Shown here piece after piece: positions 1 to 64,000 of a stretch of 64,000 nt of DNA (positions within the stretch are counted from its first letter, which is position 1; every line of letters starts with the position of its first letter). Location: the NCBI GenBank assembly GCA_937125455.1, contig CAKZLK010000033.1, positions 1-64,000 of the forward strand. Reading direction: 5' to 3'. The notes beneath the pieces are model-generated. The model was given only the letters and a program-made list of their open reading frames with translations. It did not search any database and was not told where the DNA came from. This stretch comes from an uncultured Aequorivita sp. Its GTDB lineage: Bacteria > Bacteroidota > Bacteroidia > Flavobacteriales > Flavobacteriaceae. The translations under genes and the position numbers were made by a program.

Positions 1-168
1 AACAACCACTAAGGTCGTGAGTAAAATGAGAAAACGTTTTTGGGCCTTTTGCCTTCTTTGCATTCTTTTCTTATGAACACCAGCGAGGTCAGCACGTACT
101 GGCGTCTTGGCCAAACGAGTAGACTTCATTCCAAACTTTCCAACTCTAATATAATGTGGGTTTTGCAT
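1..168 (-). CDS. Unknown small basic protein, 3' end outside window
   Basis: An open frame starts at ATG 168 on the minus strand and runs off the left edge, giving 56 visible residues. The protein begins MQNPHYIRVGKFGMKSTRLA, is rich in Lys/Arg up to about residue 45, and then turns hydrophobic (FLILLTTLVVV), which could be the start of a membrane segment. I do not recognise the family. The 5' end looks genuine: a purine-rich AGGAGA lies 5-6 nt before the ATG and a TAATTTTG -7 promoter element sits at 201-194. The DNA just upstream (from about 223) belongs to an unrelated gene fragment, so the gene sits at a junction. Confidence 0.45.
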   Translation of the reverse strand, partial: MQNPHYIRVGKFGMKSTRLAKTPVRADLAGVHKKRMQRRQKAQKRFLILLTTLVVV

Positions 169-193
169 AGCTTTCTCCTGTTCTAGTAAGATG

Positions 194-201
194 CAAAATT
201 A
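194..201 (-). promoter_or_regulatory. Putative -7 element (TAATTTTG) for the minus-strand small gene
   Basis: On the minus strand TAATTTTG fits the Bacteroidota -7 consensus TAnnTTTG and lies about 25 nt before the ATG at 168. No clear TTTG -33 element is visible 19-20 nt further upstream, where the cox3 fragment begins. Confidence 0.35.
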
Positions 202-222
202 ATGCCCGAATTAGGTGAGTAA

Positions 223-495
223 CTAGCTGAAATTGGAAAACCTTTAGCAGGAAATGCTTCAGGTTCTTTTGTATGGGTAATAGTTTTAGCACATATAGTG
301 CACATATTAGGTGGTTTGTTTTTTTCTATCATAATAGCTATAAAAGCATTTAGAAACAGAAACGATAAAAATTTTGAATTAAACAATAAAGTTAATCCTA
401 AGAGATTACTTGCTTTTGAGTTATTGAATACTTACTGGCATTTTATGGATTTTGTTTGGATTTACTTGTTTATATTTTTTTACTTTAATTATTAA
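223..495 (+). pseudogene. Cytochrome c oxidase subunit III, C-terminal fragment
   Basis: After an in-frame stop at 220-222 the frame reads an unmistakable C-terminal part of heme-copper oxidase subunit III. It has the helix GNASGSFVWVIVLAHIVHIL followed by GG, then a polar loop, then the last helix with TYWHFMDFVWIYLFIF and a natural-looking stop at 493-495. About 90 residues are present; the family is normally about 200-330 residues, so the N-terminal helices are missing. No sensible start codon precedes it (the first ATG, at 298, is inside a helix). No other oxidase gene is nearby, so this is an orphan fragment and cannot make a working subunit. Confidence 0.75.
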
Positions 496-1346
496 AAAGA
501 ACTAAAACAAAACTATTTGTTGATGCTGAATATTACTTTATTGAAAAGAAAAAGCACGTTTTTGATATATTGAAATACTCCCTCGATGAGGCTGGTATAG
601 ACTTTGAAAAAGAGCCAATTAATCTGATCAATGACTCATTGATCAATGTATTAGGGAAAGTCATATCCAAAGTAAGAGCTAATGGCAAAGGAGATCAAAG
701 GGCAATATTCCTTCTGGATCAATACGGATACTCTAATGTGCCAATTCCCTTACTAAAGTTGCTATTTGATGGAAAGAACATAAATACCGAAGCAATACTT
801 ACTTTCTCTACCGACACAATAGTCAATTATCTATGTGATAGACCGGAATATCTTAAAGGGCTCGAAAAAACTGGGCTCGCTGAGCTCTTCACAAGTGATT
901 TCATCCGTGAAATGCGAGAAATCAAAATATATGAAAATAAAAAATCCAGAGCTTTGATTGAACAAAGTCTTTACGATTTTGTTTGGAAAGAAAGCGGAGC
1001 CAGATTTTTTACCCCATTCTTTATTAAATCCAAATCCAGTAAACGCTCATATTGGCTTGTTCACCTATCAAATCACCCGAAAGCAAGAGATGAAATGGTT
1101 AAAATACATTGGGAGTTTCAAAACAATTTTGCACATTACGGTGGTGCTGGATTAAAAATGCTATTCGGCTTCGATCCAGACTTAGAAAAATTTGAAACAC
1201 AAATGGACTTAGAGTTTGTTTTTGATGATGGCAACACGGGTATCGTAATCTGGATGGTTCAACTCAGCGGAAAGCCCCCATTTAAAACGGGAAAGCAAAC
1301 GCTGTTCAATGTCAATCATATCTACCGGAGCTTTATCGCTGGTTAA
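489..1346 (+). pseudogene. TcmP (three-Cys-motif partner) protein, truncated at both ends
   Basis: The frame is open from 489 with its first possible start at TTG 570. It carries TcmP features: DAEYYFIEKKKHVFDIL (about 522-572), IFLLDQYGYSNVPIPLL, LTFSTDTIVNYL and a C-terminal HWEFQNNFAHYGGAGLKMLF. In full-length TcmP these follow an N-terminal segment of about 100 residues that is absent here. TcmP-like sequence ends near 1215; the frame then continues to 1346 only because it reads dnaA backwards. The partner gene that gives the family its name is absent. TcmP genes are typical of accessory DNA and their function is not settled. It is probably non-functional. Confidence 0.7.
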
Positions 1347-2165
1347 AATTACCTGCTTACCGTTTTGGTGTAAATGGTTGAAAATATGGAAGAAAACATC
1401 CTGTGTTCCAGCCTTGCCAGAAAGCAATTGAATGTCATCAACAATAAGTACATCTATAATTTGATAGAAGTGAATAAAGTCGTTACGGTTATTCTTTTTT
1501 ACAGACTCGATATATTGCTGTGTAAACTTTTCCGCAGAAATATACAGCACGGTTTTTTCTGGATATTTGTCTTTTATGTCAACGCCGATTGCGTGGCCCA
1601 AATGCGTTTTTCCTAAACCAACGCCACCAAAAATAAGCAAGGGATTAAAGGATGTTCCGCCAGGTTTGTTGGCCACAGCTAAGCCCGCTGAACGAGCCAA
1701 ACGATTTGATTCACCTTCAAGGAAGTTCTCGAAATTATAATTTGGATTTAATTGTGATTCAATTTTTACGTTGCGAATACCAGGAATAACAAACGGGTTT
1801 TTAAGTTCCGGGCTTTTGTTTTTTAATGGAACATCAACTTCCTGTGATTGCAGGTTGCTTCTGTTGGAACTTGGTATTTTTTCGGTGAATGGTTGCTTAT
1901 TGCCATAGGTGTTTTCCATTTTAATGATGTAAACCAATTTGGCGGTAGCTCCCAATTCCTTGGTAAGGGCAACCTTTAAAATCTTTACGTAATGTTCCTC
2001 AAGCCATTCGTAAAAAAACTTGCTGGGAACTTGAATACTAAGAGCATTGTCTGTTAACTTTACCGCTTTAATGGGCTCGAACCAAGTTTTGTATGCTTGC
2101 GAAGTAATATTATCTTCGATGAAGGCCAAACAATTGTTCCAAACCGATTCCGCAGTTTTGCTCAT
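1209..2165 (-). CDS. dnaA: Chromosomal replication initiator DnaA, truncated (no domain IV)
   Basis: DnaA binds DnaA boxes and opens oriC. The 318 residues seen are domain I (1-80), a linker (81-135) and the AAA+ core, with Walker A GGVGLGKT (180-187), Walker B VLIVDD (239-244), sensor I ILTSD and the box VII arginines of RLLSRFKWG. The frame reads normally to AIIKNKL and then hits TAA at 1209-1211, exactly where foreign (TcmP) sequence begins on the other strand. Sensor II and all of helix-turn-helix domain IV, roughly 150 residues, are missing, so this copy could bind ATP and oligomerise but not recognise DnaA boxes. As dnaA is essential, either an intact copy lies elsewhere or the junction is an assembly fault. 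It is divergent from the thioesterase gene. Confidence 0.9.
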   Translation of the reverse strand: MSKTAESVWNNCLAFIEDNITSQAYKTWFEPIKAVKLTDNALSIQVPSKFFYEWLEEHYVKILKVALTKELGATAKLVYIIKMENTYGNKQPFTEKIPSSNRSNLQSQEVDVPLKNKSPELKNPFVIPGIRNVKIESQLNPNYNFENFLEGESNRLARSAGLAVANKPGGTSFNPLLIFGGVGLGKTHLGHAIGVDIKDKYPEKTVLYISAEKFTQQYIESVKKNNRNDFIHFYQIIDVLIVDDIQLLSGKAGTQDVFFHIFNHLHQNGKQVILTSDKAPVDMIDIEQRLLSRFKWGLSAELNHPDYDTRVAIIKNKL

Positions 2166-2368
2166 AGTTAAAATTTGTCTTTTTGTTTTTTAAAAGGTGT
2201 GGCCAAAAAATAGGGGATGGAGTGTTTCCGAGCTATTTCTTAACAGTGCAAATATGTGAACAAAAAAGTTATAAAAAAAACTACATTAGGGTTGAATTTT
2301 TAGTTTTTTTTTCTCATACTTCCCTTTCGATAAAACTACAAAAAACTTTCTTTAATTAACACAAAATT

Positions 2369-2770
2369 TTGAAGAATACACTTACACAGATTAGAGTACG
2401 CTACGGCGAAACAGACAAAATGGGAATAGTTTATTACGGTAACTATGCCCAATACTTGGAACAAGGCCGCACAGAATGGCTTCGCGAACTCGGGTTTTCC
2501 TATAAATGGATGGAAGACAATAATGTACATCTTCCGGTCGTGCATTTGAGCATTGATTATAAGTCACCTGCCTATTATGACGATTTACTAACAGTGAAAA
2601 CCACTTTGAAAAAAATACCCTCAGTAAAAATTGAATTTCAGTATGAAATTTATAATGAGTCCAAGCAACTTTTGGTTAATGCAACAACAGTTTTGGTTTT
2701 TGTAAATAGTACTACAAAAAAGTTGATGAAGGCGCCCGATTATTTGATTGAAAAATTAAACGAGGATTAA
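2369..2770 (+). CDS. Acyl-CoA thioesterase, YbgC/4-hydroxybenzoyl-CoA thioesterase family
   Basis: A 133-residue hotdog-fold protein, the usual length of the YbgC/FadM group, which hydrolyses acyl-CoA thioesters in the cytoplasm. The N-terminal signature RYGETDKMGIVYYGNY contains the expected catalytic Asp (residue 16), followed by the long helix YAQYLEQGRTEWL. The start is TTG at 2369; no ATG lies in a better place, since the family begins only a few residues before the signature. It diverges from dnaA across about 200 bp and converges on yigZ with no spacer at all (stop at 2770, next stop at 2771). The substrate cannot be told from sequence. Confidence 0.88.
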   Translation: MKNTLTQIRVRYGETDKMGIVYYGNYAQYLEQGRTEWLRELGFSYKWMEDNNVHLPVVHLSIDYKSPAYYDDLLTVKTTLKKIPSVKIEFQYEIYNESKQLLVNATTVLVFVNSTTKKLMKAPDYLIEKLNED

Positions 2771-3388
2771 TCAGTTTTCCATTCTTTTAATGGTCACTTT
2801 GTAGGTGTTTTCAAACAACTCAAAAACACGTTCCGCATCTTTTTTTCGAACAGAAATTTCAAACTCACAATTCAGCTCCATTTTTTGGTTGAGAAGATAG
2901 ATGTTTTCGTCTTTGATGATCCGCATAACGGTGTTCATTTCGGGATACTCAAATTTTAAAACAAATGCCTCATCAATTGTTCTCTCGACAATTCTGCATG
3001 TTTCCAAAGCCATTTGCGCCGTGGTTTTATAGGCTTGAATCAAGCCGCCTACGCCAAGTTTTGTCCCACCAAAATAACGCACAGCTACCACGAGAATATT
3101 TGTAACGTCAAAAGATTGTAGTTGACCGTATATAGGCATTCCTGCGCTGTTTGATGGCTCACCGTCATCATTGGCGCGGTAGTGTTCATAATTTTTACCA
3201 AGCTGCCAGGCATAGCACCAATGACGTGCGCTGTGATGTTGTTTTTTTAAAACCTCTATGTGTGCTTTTACATCTTCTTCAGAAGAAACGGGAAAAGCAT
3301 ATCCAAAGAACTTACTTCCCTTCTCCTTAAAAAGAACTTCTTCAGAAGGTTTTAAAATAGTTTTATATGTATCTTTTTCAACTTCCAA
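2771..3388 (-). CDS. YigZ/IMPACT family protein
   Basis: 205 residues, normal for the UPF0029/YigZ family. The N-terminal IMPACT domain carries the family signature YFGGTKLGVGGLIQAYKTTA (about residues 105-124), preceded by NDDGEPSNSAGMPI; the C-terminal part (about 140-205) resembles the DUF1949 ferredoxin-like domain. Eukaryotic IMPACT regulates the kinase GCN2; the bacterial role is unclear, with links to ribosome or translation control. The start is TTG at 3388. It lies 27 bp downstream of the DMT transporter gene on the same strand and is probably the last gene of a ribD-transporter-yigZ unit. Confidence 0.88.
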   Translation of the reverse strand: MEVEKDTYKTILKPSEEVLFKEKGSKFFGYAFPVSSEEDVKAHIEVLKKQHHSARHWCYAWQLGKNYEHYRANDDGEPSNSAGMPIYGQLQSFDVTNILVVAVRYFGGTKLGVGGLIQAYKTTAQMALETCRIVERTIDEAFVLKFEYPEMNTVMRIIKDENIYLLNQKMELNCEFEISVRKKDAERVFELFENTYKVTIKRMEN

Positions 3389-3415
3389 ATTTTAAATATC
3401 TATATTTTAAGTAAT

Positions 3416-4288
3416 TTACCATTTTTCAAGGGCGATAAACAAAATTCCAAGAACGGCAAGTCCAATTCCAATCCAGTTTTTTGGCAGTAACTTTTCCTTA
3501 AAAAGCATAATGCCCAATAATGTTGAAATCATCACAATGGCTACGTTATTGACAGTAAATATTCCCGAGCTCTCTAATACATCACTTCGAAGGGCCTGCA
3601 CCAAAAAATAAACCGAAAAATAATTCGGAATTCCTAAAGCGATCCCTCCCAAAATATTTTTTAACTTAATCTGAAGCTTTCCTTGGATTACTTGAAAGGT
3701 CAATAGTACGATACCAAGTACGCCTGCCATTGCAAAAATTGTTGCTGAAAAAATAGGAGTGTCATCTTTGGCAATATATTCGCCTTCAAGATATTTAATG
3801 GTTGTGTCAATAATTCCACTACCTAAAAAGACCAAGACCGGAAATATGAAATTGGCAGGTTTTATTTTTAAACCATCCTGTTTTTTTATAGAAGCTAGAT
3901 AAACAGCGATTAATGCTAGAATTATTCCTGTAACCTTAAAAAAACCAAGACTTTCTTTGTAGTAAACCAAGCCAAAAAGAATAGGAATAACAACACTCAT
4001 CTTTGTTGCCACAGAAACAACAGAGAGGCCACTTCGTTGTGTTGTTATTGCCATTAGATTAAAAACGATAATAAACATTGCGCCTAACCCCAATGCGAAA
4101 GAAAACCAAGCAAATTTTGGTATTTCTGAAATTTCTATGGTACTTTCCTGAAAAATAATTCCGCAAAAACACGCTGTAATATAATTCATCACGATAGCTT
4201 GCATGGTATTAATTTTAAACCTTGAAAAAAGTTTAAAAACCACAAAAATCATTGTGGACGAAAGAATGCTAAGCGCTAGTGCTATCAA
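3416..4288 (-). CDS. EamA/DMT superfamily permease
   Basis: 290 residues with about ten hydrophobic segments in two halves, the EamA layout of drug/metabolite transporters in the inner membrane. The second half ends in a typical tenth helix (WIGIGLAVLGILFIALEKW). The start TTG at 4288 overlaps the ribD stop (TTGA arrangement, 4 bp), so the two are translationally linked. The neighbour suggests, but does not prove, a flavin- or metabolite-related substrate. Confidence 0.85.
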   Translation of the reverse strand: MIALALSILSSTMIFVVFKLFSRFKINTMQAIVMNYITACFCGIIFQESTIEISEIPKFAWFSFALGLGAMFIIVFNLMAITTQRSGLSVVSVATKMSVVIPILFGLVYYKESLGFFKVTGIILALIAVYLASIKKQDGLKIKPANFIFPVLVFLGSGIIDTTIKYLEGEYIAKDDTPIFSATIFAMAGVLGIVLLTFQVIQGKLQIKLKNILGGIALGIPNYFSVYFLVQALRSDVLESSGIFTVNNVAIVMISTLLGIMLFKEKLLPKNWIGIGLAVLGILFIALEKW

Positions 4289-5334
4289 ATATTTGGATTT
4301 TTAAAAATTCGTAATGAATCGTTTTTTATTTTTTTTTCGGAAATCAAAATGCCTTTAAAAATTGGCGCTTTAATTCCTTCTCCAAAAGAGATGCTTCCGT
4401 TAAAGACGAATGCTTCATCCCAAAGATTGGCATCAATAAATGATTGCAGTGTTTTTGCCCCGCCTTCAACAATAATTGACTGAATATTTCTTCGAAAGAG
4501 AGTTTCGCAGATTTGCTGCGGAATTTCTTTGGAAAAATCAATCTTTTCAAGATCTAGTTTTTCAGAATTGGTTGTTTGCTTTTCATTAAAAACAATCGTT
4601 TTTGAACTTGCATCAAAAACTGAATACTCCTGTGGAATTTTTAAATTTCTGTCAATAACAATTCGCGTTGGGTTTTCTCCCGCCCAATCCCGAACGGTGA
4701 GCGACGGATTATCCTGCAAAACTGTATTGGTGCCAACTAAAATTGTCTGTTCATCGCTGCGCATTTTATGAACTAATTGCCGCGAAAATTCGTTGGTGAT
4801 CCAAACGGGTTTAGTTTCTTTTCGGCTTTCATTTTTTGGTGAAATAAATCCATCTACCGTCTGTGCCCACTTTAGAAAAATATAGGGTCGTTTTTTATGG
4901 TGAAAGGTAAAAAACCGTTTGTTCAGTCCATCACATTCATTTTCCAAAACACCTACAATCACTTGGCAACCAGCTTCCATCAATTTTTTAATTCCGCGTC
5001 CTGCTACTTTCGGATTTGGATCCAAACTGCCAACAACCACTTTTTTTATGCCCCTCTCAATTATCAAATCGGCGCAAGGCGGTGTTTTTCCATAATGACT
5101 GCAAGGTTCCAGGCTAACATAGATAGTTGCCTCTTTTAGCAATTGTTCGTTTTCAACACTATTAATGGCATTCACTTCGGCGTGGGGTTGCCCAGCTTTG
5201 TAATGCCAGCCTTCGCCAATAATTATATGATTGTGAACAATCACGCTGCCCACCAATGGATTTGGATAGGTAGTTCCCAGTCCGTTTTTGGCCAGTTGGA
5301 TGCAGCGCAACATATATTTTTCGTGTATCTTCAC
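4285..5334 (-). CDS. ribD: Bifunctional riboflavin biosynthesis deaminase/reductase RibD
   Basis: Deaminates diaminohydroxyphosphoribosylamino-pyrimidine and reduces the product, two steps of riboflavin synthesis. The deaminase half has the zinc motif HAEVNAI and PCSHYGKTPPCADLI; the reductase half has KWAQTVDGFISP, WITNEFSR, ILVGTNTVLQDNPSLTVR and IIVEGGAKT. The chosen start is GTG at 5334 (VKIHEKYMLRC), giving 349 residues. The frame is open to 5370, but those codons overlap the divergent GNAT gene and do not fit the family. TATTTTTA lies 4 nt before this GTG, matching the leaderless layout at ligA and others. Overlaps the downstream EamA gene by 4 bp. Confidence 0.92.
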   Translation of the reverse strand: MKIHEKYMLRCIQLAKNGLGTTYPNPLVGSVIVHNHIIIGEGWHYKAGQPHAEVNAINSVENEQLLKEATIYVSLEPCSHYGKTPPCADLIIERGIKKVVVGSLDPNPKVAGRGIKKLMEAGCQVIVGVLENECDGLNKRFFTFHHKKRPYIFLKWAQTVDGFISPKNESRKETKPVWITNEFSRQLVHKMRSDEQTILVGTNTVLQDNPSLTVRDWAGENPTRIVIDRNLKIPQEYSVFDASSKTIVFNEKQTTNSEKLDLEKIDFSKEIPQQICETLFRRNIQSIIVEGGAKTLQSFIDANLWDEAFVFNGSISFGEGIKAPIFKGILISEKKIKNDSLRIFKNPNI

Positions 5335-5338
5335 AGCG

Positions 5339-5346
5339 TAAAAATA
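5339..5346 (-). promoter_or_regulatory. Putative -7 element for ribD (TATTTTTA)
   Basis: On the minus strand TATTTTTA (TAnnTTT plus A instead of G) lies exactly 4 nt before GTG 5334. With Bacteroidota geometry transcription would start at about the first base of the GTG, predicting a leaderless mRNA. Confidence 0.4.
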
Positions 5347-5362
5347 CAAGGATTTAATTAGA

Positions 5363-5848
5363 ATGAACACACCAATAATTCGTCTTATTGAAAAGAAGGA
5401 TAATTCTCAAATTGCCAAAGTGATACGTAGCGTTTTGGAAGATTTCAACGTTCCGAAAGTGGGAACTGCTTACGCGGATGCTTCTTTGGATTATATGTTT
5501 GAAAACTATCAAAAACCCAATTCGGTTTACTTTGTGGTGGAAGAAAACGATAAAATTATTGGTGGCGCTGGGGTTTCAAAATTAGATAACTTTGATGGCA
5601 ACGTTTGCGAGCTTCAAAAAATGTATTTCCTGCCAGAAGCGCGCGGAAGGGGAGTTGGCATGCAAATGATGGAGTTTTGTTTAACAAAAGCAAGGGAATT
5701 TGGTTTTGAGGAAATATACCTAGAGACGATGGAATATATGACCCACGCCCAAAAACTGTATAAAAGAGCGGGTTTTGAATATATTGATTCTGCTATGGGC
5801 GATACCGGCCATTATTCTTGCCCAGTCCATATGCTGAAAACACTTTAA
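5363..5848 (+). CDS. GNAT family N-acetyltransferase
   Basis: 161 residues with the GNAT fold. The acetyl-CoA binding motif A is clear: ELQKMYFLPEARGRGVGMQM, whose R/Q-x-x-G-x-G/A part is RGRGVG, followed by the motif B helix (YKRAGFEYI). Substrate unknown; cytoplasmic. It starts at ATG 5363, 28 bp from the divergent ribD start, and its stop (5846-5848) is 2 bp before the chosen prmC start, so the two are probably one transcript. Confidence 0.87.
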   Translation: MNTPIIRLIEKKDNSQIAKVIRSVLEDFNVPKVGTAYADASLDYMFENYQKPNSVYFVVEENDKIIGGAGVSKLDNFDGNVCELQKMYFLPEARGRGVGMQMMEFCLTKAREFGFEEIYLETMEYMTHAQKLYKRAGFEYIDSAMGDTGHYSCPVHMLKTL

Positions 5849-5850
5849 GT

Positions 5851-6711
5851 TTGACTTTAAAAGAATTAAGAACAAATTTTAGAATAGCGCTTTCCGAGTT
5901 ATACCCTTCGGAAGAATTACAATCGTTTTTCAATATTCTAGCTGAAAAATATTTAAATCTCACCCGAATAGAAATCGCTTTAAACCTGAAAAATAAAATT
6001 TCTGTAGAAGATTCAGAAAATTTTCAAAAAGCACTTATTCGTCTTAAAAACTACGAACCTATTCAATATATAATTGGAGAAACCGAATTTTACGGATTTC
6101 CTTTTAAAGTGAATAATCATACCCTAATTCCTCGTCCCGAAACAGAGGAATTAGTTGAATGGATTATAAATGATTCGGAATTTAAAATTCAGAATTCTGA
6201 ATTGTTGGATATCGGCACGGGCAGTGGGTGCATTGCGATTTCAATCGCTAAAAATTCAGCCAATTCAAAAATTTCAGCCTTGGATATTTCGGAAGAAGCT
6301 TTAAAAATTGCGCAACAAAATGCAGCGTTAAACAAGGTGAAGGTTGAATTCTTTCAAACCGATATTTTAAAAACAGAAACTCTTCCGAAGCACTACGATG
6401 TAATAGTTTCAAACCCACCGTATGTTCGGGAGCTGGAAAAAAAACAGATGCAGGAGAATGTTTTGAAATACGAACCAGAATCGGCCTTGTACGTAAGTGA
6501 TGAAGACCCGTTACTGTTTTATCGCATAATTTCACTTTTGGCAAAAAAGCATTTGAAACCCAACGGAAAACTCTTTTTCGAGATTAATGAGTACCTTAGT
6601 AATGAATTGACCGAGTTTTTAAAAAAAGAAGGTTTTCAAAATATAGAAGTTAAAAATGACATCTTCGGAAAAAACCGAATGCTAAAATGTAGTTTAGATG
6701 AACAAGCTTGA
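5851..6711 (+). CDS. prmC: Release factor glutamine methyltransferase PrmC (HemK)
   Basis: Methylates the Gln of the GGQ motif in peptide-chain release factors. The N-terminal helical domain (about 1-90) is followed by a SAM-dependent domain with motif I LLDIGTGSGCIAISIA and the diagnostic NPPY (VIVSNPPYVRELE). TTG at 5851 (MTLKELRTNF) is chosen because the family begins close to this LKELR segment and it avoids overlapping the GNAT gene; the frame is open to TTG 5818. That gives 286 residues, a normal length. Its 3' end overlaps the next gene by 14 bp. Confidence 0.92.
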   Translation: MTLKELRTNFRIALSELYPSEELQSFFNILAEKYLNLTRIEIALNLKNKISVEDSENFQKALIRLKNYEPIQYIIGETEFYGFPFKVNNHTLIPRPETEELVEWIINDSEFKIQNSELLDIGTGSGCIAISIAKNSANSKISALDISEEALKIAQQNAALNKVKVEFFQTDILKTETLPKHYDVIVSNPPYVRELEKKQMQENVLKYEPESALYVSDEDPLLFYRIISLLAKKHLKPNGKLFFEINEYLSNELTEFLKKEGFQNIEVKNDIFGKNRMLKCSLDEQA

Positions 6712-7288
6712 AAAAATATGCGTCTTTTGCGGTAGTAGTGATGGCAATGACCTAGCCATAACTGATGCTGCTGTGAAACTTGGGGAAATTTTTGCCGAAC
6801 GCAAAATTACATTGGTTTATGGCGCGGCAAAAATAGGAGTGATGGGCACAATCGCCAAAAGTGTATTGGACAAAAACGGAAAGGTAATCGGCATTATTCC
6901 AAATTTTCTAAAAAAGAAAGAAGTGGTTCATCTAGGTCTTACTGAGCTAATCACTACTGAAAATATGCACGAACGCAAAATGAAAATGCAGGAAACAAGT
7001 GACGGTTTCATCGCACTTCCTGGTGGGATGGGTACCTTGGAAGAGCTATTTGAAATTATAACCTGGCTGCAACTTGGCCTACATCAAAAACCAATTGGTT
7101 TGCTGAACATTAACGGTTTTTACAATGACCTTATTAGTTTGCTTGAAAACATGGTGCGCAAAGGCTTTCTTTCTATGGATAATTACAACCTTCTTTTAGT
7201 AGATTCCAATTCGGAACAGCTTCTTAAGAAAATGGAGGAATTTAAAATTGCCTTACGCCCAAAGTGGTTAAATTCTGACAGAACATAG
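6698..7288 (+). CDS. LOG family protein (TIGR00730; nucleotide 5'-monophosphate phosphoribohydrolase-like)
   Basis: 196 residues of the Lonely Guy/YvdD family, Rossmann-like, which cleave the base from AMP-type or cytokinin ribotides. The N-terminus has ICVFCGSSDGND, then LVYGAAKIGVMG and the catalytic signature PGGMGTLEELFEIITWLQLG. The 5' end overlaps prmC by 14 bp in another frame, so translation is probably coupled. It is the last gene of the GNAT-prmC-LOG run. The natural substrate in bacteria is uncertain. Confidence 0.88.
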   Translation: MNKLEKICVFCGSSDGNDLAITDAAVKLGEIFAERKITLVYGAAKIGVMGTIAKSVLDKNGKVIGIIPNFLKKKEVVHLGLTELITTENMHERKMKMQETSDGFIALPGGMGTLEELFEIITWLQLGLHQKPIGLLNINGFYNDLISLLENMVRKGFLSMDNYNLLLVDSNSEQLLKKMEEFKIALRPKWLNSDRT

Positions 7289-7382
7289 CGCTTTATCAAC
7301 AATTTACGGGAATTATAAACAAAAATATTTTGAAAAAGGTATTTTGTTAAATTTACATTACTAACCTTTAAAAATGTAAATT

Positions 7383-8087
7383 ATGAATTCCTCAAAAAAG
7401 TATTTTGCCGAAGCACTCGGCACTTTTTCACTGGTTCTATTTGGTTGCGGAGCTGCAACTATTGCTAGCGTAACACATTCTGGTCCTGCCGGAATAGGTT
7501 TGCTAGGCATTTCACTAGCATTTGGTTTTGCGGTTTTGGTTATGGTCTATACCATTGGTCCAATTTCCGGATGTCATATTAATCCAGCAATTTCTATCGC
7601 AATGCTTGCAGCGGGAAAACTTTCCGTGAAAGATACGGTGGGATATGTTATCTCACAATGTATTGGAGCCATTGCAGCTGCAGGTTTGCTGTATGTTTTG
7701 GCAACAGGAAGCGCAGGTTTCTCCATGCCCGAATGGGGTTTGGGTGCTAATGGTTGGGGCCCTGGCTATCTTGGAGAATACGATATGAAATCTGCGCTGA
7801 TAGCAGAATTTGCATTCACCTTTCTTTTTTTAATGGTGATTTTTGGGGCTACATCTTCTAAACATACATCGCCTATGATGGCGGGACTTGCCATAGGTAT
7901 TTCTTTGGCATTAATTCATATGGTTGTTATCCCGATTACGGGAACATCAGTTAACCCAGCCCGAAGTTTAGGTCCAGCGCTTTTTGCTGGTGGAATGGCA
8001 CTGCAACAGCTTTGGCTTTTCATTGTCGCCCCAATTGCAGGAGGGCTATGTGCTTCTTTGGTTCGTAAAATCTTTATCGATGATTGA
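7383..8087 (+). CDS. aqpZ: Aquaporin, MIP family, AqpZ-like water channel
   Basis: 234 residues with six membrane helices and both NPA half-helices: GCHINPAISIAM and GTSVNPARSLGP. The second NPA is followed by R-S rather than the R-D of glycerol facilitators, and a His (LALIHMVVIP) sits in helix 5 as in AqpZ, so a water-selective pore is most likely. Inner membrane. It stands alone: 95 bp follow the LOG gene and a strong hairpin terminator (8120-8150) follows it. Confidence 0.92.
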   Translation: MNSSKKYFAEALGTFSLVLFGCGAATIASVTHSGPAGIGLLGISLAFGFAVLVMVYTIGPISGCHINPAISIAMLAAGKLSVKDTVGYVISQCIGAIAAAGLLYVLATGSAGFSMPEWGLGANGWGPGYLGEYDMKSALIAEFAFTFLFLMVIFGATSSKHTSPMMAGLAIGISLALIHMVVIPITGTSVNPARSLGPALFAGGMALQQLWLFIVAPIAGGLCASLVRKIFIDD

Positions 8088-8119
8088 TTTTTAAGTTTCT
8101 TTTTGAAAATTTCACTGAT

Positions 8120-10165
<2,046 letters not shown>

Positions 10166-10193
10166 TTGAAAGTGAAAAAACGATGAAAAAATA

Positions 10194-10201
10194 TATTTTT
10201 G
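10194..10201 (+). promoter_or_regulatory. Putative -7 element for the DUF6913 gene (TATTTTTG)
   Basis: TATTTTTG fits TAnnTTTG. The start codon chosen for the downstream gene is at 10224, leaving a short leader of about 18 nt. An earlier ATG at 10208 opens only a 19-codon frame. Confidence 0.4.
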
Positions 10202-10223
10202 CAACCCATGAACTTGGTGCTCC

Positions 10224-10742
10224 ATGCTGAAAAAAGTAAAACAACATTCATTAAAAAAGCATATTGAAAGAAATCTGTTGGATCGCGATTTTTCTAAGCG
10301 CAACGAGCCTTTAAAGTATTTGGGTTTTCTGGTAGACGAAACTTTTTTTGACGATTTTGAAATGCTTTACGAGTTTGGAAAGGAACTCGGCTTGCAGCGA
10401 AAAGATGTAAAACTTTTCACTTTTGTGGAAACACGCCGTAAAATTCCATCGCTTCGGCAAAATCAAGTAACCAATAAGGAGTTCAATTGGCGTGGCGAAA
10501 TCCACAACCAAAATGCAAAGGAGTTTCTTGATTTTTCGTTCGATGTACTTATAGGCTTATACAAGGGGAACCACAAATATTTGAGCGCAATGGTCGCTGA
10601 AAGCAATGCGAAATTTAAAATAGGTTTTAATGATGCGGATGAGCGGCTTTTCGATTTACTTATAACTGTTGATCTGCAGCAACCAGAAGCTTTGAAAAGT
10701 GAGGTAAAAAAATATTTGAAAATATTTAAAAAAATAGATTGA
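10224..10742 (+). CDS. Hypothetical protein, DUF6913-like
   Basis: 172 residues, soluble, charged, no signal peptide. It resembles the flavobacterial DUF6913 proteins found next to dapA; the function is unknown. Visible features are a basic N-terminus ([20 protein letters not shown]), a central [23 protein letters not shown] stretch, shown here in pieces: [12 protein letters not shown] and [19 protein letters not shown], and an acidic-basic tail. It ends 1 bp before dapA (stop 10740-10742, ATG 10744), so the two are almost certainly co-translated. Confidence 0.7.
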
Positions 10743-10743
10743 T

Positions 10744-11619
10744 ATGAAAGAATTAATAGGAACGGGCGTAGCACTCATCACACCTTTTAAAAGTGATTTT
10801 TCTGTAGATGTGGAGGGATTAAAAAAAGTGGTTAATTTCAATATAGAAAATGGAATTGACTATTTAGTAGTTTTGGGAACAACCGCTGAGAGCGCAACAC
10901 TTTCAAAAGAAGAAAAGCAAGTTGTGATTGACACAATTGTTTCAACAAACAACGGTAGATTGCCTTTAGTTTTAGGGATTGGCGGCAATAACACACAGGA
11001 AGTGATTGCTGAAATGAAAACCCGTGACCTATCAGCCTTTACGGCTATCCTTTCTGTTTCGCCATACTATAACAAACCTACTCAAGAAGGTATTTATCAG
11101 CATTTTGCGGCAATTGCAAAGGCTGCTCCGTTGCCAATAATTCTATACAACGTTCCGGGCAGGACGGCTTCAAACATGCTTCCAGAAACGGTAATTCGTT
11201 TGGCGAATGATTTTAATAAAATCGTTGCAATTAAAGAAGCTGCCGGTGATATTGTACAAGCAATGCGATTGATTTCTGGCTGTCCGAAAGGTTTCTTAGT
11301 AATTTCGGGAGACGATATGATTACCTTACCAATGGTGCTTGCTGGTGGAGCAGGAGTGATTTCGGTTATAGGTGAGGGTTTTCCGAAGGAATTTTCAAAA
11401 ATGGTAAGGTTAGGTTTGGATAAAAAAGTTGACGAAGCCTATCAAATTCACTACAAAATAGCTCCAGCAATCGACTATATTTTTGCTGAAGGAAACCCTG
11501 CGGGAATAAAGACGGTTTTCAATTCTTTGGGGATCTGCGGTGATACCGTTAGACTTCCTTTGGTGGGAGTTAGCGATGGTTTGAGAGCCAAAATTGAGGC
11601 TTTTACCAAAAATTATTGA
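10744..11619 (+). CDS. dapA: 4-hydroxy-tetrahydrodipicolinate synthase DapA
   Basis: Condenses pyruvate with aspartate semialdehyde in the lysine/diaminopimelate pathway. 291 residues, a TIM barrel of normal size. The Schiff-base Lys164 lies in [10 protein letters not shown], the catalytic Tyr135 in ILYNVPGRT, and the substrate-binding GTTAES is at 45-50. It starts 1 bp after the DUF6913 gene. A stem-loop lies after it (11631-11660) but lacks a T-run. Confidence 0.95.
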
Positions 11620-11705
11620 AAACACACATTGCCTTTTGAAAGTTAAATTTTTCAAAAGGCTAGTAAACGATAGTCTTTAGCGCAATACTTTAGCCGAAGA
11701 ATAAG

Positions 11706-11737
11706 TTTGTTCAATCATGTTTAATTCCCTATTTTTG
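11706..11737 (+). promoter_or_regulatory. Promoter of bamD: TTTG (11706-11709) and TATTTTTG (11730-11737)
   Basis: A TTTG -33 element and a TAnnTTTG -7 element are separated by 20 nt, close to the Bacteroidota optimum. The ATG at 11742 follows the -7 box by exactly four bases (CACG), giving a predicted leaderless transcript; the alternative ATG at 11757 would have a 12-15 nt leader. Confidence 0.55.
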
Positions 11738-11741
11738 CACG

Positions 11742-12566
11742 ATGTTTTTTAAGCCCATGCGATTACCACTTTTTATTTTACTCTGCCTTACTATTGTTCT
11801 TTCATCCTGTAGCGAATACCAACGGGTACTTCGGAAGGATGATATGGGCAAAAAATTTGCTATGGCAGACTCGCTTTACAGTAAAGGCAAATACAGAAAA
11901 AGCCTTAAGTTGATGGAGCAGATAGTCCCTTCGTATCGAGGGAAGCCACAAGGTGAAAAGTTGATGTTTATCTACTCCAACACTTACTATAAGTTGGAAG
12001 ATTATTATTTGGCCGGTTATCAGTTTGAACGTTTCACACAAGCATATCCGCAAAGTGATAGTGTGGAAGTTGCATCATTAAAGGCCGCAAAAAGCTTTTA
12101 TCAACTTTCGCCAAGGTATTCGTTAGATCAAAAAGACACCTATAAGGCTTTGGAAAAACTTCAAGAGTTTATTAATCGTTACCCTAATTCCGATAAAAGA
12201 ACCGAGGCAAACACTCTTGTTGCGGAACTACGTGAAAAGCTGGAAACAAAAGAATACGAAACGGCAAAGCAATATTTGCATGTTGAAGATTACAAGGCTG
12301 CTATTGGTGCTTTTGATAATTTTATAACTGACAATCCAGGTTCCCATTATAGAAAAGATGCATTTTACGGAAGATTTGTTGCTGCCTATAAATTGGCTAT
12401 CAACAGTATCCCGAGATTGGTTCAGGAACGCTTGGTTACCGCAAAAGGATATTACAATAATTTTATGAAATATTACAAGGATACAGAACTCGCTCCCGAT
12501 GCAACAGCGATATATCAGGATATTGAGAGCAGAACTGTAACCACAGAAAAAGAACCCACTAGTTAA
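11742..12566 (+). CDS. bamD: Outer membrane assembly lipoprotein BamD
   Basis: A lipoprotein of the BAM complex that folds outer-membrane beta-barrels. 274 residues. The N-terminus is a lipoprotein signal with lipobox LSSC (Cys23 from this start), then TPR-type helices rich in Y/F/A (YSKGKYRKSLKLMEQIV, YLAGYQFERFTQAYPQS, LQEFINRYPNSDKR), the YfiO/BamD pattern. Two starts are possible: ATG 11742 (supported by the promoter spacing) and ATG 11757 (MRLPLFILL), which gives a more compact signal. It begins a bamD-rpoZ-coaBC-porD run. Confidence 0.9.
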   Translation: MFFKPMRLPLFILLCLTIVLSSCSEYQRVLRKDDMGKKFAMADSLYSKGKYRKSLKLMEQIVPSYRGKPQGEKLMFIYSNTYYKLEDYYLAGYQFERFTQAYPQSDSVEVASLKAAKSFYQLSPRYSLDQKDTYKALEKLQEFINRYPNSDKRTEANTLVAELREKLETKEYETAKQYLHVEDYKAAIGAFDNFITDNPGSHYRKDAFYGRFVAAYKLAINSIPRLVQERLVTAKGYYNNFMKYYKDTELAPDATAIYQDIESRTVTTEKEPTS

Positions 12567-12576
12567 TTAATTTATT

Positions 12577-12906
12577 ATGGATATTAAAAATTCAGAAGCA
12601 CCCATCAACACCGTTACTCTTGACAAGAACTTGATAGATGCGCCAACAAACAATATTTACGAAGCTATTTCAATTATTTCTAAAAGAGCTTCGCAAATAA
12701 ATGGTGATATCAAAAAAGAATTGCTTGAAAAACTTGATGAATTCGCAACCTATAACGATAGCTTGGAAGAAATTTTTGAAAACAAAGAACAAATTGAGGT
12801 TTCAAAATTCTATGAAAGACTTCCAAAACCACACGCTTTGGCTGTACAGGAATGGTTGGAAAACAAGATCTACTACAGAAACACTGCGGACGAAGTAGTA
12901 GAATAA
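12577..12906 (+). CDS. rpoZ: RNA polymerase omega subunit, Bacteroidota type
   Basis: 109 residues resembling the RpoZ/Rpb6-like protein of Flavobacteriia. The region NNIYEAISIISKRASQI matches the omega signature of alpha 1-2, followed by a charged helix and a tail (VSKFYERLPKPHALAVQEWL) that is conserved only in this phylum. It stabilises the beta' subunit. It sits 10 bp after bamD and before coaBC, the usual flavobacterial order. Confidence 0.88.
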   Translation: MDIKNSEAPINTVTLDKNLIDAPTNNIYEAISIISKRASQINGDIKKELLEKLDEFATYNDSLEEIFENKEQIEVSKFYERLPKPHALAVQEWLENKIYYRNTADEVVE

Positions 12907-12977
12907 ATAGGCTTCCTAAAACCCCAATAGGGGTGTGGAATATACCTAACTGAATACTGACAACTTAAAACTGAAAC

Positions 12978-14204
12978 ATGTCTGTTTTGAACGGGAAAAA
13001 TATCTTGCTTGGCGTTACCGGCGGGATTGCCGCGTACAAAGCAGCTTTTTTAGTTAGGCTTTTAGTGAAAAAGGGAGCCAGCGTAAAAGTTGTGATGACT
13101 CATTCAGCTAAAGAATTTGTTACACCACTGACGCTTTCAACGCTCTCAAAAAATGAAGTATTTTCTTCCTTTACAAATGAAGATAAAGACCCCGATAGCC
13201 ATCGGGAGCCTCAATGGAACAATCATGTTGAGTTGGCACTTTGGGCAGATTTGCTTTTAATAGCTCCAGCTACCGCAAACACACTTTCTAAAATGGCAAG
13301 TGGCACTTGCGACAATCTTTTATTGGCGTGTTATCTTTCTGCAAAATGTCCTGTTTACTATGCACCGGCGATGGATTTGGACATGTACAAACATCCAACA
13401 ACTGCAGAGACTTTTGAAAAGTTGAATAGCTTCGGAAACGTTCAGATTCCAGCAGCTTTTGGGGAATTGGCAAGTGGATTGACTGGGCAGGGCAGAATGG
13501 CGGAGCCTGAAGACATTGTTTCCTTTTTGGAAAATGATATTCTTAAAAATCTTCCACTGCGCGGCAAGAAATTTTTAATTACCGCTGGTCCAACATATGA
13601 GGCTATTGATCCCGTTCGCTTTATTGGAAACCATTCCAGCGGAAAAATGGGTTATGCAATAGCAGAAACTGCTGCACAACTTGGTGCTGAGGTTATTCTA
13701 ATTTCCGGTCCGGTAAGTTTAAAACTTGAAAATGATTTTATTAAACTGGTGCGCGTCACTTCCGCAGCAGAAATGTATAAAGCTGCCCACACATATTTTA
13801 ATGAATGTAATGTTGCCATTTTAAGCGCAGCGGTTGCCGATTATCGCCCTTCGGAAGTAGCTAGGGAAAAGATAAAGAAGAAAGACGAAGATCTTACACT
13901 TCAACTTACAAAAACAAAGGATATTCTCTCCTCATTGGGGAAAATTAAGCAGCAGCAATTCTTGGTTGGTTTTGCATTGGAAACTGAAAACGAAGAAGAA
14001 AATGCAAAATTGAAACTCAAAAAAAAGAATTTAGATTTAATTGTGTTAAATTCGCTTCGGGACAAAGGCGCGGGTTTTCAAACCGACACCAATAAGATTA
14101 CTTTAATTGACAAAGACAATAAAACCTTTGCTTTTCCTGTTAAACCTAAAAAAGAAGTAGCAAAAGATATTTTAGAATATATTATAGAACAGACAAATGC
14201 GTAA
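12978..14204 (+). CDS. coaBC: Phosphopantothenoylcysteine decarboxylase / phosphopantothenate-cysteine ligase CoaBC
   Basis: Two consecutive coenzyme A steps in one 408-residue protein. The N-terminal flavin decarboxylase (1-190) has GVTGGIAAYKAAFLVRLL, the catalytic His in WNNHVELALWADLLLIAPA and PAMDLDMYKHP. The C-terminal CoaB domain has TAGPTYEAIDPVRFIGNHSS and AAVADYRP. Odd: between TNED and QWNNHVEL it carries an extra charged stretch (KDPDSHREP) encoded by a palindrome, CCCGATAGCCATCGGG (13191-13206). The 3' end overlaps the next gene by 8 bp. Confidence 0.95.
   Translation: MSVLNGKNILLGVTGGIAAYKAAFLVRLLVKKGASVKVVMTHSAKEFVTPLTLSTLSKNEVFSSFTNEDKDPDSHREPQWNNHVELALWADLLLIAPATANTLSKMASGTCDNLLLACYLSAKCPVYYAPAMDLDMYKHPTTAETFEKLNSFGNVQIPAAFGELASGLTGQGRMAEPEDIVSFLENDILKNLPLRGKKFLITAGPTYEAIDPVRFIGNHSSGKMGYAIAETAAQLGAEVILISGPVSLKLENDFIKLVRVTSAAEMYKAAHTYFNECNVAILSAAVADYRPSEVAREKIKKKDEDLTLQLTKTKDILSSLGKIKQQQFLVGFALETENEEENAKLKLKKKNLDLIVLNSLRDKGAGFQTDTNKITLIDKDNKTFAFPVKPKKEVAKDILEYIIEQTNA
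13191..13206. repeat. Palindrome inside coaBC
   Basis: CCCGAT-AGCC-ATCGGG has 6-bp perfect arms and resembles a palindromic repeat I recall as common in flavobacterial genomes. Here it lies in frame inside coaBC and encodes residues that look extra relative to the family. No second copy was spotted in this window. Confidence 0.45.
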
Positions 14205-15087
14205 AATTTTACTTTTCTTACTATGTGTAACAGCTGTGTTTTCTGCACAAGCCCAAGAACTCAATTGTACCATTTCCATTGATGCTGAACAAACAGGACA
14301 GCCCAATTTGCAGATATTCAGAACTCTGGAAACCCAGTTGCGTGAATTTGTGAACACTACGAAATGGACTGACAAAGAGTATAAAAACCAGGAACGCATA
14401 GACTGTAATATGAGTATGGTAATCAGTAAATATGACGGCGATACTTTTACGGCAACACTCCAGATCCAAGCTTCACGCCCAGTTTTTGATTCAACTTATG
14501 ATAGTCCAACGTATAACTATTATGACAAGCAAGTGAGTTTCAATTATAAGGAATTTGAGCCGTTAACTTTTAATATAAACAGTTTTGGCTCTAACTTAGT
14601 TTCTGTTGTAGCTTTTCACGTTTATACTATTCTCGGATTAGATGCTGATACCTACGTTTTGAATGGAGGCTCAGAGTATTTTGAAATTGCAAAGCAGATA
14701 ACAAACACCGCCGCCTCCAGTAATTATTCAGGATGGAAAGCTACAGATGGTAACCAGTCTAGGTTTCGTTATAATGATGCTTTGGTTTCTTCAGTTTATA
14801 AGGAATTTCATGACGTAATGTACCAATACCATCGTGATGGATTGGATATTATGGCCTCAGACCAAAAGAAAGCTAAACAAGAAATAGCTGCAGCAATCAA
14901 TAAATTGAAAGGTATAAATGACAGGCGTCCAAACTCTTTTTTGGTCCGTACTTTTTTTGATGCCAAAAGCGATGAAATACAAGCAATCTTTAGTGGCGGT
15001 CCACAGGTAGATATTACAAAATTAGTTGAAAATCTAAATAGATTGGCTCCCACAAAAAGAAGTAATTGGTCTGAAATCAAGTTTTAG
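14197..15087 (+). CDS. porD: DUF4835 family protein, PorD-like T9SS factor
   Basis: 296 residues with a signal peptide (MRKILLFLLCVTAVFSAQAQ, cut after AQA). It matches the DUF4835 family, whose Porphyromonas gingivalis member PorD is required for type IX secretion or gliding. Visible motifs include RIDCNMSMVISKYDGDTF, ASRPVFDSTYDSPTYNYYD and FEPLTFNINSFGSNLVSVVA. Periplasmic or outer-membrane associated. The start overlaps coaBC by 8 bp. The link to the secreted T9SS cargo at 17.8-29.2 kb is functional rather than operonic. Confidence 0.85.
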   Translation: MRKILLFLLCVTAVFSAQAQELNCTISIDAEQTGQPNLQIFRTLETQLREFVNTTKWTDKEYKNQERIDCNMSMVISKYDGDTFTATLQIQASRPVFDSTYDSPTYNYYDKQVSFNYKEFEPLTFNINSFGSNLVSVVAFHVYTILGLDADTYVLNGGSEYFEIAKQITNTAASSNYSGWKATDGNQSRFRYNDALVSSVYKEFHDVMYQYHRDGLDIMASDQKKAKQEIAAAINKLKGINDRRPNSFLVRTFFDAKSDEIQAIFSGGPQVDITKLVENLNRLAPTKRSNWSEIKF

Positions 15088-15160
15088 AATTTCTTGAACT
15101 TGCTTAGACCAATCAATATCTTTCCCTTAAATTTAAAGGTCTAAAACTTAATCTCTAAAA

Positions 15161-16813
15161 GTGATAACAATCCTCGCCATAAAGAACTATGCGCTTATTG
15201 AAGATATCCGTGTGGAATTTAATGAGGGTTTGACCATTATTACAGGGGAAACAGGCGCCGGAAAATCAATACTTTTAGGTGCGCTGGGACTTCTATTGGG
15301 AAAAAGGGCAGATTTAAGTAGTGTTAAAGACGCCTCAAAAAAATGTGTGGTTGAAGGTCATTTTTCCATTGAAAATTATGGGTTGCAGACTGTTTTTGAA
15401 GAAAATGATTTGGACTATGAACCACATACAATTATCCGTCGTGAAATTTTGTCTGGCGGAAAATCCCGGGCTTTTGTGAACGACACTCCCGTTGCGCTAT
15501 CTCAACTTCAATCCCTTTCGCCATACTTAATAGACGTACACAGTCAGAACGAAACTTTGGAAGTGGTTTCTGAAAACTTTCAAATGGAAGTCATTGATGC
15601 CTTGGCGGAAAATAATGAATTATTGAAAATTTATCAAGCACAATTTGAGGATTTCAAAATTGTTTCAGAAAAACTTTCCGCACTAATATTAGAAAAAGAG
15701 GCGGCTTCCAAGGAATTGGATTACAACACATTTCTCTATAATGAACTTCAGCAAGCTGGATTAAGAAAACTAAACCAAAAAGAACTTGAAGAAACATACG
15801 AAACGCTAAATAATGCCGAGGCAATTCAGGAGTCGCTTTCAAATGTAAACAAGCTATTGGATGAGGAACAAATAGGAAGTTTACAAACGGCAAAAGAAGC
15901 GCGACTTGTTTTGGGAAAGATCAAAGACTTCTCAAAAAATTTTGAAGATCTTTGGACGCGTTTGAATAGTGTTATCATTGAAATGGAAGACATTTCAAAT
16001 GAAGTAAGCAATATGGCAGAAAAAATTGAAGCCGACCCCGAAACGCTTTTTCAAGTAAACGAAAAACTGCAGGCACTCTATAAACTTCAGCAAAAGCATG
16101 CGGTTTCCACAGTTTTAGAATTGATTGAAATTGAAGATAAACTTGAAGAAAAAGTAAGTGCCACTTTAGGATTGGACGATCAAATTAAGAATCTGGAAAA
16201 ACAAAAAAACATATTCCGAGAAAATACATTGAAAACAGCCGTAAAGCTCCATGATAAAAGAGAAGGAATTATTCCAGTGCTTAAAAAAAAGCTTGAGGAA
16301 ACACTTTTGCCTTTAGGTTTGCCAAATGCTCAATTCAAATTTGAGCTTTCAACTTCTGAAAATTTCACAAACAATGGAACGGATACATTGCAATTGTTGT
16401 TCACGGCAAACAAAGGGTTAGCATTCGGTCCGTTAAAGAAAGTAGCTTCAGGTGGCGAAATGAGCCGAATTATGCTAGCTATAAAAGCAGTTTTAGCCGA
16501 ATATAAAAAATTACCGACCATAGTTTTTGATGAAATAGACACGGGCGTTTCGGGTGAAATTGCAAATAAAATGGCTGCTATAATGCACAAGATGAGTAAG
16601 TCCATGCAGTTGTTGAGCATTACACATTTACCACAGATTGCAGCAAAAGGAGACCATCATATAAAAGTTTATAAAGAGGATATTAATGATGTTACTGCCA
16701 CCCATTTAAGGGTTTTGGCAGGAGAAGAGCGAATTTTTGAAATAGCACAGATGATTGGAGGCAAAAATGTTTCGGAAGCGGCAATAGCGAATGCTAAGGA
16801 ATTATTGAATTAA
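15161..16813 (+). CDS. recN: DNA repair protein RecN
   Basis: An SMC-like ATPase for double-strand break repair. 550 residues: N-terminal Walker A GETGAGKS (about 29-36), long central helices consistent with an antiparallel coiled coil (about 150-360), then the ABC signature VASGGEMSRIMLAIKAVLA and Walker B TIVFDEIDTGVSGEIA. The GTG start at 15161 gives MITILAIKNYALIEDI, the usual N-terminus. Spacers on both sides are about 70 bp, so it may be its own unit. Confidence 0.95.
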   Translation: MITILAIKNYALIEDIRVEFNEGLTIITGETGAGKSILLGALGLLLGKRADLSSVKDASKKCVVEGHFSIENYGLQTVFEENDLDYEPHTIIRREILSGGKSRAFVNDTPVALSQLQSLSPYLIDVHSQNETLEVVSENFQMEVIDALAENNELLKIYQAQFEDFKIVSEKLSALILEKEAASKELDYNTFLYNELQQAGLRKLNQKELEETYETLNNAEAIQESLSNVNKLLDEEQIGSLQTAKEARLVLGKIKDFSKNFEDLWTRLNSVIIEMEDISNEVSNMAEKIEADPETLFQVNEKLQALYKLQQKHAVSTVLELIEIEDKLEEKVSATLGLDDQIKNLEKQKNIFRENTLKTAVKLHDKREGIIPVLKKKLEETLLPLGLPNAQFKFELSTSENFTNNGTDTLQLLFTANKGLAFGPLKKVASGGEMSRIMLAIKAVLAEYKKLPTIVFDEIDTGVSGEIANKMAAIMHKMSKSMQLLSITHLPQIAAKGDHHIKVYKEDINDVTATHLRVLAGEERIFEIAQMIGGKNVSEAAIANAKELLN

Positions 16814-16884
16814 AATGTATCTTTACTTTATCAATTTAAATTTGAAAACCAAAAATCTATTCAACCATAAAAATAAATTAAAAC

Positions 16885-17703
16885 ATGTCTTATAATTTAC
16901 TAAAAGGAAAACGAGGAATCATTTTTGGGGCATTAGATGAAAATTCCATTGCCTGGAAAACTGCGGAGCGTGTCCATGAAGAAGGTGGAAAGTTTATACT
17001 GACCAATGCACCAATAGCCCTTAGAATGGGTCAAATAAAAGAATTAGCTGAAAAGACTAATTCTGAAGTTGTTCCTGCAGATGCCACAAGCATTGAAGAT
17101 CTGGAAAATTTGGTAGCTAAAGCAACAGAAATATTGGGAGGTAAACTGGATTTTGTGCTGCATTCCATAGGTATGTCTGTAAACGTTCGTAAGGGCAATC
17201 ATTACACCAATCAGAATTACGACTTTACACATAAAGGTTGGGATATTTCTGCGGTTTCCTTTCATAAAACGATGCAAGTGCTTTATCAAAAAGATGCCAT
17301 GAACGAGTGGGGGAGTATCATTGCGCTAACTTATATGGCTTCACAACGTGTGTTCCCGGATTATAACGATATGGCTGATAATAAGGCTTATTTAGAGAGC
17401 ATCGCACGCAGTTTTGGATATTTCTTTGGAAGAGATAAAAAGGTTCGTGTGAATACTATTTCGCAGTCCCCAACACCAACAACAGCTGGACAAGGCGTTA
17501 AAGGTTTTGATGGCTTTATAAGTTATGCTGAAAAAATGTCACCTTTGGGCAATGCTACTGCATTGGATTGTGCAAACTATACGGTTGCAATGTTCAGTGA
17601 TCTTACAAAACGTGTAACACTTCAGAATTTGTATAATGACGGTGGCTTTTCAAATATGGGTGTGAGTGATGCTGTAATGGAAGCTTTTGTAGAAGGAAAA
17701 TAA
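16885..17703 (+). CDS. fabI: Enoyl-[acyl-carrier-protein] reductase FabI
   Basis: Reduces enoyl-ACP in fatty acid elongation. A 272-residue SDR protein. N-terminus KGKRGIIFGALDENSIAWK is the FabI-type nucleotide site; the catalytic Tyr-x6-Lys is YNDMADNK (in QRVFPDYNDMADNKAYLES), typical of FabI rather than classical SDRs with Tyr-x3-Lys; VNTISQSPTPTTAG follows. Followed by a good terminator at 17733-17764. Confidence 0.9.
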   Translation: MSYNLLKGKRGIIFGALDENSIAWKTAERVHEEGGKFILTNAPIALRMGQIKELAEKTNSEVVPADATSIEDLENLVAKATEILGGKLDFVLHSIGMSVNVRKGNHYTNQNYDFTHKGWDISAVSFHKTMQVLYQKDAMNEWGSIIALTYMASQRVFPDYNDMADNKAYLESIARSFGYFFGRDKKVRVNTISQSPTPTTAGQGVKGFDGFISYAEKMSPLGNATALDCANYTVAMFSDLTKRVTLQNLYNDGGFSNMGVSDAVMEAFVEGK

Positions 17704-17732
17704 AATTTTAATCAATTTTTTTAATACGTAAA

Positions 17733-17764
17733 ACCTACCCAATTATTTGGGTGGGTTTTTTTTT
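17733..17764 (+). terminator. Terminator after fabI
   Basis: The stem ACCTACCCAA (17733-17742) pairs with TTGGGTGGGT (17747-17756, one G-U) around a TTAT loop, followed by a run of eight or more T. Confidence 0.8.
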
Positions 17765-17795
17765 GGGCATGTTGATAAACTAGTTATGGTATTTG

Positions 17796-17826
17796 TTTGT
17801 TATTAACAATTTTTTAGATACTTTTA
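17796..17826 (+). promoter_or_regulatory. Promoter of the first T9SS cargo gene: TTTG-N19-TACTTTTA
   Basis: TTTG at 17796-17799 and TACTTTTA at 17819-17826 are separated by exactly 19 nt. The -7 box ends in A instead of the usual G. The same layout precedes the next two cargo genes. It lies 29 nt before ATG 17856, which also supports that start over the upstream in-frame ATG 17793. Confidence 0.55.
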
Positions 17827-17855
17827 AGGGATTATTAACTAAAATTTATCAAATT

Positions 17856-20800
17856 ATGAAAAGAAGTACTATTATTGGGTGCTTCGTCGGTTTGCTTGCA
17901 CTCACGATGAATGCCCAAGAAGCAAAACCTTCTACTTCGCAGTCCGATACCGGGACGACGATTGTGGAGGCGCAAAAAAAGCCTGCCGCTTCCATCCAGG
18001 AGTTGCTTGCGAGGTATCAGAATATCGGCAATCAGTCGGGGTCGATTTCTGAATATTTTTCAAAAGAGGAGCAGCAGATGCTGCATTCCTACTTCAGTAA
18101 CCAAAGGTCTGCAAAGTCTAATACGACTATACAGGGGGTTGGCAACAAAAATACCGCAAAACCTATATCAGCAGCCGAAATAAATAGCGGAGTTGCAAAG
18201 AATGAGCAATACATTCCTTTGTTTGTAGCTTCTAGCCACAAAGACAATTCTGAAGAGGCAAGAGAGATTGTTGTTTCTCCAGAGAATAGAGCTACTATGA
18301 AACAACATGCTCCATTATTTTTGGCTCCCTTAGCTCTTACTGCTGAGGAAGAAGCAGAAATTTTAGCTGCAACTCAACAAAGTGCTAAATCAAGTATTGT
18401 AAATAGTACAGTGACCCGCAACAGAACAATTCTTTCTGATATTATTCCAGCTGCGGGAGCTACCGAGACTTTTACTCCATCTGTTGGGGATCACTTTTTT
18501 GATACAGGCGGCCCCGGTGGTGGCGGTTTAAATGCAGGGGGTGGGCCAGGTACTGAACTGCCAGGTAATTATTTAAACTGTTCTTGTGTTACAGTGTCAA
18601 CTTTAGCAGGTGTAACTGAAATAGAATTTTCCGTATTTGAGGTTTTTGGAAATTTTGACTGGTTAAAAGTGTATGATGGGACAGATACTTCTGGTACTGT
18701 TTTGTATGATAGCAATACAAATTCTGATACAGATACATTTGCAGGAATGGTAGCATTAAACGGTTCTGGAGTATTTACTGGGACTTCTGGCAATATAACC
18801 TTTGAATTTAATGCTACTGGTGTTGTTGACCATACAGGTTGGGATGTTGAAATTCTAGCTGCTGGTGGTGGCGGAGGCGGTAGCACCTGTTCGCAAAGCC
18901 ATCCTTTTGGTGCAGCAGCAGCAGGAGGTTCTGGTTCTTCTGTAGATTCAGATTTTAAAACTGCTTCAGACATCGTTGTTGCAGCAGGGGAAGATTTCAC
19001 TTTAGACACTATTGAGGTTCCTTTCCTTACATTTGCTCCAAACGATCCTCCAACAATTGCAAATATTGTGTATCACGAAGATGCTGCTGGCTTACCAGGA
19101 GCTGTTATAGGTAGCGAGACCGTTGTACCCACAATATTGAGTTCTACTCCTTGGGCTAACCCAGTTGCCATTCAATTTATGACCAGTTTGGCGGTAACTC
19201 CTTTCACTTTTGCTGGTGACGCTGGTTCCGATACTACCTACTGGATAGAAATAAGTATGGGTACAGCAACCAACCAAGCAACTGTTTTCTGGGAATACTC
19301 AAATGATATTCCTGTAGAGGGGCAACCAAAAGTTCAGTTTGATGCTACTGTGGGAACATGGAGTGTTCAAGACCCAACCCAAGAAGTAATATATACTTAT
19401 AGTGGTAACTGCGAGCCGATTGGCGGCGGTGGCGGGTCTGCTTGTAGCCAGGACAACCCTGGCAATTCTTTTGAGAACGCATATTATAGCTCAACAGGTC
19501 CTACAGCACCTGCACAGGTTGTTTCTGGAGATATAACAGTACAGGCCGATACCGATTTTAGCTTCGAAAGCATTGCTGCAAATATTTGGACCACAGGTGG
19601 TCAGACCGTAGTTTCGGCAGATATTATTGTTTATAATGATAATGCTGGACTTCCAGACCCTGGTTCTATCGTATCCTCCCAACTCGGTGTTGTACCAACT
19701 TCACAAACTTTATTAGGTACTGCCTTTGGGTTTGATGTTTATGATGAAGCATTTGATTTAACTCCAGTTGCATTGCCAGGGCAGGCTGGTGTGTCAACCA
19801 CTTATTGGGTTAGTATCTATCTTACCGTTACTACCGGTGCTGAAGGATTATGGGAAGTCAGTTCATTGTCCGTACAAGGTAATCCTGTTTCATTCTCAGC
19901 AGACAGTGGTGCTACTTGGAATGTAGTAACAGGTCAAGACCTTGTTTATACTTTTAGTGGAGAATGTACGCCAATTGGCGGCGGAGGCGGCATGCTCGAT
20001 ACTGCCTACGGAGTGAATAATAGTAATTTGGAACTTATTGGTTTCCCAGTGACTGATCCATCAACTGTTGAGGTATTTGGGGATTCACCAATAACAGATC
20101 CTGCTCTTTTTGAAAATGCCGGTGCAATTGATCCTGCAAATCCAACTACTGGTTATGTTTTAGATAATGGCGGTAACTTTTATTCTTTTGATGTTGCCTC
20201 GGGTTTTTATACTTCATTAGGAAGTATTCCTGGTGACTGGGTAGGTATGGAGTTTGATCAATCTACTGGTATTTTATATGCTATTGCTGGTGCAGATCTT
20301 TACACTATAGATCCAGTTGCTGTTACTGCTACCTTGGTGGGGGCAACAGGTATTAATCCGGGTGATCTTCCAATCGCGCTTGCCATTGACGCATCCGGTG
20401 TTGGTTATACCTATGAGATAGTAACTGACAATCTATATTCTATAGATCTTGCTACTGCTACAGCAACACTTATTGGTAATATTGGTTTTGATGCTAATTT
20501 TGGTCAAGGTATGTGTTATGATCCAACAACAGATATGGTTTATATGGCTGCTTTCAATTTTGCTACATTTGCCGCTGAATGGCGATCTGTAGATGTTTCA
20601 ACTGGAACTACTTCTTTAATAGGTCCAATTGTTAGTACTGCTGCAACCACTCAAGTTGCTTGGGTTTCAATAGGCGAAACATTACCTCCTCCAGCATGTC
20701 CTGAGCCAACAAACTTAACGGTTACAAACATTGGTGCAACTTCAGCTGATCTTTCTTGGGATGCAGAACCAAATGCAAGTAGTGGCTATATCTGGTATGT

Positions 20801-22004
20801 ATTTGACCAAGGAGCAAATCCACTTTCCGATCCCCCAGTGGCAACAGGAACTACTCCTGCAGGTACAACAACCGCCACGGCAACAGGTTTGTCAGGTGGG
20901 TTCAATTATGACTTCTATGTAGTTGCAGATTGTAATGCAGATGGACTAAGTCAATATGCTGGACCAATAACATTTGCTACTCCTCCAGCTTGTGGAGGTA
21001 AGTTTTACGATACTGGCGGCCCAGGTGGAGATTACCAAAACAATGAAAATGTTACCACAACGATTAACCCAGAAAATGCCGGGGATCAGGTTACAGTAAC
21101 TTTTACAGCATTTGATGTAGAAGCAACTTGGGACGCTCTTTATGTTTATGATGGTCCAGATTCATCTTTCCCTCTTATTTCTAGCGGAAATCCAGCAACA
21201 AATAGTGGGTTCCCTGCCGGTGGTTATTATGGAACTACGATACCTGGTCCATTTGTATCCTCGGATCCAAGTGGTGCACTTACCTTCGTATTTTTGAGTG
21301 ATTCTTCCGTGCCAAAAGCTGGTTGGGATGCCGATGTTGCTTGTGCGCTATCTCCTCCGCCGAATGACTTGATTGTTAACTCAATTGATGTAGATGAAAT
21401 AGGATTCCCTTATACTGACCCTGCGGTTCATATGCCAGCAGCGACTACTGAGGGCGGAAACCCTGTAAACTGTGATCTAACGGGAGCTAATGGTGTTTGG
21501 TACAACTTTGTAGCTGCTGGCGACGGTACTGCAAATGCGATGATAGTAACTCCTGGCGGTGCCAGCTCTGTTACCTTCTATACTGCACCTGACGAAAATG
21601 CTACGGAAACAGACCTTACGCTTGTTCCGCAGCAAACCAACCAGTGTGGACCTGGTACTTCTGCATCTATATTCACTTTGGCCGGACAAGCATATTATGT
21701 ATTCGTATTGAATACAGGTGCTATTACCGATATCGTGATCGATGGAACGAACCTTGGTGTTTCTGATAATACTATCGCTGGTTTCAGCTATTATCCGAAT
21801 CCAACCAATGGTATCCTTAACCTTAAGAGTGTTGACAATATTGAAAATGTGTCGTTATACAATCTTTTGGGTCAACTTGTTGTGAACAATAGCGTGAACG
21901 CAACAACTTCACAGGTTGATATTTCTGGACTTAGCACTGGCACTTATTTAATGAGAGTGTCTGTTAATGGTCAGATAGGTACTTATAGAGTACTTAAACA
22001 GTAA
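17856..22004 (+). CDS. Secreted multidomain T9SS cargo protein (CUB, beta-propeller-like, Fn3)
   Basis: 1382 residues from ATG 17856 (signal peptide MKRSTIIGCFVGLLALTMNA, then QEA); the frame is open from 17793 but that start lies before the promoter. Rough order: low-complexity N-region; CUB-like domain 214-335 (YDGTDTSGTVL); two related beta-sandwich modules 345-525 and 528-705, each with a Cys near both ends and joined by GGGGG linkers; propeller-like repeats 711-945 (TATLVG, SIDLATATATLIG); fibronectin III 948-1045; second CUB-like domain 1046-1165; a PPND module; type A sorting domain 1301-1382 (FSYYPNPTNGILNL...GTYLMRVSVNGQIGTYRVLKQ). Exported by T9SS and probably surface-attached. Function unknown; adhesion is plausible. 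Confidence 0.9.
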   Translation: MKRSTIIGCFVGLLALTMNAQEAKPSTSQSDTGTTIVEAQKKPAASIQELLARYQNIGNQSGSISEYFSKEEQQMLHSYFSNQRSAKSNTTIQGVGNKNTAKPISAAEINSGVAKNEQYIPLFVASSHKDNSEEAREIVVSPENRATMKQHAPLFLAPLALTAEEEAEILAATQQSAKSSIVNSTVTRNRTILSDIIPAAGATETFTPSVGDHFFDTGGPGGGGLNAGGGPGTELPGNYLNCSCVTVSTLAGVTEIEFSVFEVFGNFDWLKVYDGTDTSGTVLYDSNTNSDTDTFAGMVALNGSGVFTGTSGNITFEFNATGVVDHTGWDVEILAAGGGGGGSTCSQSHPFGAAAAGGSGSSVDSDFKTASDIVVAAGEDFTLDTIEVPFLTFAPNDPPTIANIVYHEDAAGLPGAVIGSETVVPTILSSTPWANPVAIQFMTSLAVTPFTFAGDAGSDTTYWIEISMGTATNQATVFWEYSNDIPVEGQPKVQFDATVGTWSVQDPTQEVIYTYSGNCEPIGGGGGSACSQDNPGNSFENAYYSSTGPTAPAQVVSGDITVQADTDFSFESIAANIWTTGGQTVVSADIIVYNDNAGLPDPGSIVSSQLGVVPTSQTLLGTAFGFDVYDEAFDLTPVALPGQAGVSTTYWVSIYLTVTTGAEGLWEVSSLSVQGNPVSFSADSGATWNVVTGQDLVYTFSGECTPIGGGGGMLDTAYGVNNSNLELIGFPVTDPSTVEVFGDSPITDPALFENAGAIDPANPTTGYVLDNGGNFYSFDVASGFYTSLGSIPGDWVGMEFDQSTGILYAIAGADLYTIDPVAVTATLVGATGINPGDLPIALAIDASGVGYTYEIVTDNLYSIDLATATATLIGNIGFDANFGQGMCYDPTTDMVYMAAFNFATFAAEWRSVDVSTGTTSLIGPIVSTAATTQVAWVSIGETLPPPACPEPTNLTVTNIGATSADLSWDAEPNASSGYIWYVFDQGANPLSDPPVATGTTPAGTTTATATGLSGGFNYDFYVVADCNADGLSQYAGPITFATPPACGGKFYDTGGPGGDYQNNENVTTTINPENAGDQVTVTFTAFDVEATWDALYVYDGPDSSFPLISSGNPATNSGFPAGGYYGTTIPGPFVSSDPSGALTFVFLSDSSVPKAGWDADVACALSPPPNDLIVNSIDVDEIGFPYTDPAVHMPAATTEGGNPVNCDLTGANGVWYNFVAAGDGTANAMIVTPGGASSVTFYTAPDENATETDLTLVPQQTNQCGPGTSASIFTLAGQAYYVFVLNTGAITDIVIDGTNLGVSDNTIAGFSYYPNPTNGILNLKSVDNIENVSLYNLLGQLVVNNSVNATTSQVDISGLSTGTYLMRVSVNGQIGTYRVLKQ
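18889..19430 (+). repeat. Diverged copy of the module shared by three cargo proteins
   Basis: Encodes CSQSHPFG...GSSVDSDFKTASDIVVAAG...VFWEYSNDIPVEG. The same module is encoded at 26679-27216 and 28382-28919 (clear protein similarity, DNA no longer identical), and a more distant copy follows directly at 19440-19970. Confidence 0.75.
21450..21940 (+). repeat. 491-bp direct repeat, copy 1 (partner 25110-25600)
   Basis: Reading base by base, 21450-21940 equals 25110-25600 (offset 3660). Similarity continues at lower level from about 21361 and to 21982. It encodes the PPND module and most of the sorting domain of the first two cargo proteins. Confidence 0.9.
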
Positions 22005-22026
22005 ATTATTTAAATTTTAATTATGG

Positions 22027-22058
22027 AACCACCCGTTATTAACGGGTGGTTTTTTTAT
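22027..22058 (+). terminator. Terminator after the first cargo gene
   Basis: A perfect 11-bp stem AACCACCCGTT (22027-22037) / AACGGGTGGTT (22041-22051) with an ATT loop, followed by seven T. Confidence 0.85.
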
Positions 22059-22196
22059 TTTGAATGCTTTTCAATTTTTATTTTTTATTAAAATTTGACT
22101 GTAAAAAAATATAATTTATGGAGGTTGTTTTTAAGATTTCCGCACTACTAACTTCAGTAATTTCTATGATTATTGCAGAATCTTATTGTCAAAAGC

Positions 22197-22227
22197 TTTG
22201 ATAATTGCTTTTTTTAGAATAGTTTTA
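22197..22227 (+). promoter_or_regulatory. Promoter of the second cargo gene: TTTG-N19-TAGTTTTA
   Basis: TTTG at 22197-22200 and TAGTTTTA at 22220-22227, spaced by exactly 19 nt; ATG follows 38 nt later at 22266. Same layout and the same terminal A in the -7 box as for the first and third cargo genes. Confidence 0.5.
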
Positions 22228-22265
22228 ATCCTTAAATTAAGTACTAACTAAATATTAAATTAAAC

Positions 22266-25200
22266 ATGAAAAAATTTACATTATTAATTTTTGCCTTATG
22301 TGGTCTTATGACTACAATGCAGGCACAATTTATTCAATCCAACTCTTCGGTGTATGGCTCAAGGAGTAGTGGGGTCGAGAATAGACAAGAGCCAACGGTT
22401 TCAATAGAGAATCTATTAACAAGACTTCAACAAGCAGGAAATCAGGCTGGTATAGATTCTCAGGAATTTACTTCTGCTGAAAAACAAGTTTTAAGTGCCT
22501 ATTTTAGAACACAAAATTCAGCGAACAGAGGACCGCAGGCCACACTTCTTGATGAAGGTTTTGATGACATCACTACTTTGCCAGGCGCAGGTTATAGCTT
22601 TGTGAATGTAAGCGATGCTCCTGGATTAACAGATTGGTTTCAAGGTAATGATCTAGTTTTTCCTTCACAATCTGGAGGAGCAACCTCATATATTGGCGCT
22701 AATTTCAACAATACTGCAGGAAGTGTAATCAATAATTTTATGATTACACCAGTTCTTAATTTGGAAAACGGAGATGAAATTACATTTTGGACACGTACAA
22801 CTACCGGAAGTACATTTCCGGATAGATTGGAAGTTCGAATTGATCCAACTGGAGCTGATACAGATCCTTCTGGGCCAGCAGACGTTGGTTCTTATACAGA
22901 GTTATTACTTGAAATAAACCCTACGTTGGTAACAGGTGTATATCCTGATGTATGGACAGAATTTACAGCAACTGTTTCCGGGCTTACTGGAGCAACAGAC
23001 ACTAGAGTTGCTTTTAGATATTGGGTTACCGATGCTGGTCCTGTTGGAAACAACTCTGATTATATAGGTATTGATTCATTGACTATTAACGAAGGAGCCG
23101 GCGGTGGTGGCGGTGACCCTACTGTTTTTGGTCTTAATTTAAGAGCATCTTGTTCTAATGATTTTGGTAGTTTTCCATTGCCTGGGCCATATACGATTGA
23201 TCCAATTGCAACTAATATTAACCCTATTTATGGTGGTGATTTTGATGGAAGCGGAACTTTATACGCCTTTAATGGTACAGATACATCATTATTAACTTTA
23301 GATACCACTACTGGTGCTGAGACAACAGTAGCTCCTATAACAGGATTGCTTCCCACCGAAACTTTAAGAGGTATCGCGTGGAATGAATCAAATAGCACTA
23401 TGTATTTACTTGCTGGACAGGGCGAAGTAGGTTCAATTTACACCGTTGATTTAACAAGCGGGGTTGCCACTTTAGTGGGTAGTTCTACGGTTACTGGTTG
23501 GCTTCCTATTTGGTTGGCAATAGACTCAAACGGAAATGCCTTTATGGGAGATGTAGGACTGGATAGTCTTTTCTCAGTTGACTTAACAACAGGTGTAGCA
23601 ACTCTAGTTGGTGCATTGGGTGTTAATATTAATTTTGCACAAGATGCTGACTTTGACCCAGATACCGATACATTATATATGGGTGCATATTTAGGAGGAG
23701 GAGTGAATCTTTTTGCTTCTGTAGACACCGCGACTGGTGTAGCTACACCATTAGGTTCTGTTAATACAGATTGTGCTGAATTAGGTATTGTTGCAATTGA
23801 AGGTACTGGCGGTGGCGGCGGTGGCGGTTGTCCAATCGTTAGCGACTGTAACCTTTCTGATGTTACTCCAGATGATGCTACTAGTCCAGATGTATGGACC
23901 AGACCTTTCGCTGATGGAACTTGCTGTTCAGGTTTAGGTCCCGTTTCATACGATGTTTATGGTCCATTTACAGTTGATGTTACTGGTCTTTATACTGTTG
24001 ACAGTGATCAGGATGGCGGTAATTGGGATGGCTACATCTTTATATATGAAACTTGTTTTGACCCATTGGATCAAACTACAAATTATGTAGCTGGAGATGA
24101 TGATGGCCCTGGAGGTCTTGGAACTTCTCAAATTGCAGATGTTACCTTAACTGCAGGAACTGAATATTACTTGATTACCACTGGATTTGCAGCTGGTGAC
24201 TTCGGAGCATTTACAAACACCATTACAGGTGTTGGTACAGCTAGCTGTGGTGGTCCTGTAGTGACTTATGACGATTGCGAAGGTGCTATTGCCCTTTCTT
24301 GTGGCGACAGTGTAACGGGAGAAACCCTAACGGCTACAGATAGTGGTGGTAATGCTGCTCCAGACGTATTTTATAAGTTTACAGGTACAGGTTCTCCTCA
24401 ATTAGTGACAATATCACTTTGTGCTGCAACAGATTTTGATACAGTACTTAGAATATTTGAAGATTGTACACTAGCTAATGAGATTGCTTTTAATGATGAC
24501 TCTTGTGGTCTTCAGTCCGAAGTGAGTTTTACTTCTGATGGTACATCTACCTATATTATAATGGTAGAAGGCTTTGGATCTAATTCCGGTAACTTCAGTC
24601 TTGATGTATCTTGTGCTGAGCCATTGGCTAATGATGACTGTAGCGGTGCTATAGCTGTTAGTTGTGGTGATTCAGTTGCGGGATCTACCGTTGGAGCTAC
24701 AATTGATTCTACCACACCAGCTTGTGGACCTGGAATTACTTCTCCTGGTGTATGGTATACTTTGAATGATGACAGTGGCTTACCTGGTGATATTACTTTA
24801 TCATTGTGTAACGGAACTGATTTCGATTCTAAAATTTCAGTTTACAGTGGAACTTGTTCAGCGCTAGTTTGTATAGATGGAAATGATGATGCTTGTGGAC
24901 TTCAGTCTGAAATTACTTTTGCAAGTGATGGAAACACACAGTACTATATCCTTATACACAGCTTTGGCGGTGCTACTGGTAACTTCACTATGGACGTTAC
25001 TTGTACTCCAACACCTCCACCCAATGATATGATTGTTAATTCAATAGATGTTGATGAAATAGGATTCCCTTATACTGACCCTGCGGTAGCAATGCCTGCA
25101 GCGACTACAGAGGGCGGAAACCCTGTAAACTGTGATCTAACGGGAGCTAATGGTGTTTGGTACAACTTTGTAGCTGCTGGCGACGGTACTGCAAATGCGA

Positions 25201-25664
25201 TGATAGTAACTCCTGGCGGTGCCAGCTCTGTTACCTTCTATACTGCACCTGACGAAAATGCTACGGAAACAGACCTTACGCTTGTTCCGCAGCAAACCAA
25301 CCAGTGTGGACCTGGTACTTCTGCATCTATATTCACTTTGGCCGGACAAGCATATTATGTATTCGTATTGAATACAGGTGCTATTACCGATATCGTGATC
25401 GATGGAACGAACCTTGGTGTTTCTGATAATACTATCGCTGGTTTCAGCTATTATCCGAATCCAACCAATGGTATCCTTAACCTTAAGAGTGTTGACAATA
25501 TTGAAAATGTGTCGTTATACAATCTTTTGGGTCAACTTGTTGTGAACAATAGCGTGAACGCAACAACTTCACAGGTTGATATTTCTGGACTTAGCACTGG
25601 TACTTATTTAATGAAAGTGTCTGTTAATGGTCAGATAGGTACATACAAGGTGTTGAAGCAATAA
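22266..25664 (+). CDS. Secreted multidomain T9SS cargo protein (choice-of-anchor J, repeats)
   Basis: 1132 residues. Signal peptide MKKFTLLIFALCGLMTTMQA. Then a linker with a paralogous ENLLTRLQQAGNQAG segment (compare QELLARYQNIGNQSG in the preceding protein), a choice-of-anchor J/cleaved-adhesin-like domain 95-278 (DEGFDDITTLPGAGYSFVN...), propeller-like repeats 284-512 with TLVG motifs, a Cys-containing domain 520-658, two tandem NDDC repeats 668-785 and 787-915 (CEGAIALSCGDSV, CSGAIAVSCGDSV), the PPND module and a type A sorting domain 1051-1132. The last 190 or so residues are almost identical to the preceding protein. Function unknown; secreted or surface-bound. Confidence 0.9.
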   Translation: MKKFTLLIFALCGLMTTMQAQFIQSNSSVYGSRSSGVENRQEPTVSIENLLTRLQQAGNQAGIDSQEFTSAEKQVLSAYFRTQNSANRGPQATLLDEGFDDITTLPGAGYSFVNVSDAPGLTDWFQGNDLVFPSQSGGATSYIGANFNNTAGSVINNFMITPVLNLENGDEITFWTRTTTGSTFPDRLEVRIDPTGADTDPSGPADVGSYTELLLEINPTLVTGVYPDVWTEFTATVSGLTGATDTRVAFRYWVTDAGPVGNNSDYIGIDSLTINEGAGGGGGDPTVFGLNLRASCSNDFGSFPLPGPYTIDPIATNINPIYGGDFDGSGTLYAFNGTDTSLLTLDTTTGAETTVAPITGLLPTETLRGIAWNESNSTMYLLAGQGEVGSIYTVDLTSGVATLVGSSTVTGWLPIWLAIDSNGNAFMGDVGLDSLFSVDLTTGVATLVGALGVNINFAQDADFDPDTDTLYMGAYLGGGVNLFASVDTATGVATPLGSVNTDCAELGIVAIEGTGGGGGGGCPIVSDCNLSDVTPDDATSPDVWTRPFADGTCCSGLGPVSYDVYGPFTVDVTGLYTVDSDQDGGNWDGYIFIYETCFDPLDQTTNYVAGDDDGPGGLGTSQIADVTLTAGTEYYLITTGFAAGDFGAFTNTITGVGTASCGGPVVTYDDCEGAIALSCGDSVTGETLTATDSGGNAAPDVFYKFTGTGSPQLVTISLCAATDFDTVLRIFEDCTLANEIAFNDDSCGLQSEVSFTSDGTSTYIIMVEGFGSNSGNFSLDVSCAEPLANDDCSGAIAVSCGDSVAGSTVGATIDSTTPACGPGITSPGVWYTLNDDSGLPGDITLSLCNGTDFDSKISVYSGTCSALVCIDGNDDACGLQSEITFASDGNTQYYILIHSFGGATGNFTMDVTCTPTPPPNDMIVNSIDVDEIGFPYTDPAVAMPAATTEGGNPVNCDLTGANGVWYNFVAAGDGTANAMIVTPGGASSVTFYTAPDENATETDLTLVPQQTNQCGPGTSASIFTLAGQAYYVFVLNTGAITDIVIDGTNLGVSDNTIAGFSYYPNPTNGILNLKSVDNIENVSLYNLLGQLVVNNSVNATTSQVDISGLSTGTYLMKVSVNGQIGTYKVLKQ
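25110..25600 (+). repeat. 491-bp direct repeat, copy 2 (partner 21450-21940)
   Basis: Identical as read to 21450-21940. Identity includes synonymous positions, while flanking homologous sequence has several changes, which points to recent gene conversion or duplication. Confidence 0.9.
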
Positions 25665-25688
25665 CGCTTTAATTTTTTAAACTCAATT

Positions 25689-25716
25689 AAAACCGCCCAC
25701 ATTTGTGGGCGGTTTT
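25689..25716 (+). terminator. Terminator after the second cargo gene
   Basis: A perfect 13-bp stem AAAACCGCCCACA (25689-25701) / TGTGGGCGGTTTT (25704-25716) with a 2-nt loop and T-run. Confidence 0.85.
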
Positions 25717-25761
25717 TTGGTATTAAGAACAAATGTTGAAGCTTATTTTCAATTGATTTTT

Positions 25762-25792
25762 TTTGTTTTAGATTCTTTTTTGAATATCTTTA
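25762..25792 (+). promoter_or_regulatory. Promoter of the third cargo gene: TTTG-N19-TATCTTTA
   Basis: TTTG at 25762-25765 and TATCTTTA at 25785-25792 are spaced by exactly 19 nt, 42 nt before ATG 25835. It matches the two upstream cargo promoters in spacing and in the A-ending -7 box. Confidence 0.5.
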
Positions 25793-25834
25793 GCCTTTAA
25801 AATGTAAATATTAACTTTTAAATCAAACTCTATT

Positions 25835-27469
25835 ATGAAAAAAATTACAATGTTAGTTTTTCTATTCGTTTGCGCTATTGGATTTAGCCAAAACGATAAC
25901 ATTAAAGCTCCTGCGAATTCTTCGCAAGGTGTTAAACTCCCTGCGGCCTATTATAATTCAGCAGGAACAGCAGTTGGCGAAAGTACTGGTGTAATTTCTG
26001 CAACAGAAAGACCTGAGGTTATTGTTCCTTTTACTGGGACATATTTCAGATCTCCTGATGCAATTGTTTATGATAACGGGCCTTTCTTTAACGTAGCTGG
26101 ACCTCCAGATATTAGCTTTTTACAAGATTCATCATTAGGTATGGGCTTGTTTGGTTTTGGTGCTCAATTTACTGCAGGAAACAGCATGGCTGATGATGTA
26201 GTGCTTACTGATGAGTATGATATTACTTCTATTGATGTATTTGCTTATCAAACAGGATCTACTGCACCTTCTATTACTGCATTATATATGCAGGTTTGGG
26301 ACGGTGATCCAAGCGGTGGTGGAGCAAGTGTAATTTGGGGAGATCTTACTACAGATATTCTTGACAATGCTTCTGCTACAGATGCTTTTAGACAATTGGA
26401 AAGTGCTCCTGGAGATACTTCAAGAGAAATTCAAAGAGTAACTGCAAACACTACTGGCCTTACTTTGCCAGCCGGAACTTACTGGATTGAATATAGTTTT
26501 GAAGGTTCTGGTGCTTCTGGACCGTGGGCTCCTCCTATTGTAATCACAGGAAATGCTACAACAGGAAATGCACTTCAAAACCAAGCTGGTTTATGGGTTA
26601 TTGCTGAAGATAGTGGTTCACTTACACCACAAGGTATGCCTTTCGTTATGTACGGTGATCTTGTTGGCGGCGGTGGAACTGCCTGTAACCAAGAACACAT
26701 TCTTGTTGGCGATGCTAACGGAGGAATAGGATCTTCAGTTGATTCTGATTACAAATCGGCAGCAGATATCGTTGTTGCTGCAGGTGAAGACTTCACCATC
26801 GAAAGCATAGATGTTCCTTTTCTTACATTTGCTCCAGAAGATGCTCCTACTACTGCAAACGTAGTATACTATGAGGATGCTGCTGGCTTGCCAGGTACAA
26901 TGATCGGAAGTGAGACAGTTGTTCCAACAATCTTGAGTTCAGCACCTTGGATTAACCCAATTGCATATGAGTTCCAGACTAGCTTAGCACTAACTCCATT
27001 TACCTTTCCTGCTGATGCCGGTTCTGATACTAAATACTGGGTAGAAATAAGCATGGGTACTGCAACAAACCAAGCAACAGTTTTCTGGGAGTATACCAAT
27101 ACAACTCCAGTAGAAGGAGAGCCTGTAGCTCAATTTAACGCAGCTGATGGATTCTGGACTGTTCCAGATGTTACCCAAGAAGTAGTTTATAATTTTGTTG
27201 GTACTTGTGGAGGTACTGCTGGGGTAGCAGATAACACCCTAGGTGGATTCACATACTATCCAAACCCAACCAACGGACTTCTTTCATTGCAATCTGTTAA
27301 TAACATAGATTCAGTGACTATCTTTAACCTATTGGGTCAAAAGGTAATGGATGCCCAAGTTGATGCTACTAGTTCAGAACTTAATATTTCTAGTCTTAAA
27401 ACAGGAACTTACATTATGCAAGTAACTGTTGAAGGCCAGACAGGTACTTTTAGAGTGTTGAAAAACTAA
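25835..27469 (+). CDS. Secreted T9SS cargo protein, shared-module family, copy A
   Basis: 544 residues. Signal peptide MKKITMLVFLFVCAIGFSQ. N-terminal beta-rich domain about 60-270 (SIDVFAYQTGSTAPSITALY, TYWIEYSFEGSGASGPW), a GGGG linker, the shared module 282-461 (CNQEHILVGDANGG...VFWEYTNTTPVEGE), and a type A sorting domain 462-544 (GFTYYPNPTNGLLSLQ, GTYIMQVTVEGQTGTFRVLK). The second half is identical to that of the next gene down to the terminator. Probably surface-exposed; no catalytic motif was seen. Confidence 0.9.
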   Translation: MKKITMLVFLFVCAIGFSQNDNIKAPANSSQGVKLPAAYYNSAGTAVGESTGVISATERPEVIVPFTGTYFRSPDAIVYDNGPFFNVAGPPDISFLQDSSLGMGLFGFGAQFTAGNSMADDVVLTDEYDITSIDVFAYQTGSTAPSITALYMQVWDGDPSGGGASVIWGDLTTDILDNASATDAFRQLESAPGDTSREIQRVTANTTGLTLPAGTYWIEYSFEGSGASGPWAPPIVITGNATTGNALQNQAGLWVIAEDSGSLTPQGMPFVMYGDLVGGGGTACNQEHILVGDANGGIGSSVDSDYKSAADIVVAAGEDFTIESIDVPFLTFAPEDAPTTANVVYYEDAAGLPGTMIGSETVVPTILSSAPWINPIAYEFQTSLALTPFTFPADAGSDTKYWVEISMGTATNQATVFWEYTNTTPVEGEPVAQFNAADGFWTVPDVTQEVVYNFVGTCGGTAGVADNTLGGFTYYPNPTNGLLSLQSVNNIDSVTIFNLLGQKVMDAQVDATSSELNISSLKTGTYIMQVTVEGQTGTFRVLKN

Positions 27470-27523
27470 ATTTTCATAATTGATATGAAAAGCCATCCAC
27501 GAAAGTGGGTGGCTTTTTTTATT
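26664..27523 (+). repeat. 860-bp direct repeat, copy 1 (partner 28367-29226)
   Basis: As read, 26664-27523 is identical to 28367-29226 (offset 1703). It spans the glycine linker, shared module, sorting domain, stop codon and hairpin terminator. The 5' halves of the two genes are unrelated outside the signal peptides. Confidence 0.92.
27488..27523 (+). terminator. Terminator after the third cargo gene
   Basis: Stem AAAAGCCATCCAC (27488-27500) / GTGGGTGGCTTTT (27505-27517, one G-U) with a GAAA tetraloop and T-run. Confidence 0.85.
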
Positions 27524-27562
27524 ATTTGTATTGTATTTTTTTTCTGTTAACTTTTTTTGAAA

Positions 27563-27570
27563 TACCTTTA
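27563..27570 (+). promoter_or_regulatory. Putative -7 element of the fourth cargo gene (TACCTTTA)
   Basis: TACCTTTA lies 42 nt before ATG 27613, the same distance as in the third cargo gene. A TTTG at the -33 position is not preserved (TTTCTG there), so this promoter looks weaker. Confidence 0.35.
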
Positions 27571-27612
27571 TCGTTATATTTAAAAATATTAACTATTAAA
27601 TCAAATTTTATC

Positions 27613-29172
27613 ATGAAAAAAATTACAACGCTAATTTTTCTATCTGTTTGTGCTTTAGGCTTTAGCCAAAGTAAAAGCATTACAGCGCCAACAAGTAGTT
27701 TGCCAGATCCAATTTCTACTACTATTAATTACGAAAAGCCTATGTCGGCTGACAGTTTTGATGATTTCTTGCCTGTAGCACCTCGCACAGTATCCATAGT
27801 ACAGACACCTTCTGTGATTTCAAATCAAAGAGGTATTATGACTATTACTTCTTATTCTGATAAAGCCGTTTTTGAAGCAGCTTACTCAGGTGCTTTTACA
27901 ACTGAAGATTTCGCTGGAGGACCTGGTGTAGGCGCAATCTCTCCTTGTGGCCCTGTTGTTAGTAGTTCAGGTGATGGCTGTTTTCCTGCTGGAGAACTTG
28001 TGGACGGATTTAATATCACTGCTTCTGTTCCAGCAGATGATGTAATATATATTGGAGCAACCGCTATTGGAAATGTATCAACTTTAATGGGTGCTAATAC
28101 TTTTGCCGATTATACAGTTCTTACTTTTGTTCCAGATGGAGTTTATGCTTTAGGCATGGACTTGTTTGTAGACAGTGTACCCAATGCTGACATTCGTGTT
28201 TTTGACACAAGCGGAACATTGATGGATACTTTTACAGTTTCAAATCCTTCAAATGTAGAAAGTTTCTTTGGATTGATTTCTGATGATGCCATTGGTAAAA
28301 TCGAGATTCAAGCTGAATCTGATGCAGGTGAGCTTTTTGGAAATCTTGAATTTGGAATTGATCCTCTTGGCGGCGGTGGAACTGCCTGTAACCAAGAACA
28401 CATTCTTGTTGGCGATGCTAACGGAGGAATAGGATCTTCAGTTGATTCTGATTACAAATCGGCAGCAGATATCGTTGTTGCTGCAGGTGAAGACTTCACC
28501 ATCGAAAGCATAGATGTTCCTTTTCTTACATTTGCTCCAGAAGATGCTCCTACTACTGCAAACGTAGTATACTATGAGGATGCTGCTGGCTTGCCAGGTA
28601 CAATGATCGGAAGTGAGACAGTTGTTCCAACAATCTTGAGTTCAGCACCTTGGATTAACCCAATTGCATATGAGTTCCAGACTAGCTTAGCACTAACTCC
28701 ATTTACCTTTCCTGCTGATGCCGGTTCTGATACTAAATACTGGGTAGAAATAAGCATGGGTACTGCAACAAACCAAGCAACAGTTTTCTGGGAGTATACC
28801 AATACAACTCCAGTAGAAGGAGAGCCTGTAGCTCAATTTAACGCAGCTGATGGATTCTGGACTGTTCCAGATGTTACCCAAGAAGTAGTTTATAATTTTG
28901 TTGGTACTTGTGGAGGTACTGCTGGGGTAGCAGATAACACCCTAGGTGGATTCACATACTATCCAAACCCAACCAACGGACTTCTTTCATTGCAATCTGT
29001 TAATAACATAGATTCAGTGACTATCTTTAACCTATTGGGTCAAAAGGTAATGGATGCCCAAGTTGATGCTACTAGTTCAGAACTTAATATTTCTAGTCTT
29101 AAAACAGGAACTTACATTATGCAAGTAACTGTTGAAGGCCAGACAGGTACTTTTAGAGTGTTGAAAAACTAA
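27613..29172 (+). CDS. Secreted T9SS cargo protein, shared-module family, copy B
   Basis: 519 residues from ATG 27613 (signal peptide MKKITTLIFLSVCALGFSQ); the frame is open from 27505 but that start lies before the -7 element. The N-terminal domain, about 75-250 (ITSYSDKAVFEAAYSGAF, YALGMDLFVDSVPNADIRVF, FFGLISDDAIGKIEIQ), is unlike that of its neighbour and resembles lectin-type beta-sandwich sequences. It is followed by the shared module 257-436 and the sorting domain 437-519, identical to copy A. A paralogue with a swapped N-terminal domain; function unknown. Confidence 0.9.
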   Translation: MKKITTLIFLSVCALGFSQSKSITAPTSSLPDPISTTINYEKPMSADSFDDFLPVAPRTVSIVQTPSVISNQRGIMTITSYSDKAVFEAAYSGAFTTEDFAGGPGVGAISPCGPVVSSSGDGCFPAGELVDGFNITASVPADDVIYIGATAIGNVSTLMGANTFADYTVLTFVPDGVYALGMDLFVDSVPNADIRVFDTSGTLMDTFTVSNPSNVESFFGLISDDAIGKIEIQAESDAGELFGNLEFGIDPLGGGGTACNQEHILVGDANGGIGSSVDSDYKSAADIVVAAGEDFTIESIDVPFLTFAPEDAPTTANVVYYEDAAGLPGTMIGSETVVPTILSSAPWINPIAYEFQTSLALTPFTFPADAGSDTKYWVEISMGTATNQATVFWEYTNTTPVEGEPVAQFNAADGFWTVPDVTQEVVYNFVGTCGGTAGVADNTLGGFTYYPNPTNGLLSLQSVNNIDSVTIFNLLGQKVMDAQVDATSSELNISSLKTGTYIMQVTVEGQTGTFRVLKN

Positions 29173-29226
29173 ATTTTCATAATTGATATGAAAAGCCATC
29201 CACGAAAGTGGGTGGCTTTTTTTATT
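28367..29226 (+). repeat. 860-bp direct repeat, copy 2 (partner 26664-27523)
   Basis: Identical as read to 26664-27523, including the untranslated 3' segment and terminator, so selection on the protein alone does not explain it. Confidence 0.92.
29191..29226 (+). terminator. Terminator after the fourth cargo gene
   Basis: The same hairpin as at 27488-27523 (it lies inside the 860-bp repeat): a GAAA tetraloop stem followed by T-run. Confidence 0.85.
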
Positions 29227-29230
29227 TAAC

Positions 29231-29238
29231 TAACTTTG
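29231..29238 (+). promoter_or_regulatory. Putative -7 element for the glycosyltransferase gene (TAACTTTG)
   Basis: TAACTTTG fits TAnnTTTG and is followed by four bases (CGAC) and ATG 29243. No TTTG -33 is visible, as the region upstream is the preceding terminator. Predicts a leaderless mRNA. Confidence 0.45.
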
Positions 29239-29242
29239 CGAC

Positions 29243-30244
29243 ATGCAAAGATACTTCTCCTTTATAATTCCCGTATATAACAGACCACAGGAAGTAGAGG
29301 AGCTTTTGGAAAGCTTTGCGAAACTAGATTTTCACGGTGACTTTGAAATTGTTTTAGTAGAGGATGGTTCAACGGAAACCTCTGAAAGCATAGTAAAACA
29401 ATATTCAGATACGCTTTCCATTTCTTATTATTTTAAGCAAAATTCGGGTCCGGGAGATTCTCGAAATTTTGGAATGAAGCATGCTAAGGGTAATTACTTC
29501 ATAATTCTCGATTCTGATTGCTTGTTGCCACCGCAGTATTTGAAAACTGTTGATTCATTCCTAAATAAAAGTTTTTATCATTGTTTTGGTGGGGCAGATG
29601 CTGCACATGAAAGTTTTAGTCCTTTGCAAAAGGCTATAAATTACACGATGACCTCTTTTTTTACTACAGGAGGAATTAGAGGAAGCAAGACCAGTATCAA
29701 TCGTTTTGAGCCTCGCAGTTTCAACATGGGTATTTCAAAGGAAGCATTTAACAAAACTGGAGGATACGCAAAAATACATCCAGGCGAAGATCCAGATTTA
29801 TCCCAAAGAATTTTGAAAGCGGGCTATACAACAACATTTCTCCCTAATGCTTTTGTTTTTCATAAGAGGCGTATTTCTTGGAAAAAGTTTTATACTCAGG
29901 TAAAAAAGTTTGGACTTGTTAGGCCTATTTTGAACCAATGGCATCCCTCTGCCGCCAAAATTACGTTTTGGTTTCCTACATTATTTGTAATTTTTGTAGT
30001 TTGCTCATTATTGTTATCTCTATTTTTCAATCCCATATTTTTAATCCCGTTGCTTTTATATTTGATTTTGATATTGTTGGATTCTTCGCTAAAAAATAAG
30101 AGTATTTATATTGGATTTCTTTCGATAGCTGCTGTATTTGTTCAGTTTTTTGGCTATGGTTTGGCTTTTTTAAAATCCACTTTTTTTATCAATCTTTTGA
30201 AGAAAGATCCTCAGAAACAATTTCCCTCCTTATTTTTTAGTTAA
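29243..30244 (+). CDS. Glycosyltransferase family 2
   Basis: 333 residues. The N-terminal GT-A domain begins FSFIIPVYNRPQEVEELLES, has the metal-binding DSD (YFIILDSDCLLPP, about 90-95), SRNFGMKHAKG and a late GEDPDLSQRILKAGY motif. After about residue 225 there are two or three hydrophobic segments anchoring it in the inner membrane. The sugar donor and acceptor are not predictable; polysaccharide or glycolipid synthesis is likely. The next gene starts within 30 bp. Confidence 0.87.
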   Translation: MQRYFSFIIPVYNRPQEVEELLESFAKLDFHGDFEIVLVEDGSTETSESIVKQYSDTLSISYYFKQNSGPGDSRNFGMKHAKGNYFIILDSDCLLPPQYLKTVDSFLNKSFYHCFGGADAAHESFSPLQKAINYTMTSFFTTGGIRGSKTSINRFEPRSFNMGISKEAFNKTGGYAKIHPGEDPDLSQRILKAGYTTTFLPNAFVFHKRRISWKKFYTQVKKFGLVRPILNQWHPSAAKITFWFPTLFVIFVVCSLLLSLFFNPIFLIPLLLYLILILLDSSLKNKSIYIGFLSIAAVFVQFFGYGLAFLKSTFFINLLKKDPQKQFPSLFFS

Positions 30245-30270
30245 TTTTATTGACATTCAAACAAATCATT

Positions 30271-31221
30271 ATGTTGAAGGGATTTTTTAAGAATAGTAAA
30301 AACGAAAAAGTGAAACGCTTTCTATTCTTTTTATTACTTGCTACTATTTTTTGGATTTTAACTAAGTTCAGCAGGGAGTTTACTTCTACAATGACTGCAA
30401 AAATAAATTATGAAAATATTCCAGAAACCGCAGCGTTGTCTGATGATAATACTCGTGAAATCACTTTCGATCTGACTGCAAATGGTTTTGAAATACTGTT
30501 TTATAAATTCAAAAAACCTTCGCTTACAGTACCTGTAGGAAAATATTATTCTAATGAAAAGAATGGTTTCAAAATTTCTAGAAACCAATTACTGCGCATG
30601 GTAACCTCCAATTTCAACAGAAACCTAGCTATTAAAAATCTATCAGTAGATGAATTGAATGTGCATTTAGATCCAATTGTTCTAAAAAAAGTTAAAGTAA
30701 TCGCGAAGACTGAGATCTCATATAAAAATGGTTTTAAACCTGTGGACAGTATAAAAATAGTTCCCGATTCTATTACAATTTCAGGACCTTCTGGAAGCTT
30801 GAAGAATATTAACGCCATTGAAACAGAGCTGATTTCCCGTAAAGACGTGGAAAATAATATTTCTGAAACAGCAAAAATTGTAAGCCCCGGAAAAGAAATT
30901 GTATCTATTAAGCCTAATAATGTAAAAGTAATGCTTGATGTAGCAGAGTTTTCACAAGGTCAATATACTATTCCTGTAGAAGTGATAAACTTACCACCTG
31001 ATATTGATATTAAATTGGTGCCTCAAGCAATAAAAGTAACGTTTGATGTTTCTGTAAACGATTTTGCTAAAGTTTTGAAAGAAAATTTTAGGTTAGTGTG
31101 CGATTATTCCCAAAGAAATAAAGATGAAAACTTTATGTTGCCATATTTGGAAAATAAACCACCACAAATACATAATGTGGTTTTTGAGCCAAAGAAGATC
31201 GATTTCTTTATATTTAAATAA
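30271..31221 (+). CDS. YbbR-domain protein, CdaR-like
   Basis: 316 residues from ATG 30271 (the frame has an earlier TTG at 30250). One N-terminal membrane helix (FLFFLLLATIFWILTKF) is followed by extracytoplasmic beta-rich YbbR-type repeats (TISGPSGSLKNINAIETELI; GQYTIPVEVINLPPDI). In Firmicutes YbbR/CdaR regulates the diadenylate cyclase CdaA; no cyclase gene is in this window. Typical flavobacterial order: it precedes coaE. Confidence 0.8.
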   Translation: MLKGFFKNSKNEKVKRFLFFLLLATIFWILTKFSREFTSTMTAKINYENIPETAALSDDNTREITFDLTANGFEILFYKFKKPSLTVPVGKYYSNEKNGFKISRNQLLRMVTSNFNRNLAIKNLSVDELNVHLDPIVLKKVKVIAKTEISYKNGFKPVDSIKIVPDSITISGPSGSLKNINAIETELISRKDVENNISETAKIVSPGKEIVSIKPNNVKVMLDVAEFSQGQYTIPVEVINLPPDIDIKLVPQAIKVTFDVSVNDFAKVLKENFRLVCDYSQRNKDENFMLPYLENKPPQIHNVVFEPKKIDFFIFK

Positions 31222-31249
31222 TAGACATTTATAAATAAATATTAATCAA

Positions 31250-31825
31250 TTGAGGATAGTCGGTCTAACAGGTGGTATTGGAAGTGGAAAGACGACGGTT
31301 GCATCATTGTTTTCTGAATTGGGCGCGCCTATTTACATTGCAGACATTGAGGCAAAAAAACTTACTGATTCTTCCAAGGTAATCCGCCGTGAACTTGTTG
31401 ATTTGCTTGGCGAGAGTGCTTATGATGGTAAAAAGTTGAACCGTAGGTTTGTTGCCGATAAAATTTTTAATGATAAAAAACTCTTAGAGGCTGTCAATGG
31501 GATCATTCATCCAAAGGTTGCGGCACATTTCAAGAAATGGGTTTCAGTACAAAAAGCAGCATATGTTATAAAAGAGGCTGCAATACTCTTCGAAAATGGC
31601 AGCTACAAAGATTGTGACTTGGTGATATTGGTAACAGCCCCTAAAGCACTTCGTATTTCCCGCGTTATGGCCCGCGATAATTCATCGGAAATTGAAGTTG
31701 AGCGGCGCATGAAAAATCAATGGTCCGATGAAGAAAAAAGGAAGCTCGCAGACATTATTATTGAAAATATAGACTTGCAAGACACCGAAAAACAAGTTAA
31801 AGCCATTCATCAATCCTTAATTTAA
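31250..31825 (+). CDS. coaE: Dephospho-CoA kinase CoaE
   Basis: Last step of coenzyme A synthesis. 191 residues; P-loop GLTGGIGSGKTTVASLF at the N-terminus, DIEAKKLTDSS, and the lid/base region with RVMARDNSSEIEVERRMKNQ. The start is TTG 31250 (MRIVGLTGG), the only one that puts the P-loop at the normal distance. It lies 28 bp after the YbbR gene, probably co-transcribed. Confidence 0.93.
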   Translation: MRIVGLTGGIGSGKTTVASLFSELGAPIYIADIEAKKLTDSSKVIRRELVDLLGESAYDGKKLNRRFVADKIFNDKKLLEAVNGIIHPKVAAHFKKWVSVQKAAYVIKEAAILFENGSYKDCDLVILVTAPKALRISRVMARDNSSEIEVERRMKNQWSDEEKRKLADIIIENIDLQDTEKQVKAIHQSLI

Positions 31826-31897
31826 GTTTCAATAATAGCTATACTTATCTTTTGTTAACATTTGGTTAAATGAACAAGTGGCTAAATGTTAAAATCT

Positions 31898-31905
31898 TAC
31901 TTTTG
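31898..31905 (+). promoter_or_regulatory. Putative -7 element for the histidine kinase gene (TACTTTTG)
   Basis: TACTTTTG fits TAnnTTTG and is followed by four bases (AGTT) and ATG 31910, again the leaderless layout. Confidence 0.45.
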
Positions 31906-31909
31906 AGTT

Positions 31910-33469
31910 ATGAATAAAAAACTATTCGTATTGCTCATTGCTCTCATGAGCCTCTCATTGTTGGGGATAGTATTTGTTCAGGGATACTGGATTTCAAACG
32001 CATACAGAACTAAAGCAGATCAATTTACTATAAACGCCAAGCAAGTACTTCTGTCAGTCTCAAAAGAAATCAAGGTTAGAGAGATTGAGGCATATTATCA
32101 ACTTTACATTCCCTATGTTGATAGTATACAAGTTCCTGATAATGCTACATTTACGGAGTTGGCCTATAGGATTCAAAATAAGAGCACCAACGAAACCTAT
32201 GTTTTCACAGACGGAATTTTGGAGCAGGACTACAAGCTTTCTTCTGGTCTTTTTGATAGCGATGCAGATAGTATTCAATTTAAAAAACTAACAAATAGAA
32301 AGACCAAGACAAAAATTTCTGAAGGGGTTGATGGAAAAACAACTACTAGGGTCCAAACAGAATCTTTTTCACGATTAAAAGATTATGAGCAAAACCAGTT
32401 TGAAAGCTTTGTTAGTAATATTACCGCCCTTACACCAATATATAAAAGGATAAATGCAAATGATATTACAACCTTACTTGACAAGGAATTAAAGGAAAGA
32501 GGTTTAAATTCAAAATTTGAATTTGCTGTTTTTAGCAATAATCTCGAAACTAAAGTACGGTCAAAGAATTTTAAATACAATGAAGAAAGTACTTACGTTG
32601 TTCCTCTTTTTGAAAGTGAAAACAACACCAATTATGAACTATATGTAAATTTTTCAGAAAAACAAAAACTGGTACTTAATAGCATATTGGGAATGGCAAT
32701 ACTATCCTTGGTTTTTACGGCTGTTATTATACTTGCCTATTCAAGTGCTATTTCTCAGATATATAAACAACGACAAATCTCTCAAATTAAGAGTGATTTT
32801 ATAAACAATATGACCCACGAGTTCAAAACACCAATAGCAACCATTAATCTTGCCCTGGATTCTTTAAAAAATCCAAAGGTAAAGGACAACAAGGAGTTTT
32901 TGGAGCGCTATTTGGGAATGATAAGGGATGAAAACAAACGCATGCACGCACAGGTTGAAAACGTACTTCGGATTTCGAAACTTGAAAAAAACGAACTTGA
33001 TCTTCCAAAGGAACGGGTAGATTTACGAGAGGTGGTTGAAGATGCAATTTCACACGTAAGTTTGATTGTAGAAGACAGAGGAGGTTATATTAAAACTCAT
33101 TATGGTGCGCTAAAAACCTCAGTTTTGGCTAACGAATCACACCTAAGCAATGTAATTGTAAACTTGCTTGATAACGCTATAAAATACTCTGAAAATGAAC
33201 CAAAAATTGATATCTATTCCGAAAACGTAAAAAACAGTGTTATCTTAAAAATACGCGACCAAGGCATGGGGATGAGCAAAAATGTTCAGAAAAAAATATT
33301 TGAAAAATTTTACAGGGAACATACGGGTGATATACATAACGTAAAAGGTCATGGCCTTGGTCTTGCTTACGTAAAACGAATTTTGGACGATCACGATGCC
33401 GAAATATACGTGGAGAGCGAAAAAGGAAAAGGCAGTACATTCATTATAAAACTACACTTAATATCTTAA
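31910..33469 (+). CDS. Sensor histidine kinase
   Basis: 519 residues. Membrane helix 1 at 5-27, a periplasmic sensor region of about 225 residues, helix 2 at about 256-280, then directly a HisKA domain with phospho-acceptor His303 in INNMTHEFKTPIATINLA (no HAMP visible) and a HATPase_c domain with N-box NLLDNAIKYS, G1 KIRDQGMGMS and G2 GHGLGLAYVK. It pairs with the response regulator 4 bp downstream. The arrangement and type resemble RprX/RprY of Bacteroides; the signal is unknown. Confidence 0.92.
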   Translation: MNKKLFVLLIALMSLSLLGIVFVQGYWISNAYRTKADQFTINAKQVLLSVSKEIKVREIEAYYQLYIPYVDSIQVPDNATFTELAYRIQNKSTNETYVFTDGILEQDYKLSSGLFDSDADSIQFKKLTNRKTKTKISEGVDGKTTTRVQTESFSRLKDYEQNQFESFVSNITALTPIYKRINANDITTLLDKELKERGLNSKFEFAVFSNNLETKVRSKNFKYNEESTYVVPLFESENNTNYELYVNFSEKQKLVLNSILGMAILSLVFTAVIILAYSSAISQIYKQRQISQIKSDFINNMTHEFKTPIATINLALDSLKNPKVKDNKEFLERYLGMIRDENKRMHAQVENVLRISKLEKNELDLPKERVDLREVVEDAISHVSLIVEDRGGYIKTHYGALKTSVLANESHLSNVIVNLLDNAIKYSENEPKIDIYSENVKNSVILKIRDQGMGMSKNVQKKIFEKFYREHTGDIHNVKGHGLGLAYVKRILDDHDAEIYVESEKGKGSTFIIKLHLIS

Positions 33470-33473
33470 AATT

Positions 33474-34190
33474 ATGGAAACAGAAAACAAAAAAATCCTT
33501 CTTGTTGAAGATGATCCCAACTTTGGGACAGTACTAAAAGATTACCTTGCCATGAACGATTATAACGTTACACATGCAAAAAATGGGATGGAAGGTTTTG
33601 AAAAATTTAAAAAAGACGATTTCGACCTATGTATTCTTGATGTAATGATGCCGTATAAAGACGGTTTTACACTAGCTAAAGAAATTCGCGAAAAGAACGA
33701 AGATGTGCCAATTATATTCCTTACTGCAAAAGCAATGAAAGAAGATGTGCTTAAAGGTTATAAAGTAGGTGCCGATGATTACTTGAACAAGCCTTTTGAC
33801 AGCGAAGTGCTTTTAATGAAGATCAAAGCTATAATCCAAAGAAAAGCTACAGATTCTATAGCAGATAGCAAACAATTTGAATTCCAGGTTGGTAATTTCC
33901 ATTTGAACTCTAAGTTGCGCTTTTTAACTTATAACAAGGAAACTCCAATAAAACTTTCTCCAAAAGAAAATGAATTATTACGTCTTTTGGCACTCCATAA
34001 AAATGATTTGATGCCGCGTGAGCTTGCATTGACTAAAATTTGGAGAGATGACAACTACTTTACCTCTAGAAGTATGGATGTTTATATAGCGAAGCTTCGT
34101 AAATATTTAAGTAAAGATGACGGTGTGGAAATAATCAACATTCACGGCGAAGGCTTCCGATTGGTGGTAAAGAGTGAAGTTGACAATTAA
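33474..34190 (+). CDS. OmpR/PhoB-family response regulator
   Basis: 238 residues. The receiver domain has the acidic pair in LLVEDD, phospho-acceptor Asp56 in CILDVMMPYKDG, the Thr of FLTAKA and Lys106 in DDYLNKPFD. The C-terminal winged helix (about 130-238) ends INIHGEGFRLVV. It is the partner of the kinase directly upstream and acts as a transcription regulator. Its targets cannot be seen. A hairpin terminator at 34214-34242 closes the operon. Confidence 0.93.
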   Translation: METENKKILLVEDDPNFGTVLKDYLAMNDYNVTHAKNGMEGFEKFKKDDFDLCILDVMMPYKDGFTLAKEIREKNEDVPIIFLTAKAMKEDVLKGYKVGADDYLNKPFDSEVLLMKIKAIIQRKATDSIADSKQFEFQVGNFHLNSKLRFLTYNKETPIKLSPKENELLRLLALHKNDLMPRELALTKIWRDDNYFTSRSMDVYIAKLRKYLSKDDGVEIINIHGEGFRLVVKSEVDN

Positions 34191-34213
34191 AATTCTATCA
34201 TTAAGATAAGTGT

Positions 34214-34242
34214 AAAAAAACGCCTTTATAAGGCGTTTTTTT
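34214..34242. terminator. Bidirectional terminator shared by the response regulator and miaA
   Basis: A-tract, CGCCTT (34221-34226), TAT loop, AAGGCG (34230-34235), T-tract: symmetrical, so it can act on both strands. On the minus strand the hairpin includes the last codons and stop codon of miaA (stop at 34226-34228). Confidence 0.8.
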
Positions 34243-35143
34243 CTTTGATGAAGGTTGTGATTTCTGAAGCATCAGTATCGTAATTGAACCAATGGATGGC
34301 TTCATTTTTCTTAAACCATGTATTTTGTCTTTTGGCAAACCGGCGTGTGTTTTTCTTAATTTCCGATACAGCCTCTTCAAGGGAAATGATTCCTTCAAAA
34401 TACTGAAAGAGTTCACGGTACCCAACTGTTTGCAGTGCATTTTTTTCCTTAAAGGGGAAAAGTGATTTTGCCTCTTCCACCAGTCCGTTTTTTACCATGT
34501 GGTCCACACGTTGGTTGATTCGCTCATAAATCATTTCTCGTTCAGCAGTCAAACCAATTAAAATAGTTTTAAAATCCCTTTCATCACTTTCTTTTTTTAG
34601 AAATGAAGAATACGGTTTTCCACTGCTCCGATAGATTTCCAAAGCCCGAACCAATCGGTGTGGGTTGTAAATGTCAACTTTCTTGAAATATGAAGTATCT
34701 ACGCTTTTTAATTCATTTTGAAGCGATTCAATGCCTTTTTCATTCAATTCAGAATTCAATTGCTCACGAATTTCTGAAGGTACTTCGGGAAAGTGATCCA
34801 ATCCTTTAATCACGGCATCAACATACAATCCTGAACCTCCTACCATTATAGCTACTTTATTTTTTTTAAAAAATTTTTTCAAGAATTCAATTACATCTCT
34901 TTCAAAATTACCCACAGAATACTCTTCAAAAACACTTTTATTTTGGATGAAATGGTGGGGCACAGCTTCCAGTTCTTCCTTTGAAGGAACTGCAGTACCA
35001 ATACACATTTCTTTATAAAATTGTCTAGAGTCTGCAGATATAATTTCTGTTGAAAAAGCCTTGGCAAGTTTTATTGCAAGCGACGTTTTGCCAATAGCGG
35101 TAGGACCGACCACACAAATAAGTAACGTTTTCTGTGGTAGCAT
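34226..35143 (-). CDS. miaA: tRNA dimethylallyltransferase MiaA
   Basis: Transfers the dimethylallyl group to A37 of tRNAs that read UNN codons. 305 residues: P-loop GPTAIGKTSLAIKLA (about 13-27), ISADSRQFYKEMCIGTA, catalytic region HHFI, GGSGLY and a C-terminal FAKRQNTWFKK. The stop codon lies within a terminator hairpin. The start (35143) shares a base with the stop of the ion channel gene upstream, so translation is probably coupled. Confidence 0.94.
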   Translation of the reverse strand: MLPQKTLLICVVGPTAIGKTSLAIKLAKAFSTEIISADSRQFYKEMCIGTAVPSKEELEAVPHHFIQNKSVFEEYSVGNFERDVIEFLKKFFKKNKVAIMVGGSGLYVDAVIKGLDHFPEVPSEIREQLNSELNEKGIESLQNELKSVDTSYFKKVDIYNPHRLVRALEIYRSSGKPYSSFLKKESDERDFKTILIGLTAEREMIYERINQRVDHMVKNGLVEEAKSLFPFKEKNALQTVGYRELFQYFEGIISLEEAVSEIKKNTRRFAKRQNTWFKKNEAIHWFNYDTDASEITTFIKEKNAL

Positions 35144-36009
35144 TAAGTTTCTAAATTACCTTCGTAATGTAATTTTTCACCACATTTGTGGCAATATTTG
35201 GCATCATCTCGATGACGTTGGGCTCCACAATTAGGACAAGATTGTGTATTTACGTGTACATAATCTTTCCCCAACACGTCATTTTTGTCCATGCTTTTTG
35301 TGTATTCCGCACTAACAATACCCGTAGGGACTGCAATAATTCCATAACCCAAAATCATAATGACGGTAGCCAATAACTGCCCAAGGGGAGTGGAGGGTGC
35401 AATGTCTCCGAAGCCAACCGTGGTTAGGGTTACAATACACCAATAAACACTTATAGGGATGCTTTTAAAGCCGTGTTCGGGTCCTTCAATTATATACATT
35501 AAAGTTCCAGCGATAACTGCAATAACAAGAACCGCAAAAAGAAAAACAAGAATCTTCGCCTTACTATTGGCTAGTGCCTTTCGCAATTTTGCAGCTTCCC
35601 CGATATAACGCGTAATCTTTAAAATTCGAAAAACACGTAAAAGTCTTAGCGCACGAACTGAAAGCAAAAAACTGCTTCCAGCAAAAAGGAATGATAAATA
35701 AAGTGGAATGGTGGATAGAAAATCTATAATTCCGTAAAAACTGAAAATATAAGCACGTGGTTTTTTTACTGTAATTATTCTCGCAATGTATTCAATACTA
35801 AAGAATATAGTAATGACCCACTCACCAAAATAGAGTATTTCGTGGTACTTGGCGTCAATTTCACTAACACTTTCAAGCATTACTAAAACAATGCTTAATA
35901 GAATAAGGATAAGAAGCACAACATCGAAAAGCTTTCCCATAGGGGTATCTGCTTCATAAATAATTTCGTGAAGTTTAAAGCGCCAAGATTTTTTATCGGT
36001 TGGTTTCAA
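35143..36009 (-). CDS. Voltage-gated-like potassium channel with C-terminal zinc ribbon
   Basis: 288 residues. Six helices: S1-S3 about 27-105, S4 with regularly spaced arginines (R119, R122, R125, R128, R134), S5, a pore with the K+ filter TVGFGD (197-202) and S6. The tail 239-288 is cytoplasmic and has C258-x2-C261 and C273-x2-C276 (CPNCGAQ, CHKCGEKL), a rubredoxin-like zinc ribbon. Start TTG 36009 is the first reasonable start. The channel type is clear; voltage gating and zinc regulation are inference. It overlaps miaA by one base. Confidence 0.85.
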   Translation of the reverse strand: MKPTDKKSWRFKLHEIIYEADTPMGKLFDVVLLILILLSIVLVMLESVSEIDAKYHEILYFGEWVITIFFSIEYIARIITVKKPRAYIFSFYGIIDFLSTIPLYLSFLFAGSSFLLSVRALRLLRVFRILKITRYIGEAAKLRKALANSKAKILVFLFAVLVIAVIAGTLMYIIEGPEHGFKSIPISVYWCIVTLTTVGFGDIAPSTPLGQLLATVIMILGYGIIAVPTGIVSAEYTKSMDKNDVLGKDYVHVNTQSCPNCGAQRHRDDAKYCHKCGEKLHYEGNLET

Positions 36010-36048
36010 TTTAAAATTTTATGAAAGTCTAAAATAAGCAACTTTACG

Positions 36049-37428
36049 TTAATTAACCTTATTGGTTGAAAGGTTTACGGTTTTAAGCACTTTATTTTTT
36101 CGAAGATAATTCTGAATGATGTGCTGGGCATCGCGATTGTTCTGCATGGGGTTGATTATGGATTTTAAAATTTCCGGATTGTTTATCTGGTAATTTAAGT
36201 TGTAAAAACCATATCCTTTATAAACTCCATTTTCAATTAAAATCACGGAACGTTCTTCAATGTCTCTTCCACGATCTATGATGAGCATATTTTGATTTTC
36301 GTAGCTGTGTTTTTCTAAAAATGCTTTTACGCGGTTGTTGTATTCGTCAATCGGTTCTTTATTTATGCACGCGCCGTAACAATCTTTTATGGTATAGTTG
36401 AAACAATGTTTTGTGGTACTGTAAAGTCCTGTAAGTTTTTGACAAAGCTGATTTTCCTCTGTTATTTTAAAAAGTACTGTTTTTGCTTGTTGATAGTTAC
36501 TGAAAGTGGTAATGGCCTTTTTCCTACCATCTGCTTTTTCAATCTTTAAATTTATATATCCATTTTCGTCTGTAAAAGAGGTAAGTTGATGCGAAAAAAG
36601 GGTGCGGCGTAGGGCTCTATTAAATATTGGCTTATTCTGTTTAATTTCCTCAGACTCTTTTAAAAGCGCAATCAATTCGTTTCCTGTTTTTTCGAAAGTT
36701 ACTGACTTTACTTCCAGTTGTATTTTTTTCGACTTGCGATTGTCACTGGTAAAATGCTGCATCAATCTTTTTTTGATGTTTTTGCTTTTACCGATATAAA
36801 TTACATTTCCTGCTTCATTGTGCATATAATAAACGCCAGTTTCCGAAGGAGTATTTTCAATAATGTCAAGAAGTTTTGGCTCTAATTGCCGTTTTGGGTC
36901 TTTGCGAAGCGTTTCAGTAATTATTTCTTTTGAAGTGTCTTTGGCAAGTAGCATTTTAAAAAGGGCTACAGTAGCTTTTGCATCACCCTGTGCGCGGTGG
37001 CGATCGCTTAGTGGAATTCCCAGGGATCGAACTAACTTTCCCAAGCTATAGGAAGGCATGTCTGGAATTAATTTTTTTGAAAGCTCTACGGTACAAAGCG
37101 TTTCTTTTTCGTAGTTATATCCAAGTCGATCAAATTCTGTAGTGAGAATCCTGTTGTCGAAAAGCGCATTGTGTGCCACCATAATACAGCCATCGGTTAT
37201 TTCGATGATGCGCTTTGCCACTTCATAAAACTTAGGCGCATGCCGAAGCATTTCATTATTAATACCTGTAAGATTTACAACAAAGGGTTGGATGGGTTTT
37301 TCGGGATTGACCAAACTTGAAAATTGGTCAACAATTTTGTGGCCATCAAATTTATAGATTGCAATTTCGGTGATTCCCTCCTCATTGTATTTTCCACCTG
37401 TTGTTTCTATATCTAAAATTGCGTACAT
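36049..37428 (-). CDS. DnaQ-like exonuclease fused to UvrC-type GIY-YIG nuclease
   Basis: 459 residues. N-terminal DEDDh 3'-5' exonuclease (1-160): DIE (AILDIETTGG), HNALFDNRIL, and HRAQGDAKAT with the general-base His and last Asp. Then a GIY-YIG domain (about 195-275): GVYYMHNEAGNVIYIGKSKN, arginine of NIKKRLMQHF, and the glutamate in NELIALLKESEEIKQNKPIFN read as ELIALL and EEIKQ. A further 180 residues contain four Cys/His-rich bits but no UvrC RNase H domain, so it is Cho-like. It probably acts in DNA repair. ATG 37428 is preferred over TTG 37431. Confidence 0.85.
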   Translation of the reverse strand: MYAILDIETTGGKYNEEGITEIAIYKFDGHKIVDQFSSLVNPEKPIQPFVVNLTGINNEMLRHAPKFYEVAKRIIEITDGCIMVAHNALFDNRILTTEFDRLGYNYEKETLCTVELSKKLIPDMPSYSLGKLVRSLGIPLSDRHRAQGDAKATVALFKMLLAKDTSKEIITETLRKDPKRQLEPKLLDIIENTPSETGVYYMHNEAGNVIYIGKSKNIKKRLMQHFTSDNRKSKKIQLEVKSVTFEKTGNELIALLKESEEIKQNKPIFNRALRRTLFSHQLTSFTDENGYINLKIEKADGRKKAITTFSNYQQAKTVLFKITEENQLCQKLTGLYSTTKHCFNYTIKDCYGACINKEPIDEYNNRVKAFLEKHSYENQNMLIIDRGRDIEERSVILIENGVYKGYGFYNLNYQINNPEILKSIINPMQNNRDAQHIIQNYLRKNKVLKTVNLSTNKVN

Positions 37429-37452
37429 CAAAGTTTTTATTCTCTATGCTAA

Positions 37453-38124
37453 TTAATTATAATTTCTTTCGCCAAAAATTGCACTTCCCACACGTACCAT
37501 ATTACTGCCGTTTTCAATGGCTAGTTTATAATCACTGCTCATTCCCATGCTTAAAATTTCAAACGTTTTTTCTAATTTTTGGGCTTTAGCTTTGAACGTA
37601 TCAAATATTTTCTTCAATTTTTTGAACTCTTCAGAAATTTGTTTTTCATCATCGGTAAATGTAGCCATCCCCATGAGTCCGACAATTTTTATGTTTTGAA
37701 GCTTTCTGAGTTCTTCAGAAAAAAGCAAATTTTCGGCATCGGCTTCATCCATTCCAAACTTGCTGTCCTCCTCGGCTATTTTTATTTGAAGCAAACACGC
37801 TATGGTTCTTTGGTTTTTTTCTGCTTCCTTATTTATTTCCTTTAATAGTTTCAAACTGTCTACGGCATGGATCAAACTCACAAACGGAGCCATATATTTC
37901 ACTTTATTGCGCTGAACATGACCAATCATATGCCACTGTATATCTTTGGGCATTTCCTGCCATTTGGCTTCCATTTCCTGGATTTTATTCTCACCAAAAA
38001 TGCGTTGTCCTTTATTATAGGCTTCCATCAAATCACTCACGGGTTTGGTTTTGGAAACCGCTACTAACGTAACGCTATCTGGCAGTTCTTTATTGAATTT
38101 TTCTAAATTTTCTGAAATACTCAT
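37453..38124 (-). CDS. YggS/PLPBP family pyridoxal 5'-phosphate homeostasis protein
   Basis: 223 residues, a single TIM-barrel domain that binds PLP and helps keep vitamin B6 balanced. PLP Lys25 lies in VAVSKTKP, followed by GENKIQE, WHMIGHVQRNKVKYM and the C-terminal LSMGMSSDYKLAIENGSNMVRVG, seen as MGMSSDYKLAIE and MVRVGSAIFG. Not known to be catalytic. It lies 22 bp from the DUF1015 gene on the same strand. Confidence 0.92.
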   Translation of the reverse strand: MSISENLEKFNKELPDSVTLVAVSKTKPVSDLMEAYNKGQRIFGENKIQEMEAKWQEMPKDIQWHMIGHVQRNKVKYMAPFVSLIHAVDSLKLLKEINKEAEKNQRTIACLLQIKIAEEDSKFGMDEADAENLLFSEELRKLQNIKIVGLMGMATFTDDEKQISEEFKKLKKIFDTFKAKAQKLEKTFEILSMGMSSDYKLAIENGSNMVRVGSAIFGERNYN

Positions 38125-38146
38125 CTCTTTTTTTCTCTTTTCTCAA

Positions 38147-39385
38147 TCAGAATTCATAAATAGTAACGCCACTTCTAAGCTTTGGTTCAATGTAGGTGCT
38201 TTTTGGTGGCATTTTTAAACCTTCGTCTGAAATCATTTTCATCTCCTCGGTAGTAATAGGCAATAAACCAAAGCCTACAGCAAATGTTCCGGAATCCACA
38301 ACTGTTTTTACATACGCCAAATCTCTTTTACCGTGTGAATAATCTATACGCTTATCGTTTCGCAAATCTTCAATTCCAAGAATGGGTTTCAAAATGGTAA
38401 CAAACAAAATATGGGTGTCCAACGCGTCGAGTGCATTATTGATTTCGTATTTGTTTTTCCGAAGATATAATGAATAAAATTCGCCATCTAAATACATACT
38501 GAAATGATGCTTTTTGGAGGGTTTGTAATACTCCATCCTGCGATTTTCTATTCTGAAATATTCATCCAGTTTTATTAAAAACTCTTCCTTTTTCAAACCA
38601 TTCAGATCTTTTACCAAGCGGTTGAACTCATATATTTTTAAATCACTTTCGGGAATTAAATAGCTCATAAAAAAATTATAAGCCTCATCGCCTTTATGAT
38701 GCGGATTTTCTACTTTCAAATCTTTTGCCAACAAATAGGAAGACGCAGAACGATGGTGCCCATCTGCAATATATAGGGCTGGGATTTCGCTATAAATTTT
38801 TTGTATTTTTTCAAGAAGCACTTCATCGTCAACATTCCATACATAGTGTGTGTCGCGATAAGTAGTTGTAAATTCATATTCTGGACGGCTCTGCATCACT
38901 GAATTTATAATCGCTTCAAGTTCTTCATTGTCAGGATAGGTTAGGAGCACAGCTTCGGCATTAAAACCTACTGTTTTTAGATATTCCTTAAATATTACTT
39001 CGCGGAACTCCATTGTGTCTTCGTGTTTTTTTATAACGTCATCGGCATAATCTTGAACACTCGCTGCGGCAACAATACCGTTGAACTCAAGTCCGTCCCT
39101 ATTTACAATTCTGTATATGTAGAACGAAGGTTTTTCGTCCTGCATAAAAATTCCATCCTCTTTAAACTCTTGATAGCGATTACGCACCAAGCCATAACGC
39201 TCTTCTCCTGAAATTTCTTTGTGATATTTATAACCTGGGTTCACAATGTGCAAAAAAGAAAAAGGGTTGTCCCGTAATCGCGATTCAACCTGGGTTGCTG
39301 TGTAGCTGTCATACGAACGTGCCGCGAGCAGACTCACTTTGTCCCGCGTAGGGCGGACGGCTTTAAAGGGGATTATTTTTGCCAT
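38147..39385 (-). CDS. DUF1015 family protein
   Basis: 412 residues, full-length DUF1015. The typical N-terminus (IIPFKAVRPTRDKVSLLAAR), the central YIADGHHRSASSYLLAK motif and the C-terminal FGLLPITTEEM are visible. The family often neighbours serine biosynthesis genes, but the function is not established; no serA or serC is present here. Cytoplasmic. Confidence 0.85.
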   Translation of the reverse strand: MAKIIPFKAVRPTRDKVSLLAARSYDSYTATQVESRLRDNPFSFLHIVNPGYKYHKEISGEERYGLVRNRYQEFKEDGIFMQDEKPSFYIYRIVNRDGLEFNGIVAAASVQDYADDVIKKHEDTMEFREVIFKEYLKTVGFNAEAVLLTYPDNEELEAIINSVMQSRPEYEFTTTYRDTHYVWNVDDEVLLEKIQKIYSEIPALYIADGHHRSASSYLLAKDLKVENPHHKGDEAYNFFMSYLIPESDLKIYEFNRLVKDLNGLKKEEFLIKLDEYFRIENRRMEYYKPSKKHHFSMYLDGEFYSLYLRKNKYEINNALDALDTHILFVTILKPILGIEDLRNDKRIDYSHGKRDLAYVKTVVDSGTFAVGFGLLPITTEEMKMISDEGLKMPPKSTYIEPKLRSGVTIYEF

Positions 39386-39430
39386 TGATTATATGTTCAG
39401 CGGATAGTGGCGGTTCGGATCCACCAAAAT

Positions 39431-40321
39431 TTATTTTGAAAACATTTTTGAAACGTCTTCTGCTTTTCGATTTTGGCTGTAATCGTAAAATCCTTCACCG
39501 CTTTTTGCACCCAATTTCCCAGCCATAACCATATTTACCAATAAAGGACATGGGGCATATTTTGGATTTTTAAAGCCTTCATACATTACTTTCAAAATAG
39601 ATAGGCAAATATCCAAGCCAATGAAATCAGCTAAAGCCAAAGGACCCATTGGGTGTGCCATTCCTAGCTTCATCACCGTGTCAATTTCTTTAACGCCAGC
39701 AACACCGTTGTAAAGAGTCTCAATAGCTTCGTTAATCATTGGCATCAAAATACGATTTGCTACAAAGCCAGGATAGTCATTTACCTCCACAGGAACTTTG
39801 TTTAGTTTTTTTGAAAGCGCTTCTACCGTTTTAAACGTTTCTTGGCTGGTACTGTATCCTTTTATGATCTCAACCAATTTCATAATTGGTACTGGATTCA
39901 TAAAGTGCATCCCGATAACCATTTCGGGGCGTGATGTAACCGAAGCTATCTGCGTGATGGAAATGGAAGAAGTATTACTTGCCAAAATAGTATCATCTGG
40001 ACAAAACTTATCCAGATCACGGAAAATTTTCAGTTTCAGATCCACGTTTTCTGTAGCGGCTTCTACAACAAGGCCTGCATATTCAACACCTTCTTCTAGA
40101 TTAGTAAAAGTGGTTATGTTTTTTAATGTTCGCTGTTTATCAGCTTCTGTAATGGTTTCTTTGGCCACCATTCTGTCCAAGTTTTTGGTGATGGTCGCTA
40201 TTCCTTTGTCGAGTGATGCTTGGTGAAGATCAATCAATTGTACTTTATAATCAAATTGAGCGAAGGTGTGGGCAATTCCATTGCCCATGGTTCCAGCGCC
40301 TATTACTGCTACGTTTTTCAT
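39431..40321 (-). CDS. 3-hydroxyacyl-CoA (3-hydroxybutyryl-CoA) dehydrogenase
   Basis: 296 residues, the short single-function form. Rossmann start VIGAGTMGNGIAHTFAQFDY (1-25), NTSSISITQI, catalytic His in VIGMHFMNPVPIMKLVE, and C-terminal domain with PGFVANRILMPMINEAI. Oxidises 3-hydroxyacyl-CoA with NAD in fatty acid or butyrate metabolism. It lies 20 bp downstream of the Gfo/Idh/MocA gene on the same strand. Confidence 0.92.
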   Translation of the reverse strand: MKNVAVIGAGTMGNGIAHTFAQFDYKVQLIDLHQASLDKGIATITKNLDRMVAKETITEADKQRTLKNITTFTNLEEGVEYAGLVVEAATENVDLKLKIFRDLDKFCPDDTILASNTSSISITQIASVTSRPEMVIGMHFMNPVPIMKLVEIIKGYSTSQETFKTVEALSKKLNKVPVEVNDYPGFVANRILMPMINEAIETLYNGVAGVKEIDTVMKLGMAHPMGPLALADFIGLDICLSILKVMYEGFKNPKYAPCPLLVNMVMAGKLGAKSGEGFYDYSQNRKAEDVSKMFSK

Positions 40322-40341
40322 TAAAATGAACTTTATATAAT

Positions 40342-41310
40342 TTATATTCTTTTGAAATTTTCAATTATCAACATTGCTACTCGCAATGCCTCAGTTCCTT
40401 GCTGAAGTGATACTTCCGGAGTTCGGTCTGCTTTTATTGCTTCGTAAAAACTCTCCAGTTCATCAAGGATGGCGTTGTTGTTTTCAATTTTTGGATTTTC
40501 AAAATAAATCTGTTTTTTGATGCCTTCTGCATTTGTCAATACCATTGCAAAGTCGTCGATTTCCTTTGGAGCATCCTTCATTTTTACTACTTCGCACTTC
40601 TTTTCAAGAAAATCTACTGAAATATAGGCATCGCGTTGAAAGAAGCGTGCCTTGCGCATTTTCTTAAGGGAAATACGGCTCGCTGTGAGGTTTGCTACAC
40701 ATCCGTTTTCAAATTCAATCCGTGCGTTGGCAATATCCGGTGTTTCACTGATGACTGAAACGCCACTGGCACTCACAGCTTTTACAGGGCTTTTTACTAC
40801 GCTTAAAATAGCGTCGATGTCGTGGATCATTAAATCCAGAACTACCGAAACGTCAGTTCCACGCGGATTGAATTCTGAAAGACGATGGGTTTCAATAAAC
40901 ATTGGGTTGCTTATTTTGTCCTTAACAGCCATAAATGCTGGATTGAAACGTTCAACCTGGCCTACTTGCCCGCGAACCTTTTGTTGCTTCGCCAAATCAC
41001 GAATCTGCTCCGCTTCGCTGACAGTCTGAGTGATGGGTTTTTCAATAAAAAGGTGTTTCCCGGCTTTTATTACTTCTTCGGCACATTCAAAATGTTTGCT
41101 GGTAGGTGTTACCACTACAACCATTTCACTGGCATTTATAAGGCTTTCCATTGAAGGAAAACTTTTGTAACCGAATTCAGATTCTATTTGTTCCGAAGCC
41201 TTTTTGCTGGCGTCGTAGAAACCCACAAGTTCATATTTTGTGGATTGTTGTAGTAATTTCAAGTGTATTTTTCCTAAGTGGCCTGCACCCAGAACTCCCG
41301 CTTTTAGCAT
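40342..41310 (-). CDS. Gfo/Idh/MocA family oxidoreductase
   Basis: 322 residues. N-terminal NAD(P) fold (AGVLGAGHLGKIHLKLLQQ), the EKP motif (HLFIEKPITQTVSEAEQI) and a C-terminal alpha/beta domain with DLMIHDIDAIL. The substrate, probably a sugar or cyclitol, cannot be named. A -7 box TACATTTG lies 16 nt before the start, so it heads the unit with the dehydrogenase. Confidence 0.88.
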   Translation of the reverse strand: MLKAGVLGAGHLGKIHLKLLQQSTKYELVGFYDASKKASEQIESEFGYKSFPSMESLINASEMVVVVTPTSKHFECAEEVIKAGKHLFIEKPITQTVSEAEQIRDLAKQQKVRGQVGQVERFNPAFMAVKDKISNPMFIETHRLSEFNPRGTDVSVVLDLMIHDIDAILSVVKSPVKAVSASGVSVISETPDIANARIEFENGCVANLTASRISLKKMRKARFFQRDAYISVDFLEKKCEVVKMKDAPKEIDDFAMVLTNAEGIKKQIYFENPKIENNNAILDELESFYEAIKADRTPEVSLQQGTEALRVAMLIIENFKRI

Positions 41311-41326
41311 TGGCGTGTGTTTTTCA

Positions 41327-41334
41327 CAAATGTA
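41327..41334 (-). promoter_or_regulatory. Putative -7 element of the Gfo/Idh/MocA gene (TACATTTG)
   Basis: On the minus strand TACATTTG fits TAnnTTTG, 16 nt before ATG 41310. Confidence 0.4.
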
Positions 41335-41463
41335 CGAGTTTCGGAGGAAAGTTTAAAAGTTTATGGGTTTAGAAGTTGATAAGTTATTGACTGTTATTTA
41401 TCGAATTGTAAATTGTACTTTGAGAACAAATTTGGTTACTTTGTGACTCAAAAGGAATAAGTA

Positions 41464-42105
41464 GTGAAAGATACATTTACCCATCAAGGAATGCGAAAGA
41501 GATTGGTTGAAACCCTTAAAAAGAAAGGGATTGTCAATAATGATGTATTGCAAGCTATTGGTAAAATCCCGAGACATCTTTTTATGGATTCTGGGTTTGT
41601 GGGCCATGCATATGTGGACAAAGCTTTCCCGATTGCGGCAGACCAGACTATTTCGCAACCCTATACTGTTGCGCGCCAAACAGAACTTTTGGAAGTTAAA
41701 AAGGGTGATAAAATTCTTGAAATAGGAACGGGGAGTGGTTACCAAGCCGCTGTGCTTTTAGAAATGGGGGCAACGCTTTTTACTATTGAAAGACAAAACG
41801 AACTTTTTAAAAAAACAAAACGGTTTCTTCCGCAACTTGGGTATAAGCCAAAACGCATGGTTTTTGGAGATGGCTATATTGGACTTGAAAGTGAAGCGCC
41901 TTTTGATGGAATAATTGTGACGGCCGGAGCGCCATTTGTTCCAAATCCATTATTGGCGCAATTGAAAATTGGGGGCAAACTGGTAATTCCCGTGGGTGAA
42001 AATGTACAGATTATGACGGTCTTTACGCGTAAATCTAACACTGAATTTGAGAAAGAGGAGTATGGTGAGTTTCGATTTGTGCCACTTCTAGAGGATAAAA
42101 ACTAA
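41464..42105 (+). CDS. pcm: Protein-L-isoaspartate O-methyltransferase
   Basis: Repairs isoaspartyl residues in aged proteins with S-adenosylmethionine. 213 residues: conserved TISQPYTVARQTELL, motif I ILEIGTGSGYQAAVLLEM, and VTAGAPFVPNPLL. The GTG start 41464 gives MKDTFTHQGMRKRLVETL, the usual N-terminus. It is the only plus-strand gene between 36 and 47 kb, and its 3' end overlaps that of the convergent GNAT gene by 4 bp. Confidence 0.94.
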   Translation: MKDTFTHQGMRKRLVETLKKKGIVNNDVLQAIGKIPRHLFMDSGFVGHAYVDKAFPIAADQTISQPYTVARQTELLEVKKGDKILEIGTGSGYQAAVLLEMGATLFTIERQNELFKKTKRFLPQLGYKPKRMVFGDGYIGLESEAPFDGIIVTAGAPFVPNPLLAQLKIGGKLVIPVGENVQIMTVFTRKSNTEFEKEEYGEFRFVPLLEDKN

Positions 42106-42617
42106 CGATTTAAGTAAAACACCTCATTGTTTTGGTTGTCAGAATCTTGCCTGTTGTTACTTGGAATAAATCCATGTTGTTTTAATAGCTTTTTTGAAGG
42201 AATATTCCTATAATCTGTGTAGGCTTCAATGGTTTCAAAACCTCTTTGGTTAAACCCAAAATCCAACACGGCTTTTAGTGCTTCGCTCATAATTCCCTTG
42301 CCTTGAAATTTTGGATCGAGGTCATAACCCACTTCCGCAGTTTTTTTGTCTTCTGAAAAATTCCAGAGACATATTGAGCCAATTAATTCATTGGATTCTT
42401 TGGTTGAGATTCCCCAAGCGATTCCTTTACCTGACCTTAAATTTGAGTCCAATAGTTGTATATGCGCAATTGCCGTTTCTTGTGTTTGCGGAGGTCTCTT
42501 TATGTATTTATTGATCTCTTTGTCTGAACGGAAATAATAAACCCTATCCGCGTCTGTTAGTAGGACTTTACGAAGGTTTAAGCGTTCTGTTATTATTTTT
42601 GGGAATGGGATTGCCAT
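42102..42617 (-). CDS. GNAT acetyltransferase, RimJ/RimL type
   Basis: 171 residues. N-terminal TERLNLRKVLLTDADRVYYF is the RimJ/RimL pattern; motif A is YDLDPKFQGKGIMSEALKAV, followed by NIPSKKLLKQHGF. It may acetylate ribosomal or other N-termini or small molecules. It converges with pcm (4-bp overlap at the stops). Confidence 0.87.
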   Translation of the reverse strand: MAIPFPKIITERLNLRKVLLTDADRVYYFRSDKEINKYIKRPPQTQETAIAHIQLLDSNLRSGKGIAWGISTKESNELIGSICLWNFSEDKKTAEVGYDLDPKFQGKGIMSEALKAVLDFGFNQRGFETIEAYTDYRNIPSKKLLKQHGFIPSNNRQDSDNQNNEVFYLNR

Positions 42618-42679
42618 AATGTTTTTCTTGTTTTCAGTGGCCTCTATGTAAATATTGTGGCAGAGACCCTATAAAGCTT

Positions 42680-43453
42680 TTATTTATTTTTAAAAAATTT
42701 AATCAACTCCTCAAAAGATTCCTTTGCGGCTTCTTCATCATATTTTAAAAGGTAGTGTTTTTTGCTAATGAAAGGAATAAATCTGAAATATTTTCCCTTT
42801 TTTAAGCTTTTTACATCATAGCCGTGGTAGGCATCATCATAAACCTGAATAGTTGCATTTTCAGCGACCATATACTTCAAAATATCATCAACTTTTACAA
42901 TTCTATCCTTTCCGCCGGTCATAATAAGTACTGGAACTTTTGGTTTAAGTTGAATTTCATAACCATTTGCAGGATAAAACATTGCGATAGATTTTATATT
43001 AAGTCTTTCAAGCTCCGACGCATCATTGGCAAGCGGAATTAGACCCAGACCTGCACGTGACCAGCCCACAGCACTTCCATCGGAATTTGGATCTATAAGT
43101 CCATTTTGTTTAGCCCATTTTAAGGCTTCTTCCAGTGTCCAAAGAATCTTTGCAGGTTCGTCTTCGTCAACATCTCTTTTGGAAGCTTTGTAGGCCGCAA
43201 CATTGTCAACCAACAAAACTGAAATACCTTCAGCGTTTAGCTTCTCGGCAACGTTGTAATAATGAGTTGTGTCTTTAAAAATTCGCAAACCGCCTGTTCC
43301 TGGAAGAAAAACGGCCCATTTTGAGGCATCGTAATCTTTTGCTTTTTGAAAATGGAAGAAATCGGTCATCTTCGCATCTTTTGGCACTTTCTGCATCGGG
43401 ATGCAACTGGTGAAGATTGAGAATAAAAGCAATAATTTCAGTATAATTTTCAT
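42680..43453 (-). CDS. Alpha/beta-hydrolase-fold lipoprotein
   Basis: 257 residues with a lipoprotein signal (MKIILKLLLLFSIFTSC, lipid-linked Cys17). The mature part looks like a dienelactone-hydrolase-type fold: FLPGTGGLRIF (oxyanion loop), nucleophile elbow AVGWSRAG with Ser, MTGGKDRIVKVDDI with the acid Asp, and AYHGYDVK with the His. Probably an esterase-like enzyme in the periplasm. Its substrate is unknown. It lies 10 bp after the DUF5686 gene. Confidence 0.75.
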   Translation of the reverse strand: MKIILKLLLLFSIFTSCIPMQKVPKDAKMTDFFHFQKAKDYDASKWAVFLPGTGGLRIFKDTTHYYNVAEKLNAEGISVLLVDNVAAYKASKRDVDEDEPAKILWTLEEALKWAKQNGLIDPNSDGSAVGWSRAGLGLIPLANDASELERLNIKSIAMFYPANGYEIQLKPKVPVLIMTGGKDRIVKVDDILKYMVAENATIQVYDDAYHGYDVKSLKKGKYFRFIPFISKKHYLLKYDEEAAKESFEELIKFFKNK

Positions 43454-43463
43454 AATTTTTTAA

Positions 43464-45944
43464 TTAAAGGCCTAAGAGATCTAAAAACTTTAGTCCGAAA
43501 ATGAAGGCGCCATCACTACCACCGTTGTAATAGGAGCGTACATAATCTACCCGAAGCAATCTAAATTTTCCAAAGCCAAGGTTATCTATACCTACGGAAA
43601 ATTCGGAATATGGTTTCCGTTCTTCGGTACTTAAAAAATGTGCGCCTGCAACTAGGTTGAGATTCAGCTGGTTTATCCCGGGTATCTTTCCTAAAATCCA
43701 ACCCCTGAAATCGTGTTCCAGATGTCCTTCAAAATAACTTTTGTTGGTACTAAACTCATAATACGGCATCAAATTGAAAACATCCGTATAGTTCGGCGAA
43801 GTGCCTACCCGCGTTTGATTTCCATTGAAGTGTTTGTAGTCTATAAATGAAATTCCATCGCCATTTGCGAAGGTTCCACCTTTCAAGTTGTAGTAAAATT
43901 GGCCTTTGTTTCCAAGCGAAATGGATTGATTCAGGCTAGCTTCAAATTGTGTGTAGTCGTATTGGCTTTCAGTGATGGCAGTGCCGTTTTCAATAGAAAG
44001 GTTTAACTCGGGATATTTGTTATCGCCAATATTAAATTTCATATCTGGGTTTGAAAAGTACTTTTGGGCGAAGTTTATTCGTGCCCGTAGTTTGCTTTTC
44101 ACGATGTTGTGTTCAGTGATTGCAGCATTGCTAAAATCGCCTGGCGCCAATGGATTGTTGCTTGTATAGCTAACATCATCAAAAGGAATTGTTACGTAAT
44201 TCGTGTTGTTGAACAGCGGCTTTCTATTTTCATAGGCTACAGCGGCATATAGGTGGAGTCCATTAAAGACCTCTTGGCTGTAGCCAATTCGCCCAAAATT
44301 AAGCTCGTATAGCTTCATATAGTTGCGTTCAAAGAAAAGTGTGGCAAAAGTATTTATCAATGGGGAAATAGGCTCCGTATCGTTAAACTGAGCCACTTTG
44401 CTTCCGCCGGAAAGTGAGATACGTAATTTATCAGTCCAATTGAAATTTCGAAGGATGTTTGCCGTAAACCGAAGGCGGTCTTCAGAAATACCATAATCTG
44501 CCTCAATTGTTGCCGAAAGAGTATTGGTTTGATTGTCATCATACCATTTATTGAACTTTAGTCCAGCTTTGCTTTTCCAGCCTTGAACTGTGTTGAAATT
44601 AATATTGGGCAACGGACCTTCATAGCCTACGGACCACTTTTCGAATGAATTTTTGAAGGTATAACCAGTAAGTGGATTAAGAAATCCTGGTTTATTCGAT
44701 TTTGCATCAAGCGAATCCAGATAGGGTTTGGAATTTCTTAAAATCTGAATACTGTCTTTCTTTATGTAATCCTTTAACTCCTCATTGGTAAGCGGCACTG
44801 GGCGACTGCCTTTCCAAAACAAGCTGTCTTTTTTATTGGCCTCGGGTTTAAAGGAAAGTACTTCATTGGTAAATGATTTTTTGTTAAATTCAGGTTTAAA
44901 ATCATAATTGCTGTATACGGCTATAAACTTGCCATCTCCCTTCATTCCCAAAAATCCAAAACCGAAATCGACGGTCTGTGAAATCTTAACCCAAAAATCA
45001 TTATTGGTATCGTACTTATAATTCTGTTTCACCATTAAATTGCTCACAAAAGGAACCTGTATTGCTGCACCGGTAGTGGAAAGTTCAGCACCATAAAGTT
45101 GCCAATCGTCTTCCACAATATATAGATACCCCTCCCAAACCCTGTCGTTTGGTCGTTTTGGAATAACCTTTATTTTATTGATAAGTTTTGGGCCTTCATA
45201 AAAAACACCGTCCAATTTATAGTTGTAGTAGCTCAATGCGTTATTAGCAATGGGTGAAACCAACGCAGCGTTTAGCTCCACTGTATTTTCATAAAATGAA
45301 ATGTTTGCGCTTTGTGCACTGTTAAAGCTGAAACCGTTATCGTTTCCGCTCACTTTACTGGCGATGATTTTTTCAGTGAACTTATCTGGTTTTTGGTACG
45401 CGATTTCTGATATGGTTTCGGAAAGATATATAATGCCTGTACGTGTTGAATCCAGCATGCCGTCAAAATCGCCCACTTCTTGGCCCATAATTTTTTCGGG
45501 AACGTCTTTAACGTGCCAAAGGCCACGGGAGTAGAAATCTGCTTTATATTCGCTTAGCTTATCAAGGTTTTCTTTTCGTTGTGCTATGGTTTTTCGAATA
45601 ATGCGGTAGGCAGGATCTTCGGAGGTATTCACTACTACTTCATCCAGACTGGTGCTTTCTTCTTCAAGGGAAACATTTAGAATAAAGGGATAAGCACTTG
45701 GGGAAACCGTTTTGGTCAAGGTTTTATATCCCAAAAACTGAAAAATGATTTTGTATTCTTTCTTTTCGGAAGCATTTAAAGAATAATTACCATCGTCATT
45801 TGTGGTGGTGCCAATATAACTGTTTTGAAGATAAATATTTACGTAGGGCAGGGAATCGCCTTGGCTGTTGGTGACTTTTCCGATTATTTGGGCTTGAAGC
45901 AAATACGTTGAAAGAAGTAGAAAAACAAAAAGAATTTTTTTCAT
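43464..45944 (-). CDS. DUF5686 and CarboxypepD_reg-like outer-membrane protein
   Basis: 826 residues with a signal peptide (MKKILFVFLLLSTYLLQAQ). N-terminal CarboxypepD_reg-like domain 20-105 (GKVTNSQGDSLPYVNIYLQN; LDEVVV) followed by a long DUF5686 region. The last part is rich in alternating aromatic beta-strands and ends in LLGL, consistent with an outer-membrane barrel. The function is not known. It seems to be first in a unit with the hydrolase lipoprotein. Confidence 0.87.
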   Translation of the reverse strand: MKKILFVFLLLSTYLLQAQIIGKVTNSQGDSLPYVNIYLQNSYIGTTTNDDGNYSLNASEKKEYKIIFQFLGYKTLTKTVSPSAYPFILNVSLEEESTSLDEVVVNTSEDPAYRIIRKTIAQRKENLDKLSEYKADFYSRGLWHVKDVPEKIMGQEVGDFDGMLDSTRTGIIYLSETISEIAYQKPDKFTEKIIASKVSGNDNGFSFNSAQSANISFYENTVELNAALVSPIANNALSYYNYKLDGVFYEGPKLINKIKVIPKRPNDRVWEGYLYIVEDDWQLYGAELSTTGAAIQVPFVSNLMVKQNYKYDTNNDFWVKISQTVDFGFGFLGMKGDGKFIAVYSNYDFKPEFNKKSFTNEVLSFKPEANKKDSLFWKGSRPVPLTNEELKDYIKKDSIQILRNSKPYLDSLDAKSNKPGFLNPLTGYTFKNSFEKWSVGYEGPLPNINFNTVQGWKSKAGLKFNKWYDDNQTNTLSATIEADYGISEDRLRFTANILRNFNWTDKLRISLSGGSKVAQFNDTEPISPLINTFATLFFERNYMKLYELNFGRIGYSQEVFNGLHLYAAVAYENRKPLFNNTNYVTIPFDDVSYTSNNPLAPGDFSNAAITEHNIVKSKLRARINFAQKYFSNPDMKFNIGDNKYPELNLSIENGTAITESQYDYTQFEASLNQSISLGNKGQFYYNLKGGTFANGDGISFIDYKHFNGNQTRVGTSPNYTDVFNLMPYYEFSTNKSYFEGHLEHDFRGWILGKIPGINQLNLNLVAGAHFLSTEERKPYSEFSVGIDNLGFGKFRLLRVDYVRSYYNGGSDGAFIFGLKFLDLLGL

Positions 45945-46021
45945 AAAAGGGAATAACGACTACTTTGGTTATTTACGAACCAAAATACCAAAAGGTTGTG
46001 TGCCAATAAAATTTTTAAGAA

Positions 46022-46486
46022 TTAATTATTAAAAGCCTTCTTGATCCTGCTCAGTTGTTTTTTTGAGTCACGCTCTTTGATGACTTCGCGTTTGTCGTAT
46101 TCCTTTTTACCGCGGCAAAGTGCGATATCAATCTTTGCAAGCCCCTTTTCATTGGTGAAAAGAACCAAGGGTATAATGGTAAGGCCACTATTTTTTACTT
46201 CTTTTTCCAGCTTCTTTAGCTCGCTACGATTTAATAGAAGCTTGCGTTCGCTTTTGGGGGCGTGACTGAAATGAGTTGCGTGGCTGTATTCTTGAACAGT
46301 CATATTAATAACGAACAGTTCGTTGTTGCTGAATTCGCAAAAACTTTCTGCAATAGATGCTTTTCCTTCACGGATGGCTTTTATCTCGGTACCACGTAAC
46401 ACAATGCCTGCTGTGTACGTATTGAGTATTTCATACTCAAATCTAGCTTTTCGATTCTTTATTTTTACGGTTTTCTGGATTGCCAT
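46022..46486 (-). CDS. smpB: SsrA-binding protein SmpB
   Basis: Delivers tmRNA to stalled ribosomes (trans-translation). 154 residues of normal length with the signature NRKARFEYEILNTYTAGIVL, TEIKAIREGKASI, and the basic tail KKEYDKREVIKERDSKKQL that inserts into the mRNA channel. The tmRNA gene is not in this window. It is separate from the upstream gene by about 60 bp. Confidence 0.96.
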   Translation of the reverse strand: MAIQKTVKIKNRKARFEYEILNTYTAGIVLRGTEIKAIREGKASIAESFCEFSNNELFVINMTVQEYSHATHFSHAPKSERKLLLNRSELKKLEKEVKNSGLTIIPLVLFTNEKGLAKIDIALCRGKKEYDKREVIKERDSKKQLSRIKKAFNN

Positions 46487-46543
46487 TTTTGAATGAATAA
46501 TTAATAATGTAGAATGAATAATACAAAACTCTTCACAAATAAT

Positions 46544-47095
46544 TTAATTCACGGTAATTGTTTCTACTTTTTTGTCTCTGCCGTTTAGGGTTACCTTAAA
46601 AAGGGTGGAATTGTCATTATCATCCATATCCTTAAACTTTTCTTCGCCAATAAGCTTATTGACCAATTGTGGAATGGTGTTGCTGTGGCCTACAATTAGG
46701 ACTGACTTTCCGTTCGTTTCTTTTAAAAACTCATCAGAATAAATGGTTTCTGGGTTATAGAGGGTAGGGGAAACCTGTTTTTGTTGTGCGATTAGGGAAA
46801 TTGTCTGTTTGGTGCGGATATATTTTGTAACATAAATTTTATCAATTTTAATAGGCTCAAAATAAGTTGCCCATCCTTTGGCCCTGACCATCCCTTTAAT
46901 GTCTAGACTTGGATCTGGGTCGTTTGGGTCTGTGCGCACTTTTTCTGCGTGGCGTATCAAATAATATGTGGCGTTTTGATTTAGATTGGAAACTTCACTA
47001 ACAGTTTCAGTTTTTGAACTTTTCCTTTCTTCATCTTTTTTTTGTCCGCAAAAAGTGAAAAGAGGCAGGAGTAACAGTAGTATGTATTGTTTCAT
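46544..47095 (-). CDS. Histidine phosphatase family lipoprotein (SixA/phosphoglycerate-mutase-like)
   Basis: 183 residues. Lipoprotein signal MKQYILLLLLPLFTFC (Cys16), a charged linker, then the phosphatase domain with the catalytic motif YYLIRHAEKV (RHG-like, here RHA), KYIRTKQTIS and the second His in LIVGHSNTIPQL. Likely a periplasmic phosphatase; substrate unknown. Confidence 0.87.
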   Translation of the reverse strand: MKQYILLLLLPLFTFCGQKKDEERKSSKTETVSEVSNLNQNATYYLIRHAEKVRTDPNDPDPSLDIKGMVRAKGWATYFEPIKIDKIYVTKYIRTKQTISLIAQQKQVSPTLYNPETIYSDEFLKETNGKSVLIVGHSNTIPQLVNKLIGEEKFKDMDDNDNSTLFKVTLNGRDKKVETITVN

Positions 47096-47253
47096 CTGAT
47101 TAATTTATTGTTAAATAACATTTTTTAAGACACATTAGCAAAGTTATAACTAAAACGGCGGAATCTTTAATATTTCGTTATTATAATTGGGTTCATAGCC
47201 GTTGTACCTTTATACTATTAAATAAAATAAAAATTAACTTAAAACTAAAAGCT

Positions 47254-47439
47254 ATGAACGAAGATCAGTTTAAAGGAAAATGGAACCAAGTAAAAGGTAA
47301 GTTTAAACAAGAATATGCAGACCTAACAGATGATGACCTTAAGTACGCTGAAGGAAAATCAGACGAACTGCTTGGTCGCCTTCAAGAAAAAACCGGTGAA
47401 ACCAAAGAAAAATTGAAGGAAAAAATTGACAAGTGGTAA
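47254..47439 (+). CDS. CsbD family stress protein
   Basis: 61 residues, the whole family length. The CsbD pattern is complete: MNEDQFKGKWNQVKGKFKQE, LTDDDLKYAEGK, DELLGRLQEKTGETKEKLKE. A small hydrophilic helical protein of general stress responses with no known biochemical role. TACCTTTA at 47205-47212 may be its -7 element. A long hairpin follows at 47478-47517. Confidence 0.92.
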   Translation: MNEDQFKGKWNQVKGKFKQEYADLTDDDLKYAEGKSDELLGRLQEKTGETKEKLKEKIDKW

Positions 47440-47477
47440 TTTTCACCTAAACTTTAATTACTGCTTTATTTGAAGCC

Positions 47478-47524
47478 AGCCCCGTCAAAATTTTAATATT
47501 AAAATTTTGACGGGGCTTTTTTTA
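47478..47524 (+). terminator. Very long hairpin terminator after csbD
   Basis: A 17-bp perfect stem, AGCCCCGTCAAAATTTT (47478-47494) with its complement (47501-47517), and an AATATT loop, then a T-run. Much longer than the other terminators here. Confidence 0.85.
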
Positions 47525-47593
47525 TAATTATAATCAACTTTTTATGATTCAATTATATAACTTCGCAACACTAAACCTAAAAAAATCAAAATC

Positions 47594-48382
47594 ATGAAAA
47601 AAATTACATTAATTCTTTTATTCTTTACAATTTTCGCGAATGCTCAGACGGGCAACTATCAAGTTGGTGATGTGGTAGATGATTTTACAGTTACCGATAT
47701 TGATGGAAATGAGTATAACCTATATTCTCTTATTGCAGATGGAAAATACGTATATCTAGATTTCTTTTTTGTAGACTGTGTTCCTTGCCAAAATTCTGCT
47801 CCAACTTTTAATGAGTTCTTCGATAAGTATGGCTGTAATGAAGGCGACGTATTTTGTATTTCTATAAATAATGGAAATGATGATAATGACAGGGTAAGAC
47901 AATACGAAATAGACCATGGTGGTCCTTTTAATCATGCTCCCGCTGTTAGCAATGAAGGCGGTGGTCCAGCTGTGGACAGTAATTTTGGGGTCAATGCATA
48001 CCCTACATTTTGCTTGATTGGACCAGGAAATATTATGTTGAACAGAGATATCTGGCCTTTAAATGGAATTCAAACTTTTGAAAACACCTTCCCTTCAGGG
48101 TTTGAGCCGCCAGTAATGCAATGTACTACTGTAGGAGTTGAAGACGTTACAACTCTTGATTTTAATATCTTTCCTACTGTATCTAAAGGTAATATAAATA
48201 TTAACCTGCAAAGTGCTGCGGCATCTTCCGTAGCAGTTTACAACACACTTGGGCAACAGGTTTTTGCAAATAATTACTCTGATAGGAACATAAACCTAAA
48301 CTTGCAATTGGCGCCAGGCATTTATATGGTGAAGGTAACTGCTGATGCTAGTTCAGCTACAAAAAGAATAGTTATAGAATAA
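47594..48382 (+). CDS. Secreted thioredoxin-like protein with T9SS sorting domain
   Basis: 262 residues. Signal peptide MKKITLILLFFTIFANAQ; TlpA/AhpC-TSA-like domain 25-170 (VGDVVDDFTVTDIDGNEYNL) with a redox CxxC, CVPC (in FVDCVPCQNSAPTF); type A sorting domain 185-262 (FNIFPTVSKGNININL, GIYMVKVTADASSATKRIVI). It is likely to work on disulfides outside the cell. It stands apart from the large cargo cluster and has its own terminator. Confidence 0.88.
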   Translation: MKKITLILLFFTIFANAQTGNYQVGDVVDDFTVTDIDGNEYNLYSLIADGKYVYLDFFFVDCVPCQNSAPTFNEFFDKYGCNEGDVFCISINNGNDDNDRVRQYEIDHGGPFNHAPAVSNEGGGPAVDSNFGVNAYPTFCLIGPGNIMLNRDIWPLNGIQTFENTFPSGFEPPVMQCTTVGVEDVTTLDFNIFPTVSKGNININLQSAAASSVAVYNTLGQQVFANNYSDRNINLNLQLAPGIYMVKVTADASSATKRIVIE

Positions 48383-48412
48383 ATACTTCCCATTATTTAT
48401 ATTTTATAAAAG

Positions 48413-48455
48413 ACCCACGCAACATTTTAAACAATGTTCGTGGGTTTTATTTTTC
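48413..48455 (+). terminator. Terminator after the thioredoxin-like gene
   Basis: ACCCACG-C-AACATT pairs with AATGTT-CGTGGGT (48413-48445, one bulged C) followed by a T-rich tract. Confidence 0.8.
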
Positions 48456-48560
48456 ACTCTATTTTTAAATATGTTTCTTTATTAAATATAGCATTCTCCA
48501 CGTTCGTAACAATTGTCGTGTTGATTACCAATTAAAGACTTTTGAGTTATATTTGATGCT

Positions 48561-48620
48561 TGGCAATCAAACAAATAATGCACATAAATACAATAGTTGT
48601 ATTTATGCGCATGTTGGCAG
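48561..48620. repeat. Palindromic attC-like element, left of the cassette-like gene
   Basis: ATGCACATAAATACAA (48578-48593), loop TAG, TTGTATTTATGCGCAT (48597-48612): 16-bp arms with one mismatch. Preceded by TGGCAA (48561-48566) and followed by GTTGGCAG (48613-48620), just 9 bp before the next ATG. Overall shape and length fit an integron attC site, but the core boxes do not match the consensus exactly. Confidence 0.4.
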
Positions 48621-48629
48621 TAATTTAAA

Positions 48630-49262
48630 ATGACCGAAATACTAAAGAAATATTTAGTTGCAAAATGGTGGATTCCAATATTGTTTTTCGGATTATCTAT
48701 TCTTCTTTTCATTAGTGGAGCGATTCTACCAAATACCGATTTTGGATTTTATTCTCTCGTGTTTTTTGGATTCCTATTACTAATTTCAGCGGTTTGGCAA
48801 TTCTTCAAAGGAAGAATGCTAATTGGATTTTTTCAATTATCTTTTTTGGCAGTACCGATTTTGTTCTTTGTGTTTATGGCTTATATGTTTGCTGGAATGA
48901 TGAACAGACCGGATGAAGAATTAGCTTTGGACAGAATCGAACCGTTAATTAAAGAAAAAACAGATTTAATTATCCCAAAAGATTTTGAGATTTTGGAAAA
49001 TCTTATTGAACACACAGAAGGAGCTTTTGATTCTGATTATTATATCGGACTTACAATCGAATACAAACAATCTGATGAGAAAAATATTATAGAACAAATT
49101 ATTAAAAGTACGGACTTGGAATCAGAAAAAGGCTCTTGGAAAAATTACGAAAATGGATTTGATTTTGAGCACAACAATAATGAAATAAATAGAGCTGAAC
49201 CATTTTATTTCACGGTTGATACTTTAAATAATAAAATGGAATTGAATTTAAGTCACTTATAA
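48630..49262 (+). CDS. Unknown membrane protein, cassette-like
   Basis: 210 residues. Three hydrophobic segments at about 13-32, 40-58 and 65-92 are followed by a soluble C-terminal part (about 95-210) rich in E/K/N/D with no recognised motif. Family not recognised. The gene stands alone between two palindromic elements: it begins 9 bp after a GTTGGCAG core and its stop is 14 bp before another TGGCAA core, so it has almost no spacer on either side, as in an integron gene cassette. The function is unknown. Confidence 0.65.
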   Translation: MTEILKKYLVAKWWIPILFFGLSILLFISGAILPNTDFGFYSLVFFGFLLLISAVWQFFKGRMLIGFFQLSFLAVPILFFVFMAYMFAGMMNRPDEELALDRIEPLIKEKTDLIIPKDFEILENLIEHTEGAFDSDYYIGLTIEYKQSDEKNIIEQIIKSTDLESEKGSWKNYENGFDFEHNNNEINRAEPFYFTVDTLNNKMELNLSHL

Positions 49263-49274
49263 ATAAAAAAATAC

Positions 49275-49401
49275 TGGCAACAATTTATAACCGCAATTAC
49301 GGCGGATTCGACTACATTCGAATCTACGCCTAATTGATACCGCCGGTGCTTCTCCGAAAAATATTAAATTTAATCCCGTAACTGCGGTTATACTAAACGT
49401 T
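49275..49401. repeat. Palindromic attC-like element, right of the cassette-like gene
   Basis: Begins TGGCAACAA (49275-49283). Outer arms TATAACCGCAATTACGG (49286-49302) and CCGTAACTGCGGTTATA (49376-49392) pair with a single mismatch; an inner GATTCG/CGAATC pair lies at 49304-49309 and 49319-49324. Ends CTAAACGTT (49393-49401). Length about 125 bp, within the attC range. Confidence 0.45.
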
Positions 49402-49428
49402 ATCGAACATAGAAAAACCTGAAAATTA

Positions 49429-49881
49429 ATGGCATATAATATTGTACTTATAGAACCAGAAATACCAATGAATACAGGCAATATTGGTCGCCTTAGTTTA
49501 GCATCGGGGTCCGTTTTACATTTGGTAAAACCATTTGGATTTGAATTAGATGATTCAAGGTTAAAAAGAGCCGGACTGGATTATTGGAAACACATTTCGC
49601 TGCATATTTATGAGAACTCGGAGGAGTTTTTCTCAATAAATAAGCACAAAAACATGGTTTTTCTCTCAAGTTCTGCAACGAAGGAGTATTGGTCTATTGA
49701 TTATAAGGACGACATGTTTCTTATTTTTGGAAAAGAGTCTGTTGGTTTACCAAAAGAACTCATCGCTGAAAATTCAGACAAACTCTATAAAATCCCTATT
49801 TACAGTACTCATGTTAGAAGTTTAAATTTAGCCAATGCAGTAAGTATTGTCGTATATGAAGGCCTAAGGAGTATTAAGTAG
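49429..49881 (+). CDS. trmL: tRNA (cytidine(34)-2'-O)-methyltransferase TrmL
   Basis: A small SPOUT methyltransferase that modifies the wobble base of tRNA-Leu. 150 residues, usual size: EPEIPMNTGNIGRLSLASGS, LVKPFGFELDDSRLKRAGLD, LIFGKESVGLPKEL and RSLNLANAVSIVVYEGLR (SAM-binding knot). The start ATG 49429 lies 27 bp after the attC-like element. Confidence 0.92.
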   Translation: MAYNIVLIEPEIPMNTGNIGRLSLASGSVLHLVKPFGFELDDSRLKRAGLDYWKHISLHIYENSEEFFSINKHKNMVFLSSSATKEYWSIDYKDDMFLIFGKESVGLPKELIAENSDKLYKIPIYSTHVRSLNLANAVSIVVYEGLRSIK

Positions 49882-49949
49882 AATTTTGTCAACCCTTTCT
49901 ATTAGCATAAAATATTAATCAATAAAATCACGAATAAAACTACCACAAG

Positions 49950-50546
49950 ATGATACAGCACGACGAATCCATAACCCAAAATAAAGATCGTATTAAATTG
50001 CCATTGACGTTTGATGCTTCTAAAATGCTTTCTGAAGTTGAAGCATTGCAACTAGGCGATTTTGAATATTACGATGTAATTTCCTTACGAGCACCCGCCC
50101 ATATAGTCGACACTACTTTGCCTTTTCCGCCACCTGCAGATGACTATGCAGATGGTTCTTGGACAGACTGGCTTGACACCCCTTTTCTGAAAAAAAGTCC
50201 ATACCTAATGAGTGTTGTTGATGCCTTCCGAAATAACACTATGGTCACTTTAGTTAGATTGCTTAGGCTAGCACCAGGATCCGTGGTAAAGGAGCATAGA
50301 GACCCTACACTTGCTCTGGAAATAGAAAAATCTGTTTTGCGACTCACCATTCCAATATGTATTAATGATAAGGTTAAGTTTCTTTTGAATAAAACTCCAG
50401 TTCCTATGCAACCTGGTGAATGTTGGTATTTAAAACTCACAGATCCGCACGAGGTTACTAATTTGGGAGAAACACAACGCATCAACCTAACTATCGATAT
50501 GATACCCAACGAATGGGTGCGAAAAATGATTGCGGATGGCAAATAA
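49950..50546 (+). CDS. Aspartyl/asparaginyl beta-hydroxylase-like protein
   Basis: 198 residues, a cupin-fold 2-oxoglutarate/Fe(II) enzyme of the AspH family. Metal ligands are likely His and Asp in KEHRDPTLAL and His in LTDPHEVTNLG, with Arg in QRINLTIDM as the cosubstrate ligand. It lacks the TPR part of eukaryotic AspH. The protein substrate is unknown; cytoplasmic, with no signal peptide. Confidence 0.82.
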   Translation: MIQHDESITQNKDRIKLPLTFDASKMLSEVEALQLGDFEYYDVISLRAPAHIVDTTLPFPPPADDYADGSWTDWLDTPFLKKSPYLMSVVDAFRNNTMVTLVRLLRLAPGSVVKEHRDPTLALEIEKSVLRLTIPICINDKVKFLLNKTPVPMQPGECWYLKLTDPHEVTNLGETQRINLTIDMIPNEWVRKMIADGK

Positions 50547-50609
50547 TTCTGGGGGTTAGGTATGTATAAAAAAAGAAAGGAGTACCTTACTTAGGTTCAA
50601 ACTCAAACT

Positions 50610-51224
50610 ATGAAAATTGTATTAATCATACTCGGAGTCATTCTTTTGACCTTTATCATTACTCAACTTTTTGCTATGAATAGTCAAAGAAATATTGAAA
50701 CATATCCCTATGTAGTCAATAAAAAGTATGATGGATTTGAAATACGTAGCTACGATGCAACTTTGTTTACATCGGTCAAACTTGCAACTAAAGATTATAA
50801 AGATGCGTCAAGCAAAGGCTTCTCAATTTTAGCGGGCTATATTTTTGGAGGAAATGATCGGAACGAAAAAATTGCAATGACTTCTCCTGTAGCTATGTCT
50901 TTAGAAGATTCTATGACCGTCATGTTTATGGTGCCAAAAAAGATGAAAAAAGAAGCGCTGCCTCAGCCAAACCAAACACAGATAGAATTTCGAGAAGAAC
51001 CAGCAAAAACAGTTGCCGCCATCAATTTTGGTGGTTGGGCTAATGATAAAAAGATAGAAACCTATAAAGAGAAATTAAAAGCCGCTTTAGACGCTGAGGG
51101 AATTGCTTACACAAACCGGTTTTATTTTTTGGGTTACAACCCGCCTTTTGAAGTTTTTAATCGTAAAAATGAAGTTATAGTCGAGTTGCAAAGTGAAGTG
51201 CTTAACACTATCAAAAAACAATAA
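50610..51224 (+). CDS. SOUL family heme-binding protein
   Basis: 204 residues. N-terminal hydrophobic helix (IVLIILGVILLTFIITQLF) that is either an anchor or uncleaved signal, then the SOUL domain: YDGFEIRSYDATLFTSV, GFSILAGYIFGGNDRNEKIA, MTSPVAM, and a C-terminal FYFLGYNPPFEVFNRKNEVIVEL, seen here as FLGYNPPFEVFNRKNEV. Binds heme or other ligands in other organisms. Role here unknown. Confidence 0.87.
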   Translation: MKIVLIILGVILLTFIITQLFAMNSQRNIETYPYVVNKKYDGFEIRSYDATLFTSVKLATKDYKDASSKGFSILAGYIFGGNDRNEKIAMTSPVAMSLEDSMTVMFMVPKKMKKEALPQPNQTQIEFREEPAKTVAAINFGGWANDKKIETYKEKLKAALDAEGIAYTNRFYFLGYNPPFEVFNRKNEVIVELQSEVLNTIKKQ

Positions 51225-51234
51225 TTTTTTAGAT

Positions 51235-51429
51235 ATGAAATTAAGTCCATATGCATTTTTTAGCAGTTTTGGTTCTTTTTGTATTTGTAGTGTTTTTATG
51301 TTTCTGTCAACTTCTGTTGTTGCCCAAAAATCCAGAGCCATAGAAGCTATACTCGATACCAAAGCAAATCCAGCGTATATAAATAAACCCCCAAGCATTT
51401 GCTTGGGGGTTTTCAATCTAACTATTTAA
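51235..51429 (+). CDS. Small signal-peptide-bearing ORF, possibly a gene remnant
   Basis: 64 residues from ATG 51235, 10 bp after the SOUL gene. It begins like a secretory signal (MKLSPYAFFSSFGSFCICSV, then FMFLSTSVVAQ) followed by about 20 residues, and its last residues are encoded by the terminator hairpin at 51385-51412. Either a small secreted protein or the 5' remnant of a lost gene. Not recognised. Confidence 0.25.
   Translation: MKLSPYAFFSSFGSFCICSVFMFLSTSVVAQKSRAIEAILDTKANPAYINKPPSICLGVFNLTI
51385..51412. terminator. Bidirectional terminator between SOUL and clpB
   Basis: A perfect 13-bp stem AAACCCCCAAGCA (51385-51397) / TGCTTGGGGGTTT (51400-51412) with a 2-nt loop. It lies between convergent genes. 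Confidence 0.82.
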
Positions 51430-51449
51430 GCGTCTAAAAGTCTAAAAAA

Positions 51450-54050
51450 TTATTCAATTAAACTCTCTTGGTTTCTAAATACCAGGGCATCATCAAAATT
51501 ATCTAGTAGAATAACACTTTCTGTGGTTATTTTTCCGGAAAGTATTTCTTTACTGAGCTCGTTTAGGACCTCACGCTGTATTACCCTTTTTACCGGTCTT
51601 GCTCCATACTGAGGGTCAAATCCTTTTTTGGCAAGATATGCAATTGCCTCAGGTGTGGCATCCAGCACAATATTTTGTTTCAACAACATTTTGGAAACAC
51701 CTTTTAATTGAAGTCCCACAATTTTATGAATGTCACTTTTTGAAAGTGGTGTAAACATAATAATATCGTCAATACGGTTCAAAAACTCTGGTCGTACAGT
51801 TTGTTTTAGAAGTGCAAGCACTTCCACTTTGGCGCCTTCCATTGCAGTTTCGGGATCTTTAACGGTTTCAAAGCGTTCCTGTATTATCTGACTACCCATA
51901 TTGCTGGTCATGATAATAATAGTGTTTTTGAAATCTGCCAGGCGACCTTTGTTATCTGTCAATCGACCTTCGTCCAAAACCTGCAACAAAATGTTGAATG
52001 TATCTGGGTGTGCTTTCTCAATCTCGTCTAGCAATACGACACTATAGGGTTTACGTCGAACAGCCTCTGTTAATTGCCCACCTTCATCATATCCAACATA
52101 TCCTGGAGGCGCGCCCACCAAACGACTCACACTGTGGCGTTCTTGGTATTCGCTCATATCAATACGTGTCATTGCATTTTCATCGTCAAACAAGTATTCT
52201 GCCAATGCTTTAGCAAGCTCAGTTTTACCCACACCGGTTGTTCCCAAGAAAAGGAAACTACCAATAGGCTTCTTTTCGTCCTGCAAACCTGCACGACTTC
52301 TACGAATGGCATCGCTCACTGCTATAATGGCTTCATTCTGTCCAACCACGCGTTTGTGTAAGTGGTCTTCAAGTGTCAACAGTTTTTCACGGTCGCTTTG
52401 AAGCATTTTTGTTACTGGAATCCCAGTCCATTTTGCTACAACTTCCGCAATATCTTCACGGGTTACCTCTTCTTTTATTAAAGAAGTGCCTTCATCGTTT
52501 TCTGCGAGTTGGGTTTCTAATTCACTTAGGGCAGCTTGTGCATCTTTGATCTTTCCATAACGAAGTTCTGCAACTTTACCGAAATCGCCATCGCGCTCGG
52601 CACGTTCGGCTTCTAACTTATAGTCCTCGATTTGAGTTTTTAGGTTTTGAACGTTGTCAACCACTTCTTTTTCCCCTTGCCATCTTGCGTTTAGCTCGTT
52701 GCGTTCCTCTTTCATATTCGCAAGATCGGAGTGAAGTGCTTTCAACTTAGCTTCATCTTTCTCGCGCTTTATGGCTTCTATTTCAATTTCAAGCTGCATA
52801 ATTTTTCTGTCCAAAACGTCAAGTTCCTCAGGTTTGGAATTAATCTCCATACGAAGTTTTGAAGCAGCTTCGTCCATTAAGTCAATTGCCTTATCGGGAA
52901 GAAAACGGTTTGTAATATATCTTTCTGAAAGTTCTACAGCGGCAATAATAGCCTCGTCTTTGATTCGCACCTTGTGATGGGTTTCATATTTCTCTTTAAT
53001 ACCGCGAAGAATTGAAATAGCACTCTCGGTATCAGGTTCGTCCACGATTACCTTTTGGAAACGGCGTTCCAATGCTTTGTCTTTTTCGAAATACTTTTGG
53101 TATTCATCCAAAGTGGTTGCGCCAATTGCCCGCAATTCGCCTCTGGCTAGTGCAGGTTTTAGAATGTTTGCGGCATCCATAGCGCCTTGACCACCACCAG
53201 CTCCAACTAAAGTGTGGATCTCATCAATAAAAAGCACAATATCTCCTTCACTAGAAGTTACTTCTTTGATAACGGCTTTAAGGCGCTCTTCAAACTCACC
53301 TTTATATTTTGCACCGGCAATCAATGCGCCCATATCCAAAGAATAGATTTCTTTAGTTCTTAAATTTTCAGGAACATCGCCGTCTACAATTCTGTGCGCC
53401 AAACCTTCCGCAATGGCTGTTTTACCAGTTCCAGGTTCACCCACAAGCATCGGATTGTTTTTGGTTCTTCGTGTAAGTATTTGAAGAATCCTTCTAATTT
53501 CTTCATCGCGGCCAATTACAGGATCCAGTTTACCGTCACGGGCAAGCTGGTTGAGGTTTTTGGCGTATTTGTTTAAAGAATTATAAGTTTCTTCGGCACT
53601 TTGCGAAGTAACGTTTTCACCACCGCGCAATTCTTGTATGGCGGCTTTCATTCCTTTTTCGGTTACTCCTTGATCTTTTAGGCTTTGCGCAATGCTACTT
53701 TTTGAGCTCAGAATAGCTAAAAGAAGGTGTTCGATAGAAACGTATTCGTCGCCCATCTTTTTAGCGATGTTGCTAGCCTCAATGACAGTTTTGTTCGCTT
53801 CTCGTGAAAGCATAATATCACCGCCAGAAACCTTTGGGAAGCTTTCCAGTTGCTTATCTAGAATTTGTTTTAACGTAACAAGGTTTACGTTAAGTTTCTT
53901 TAAGATGAAAGGAGTTACGTTTTCATCAACCTCAAAAATTGCTTTGAGGATGTGTTCGTTTTCAATTTGTTGATGACCAAATCCTTGCGCAATTTGCTGC
54001 GCTTGCTGGATGGCCTCCTGGCTTTTAATTGTAAAATTGTTAAAGTTCAT
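51450..54050 (-). CDS. clpB: ATP-dependent chaperone ClpB
   Basis: Disaggregase of the Hsp100 class, working with DnaK. 866 residues, complete: N-terminal repeat domain (1-145), AAA1 with Walker [14 protein letters not shown] and Walker B VLFIDEIH, the long middle coiled coil (about 400-530), AAA2 with [14 protein letters not shown] and [14 protein letters not shown], and the C-terminal cap. Divergent from ytxJ across 220 bp. No CIRCE-like inverted repeat was seen upstream. Confidence 0.96.
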
Positions 54051-54242
54051 ATATATTTTTTTATTTTAATATCAGTTTAATCGCAGTTAGAAACTACGCT
54101 TTGAATGCATAATCTCAAATACAAAGCCATTATAAATTTACGACAAAATGTCTGTAAATCCACCTATTTTGACAGACATTATGACTGTTTTAAACATTTT
54201 TTCTTTTATAATTTCTTTTAGAAAATATGGGCATTTAAAATG

Positions 54243-54250
54243 TAGTTTTG
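54243..54250 (+). promoter_or_regulatory. Putative -7 element for ytxJ (TAGTTTTG)
   Basis: TAGTTTTG fits TAnnTTTG, 20 nt before ATG 54271. A -33 element is not clear. Confidence 0.4.
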
Positions 54251-54270
54251 TGTAATAAATAAGATACGAA

Positions 54271-54663
54271 ATGGGATTTTTAGATATATTCAAAACACCA
54301 AGAGACATTGTTAAAGAAGAAATAGTCGAAGTGCCATGGCATTTATTGGCTCGTATAGAACAATTAGATGAAATAATTGAGGAGTCCAAGGCCAAGCCAG
54401 TTGCTATTTTTAAACACTCCACCCGTTGTGGAATTAGTAGAGGGGTGTTGAAGTTACTTGAAAAGAACTATAACCTTACAGATGACCAATTAAAACTTTA
54501 CTATTTAGATCTTATACAAAATCGCGATATTTCCAATGAAATTGCTAGCCGTTTTAAAGTAAATCATGAGAGTCCACAAATGATTGTCATTAAAAATGGG
54601 GTAGTGGTGCATCACGATTCGCACCATTCAATTGAGGCTGCACATTTGGATCGATTTGTTTAA
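54271..54663 (+). CDS. ytxJ: Bacillithiol system redox-active protein YtxJ
   Basis: 130 residues, a monothiol bacilliredoxin-like protein of the DUF2847/YtxJ family. The reactive Cys lies in IFKHSTRCGISRGVLKLL (about 49-66; TRC-G-I-S in place of a CxxC), and ESPQMIVIKNGVVVHHDSHH is the conserved cis-Pro and C-terminal region. It points to a bacillithiol-type thiol system in this organism. Convergent with the next lipoprotein gene (stops 3 bp apart). Confidence 0.88.
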   Translation: MGFLDIFKTPRDIVKEEIVEVPWHLLARIEQLDEIIEESKAKPVAIFKHSTRCGISRGVLKLLEKNYNLTDDQLKLYYLDLIQNRDISNEIASRFKVNHESPQMIVIKNGVVVHHDSHHSIEAAHLDRFV

Positions 54664-54666
54664 AAT

Positions 54667-55848
54667 CTAGAGGGAGTTATTTCGTAAAATCTCCTTAAAT
54701 CTTTCTTTAATATCCTGTCCGGCATCAAACACCATTTGTTCATTGTTTGGGAAGGGAATAAAATGATTGCTCAAAAGCTTTTTGTCTTCAGCTGTTAGAG
54801 CGCGTCTATCTCCTCGAAAGGTAGCGTAAGTATTCCTAAAAACAAATTCTGAAGAAAGGGGAAAACTATTTATTTGCTGTCTTTTGTTCAAGTCCTTATA
54901 GACCACTGTTCCGCCAACAAACACGGCCTTTTCTTGAGTGGTGGTATAAACAGTAGCGGAAATATCTATATATCTATCAATTTTAATTGGATTGCCAAGA
55001 CTGTCTCTAACTATATTTCCACCACGATCCCGTCTAAAATCATAGCCGTCCTTAATACGCTGATTTCTGTTGTACTGGCTGTCAGATATACGTTCTGGGG
55101 TTATTTGAATGGTTTGAAAGTTTAAATCAATACCTAAATCATAATTAATTCCTTTCTCACGTCTACTGTCATATTCGGTCCAGAAATCGTCTAGGCCATA
55201 GGTGTTGAAATCTAATAAGTCCTGCTCCAGCCTGAAAGGTATAAATTGTCCTGTGTGATTGTTTAATGTTACAAAAACAAAATCGGACCCTTGAAAATGC
55301 GCATCTTCCTTTAACTGAAAAACATCTTTATAATTAAGTTGTACTTCATCCAATTCGCACAAAACGTTGAAAGCGCTCCTGTAATCCTGCTTTGTATTGC
55401 GCTGCATGTAAACCAAAGCTTCTTGATAGAGGGATTTTACATAAGCATCTTTCGCGGCCAATAAATCATTTGAATAATCTGAAAAAATGAAGTTTGCATT
55501 TCTGCCCATTTCGTTACTATAAAGCGGAAGTAGTGGGCGTATTAAATTTTGACGTGATTGAAGATCCAGATAGGTATAGTATATTTCTTTGGCTCCTGAA
55601 GGACTGTTTTCTTTTTTCAGAAAAGCAATTTGGAGCATGTCTTCGTCTTTCGCTTTCAAAAATGCTTCTTCAAGAATTCGAATGTGGGCATCATATTCTT
55701 TTGCACCTTTATCTTTTTGAAGTTTTTTTGTAGCAAGCTCAATTGCTTCATCATAATTTCCCTGTGAAATAAATTTTTGGGAACGCTTAACGCTATTGCA
55801 TGAAATGCTGAAAAGTGCTGTAAATAGTAGTATGTAAAAAGCCTTCAT
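54667..55848 (-). CDS. Unknown lipoprotein with TPR-like N-terminal part
   Basis: 393 residues from ATG 55848 (MKAFYILLFTALFSISC, Cys17); the frame extends upstream to 55896 but without a lipoprotein signal. The N-terminal 100 residues look like short helical repeats (SQGNYDEAIELATKKLQKDK); the rest has charged alpha/beta sequence with no recognised motif, for example FVFVTLNNHTGQFIPFRLEQ. Probably periplasmic or outer membrane. Function unknown. Confidence 0.7.
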   Translation of the reverse strand: MKAFYILLFTALFSISCNSVKRSQKFISQGNYDEAIELATKKLQKDKGAKEYDAHIRILEEAFLKAKDEDMLQIAFLKKENSPSGAKEIYYTYLDLQSRQNLIRPLLPLYSNEMGRNANFIFSDYSNDLLAAKDAYVKSLYQEALVYMQRNTKQDYRSAFNVLCELDEVQLNYKDVFQLKEDAHFQGSDFVFVTLNNHTGQFIPFRLEQDLLDFNTYGLDDFWTEYDSRREKGINYDLGIDLNFQTIQITPERISDSQYNRNQRIKDGYDFRRDRGGNIVRDSLGNPIKIDRYIDISATVYTTTQEKAVFVGGTVVYKDLNKRQQINSFPLSSEFVFRNTYATFRGDRRALTAEDKKLLSNHFIPFPNNEQMVFDAGQDIKERFKEILRNNSL

Positions 55849-55899
55849 GCCGAATTTGATTTGGTTATGAAGGCTAAAGTACAATAGTGATGCCAATTA

Positions 55900-57180
55900 T
55901 TATTGTTTGATGGCAGGTAATAGTTTTGTTCTACATTCTCCGAAACCGATCCGCACATTTTCGTTTTCACAGAAACCTTTCAAAATAACAGTATCGTTGT
56001 CATTAATAAATTTACGTTCTGAGCCATCAGAAAGTTTGATGGGTTTTTCACCACGCCAGGTTAATTCTAGCATAGAACCATATGAATCTGGTGTTGGGCC
56101 TGAAATTGTTCCGCTTCCCATCATATCGCCACTGTTTACGTTACAGCCATTAATAGTGTGATGCGCCAACTGCTGACTCATATTCCAATACATATATTTG
56201 AAATTTGAACTAGAAACCTTGCTTTCTTTTCCTTTTTCTGGAGCAATATATACTTCAAGGTTTATATCGTAACTTTTCTTTCCTTTATACTGAAGATAGG
56301 GTAATTGTTCCATTTCAGGTTTTGGACCTTCAACTTTAAAAGGTTGAAGCGCATCCAAAGTCACAATCCAAGGGGATATGGACGAAGCAAAGTTCTTTGC
56401 TAAAAAGGGTCCGAGCGGAACGTATTCCCACTTTTGGATATCTCGTGCGCTCCAGTCATTGAAAAGCACCAATCCGAAAATATACTCCTCAGCTTCATTC
56501 ACTGGAATGGGTTCACCCAATACATTTGCATCTGTAGTAATAAAGGCCATTTCAAGTTCAAAATCAACCAATCTTGAAGGACCAAAAACGGGTTCGGTTG
56601 CACCATCGGGCATCGTTTGTCCCCAAGGTCTTCTGGCGTTAATACCACTTGGAATAATGGAAGAACTTCTTCCGTGGTACCCTACGGGTATATGAAGCCA
56701 GTTTGGCATCAGTGCATTGTCCTTTCCACGGAACATGGTACCAACGTTGGTTGCATGCTCTTTGCTGGAATAGAAATCGGTATAATCTCCAACCTGAACC
56801 GGTAGCTGCATTTCAACTTCATCTAACGTGAAAAGGATATGCTTTCTGTGGTCTTCGTTATCGCGAAGTTTTGGGTTTTCCTTATCGAAAATATCGGCGA
56901 TTCGGTTTCTTACGAGTCGCCAGGTTTTTCTTCCATCACTAATAAAATCATTTAAAGTATCTTGAAGAAAAATATCATCTGTAAGTTCAATTCCTTTAAA
57001 ATAACCCAATTGGTGCAAGGCACCAAGATCAATGGCATAATCGCCAATTCGGGTTCCTATGGTAATAATATCATCGCGTGTTAAAAATACACCGAAAGGA
57101 ATATTTTGAATTGGAAAGTCTGTGTCTGGCGCTGTATCGAGCCAGGTTTTACGTTTGGGGTCGTTGGCAGTTATAGGCAT
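55900..57180 (-). CDS. fahA: Fumarylacetoacetase
   Basis: Last step of tyrosine and homogentisate breakdown: fumarylacetoacetate to fumarate and acetoacetate. 426 residues, full length. N-terminal SH3-like part (DFPIQNIPFGVFLTRDD), and the catalytic domain with FYSSKEHATNVGTMFRG, HGRSSSIIPSG, LVLFNDWSARDIQKWEYVPL and GSGTISGPTPDSYGSMLEL. Divergent from glyA; no other gene of the pathway is adjacent. Confidence 0.95.
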   Translation of the reverse strand: MPITANDPKRKTWLDTAPDTDFPIQNIPFGVFLTRDDIITIGTRIGDYAIDLGALHQLGYFKGIELTDDIFLQDTLNDFISDGRKTWRLVRNRIADIFDKENPKLRDNEDHRKHILFTLDEVEMQLPVQVGDYTDFYSSKEHATNVGTMFRGKDNALMPNWLHIPVGYHGRSSSIIPSGINARRPWGQTMPDGATEPVFGPSRLVDFELEMAFITTDANVLGEPIPVNEAEEYIFGLVLFNDWSARDIQKWEYVPLGPFLAKNFASSISPWIVTLDALQPFKVEGPKPEMEQLPYLQYKGKKSYDINLEVYIAPEKGKESKVSSSNFKYMYWNMSQQLAHHTINGCNVNSGDMMGSGTISGPTPDSYGSMLELTWRGEKPIKLSDGSERKFINDNDTVILKGFCENENVRIGFGECRTKLLPAIKQ

Positions 57181-57344
57181 GTCAATATTTATTTTGCTGT
57201 TGAAAATAAAACTAAGTAAAAAAAATACAAATTGTTTAAAATCAATATATTAATTACTTGGCAATTTTTTTTTCAACGAATGTTTTGTTAGTAAAATTCT
57301 TCATCAAATATATATATTTCATGATAGTTACCGAATGTAATTAC

Positions 57345-57352
57345 TATTTTTG
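57345..57352 (+). promoter_or_regulatory. Putative -7 element for glyA (TATTTTTG)
   Basis: TATTTTTG fits TAnnTTTG, 25 nt before ATG 57378. A good -33 is not seen. Confidence 0.4.
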
Positions 57353-57377
57353 GATTTAATTAACTTTTACTGATATT

Positions 57378-58652
57378 ATGCAACGCGACGAACAAATTTT
57401 TGAACTAATAGAAGAAGAAAAACAACGCCAAACAAACGGTCTGGAGCTGATTGCTTCAGAGAATTTTGTAAGCGACCAGGTAATGGAAGCAGCAGGTTCC
57501 GTTTTAACAAATAAGTATGCTGAAGGCTATCCTGGCAAGCGCTATTACGGTGGCTGCGAAGTGGTGGATGAAGTAGAACAAATAGCTATTGACCGCGCAA
57601 AAACTTTGTTCGGAGCAGAATACGCAAACGTTCAACCACACAGTGGTTCGCAGGCAAATACAGCTGTTTTTGCAGCTTGTTTAAAACCGGGCGATAAATT
57701 TTTAGGATTCGATCTTTCCCATGGCGGGCACTTAACCCATGGTTCCCCAGTAAACTTTTCAGGCCGACTTTACGAACCCGTTTTTTATGGAGTTGATAAA
57801 GAAACAGGAAGAATTGATTATGATAAGGTTGAAGAAATTGCAATAAAAGAAAAGCCAAAAATGATTATTGCTGGAGCTTCGGCTTATTCGAGGGAGATTG
57901 ACTACAAACGTTTCCGTGAAATTGCCGATAAAGTTGGTGCAATACTTTTTGCAGATATTGCGCACCCAGCTGGTTTGATTGCCAAAGGCATTATTGGCGA
58001 TCCGCTTCCACATTGCCACGTGGTTACTACAACCACACATAAAACTTTACGCGGCCCGCGTGGTGGAATGATTTTGATGGGCAAGGATTTCGACAATCCT
58101 TTTGGACAAAAACTGAAAAATGGAAACCTTAAAAAGATGAGTAGTCTTTTGGATAGCGCTATTTTCCCAGGAAATCAAGGTGGGCCATTGGAACATATTA
58201 TTGCTGCAAAAGCTATTGCTTTTGGTGAGGCCTTGACGGATGATTTTCTTCATTACATGGTTCAGGTAAAAAAGAACGCCGAACTTATGGCGCAGAAATT
58301 TGTTGATAAGGGATACGATATTATTTCTGGTGGAACTGATAACCATATGATGCTTATCGACCTTCGCAATAAAAATATTTCAGGAAAAGATGCCGAAGAA
58401 GCATTAGGAAAAGCAGATATTACGGTGAATAAAAACATGGTACCTTTTGATGACAAATCTCCTTTCGTTACAAGCGGAATTCGTGTGGGAACCGCTGCGA
58501 TAACAACCCGGGGTTTAGTTGAAACGGATATGGGAAAAATCGTTGATTTAATTGACGAAGTAATTATGAACCATGAAAACGAAGCCAAATTGGAAAGCAT
58601 TGCTGAAAAAGTGAATGTAATGATGGCTGGCTTGCCGTTATTTAAAAGTTAA
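57378..58652 (+). CDS. glyA: Serine hydroxymethyltransferase GlyA
   Basis: Interconverts serine and glycine with tetrahydrofolate, the main source of one-carbon units. 424 residues, full length: [59 protein letters not shown] and PLP-binding Lys222 in [18 protein letters not shown]. Single gene with terminator at 58678-58706. Confidence 0.96.
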
Positions 58653-58677
58653 GAAAAAAAAATCATCCAACTATTTT

Positions 58678-58706
58678 AAAACCTTCAGCTCTCAGCTGAA
58701 GGTTTT
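58678..58706 (+). terminator. Terminator after glyA
   Basis: A perfect 13-bp stem AAAACCTTCAGCT (58678-58690) / AGCTGAAGGTTTT (58694-58706) with a CTC loop. The stem CCTTCAGCT recurs in the terminator at 60069-60100. Confidence 0.85.
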
Positions 58707-58787
58707 TTGGTTTTCAACGCAACTATTTAAATTTTTTCGGACTATCTAGTATATAGTAAAAGTTAACTTCTTTTAAAACTCATTAGT

Positions 58788-60044
58788 ATGAAAAAAATAT
58801 GCTTCCTTTTAGTGCTTTCACTAATATTCTTTAGCTGTTCAAAAGATGAAGATGAAGATCAAACTCAAAATTTTACCGTACACTTAAACGTTGATCGTTT
58901 TTATCAATGTGGAAATGATAATGAAAGCGTTCGTGCTTTTCTAAGTGATGAAAACGGAACAATACTAGATAGTGGTGATTTGAAAAAAGGACAACTTACA
59001 ACCTTAAGTTTTTCGAAAGATGCCTCCGTACACTTCGATTTAAGCTATATGCGCTATGATATTACTGATTTGGGTAGAGAAGTATATTCACTAGTAACTT
59101 TTACAAACATAGAAGCAGGAACATACTATATAGAAGGCCCAAGTACTTTTTATGAAAGTTCAAATGATGAGATTACTCTAAAATTGTACAATACGGGCTA
59201 TCCTTTTGAGGTTACATCTCGTCTTAATTGGGAAGGAGCTGGCGGCCCGGAAAATGGCGGGTATTTTAATTTCAGTTCAAATTTAGTAGTTTCACCTACA
59301 AGTGATTTTTATGCTTCTTTTAAAAGTCCTAATGATCAGTTTGATAGGTATTATTGGGGAGAAGATATACCTGAAGGTTCTGTTTTTAATATTGATTATG
59401 GCACGCTACCGGAAATTACTAACATCGTAAATACGCAAATTCCATCAAACAATTTTTTCTACTTTTCAGTAGAAGGACTTAGAAATAATGATGTAAATAA
59501 TATTCATCATTCCATCGCTTATGAAAATTCTTCTGAAGGCAATACTTCGCTTTCAACTTCAGTCCCGCCTAATATTTTTGATAATTATTTATTTAATGTC
59601 TATTATAATACTAATAATCTAGGATATTCTAAAAAAATGTTCACGAACACTATTCCAGAGCAAATAAATACTCCCACAATAAACTTAACAATTAATAACC
59701 CGTCTCCACAGAATTTTAATATGAGTACAACTGGGGAAGCAACTATATATAATGTTACATTTAGAGCAGAAAATATTGATGACACGGTATTTTTTGTACA
59801 AAAAATTTATGGTGAAGTTACTCCCGAAGTTTCTTTTTCAAAAGAAAACTTGCGCATGAATATTCAACAGTCTTATCAAGGTTTATCCTGGCTTGAAACA
59901 ATTTCGTTAGGTTCGGCTGGTTTAGTTTATTACAGTTTAACAAACTCCTATAAAGATATTTTGAAAAATGAAATAAAAGGAAAGCGGTACGAAATTCCAG
60001 CGGTAAATGGTTTTATTGACAGTTTTTCAAAACAATTCAATTAG
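58788..60044 (+). CDS. Unknown lipoprotein
   Basis: 418 residues. Lipoprotein signal MKKICFLLVLSLIFFSC (Cys17) followed by an acidic KDEDEDQ linker that in Bacteroidota often marks surface export of lipoproteins. The rest is beta-rich (FTVHLNVDRFYQCGNDNESV; TLKLYNTGYPFEVTSRLNW) with no recognised domain. Alone between two terminators. Function unknown. Confidence 0.75.
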   Translation: MKKICFLLVLSLIFFSCSKDEDEDQTQNFTVHLNVDRFYQCGNDNESVRAFLSDENGTILDSGDLKKGQLTTLSFSKDASVHFDLSYMRYDITDLGREVYSLVTFTNIEAGTYYIEGPSTFYESSNDEITLKLYNTGYPFEVTSRLNWEGAGGPENGGYFNFSSNLVVSPTSDFYASFKSPNDQFDRYYWGEDIPEGSVFNIDYGTLPEITNIVNTQIPSNNFFYFSVEGLRNNDVNNIHHSIAYENSSEGNTSLSTSVPPNIFDNYLFNVYYNTNNLGYSKKMFTNTIPEQINTPTINLTINNPSPQNFNMSTTGEATIYNVTFRAENIDDTVFFVQKIYGEVTPEVSFSKENLRMNIQQSYQGLSWLETISLGSAGLVYYSLTNSYKDILKNEIKGKRYEIPAVNGFIDSFSKQFN

Positions 60045-60068
60045 CATAGGTTTGTTTGTATTCTGATT

Positions 60069-60100
60069 AAACCTTCAGCTAAAAGTTGAAGGTTTTTTTT
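60069..60100 (+). terminator. Terminator after the lipoprotein gene
   Basis: AACCTTCAGCT (60070-60080 region) pairs with AGTTGAAGGTT (one G-U) around an AAA loop, then eight T. Same stem core as the glyA terminator. Confidence 0.8.
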
Positions 60101-60131
60101 ATTATACACGGTAAGCAAAACTTCAATTATT

Positions 60132-60139
60132 TACCTTTG
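60132..60139 (+). promoter_or_regulatory. Putative -7 element (TACCTTTG) for the GNAT-deaminase pair
   Basis: TACCTTTG fits TAnnTTTG, 26 nt before ATG 60166. No -33 element was seen. Confidence 0.4.
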
Positions 60140-60165
60140 GGTTTATTAAATAGTTTCAGAAATAT

Positions 60166-60660
60166 ATGAATTTAGAAACCGACCGACTTCTACTGCGCCA
60201 ATATGTATTAAGCGACGCACCTTTTATATATAAGTTAATGAATAGCGAGGGCTGGCTCAAAAACATAGGGGACAGAGGCATCAAAAATATTGAAGATGCT
60301 GAAGCTTATATGCAAAAAAACTATTTGAGTAGTTATGAAAAACACGGATTTGGGCCTTATTTGGTTTCATTAAAAGACGGAACGCCCATTGGTTCTTCCG
60401 GATTATACAAACGAAACAATCTGGAGCACCCCGATGTGGGTTTCGCTTTTTTGTCGGAGTTTGGCAACAAAGGATATGCTTTTGAATCAACTAAGGCGGT
60501 TATGAAATATGCTGCGGAAAAGTTGAAACTCCAAACTATTGTCGGCATCACGTTGCCAGAAAATATTTCATCAGTAAAGCTTTTGAAAAAATTGGGGCTT
60601 TCTGAAATTGGCACTTATAAATATGAAGATGGGGAAGAGTTGCTATTGTTTTCAAATTAA
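60166..60660 (+). CDS. GNAT acetyltransferase, RimJ/RimL type
   Basis: 164 residues. ETDRLLLRQYVLSDAPFIYK at the N-terminus, PDVGFAFLSEFGNKGYAFES as motif A (with the acetyl-CoA loop degenerate: FGNKGYA), and IVGITLPENISSVKLLKKLG. Substrate unknown. It lies 12 bp before the deaminase gene, so they are probably co-transcribed. Confidence 0.87.
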   Translation: MNLETDRLLLRQYVLSDAPFIYKLMNSEGWLKNIGDRGIKNIEDAEAYMQKNYLSSYEKHGFGPYLVSLKDGTPIGSSGLYKRNNLEHPDVGFAFLSEFGNKGYAFESTKAVMKYAAEKLKLQTIVGITLPENISSVKLLKKLGLSEIGTYKYEDGEELLLFSN

Positions 60661-60672
60661 AACTAAAAAAAA

Positions 60673-61152
60673 ATGATTACTGAAAAAGATAAACAATTTA
60701 TAAAACACGCCATTGAACTTTCCGAAAAAGGAATGGACTCCAATGCGGGCGGACCTTTTGGTGCAGTGGTTGTAAAAAATGGCGAAATAATTGCTGAAGG
60801 CTTTAACCAAGTAACCTCAAGCAATGATCCAACGGCGCATGCTGAGGTCGTGGCAATCCGAAAAGCCTGTGAAAAGCTAAACACTTTCCAGCTTGATGGC
60901 TGCATTGTTTATACTTCCTGCGAGCCCTGCCCAATGTGTTTGGGTGCCATTTATTGGGCCAGACCAACTGCAGTTTACTATGCGTGTACAAAAGAAGACG
61001 CTGCAGAAATTGGCTTCGATGATCACTTTATATATGAGGAGATTGATAAAAATATTGAAAACAGGAACATAAAGTTTATTAATCTTGATAGGGAAGAAGG
61101 CCGAAAAGTTTTTAAAAAGTGGGAAGCGAAGGAGGGAAGGATTGATTATTAA
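60673..61152 (+). CDS. Guanine deaminase-like nucleobase deaminase
   Basis: 159 residues, cytidine-deaminase-like fold. The zinc motif is complete: HAEVVAIRKAC (His, catalytic Glu) and SCEPCPMCLGAIYWARPTAV (two Cys). The acidic EEIGF-like stretch AAEIGFDDHFIYEEI and C-terminal aromatic tail (EGRIDY) resemble the Bacillus GuaD-type enzymes more than tRNA deaminase TadA, which lacks this tail. It would convert guanine to xanthine in purine salvage. Confidence 0.8.
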   Translation: MITEKDKQFIKHAIELSEKGMDSNAGGPFGAVVVKNGEIIAEGFNQVTSSNDPTAHAEVVAIRKACEKLNTFQLDGCIVYTSCEPCPMCLGAIYWARPTAVYYACTKEDAAEIGFDDHFIYEEIDKNIENRNIKFINLDREEGRKVFKKWEAKEGRIDY

Positions 61153-61285
61153 TGGATATTTAGTCGTTTATTATAAAATGGAAATGGCCTATAGCTATTT
61201 ACCTTCAACGTGTAGATTTTAAAAACTAAACTGAAACTAAACTTCTTGATGGCATAATAATTTCAAATACAATTTAATTTCCAAC
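61153..61285. other. Intergenic spacer with nothing recognised except the terminator that follows
   Basis: AT-rich, no ORF of note, no promoter recognised. It lies between the deaminase gene and the terminator shared with the convergent lipoprotein gene. Confidence 0.5.
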
Positions 61286-61315
61286 AAAAAACCCGTCACA
61301 TAGGACGGGTTTTTT
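61286..61315. terminator. Bidirectional terminator
   Basis: A perfect 12-bp stem AAAAAACCCGTC (61286-61297) / GACGGGTTTTTT (61304-61315), symmetrical A and T tracts, between convergent genes. Confidence 0.85.
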
Positions 61316-61331
61316 AAAATTTAAAGTTTTT

Positions 61332-62867
61332 TTATCCTTGCGGGAACTCTATACTTTCGTATGCTCCAGCATCTGGATTGCTTGGGTCGCGAGGTTTTCC
61401 ATCTAAATCTAGTGAGGGACCCACACCACCTCTTCCAATTCCATCAGCTCCCGAATTTCCTGTTTCAATATTGAAGTTATTCATTTCAGTATTTTGGAAA
61501 AAGGGATCTAAATTGAATTTGGTAGCGGTATATAAAGTATTGTTAGTAAAGTCATATAATGGTTCATTGTCAAATTCGCCAGAAGGATCTTCAAACCTAA
61601 CCAAACAATTCTCGAATTTAAAATTGAAAGCTGCACCTGAGTTCTGTGAAAGTGAAAATTCACGGCGTTCATTTCCGTATATAATGCAATTTGTAAAATT
61701 GGCCTTAATAAGATCTGAGGCAACAGGGTTACCATCACTATCTAAAAAATAGTTGCCAATTGAAACTGATGGAAAGGAGCGGAAACTATTGGTCCAGTAA
61801 TTGGCAAAAGTACAATGCCTAAAATCATAACTACCCCCAAATTGTATATTTAATGACGATTGGCCACTGTTGTTGATGACCACATTTTCACCATTAATAA
61901 GACTAGCTGTGCTTCGGATGCCATCAAAAGTGCTGTTATATATTTGTACGTTCTTTAAATTAACACGGCTGTTTTCGGTTGAAATACCTATAGTACTATT
62001 TTTAATTGTGGTATAGTTAAATTCATTGCTAACGCTACCTCCCGCAAGTGCTATAGTGAGCCATTGTCCAGGGATGTCTGAAAACCCAGGTTCCAACCGA
62101 TCACCTTCAAAAATCACTTCGTTTTCCATTGCTTCCGGATCGTTGCTAGGCTCCCCCATTGATTTTATAGTTCCATTTTCAGCGACCAAAAGCGCGCTTC
62201 CATTATGAAAATGCACGCGTGCACCCGCTTGAACTGTTAGGGTTTTGTTTCCTGGAACAGCTGCATAACCGTAGATTACATATGGCTTTTCATTAGTGAA
62301 GGTCAACTCATTGTCTTCTAGAAAAAAACCTGGTTTGAGTATAGGGTTACCATCTGCATCATCTCCAAAATATAGTGTTTCGGTAGTCCCGTCTGGATAC
62401 TTTTCAGGGAAAAGAAAAACGGCATCTTTTACAAGGGTTACCAGTTCTACTTTTTGCTCATTACCGCCACTGTCAAAAAGCAATTGGTCTGTATAAAGAA
62501 AATCTGGGGCATTTGTGGGTAAGCCATTTATGTCTAAGGTTGTTTCAATAAAAATGAAAATACTGTCCTTTGCCAAAACTTGTACATTCTCAAATACTTT
62601 CCCTGGGATTCCGTCAACATTCAAGCGATAGTTTGAAGCCTCACCTTGGCCCAATCGTACAGTAGGTATATTGATATCCTCATTGCTTCGGTTGTAAACT
62701 TTTAAATTATACGTGCTGGAACCAATGTTTGAAAAAACGGTATCCAGATAAACTGTATCTTTTGAAAACTCAAGACTTCCAGTGCTGGCAACGGTTTCAA
62801 AATCATTGCGGCAAGAACTCCATAAAACAAGACAACACAAAATTGCCAACCCGTATAAATACTTCAT
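61332..62867 (-). CDS. Secreted lipoprotein with right-handed beta-helix, choice-of-anchor Q-like
   Basis: 511 residues. Lipoprotein signal MKYLYGLAILCCLVLWSSC (Cys19). Residues about 30-170 form a beta-sandwich-like part (LEFSKDTVYLDTVFSNIGSS; YNLKVYNRSNEDINIP); from about 200 come short repeats typical of parallel beta-helices (TIKNSTIGISTENSRVNLKN, FRHCTFANYW). The end, DGIGRGGVGPSLDLDGKPRD with AGAYE, matches the choice-of-anchor Q pattern. A surface polysaccharide-binding or lyase-like role is possible, but no catalytic residues are evident. Confidence 0.8.
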   Translation of the reverse strand: MKYLYGLAILCCLVLWSSCRNDFETVASTGSLEFSKDTVYLDTVFSNIGSSTYNLKVYNRSNEDINIPTVRLGQGEASNYRLNVDGIPGKVFENVQVLAKDSIFIFIETTLDINGLPTNAPDFLYTDQLLFDSGGNEQKVELVTLVKDAVFLFPEKYPDGTTETLYFGDDADGNPILKPGFFLEDNELTFTNEKPYVIYGYAAVPGNKTLTVQAGARVHFHNGSALLVAENGTIKSMGEPSNDPEAMENEVIFEGDRLEPGFSDIPGQWLTIALAGGSVSNEFNYTTIKNSTIGISTENSRVNLKNVQIYNSTFDGIRSTASLINGENVVINNSGQSSLNIQFGGSYDFRHCTFANYWTNSFRSFPSVSIGNYFLDSDGNPVASDLIKANFTNCIIYGNERREFSLSQNSGAAFNFKFENCLVRFEDPSGEFDNEPLYDFTNNTLYTATKFNLDPFFQNTEMNNFNIETGNSGADGIGRGGVGPSLDLDGKPRDPSNPDAGAYESIEFPQG

Positions 62868-62991
62868 TAACTTAAAATTTTCGTAAAAATATAACTTTTT
62901 ATGAAGCTTATTATTGTAATGTGAAGAAGTTTTCTGCCAGAATTAGCAATAGGTAGTCTGTGTGGCACTACTTTCTGCAATTGGTAATTGT

Positions 62992-64000
62992 TTACTTATC
63001 TTTTCGTTTTGCTTTTCGCTCTGCTTTTTTTCGGGCCTTTTTCAGTTTCATAAATTTTACTGTGTTTTTATAAGCTTGCTTTGCTTTTTCGTACCAATCT
63101 GGATTTTTTTGGGGTTGGTGATCTTCCCAATAAATTCCTCCAGCTGTAACTGAAACTAATTCACCCATCATTTCCACTTCAAGCTCTACGTCAATTGAAT
63201 TTGAGATATTTGAAACAGTAACTTCTTTTATCGCAAAACCTACGTAGCTAAAAACCAAAATATCCCCAGCTTTTGTTTCAATGGAATAATTGCCGTCAAA
63301 ATCGGTTTGGGTTCCAGTACTGGTTTCTTTTATTATTACGTTTGCACCAGGAAGCGGTAAGCCAGTATCATCTGTTACAGTTCCTTTTGTATATATAGTG
63401 ACTACTTTTTCTTCTATTTTCTTTTCAGGTTCGGTAGCAATTCTACCCACAATTACTGTTTTGGTGCGAACACCAGAATCCATAAAAACATTTTCAATGG
63501 CATTTTTCCGCAAGCGGATTGTCTGTGTTCCATAATTGTTTTTGGTAAAGGTTAGTATTTCTTTATCTAAGGTGTAGATTTCATATTCACCTTTTTTATT
63601 AGTCCAGGTGCGCGCTTGGGTTTCATTAGAAGTGATTTCAACATTATTCAGTGGGTTCCCGTTTTCATCTCTTACAATACCTTTTGTGAAAACTTGCAAT
63701 CGCAAATCGTTGGAATTACTAAAACGGCCTATACCCAAAGAAACCATTGGTTTTTCTGAAATAGAATTGGTCGAAGATTTAGGATTGTTTGGAAAAAGTG
63801 TAAGCGGAAGAAGCATTGAGGCCGCAAAAGGTGCAAAGTTATGACCGCTTTTTCGCTCTAGTTTTACTTCTCTATTTAATTGCGATTTTTTTAAACGTCC
63901 GCAAGCGTTTTTATTTTCCGTAAGGATTTTTACCAATTGTTCATCGGTTTTAGAAGTGAAGTCGAAAACTTCTTTGGTGCATACATTACAGAATTTACCT
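62992..64000 (-). CDS. CarboxypepD_reg-like surface protein, 5' end outside window
   Basis: At least 335 residues; the frame is open through the right edge, so the start lies beyond 64000 (TTG 63936 is internal). The visible N-terminal part has GKFCNVCTKEVFDFTSKTDE and later CGRL, the Cys-motif segment typical of this flavobacterial family. A membrane segment (FAPFAASMLLPLTLF) follows, then two CarboxypepD_reg-like domains (KGIVRDENGNPLNNVEI; KGTVTDDTGLPLPGANVIIK) and a basic, Lys/Arg-rich tail (KLKKARKKAERKAKRKDK). Function unknown. Confidence 0.82.
   Translation of the reverse strand, partial: GKFCNVCTKEVFDFTSKTDEQLVKILTENKNACGRLKKSQLNREVKLERKSGHNFAPFAASMLLPLTLFPNNPKSSTNSISEKPMVSLGIGRFSNSNDLRLQVFTKGIVRDENGNPLNNVEITSNETQARTWTNKKGEYEIYTLDKEILTFTKNNYGTQTIRLRKNAIENVFMDSGVRTKTVIVGRIATEPEKKIEEKVVTIYTKGTVTDDTGLPLPGANVIIKETSTGTQTDFDGNYSIETKAGDILVFSYVGFAIKEVTVSNISNSIDVELEVEMMGELVSVTAGGIYWEDHQPQKNPDWYEKAKQAYKNTVKFMKLKKARKKAERKAKRKDK

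Follow-up and report, generated by a model that had tools for sequence, protein, structure and literature searches.

The truncated dnaA gene near the start of this Flavobacteriaceae contig is, on the evidence of sequence comparison, almost certainly the product of a chimera formed during assembly or library construction, and we infer that dnaA is probably whole in the organism. The window, that is, the 64,000-nucleotide stretch that was analysed, comprises bases 1-64000 of contig C33 (106,700 bases), within an assembly that totals 3,734,439 bases in 63 contigs and is rated 99.97% complete and 2.85% contaminated. Two complementary and nearly abutting halves of dnaA lie on different contigs, their flanks are arranged as in most congeners, the genes attached to them are truncated and had no counterpart in the relatives searched, and similar tails occur at two other contig ends; it is the combination of these observations that makes an intact gene probable.

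A dnaA gene divided between two contigs

The start of the window carries the following features:

1..195, strand not applicable: contig-end fragment with an approximate inner border set by eye; a Pfam scan of one frame and a DNA search of relatives gave no match
226..495, plus strand: C-terminal piece of cytochrome oxidase subunit III (COX3), probably foreign, start approximate; PF00510, profile match 253-486
498..1211, plus strand: TcmP (three-Cys-motif partner protein), foreign fragment without its N-terminus; TIGR04474 from profile position 67-70 of 263
1209..1215, strand not applicable: putative chimeric join from dnaA to TcmP-like sequence, where the stop codon arises; blastn of 11 congener loci starting at 1210 or 1215, and the sequences at the join
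1212..2165, minus strand: 5' part of dnaA, genuine, residues 1-318, comprising domain I and the AAA+ core as far as sensor II; DnaA_N, Bac_DnaA, TIGR00362 1-282 of 437 and congener identity
2369..2770, plus strand: thioesterase-like frame (named by eye) upstream of dnaA, in the congener arrangement; congener loci match the window from 1210 or 1215 to about 3300 in 9 of 11

The dnaA frame occupies 1209-2165 on the minus strand (coding part 1212-2165) and specifies 318 residues from ATG to TAA. An earlier note, made from the letters alone, had described it as a dnaA with an intact AAA+ core and no DNA-binding domain, and the profile matches bear this out: DnaA_N was matched at residues 6-68 and Bac_DnaA at residues 139-300 (profile 1-161 of 162), identifying domain I and the AAA+ core, while Bac_DnaA_C had no Pfam match in the 318-residue frame and the TIGR00362 DnaA profile was covered only over positions 1-282 of 437. 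The note had also placed the stop exactly where TcmP sequence begins on the other strand, and the plus-strand frame that matches TIGR04474, open from 498 to 1346, indeed meets dnaA at this point and continues antisense inside it to 1346. Comparison of the sequences at the join revealed that the TAA stop is created by the join itself.

A profile search of the whole assembly returned a single match to the DnaA ATPase domain (PF00308), on C33, and a single above-cut-off match to Bac_DnaA_C (PF08299), at C9:20626-20832 (96.1 bits, E 4e-27); a second PF08299 match scored 11.6 bits, under the cut-off of 31.5. A second intact dnaA, one of three explanations that the note had offered, was therefore rejected, as was the absence of domain IV from the genome. 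The search near other contig ends that the note had proposed thus recovered domain IV, some 2.4 kb inside the end of C9 (23,211 bases) and directly behind a second foreign join. The same part of C9 contains the motif IRELEG, which we take to be the sensor II region, so that both elements reported as absent from the dnaA of the window are accounted for on the second contig.

On C9, the DnaA part belongs to an open reading frame of 598 residues (G000:C9:20554-22350; L005:8554-10350) in which a CheA part is followed, fused in frame, by DnaA. The CheA part matches NF007835 at positions 2-407 of 670 and the DnaA part matches TIGR00362 at positions 281-437 of 437, which means that the two halves together span the entire DnaA profile, from 1 to 437. 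The unusual initiator that the note had considered finds no support in these searches for DnaA-family domains. We give almost no credence to a genuine split, in which a DnaA without DNA-binding domain would exist beside a separate fusion of CheA to DnaA domain IV, with replication initiated in trans or without DnaA. The CheA and DnaA profile matches both cover residues 440-451 of the C9 frame, an overlap of about 12 residues that is suggestive of a short shared word at that join. A frame resembling a low-molecular-weight phosphatase (by eye) follows dnaA on C9, a cheY-like response regulator gene lies in front of the CheA-DnaA frame, and a further piece of about 180 bases was seen by eye at the contig end.

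Fit of the two halves against congeners

In all 11 congeners the dnaA frame is open across the break point, with 428-500 codons between stops. Nine of them encode a DnaA of 475 residues from its own start, and in the remaining two (G007 and G010), for which the script picked a later methionine, the open frames measure 489 and 428 residues and both span the break; these two were left out of the 475-residue comparison. In the nine, residues 1-318 are identical to the C33 part at 303-315 of 318 positions, and residues 322-475 are identical to the C9 part at 144-152 of 154 positions. Three codons are missing between the two parts, and the same three residues occupy this place in 10/10 congeners compared. 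The nearest named relatives, a metagenome-assembled genome named Aequorivita sp. and A. lipolytica, share 98% identity with the DnaA part.

The DNA comparison places the break equally narrowly. In blastn searches, similarity to the congener dnaA loci starts at window position 1210 or 1215 in 11/11 and ends at C9:21018 or 21020, again in 11/11; the two boundaries nearly meet, with a loss of no more than about 9 nt between them. The lost part of the gene is thus present elsewhere in the assembly, abutting the break. From the break outwards, dnaA included, C33 matches the congeners over up to about 2.1 kb, to base ~3300 where the query ends, in 9/11 (the other two loci end before that base), and C9 matches over about 1.5 kb in 10/11, which is as far as most loci reach. 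In the eleventh congener, G001, the C9 match is limited to dnaA, so the next gene must differ there. Of the three explanations in the earlier note, this leaves the assembly join, which is upheld by the discovery of domain IV on C9, the complementary halves and the congener-like flanks.

Not every observation points the same way. That the DNA adjoining dnaA in G001 differs from C9 counts against a chimera, as does the need for one common cause, for example a hole in coverage, to explain why the breaks in C33 and C9 lie no more than 9 nt apart. We also considered that the bin holds two strains or species, one half of dnaA coming from another Aequorivita and the partner halves missing for other reasons. 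The reported contamination of 2.85% and the presence of foreign pieces are in keeping with such a mixture, but each half is present as a single copy, the halves fit within 9 nt, and by DNA the closest congener of each is G011 (at 90% over ~2.1 kb for C33 and 83% over ~1.5 kb for C9), making this a highly improbable origin of the break.

Foreign DNA at the joins and at other contig ends

Bases 1-1209 of the window form a patchwork of the end fragment, the C-terminal COX3 piece and TcmP without its N-terminus. The match of the frame open at 498-1346 to TIGR04474 starts at profile position 67 or 70 and ends at 261 of 263 (E between 4e-32 and 5e-32). PF00510 scored 26.4 bits, above the cut-off, on 298-495 of the window, and 23.0 bits, just below the cut-off, in the genome search. 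The possibility that COX3 and TcmP are the organism's own genes was rejected because two better COX3 matches lie on C43, TcmP occurs in this assembly solely as this fragment, and a DNA search of bases 1-1230 against 19 relatives yielded nothing but one 37-base match (21 first-look candidates scored per genome, hence not an exhaustive absence). A second copy of 1-1260 was not found in the assembly among 40 first-look candidates, a search likewise short of exhaustive. The TcmP family is present in 23/198 genomes of the phylum, this one included. A search of 394 further genomes of the order gave only four weak protein matches to the fragment (E 1.9e-4 to 8.4e-4), no donor was found among plasmids or genomes of the order, and the TcmP relatives fetched are too remote to show how long any shared word at the join would be.

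The DNA attached to the C9 half comprises the first part of cheA with the cheY-like gene ahead of it, and is likewise foreign to the lineage. The CheA dimerisation domain was detected in one of 20 genomes, namely this one, and there only beside the join; it is absent from all 19 relatives and present in 7/14 control genomes. Compared with plasmid records, the CheA piece is 40.8-44.1% identical across 12 rows, among the matches listed; the search returned 220 records, four of them at 60-80% identity outside those 12 rows, and no near relative of the piece was found among the plasmid matches listed; the single region retrieved for it carries no annotation. The plasmid and order searches revealed no donor for any of the attached DNA, which counts against a chimera.

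We examined 84 of the 126 contig ends (all 63 starts and 21 far ends) and counted GC at 76 of them, after dropping eight contigs shorter than 4,000 bases, two of which were masked. The outermost 500 bases had a GC content of at least 0.45 at 15/76 ends, compared with 4/76 at bases 3001-3500. The dnaA-joined ends of C33 and C9 are not among these 15 and show no GC shift of their own, a further point against a chimera. Some of the high-GC ends may be real islands, GC alone being a rough guide, and ribosomal RNA was rejected as their general cause, accounting for only 2/14 ends (Rfam search of all but L116). Coverage by open reading frames at contig ends is a weak guide and stands outside the evidence.

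Two of the 15 high-GC ends, set against 19 relatives, carry foreign tails of about 0.8-1.1 kb with a high GC content relative to the 0.37 of the window. On C58 the tail occupies bases 1-1066 (L166; GC 0.50 in the first 500) and several congeners match only from base 1067; on C60 it occupies bases 1-835 (L168; GC 0.56 in the first 500), and congener matches, one long in G005 and many short, begin at base 836. Before these bases a single 42-base match was found in the 19 relatives, and no motif shared by the two joins was seen by eye when they were set against congeners.

C50 (1-599; L158) and C59 (1-358; L167) start inside ribosomal RNA genes, which are a commonplace cause of breaks in assemblies. 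The first 4,000 bases of C34 (1-4000; L142) have 19-20% GC, compared with 28-40% for the rest of that contig, and hold a tRNA-His and a frame resembling a sodium/proton exchanger (by eye); this has the look of another attached piece and may be eukaryote DNA from the same sample.

These tails also bear on whether the rearrangement could be real, with foreign DNA inserted in or exchanged with dnaA, the two pieces carried in the living cell, and initiation depending on both pieces jointly or on a different initiator. The two break ends in the assembly fall almost on one base, as would be expected of an insertion, and the CheA-DnaA fusion on C9 is in frame. Against this, most bacteria cannot do without DnaA, 11/11 congeners have a frame that is open across the break, the attached DNA consists of truncated, unrelated genes, several of them within 1.2 kb, and similar tails are found at the ends of C58 and C60. 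We therefore regard a real rearrangement as very unlikely.

Proposed origin of the chimera and its relation to known systems

Under the preferred reading of a chimeric join, dnaA in the organism would be an ordinary gene of about 475 codons, and the assembly would have broken once inside it, between codons 318 and 322. Each broken end would then have been joined to unrelated DNA, the C33 end to the TcmP, COX3 and end-fragment pieces and the C9 end to cheA-cheY. Chimeric molecules arising from whole-genome amplification or ligation could be the cause; alternatively, the assembler might have linked dead ends via short shared words in a mixed sample.

The biology of dnaA here is ordinary, and the value of the result is solely to caution users of this assembly. 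An assembly that looks near-complete by standard scores can carry chimeric ends that cut essential genes, creating apparent fusions, such as CheA-DnaA, as well as apparent losses. Bases 1-1215 of the window should be left out of the annotation of this genome.

Compared with DnaA of Aequorivita and its relatives, as described by TIGR00362, the protein is alike in that both halves match and together cover positions 1-437, with neighbouring DNA as in most congeners; it differs in being split over two contigs with three codons lost between them. Chimeric contigs are familiar from genome and metagenome assemblies, and the GUNC tool is reported to detect them by how homogeneous the contigs are in lineage (PMC8201837). 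The present contigs resemble those cases in combining pieces from unrelated sources within one contig, but differ in that the join cuts an essential gene and so takes on the appearance of biology.
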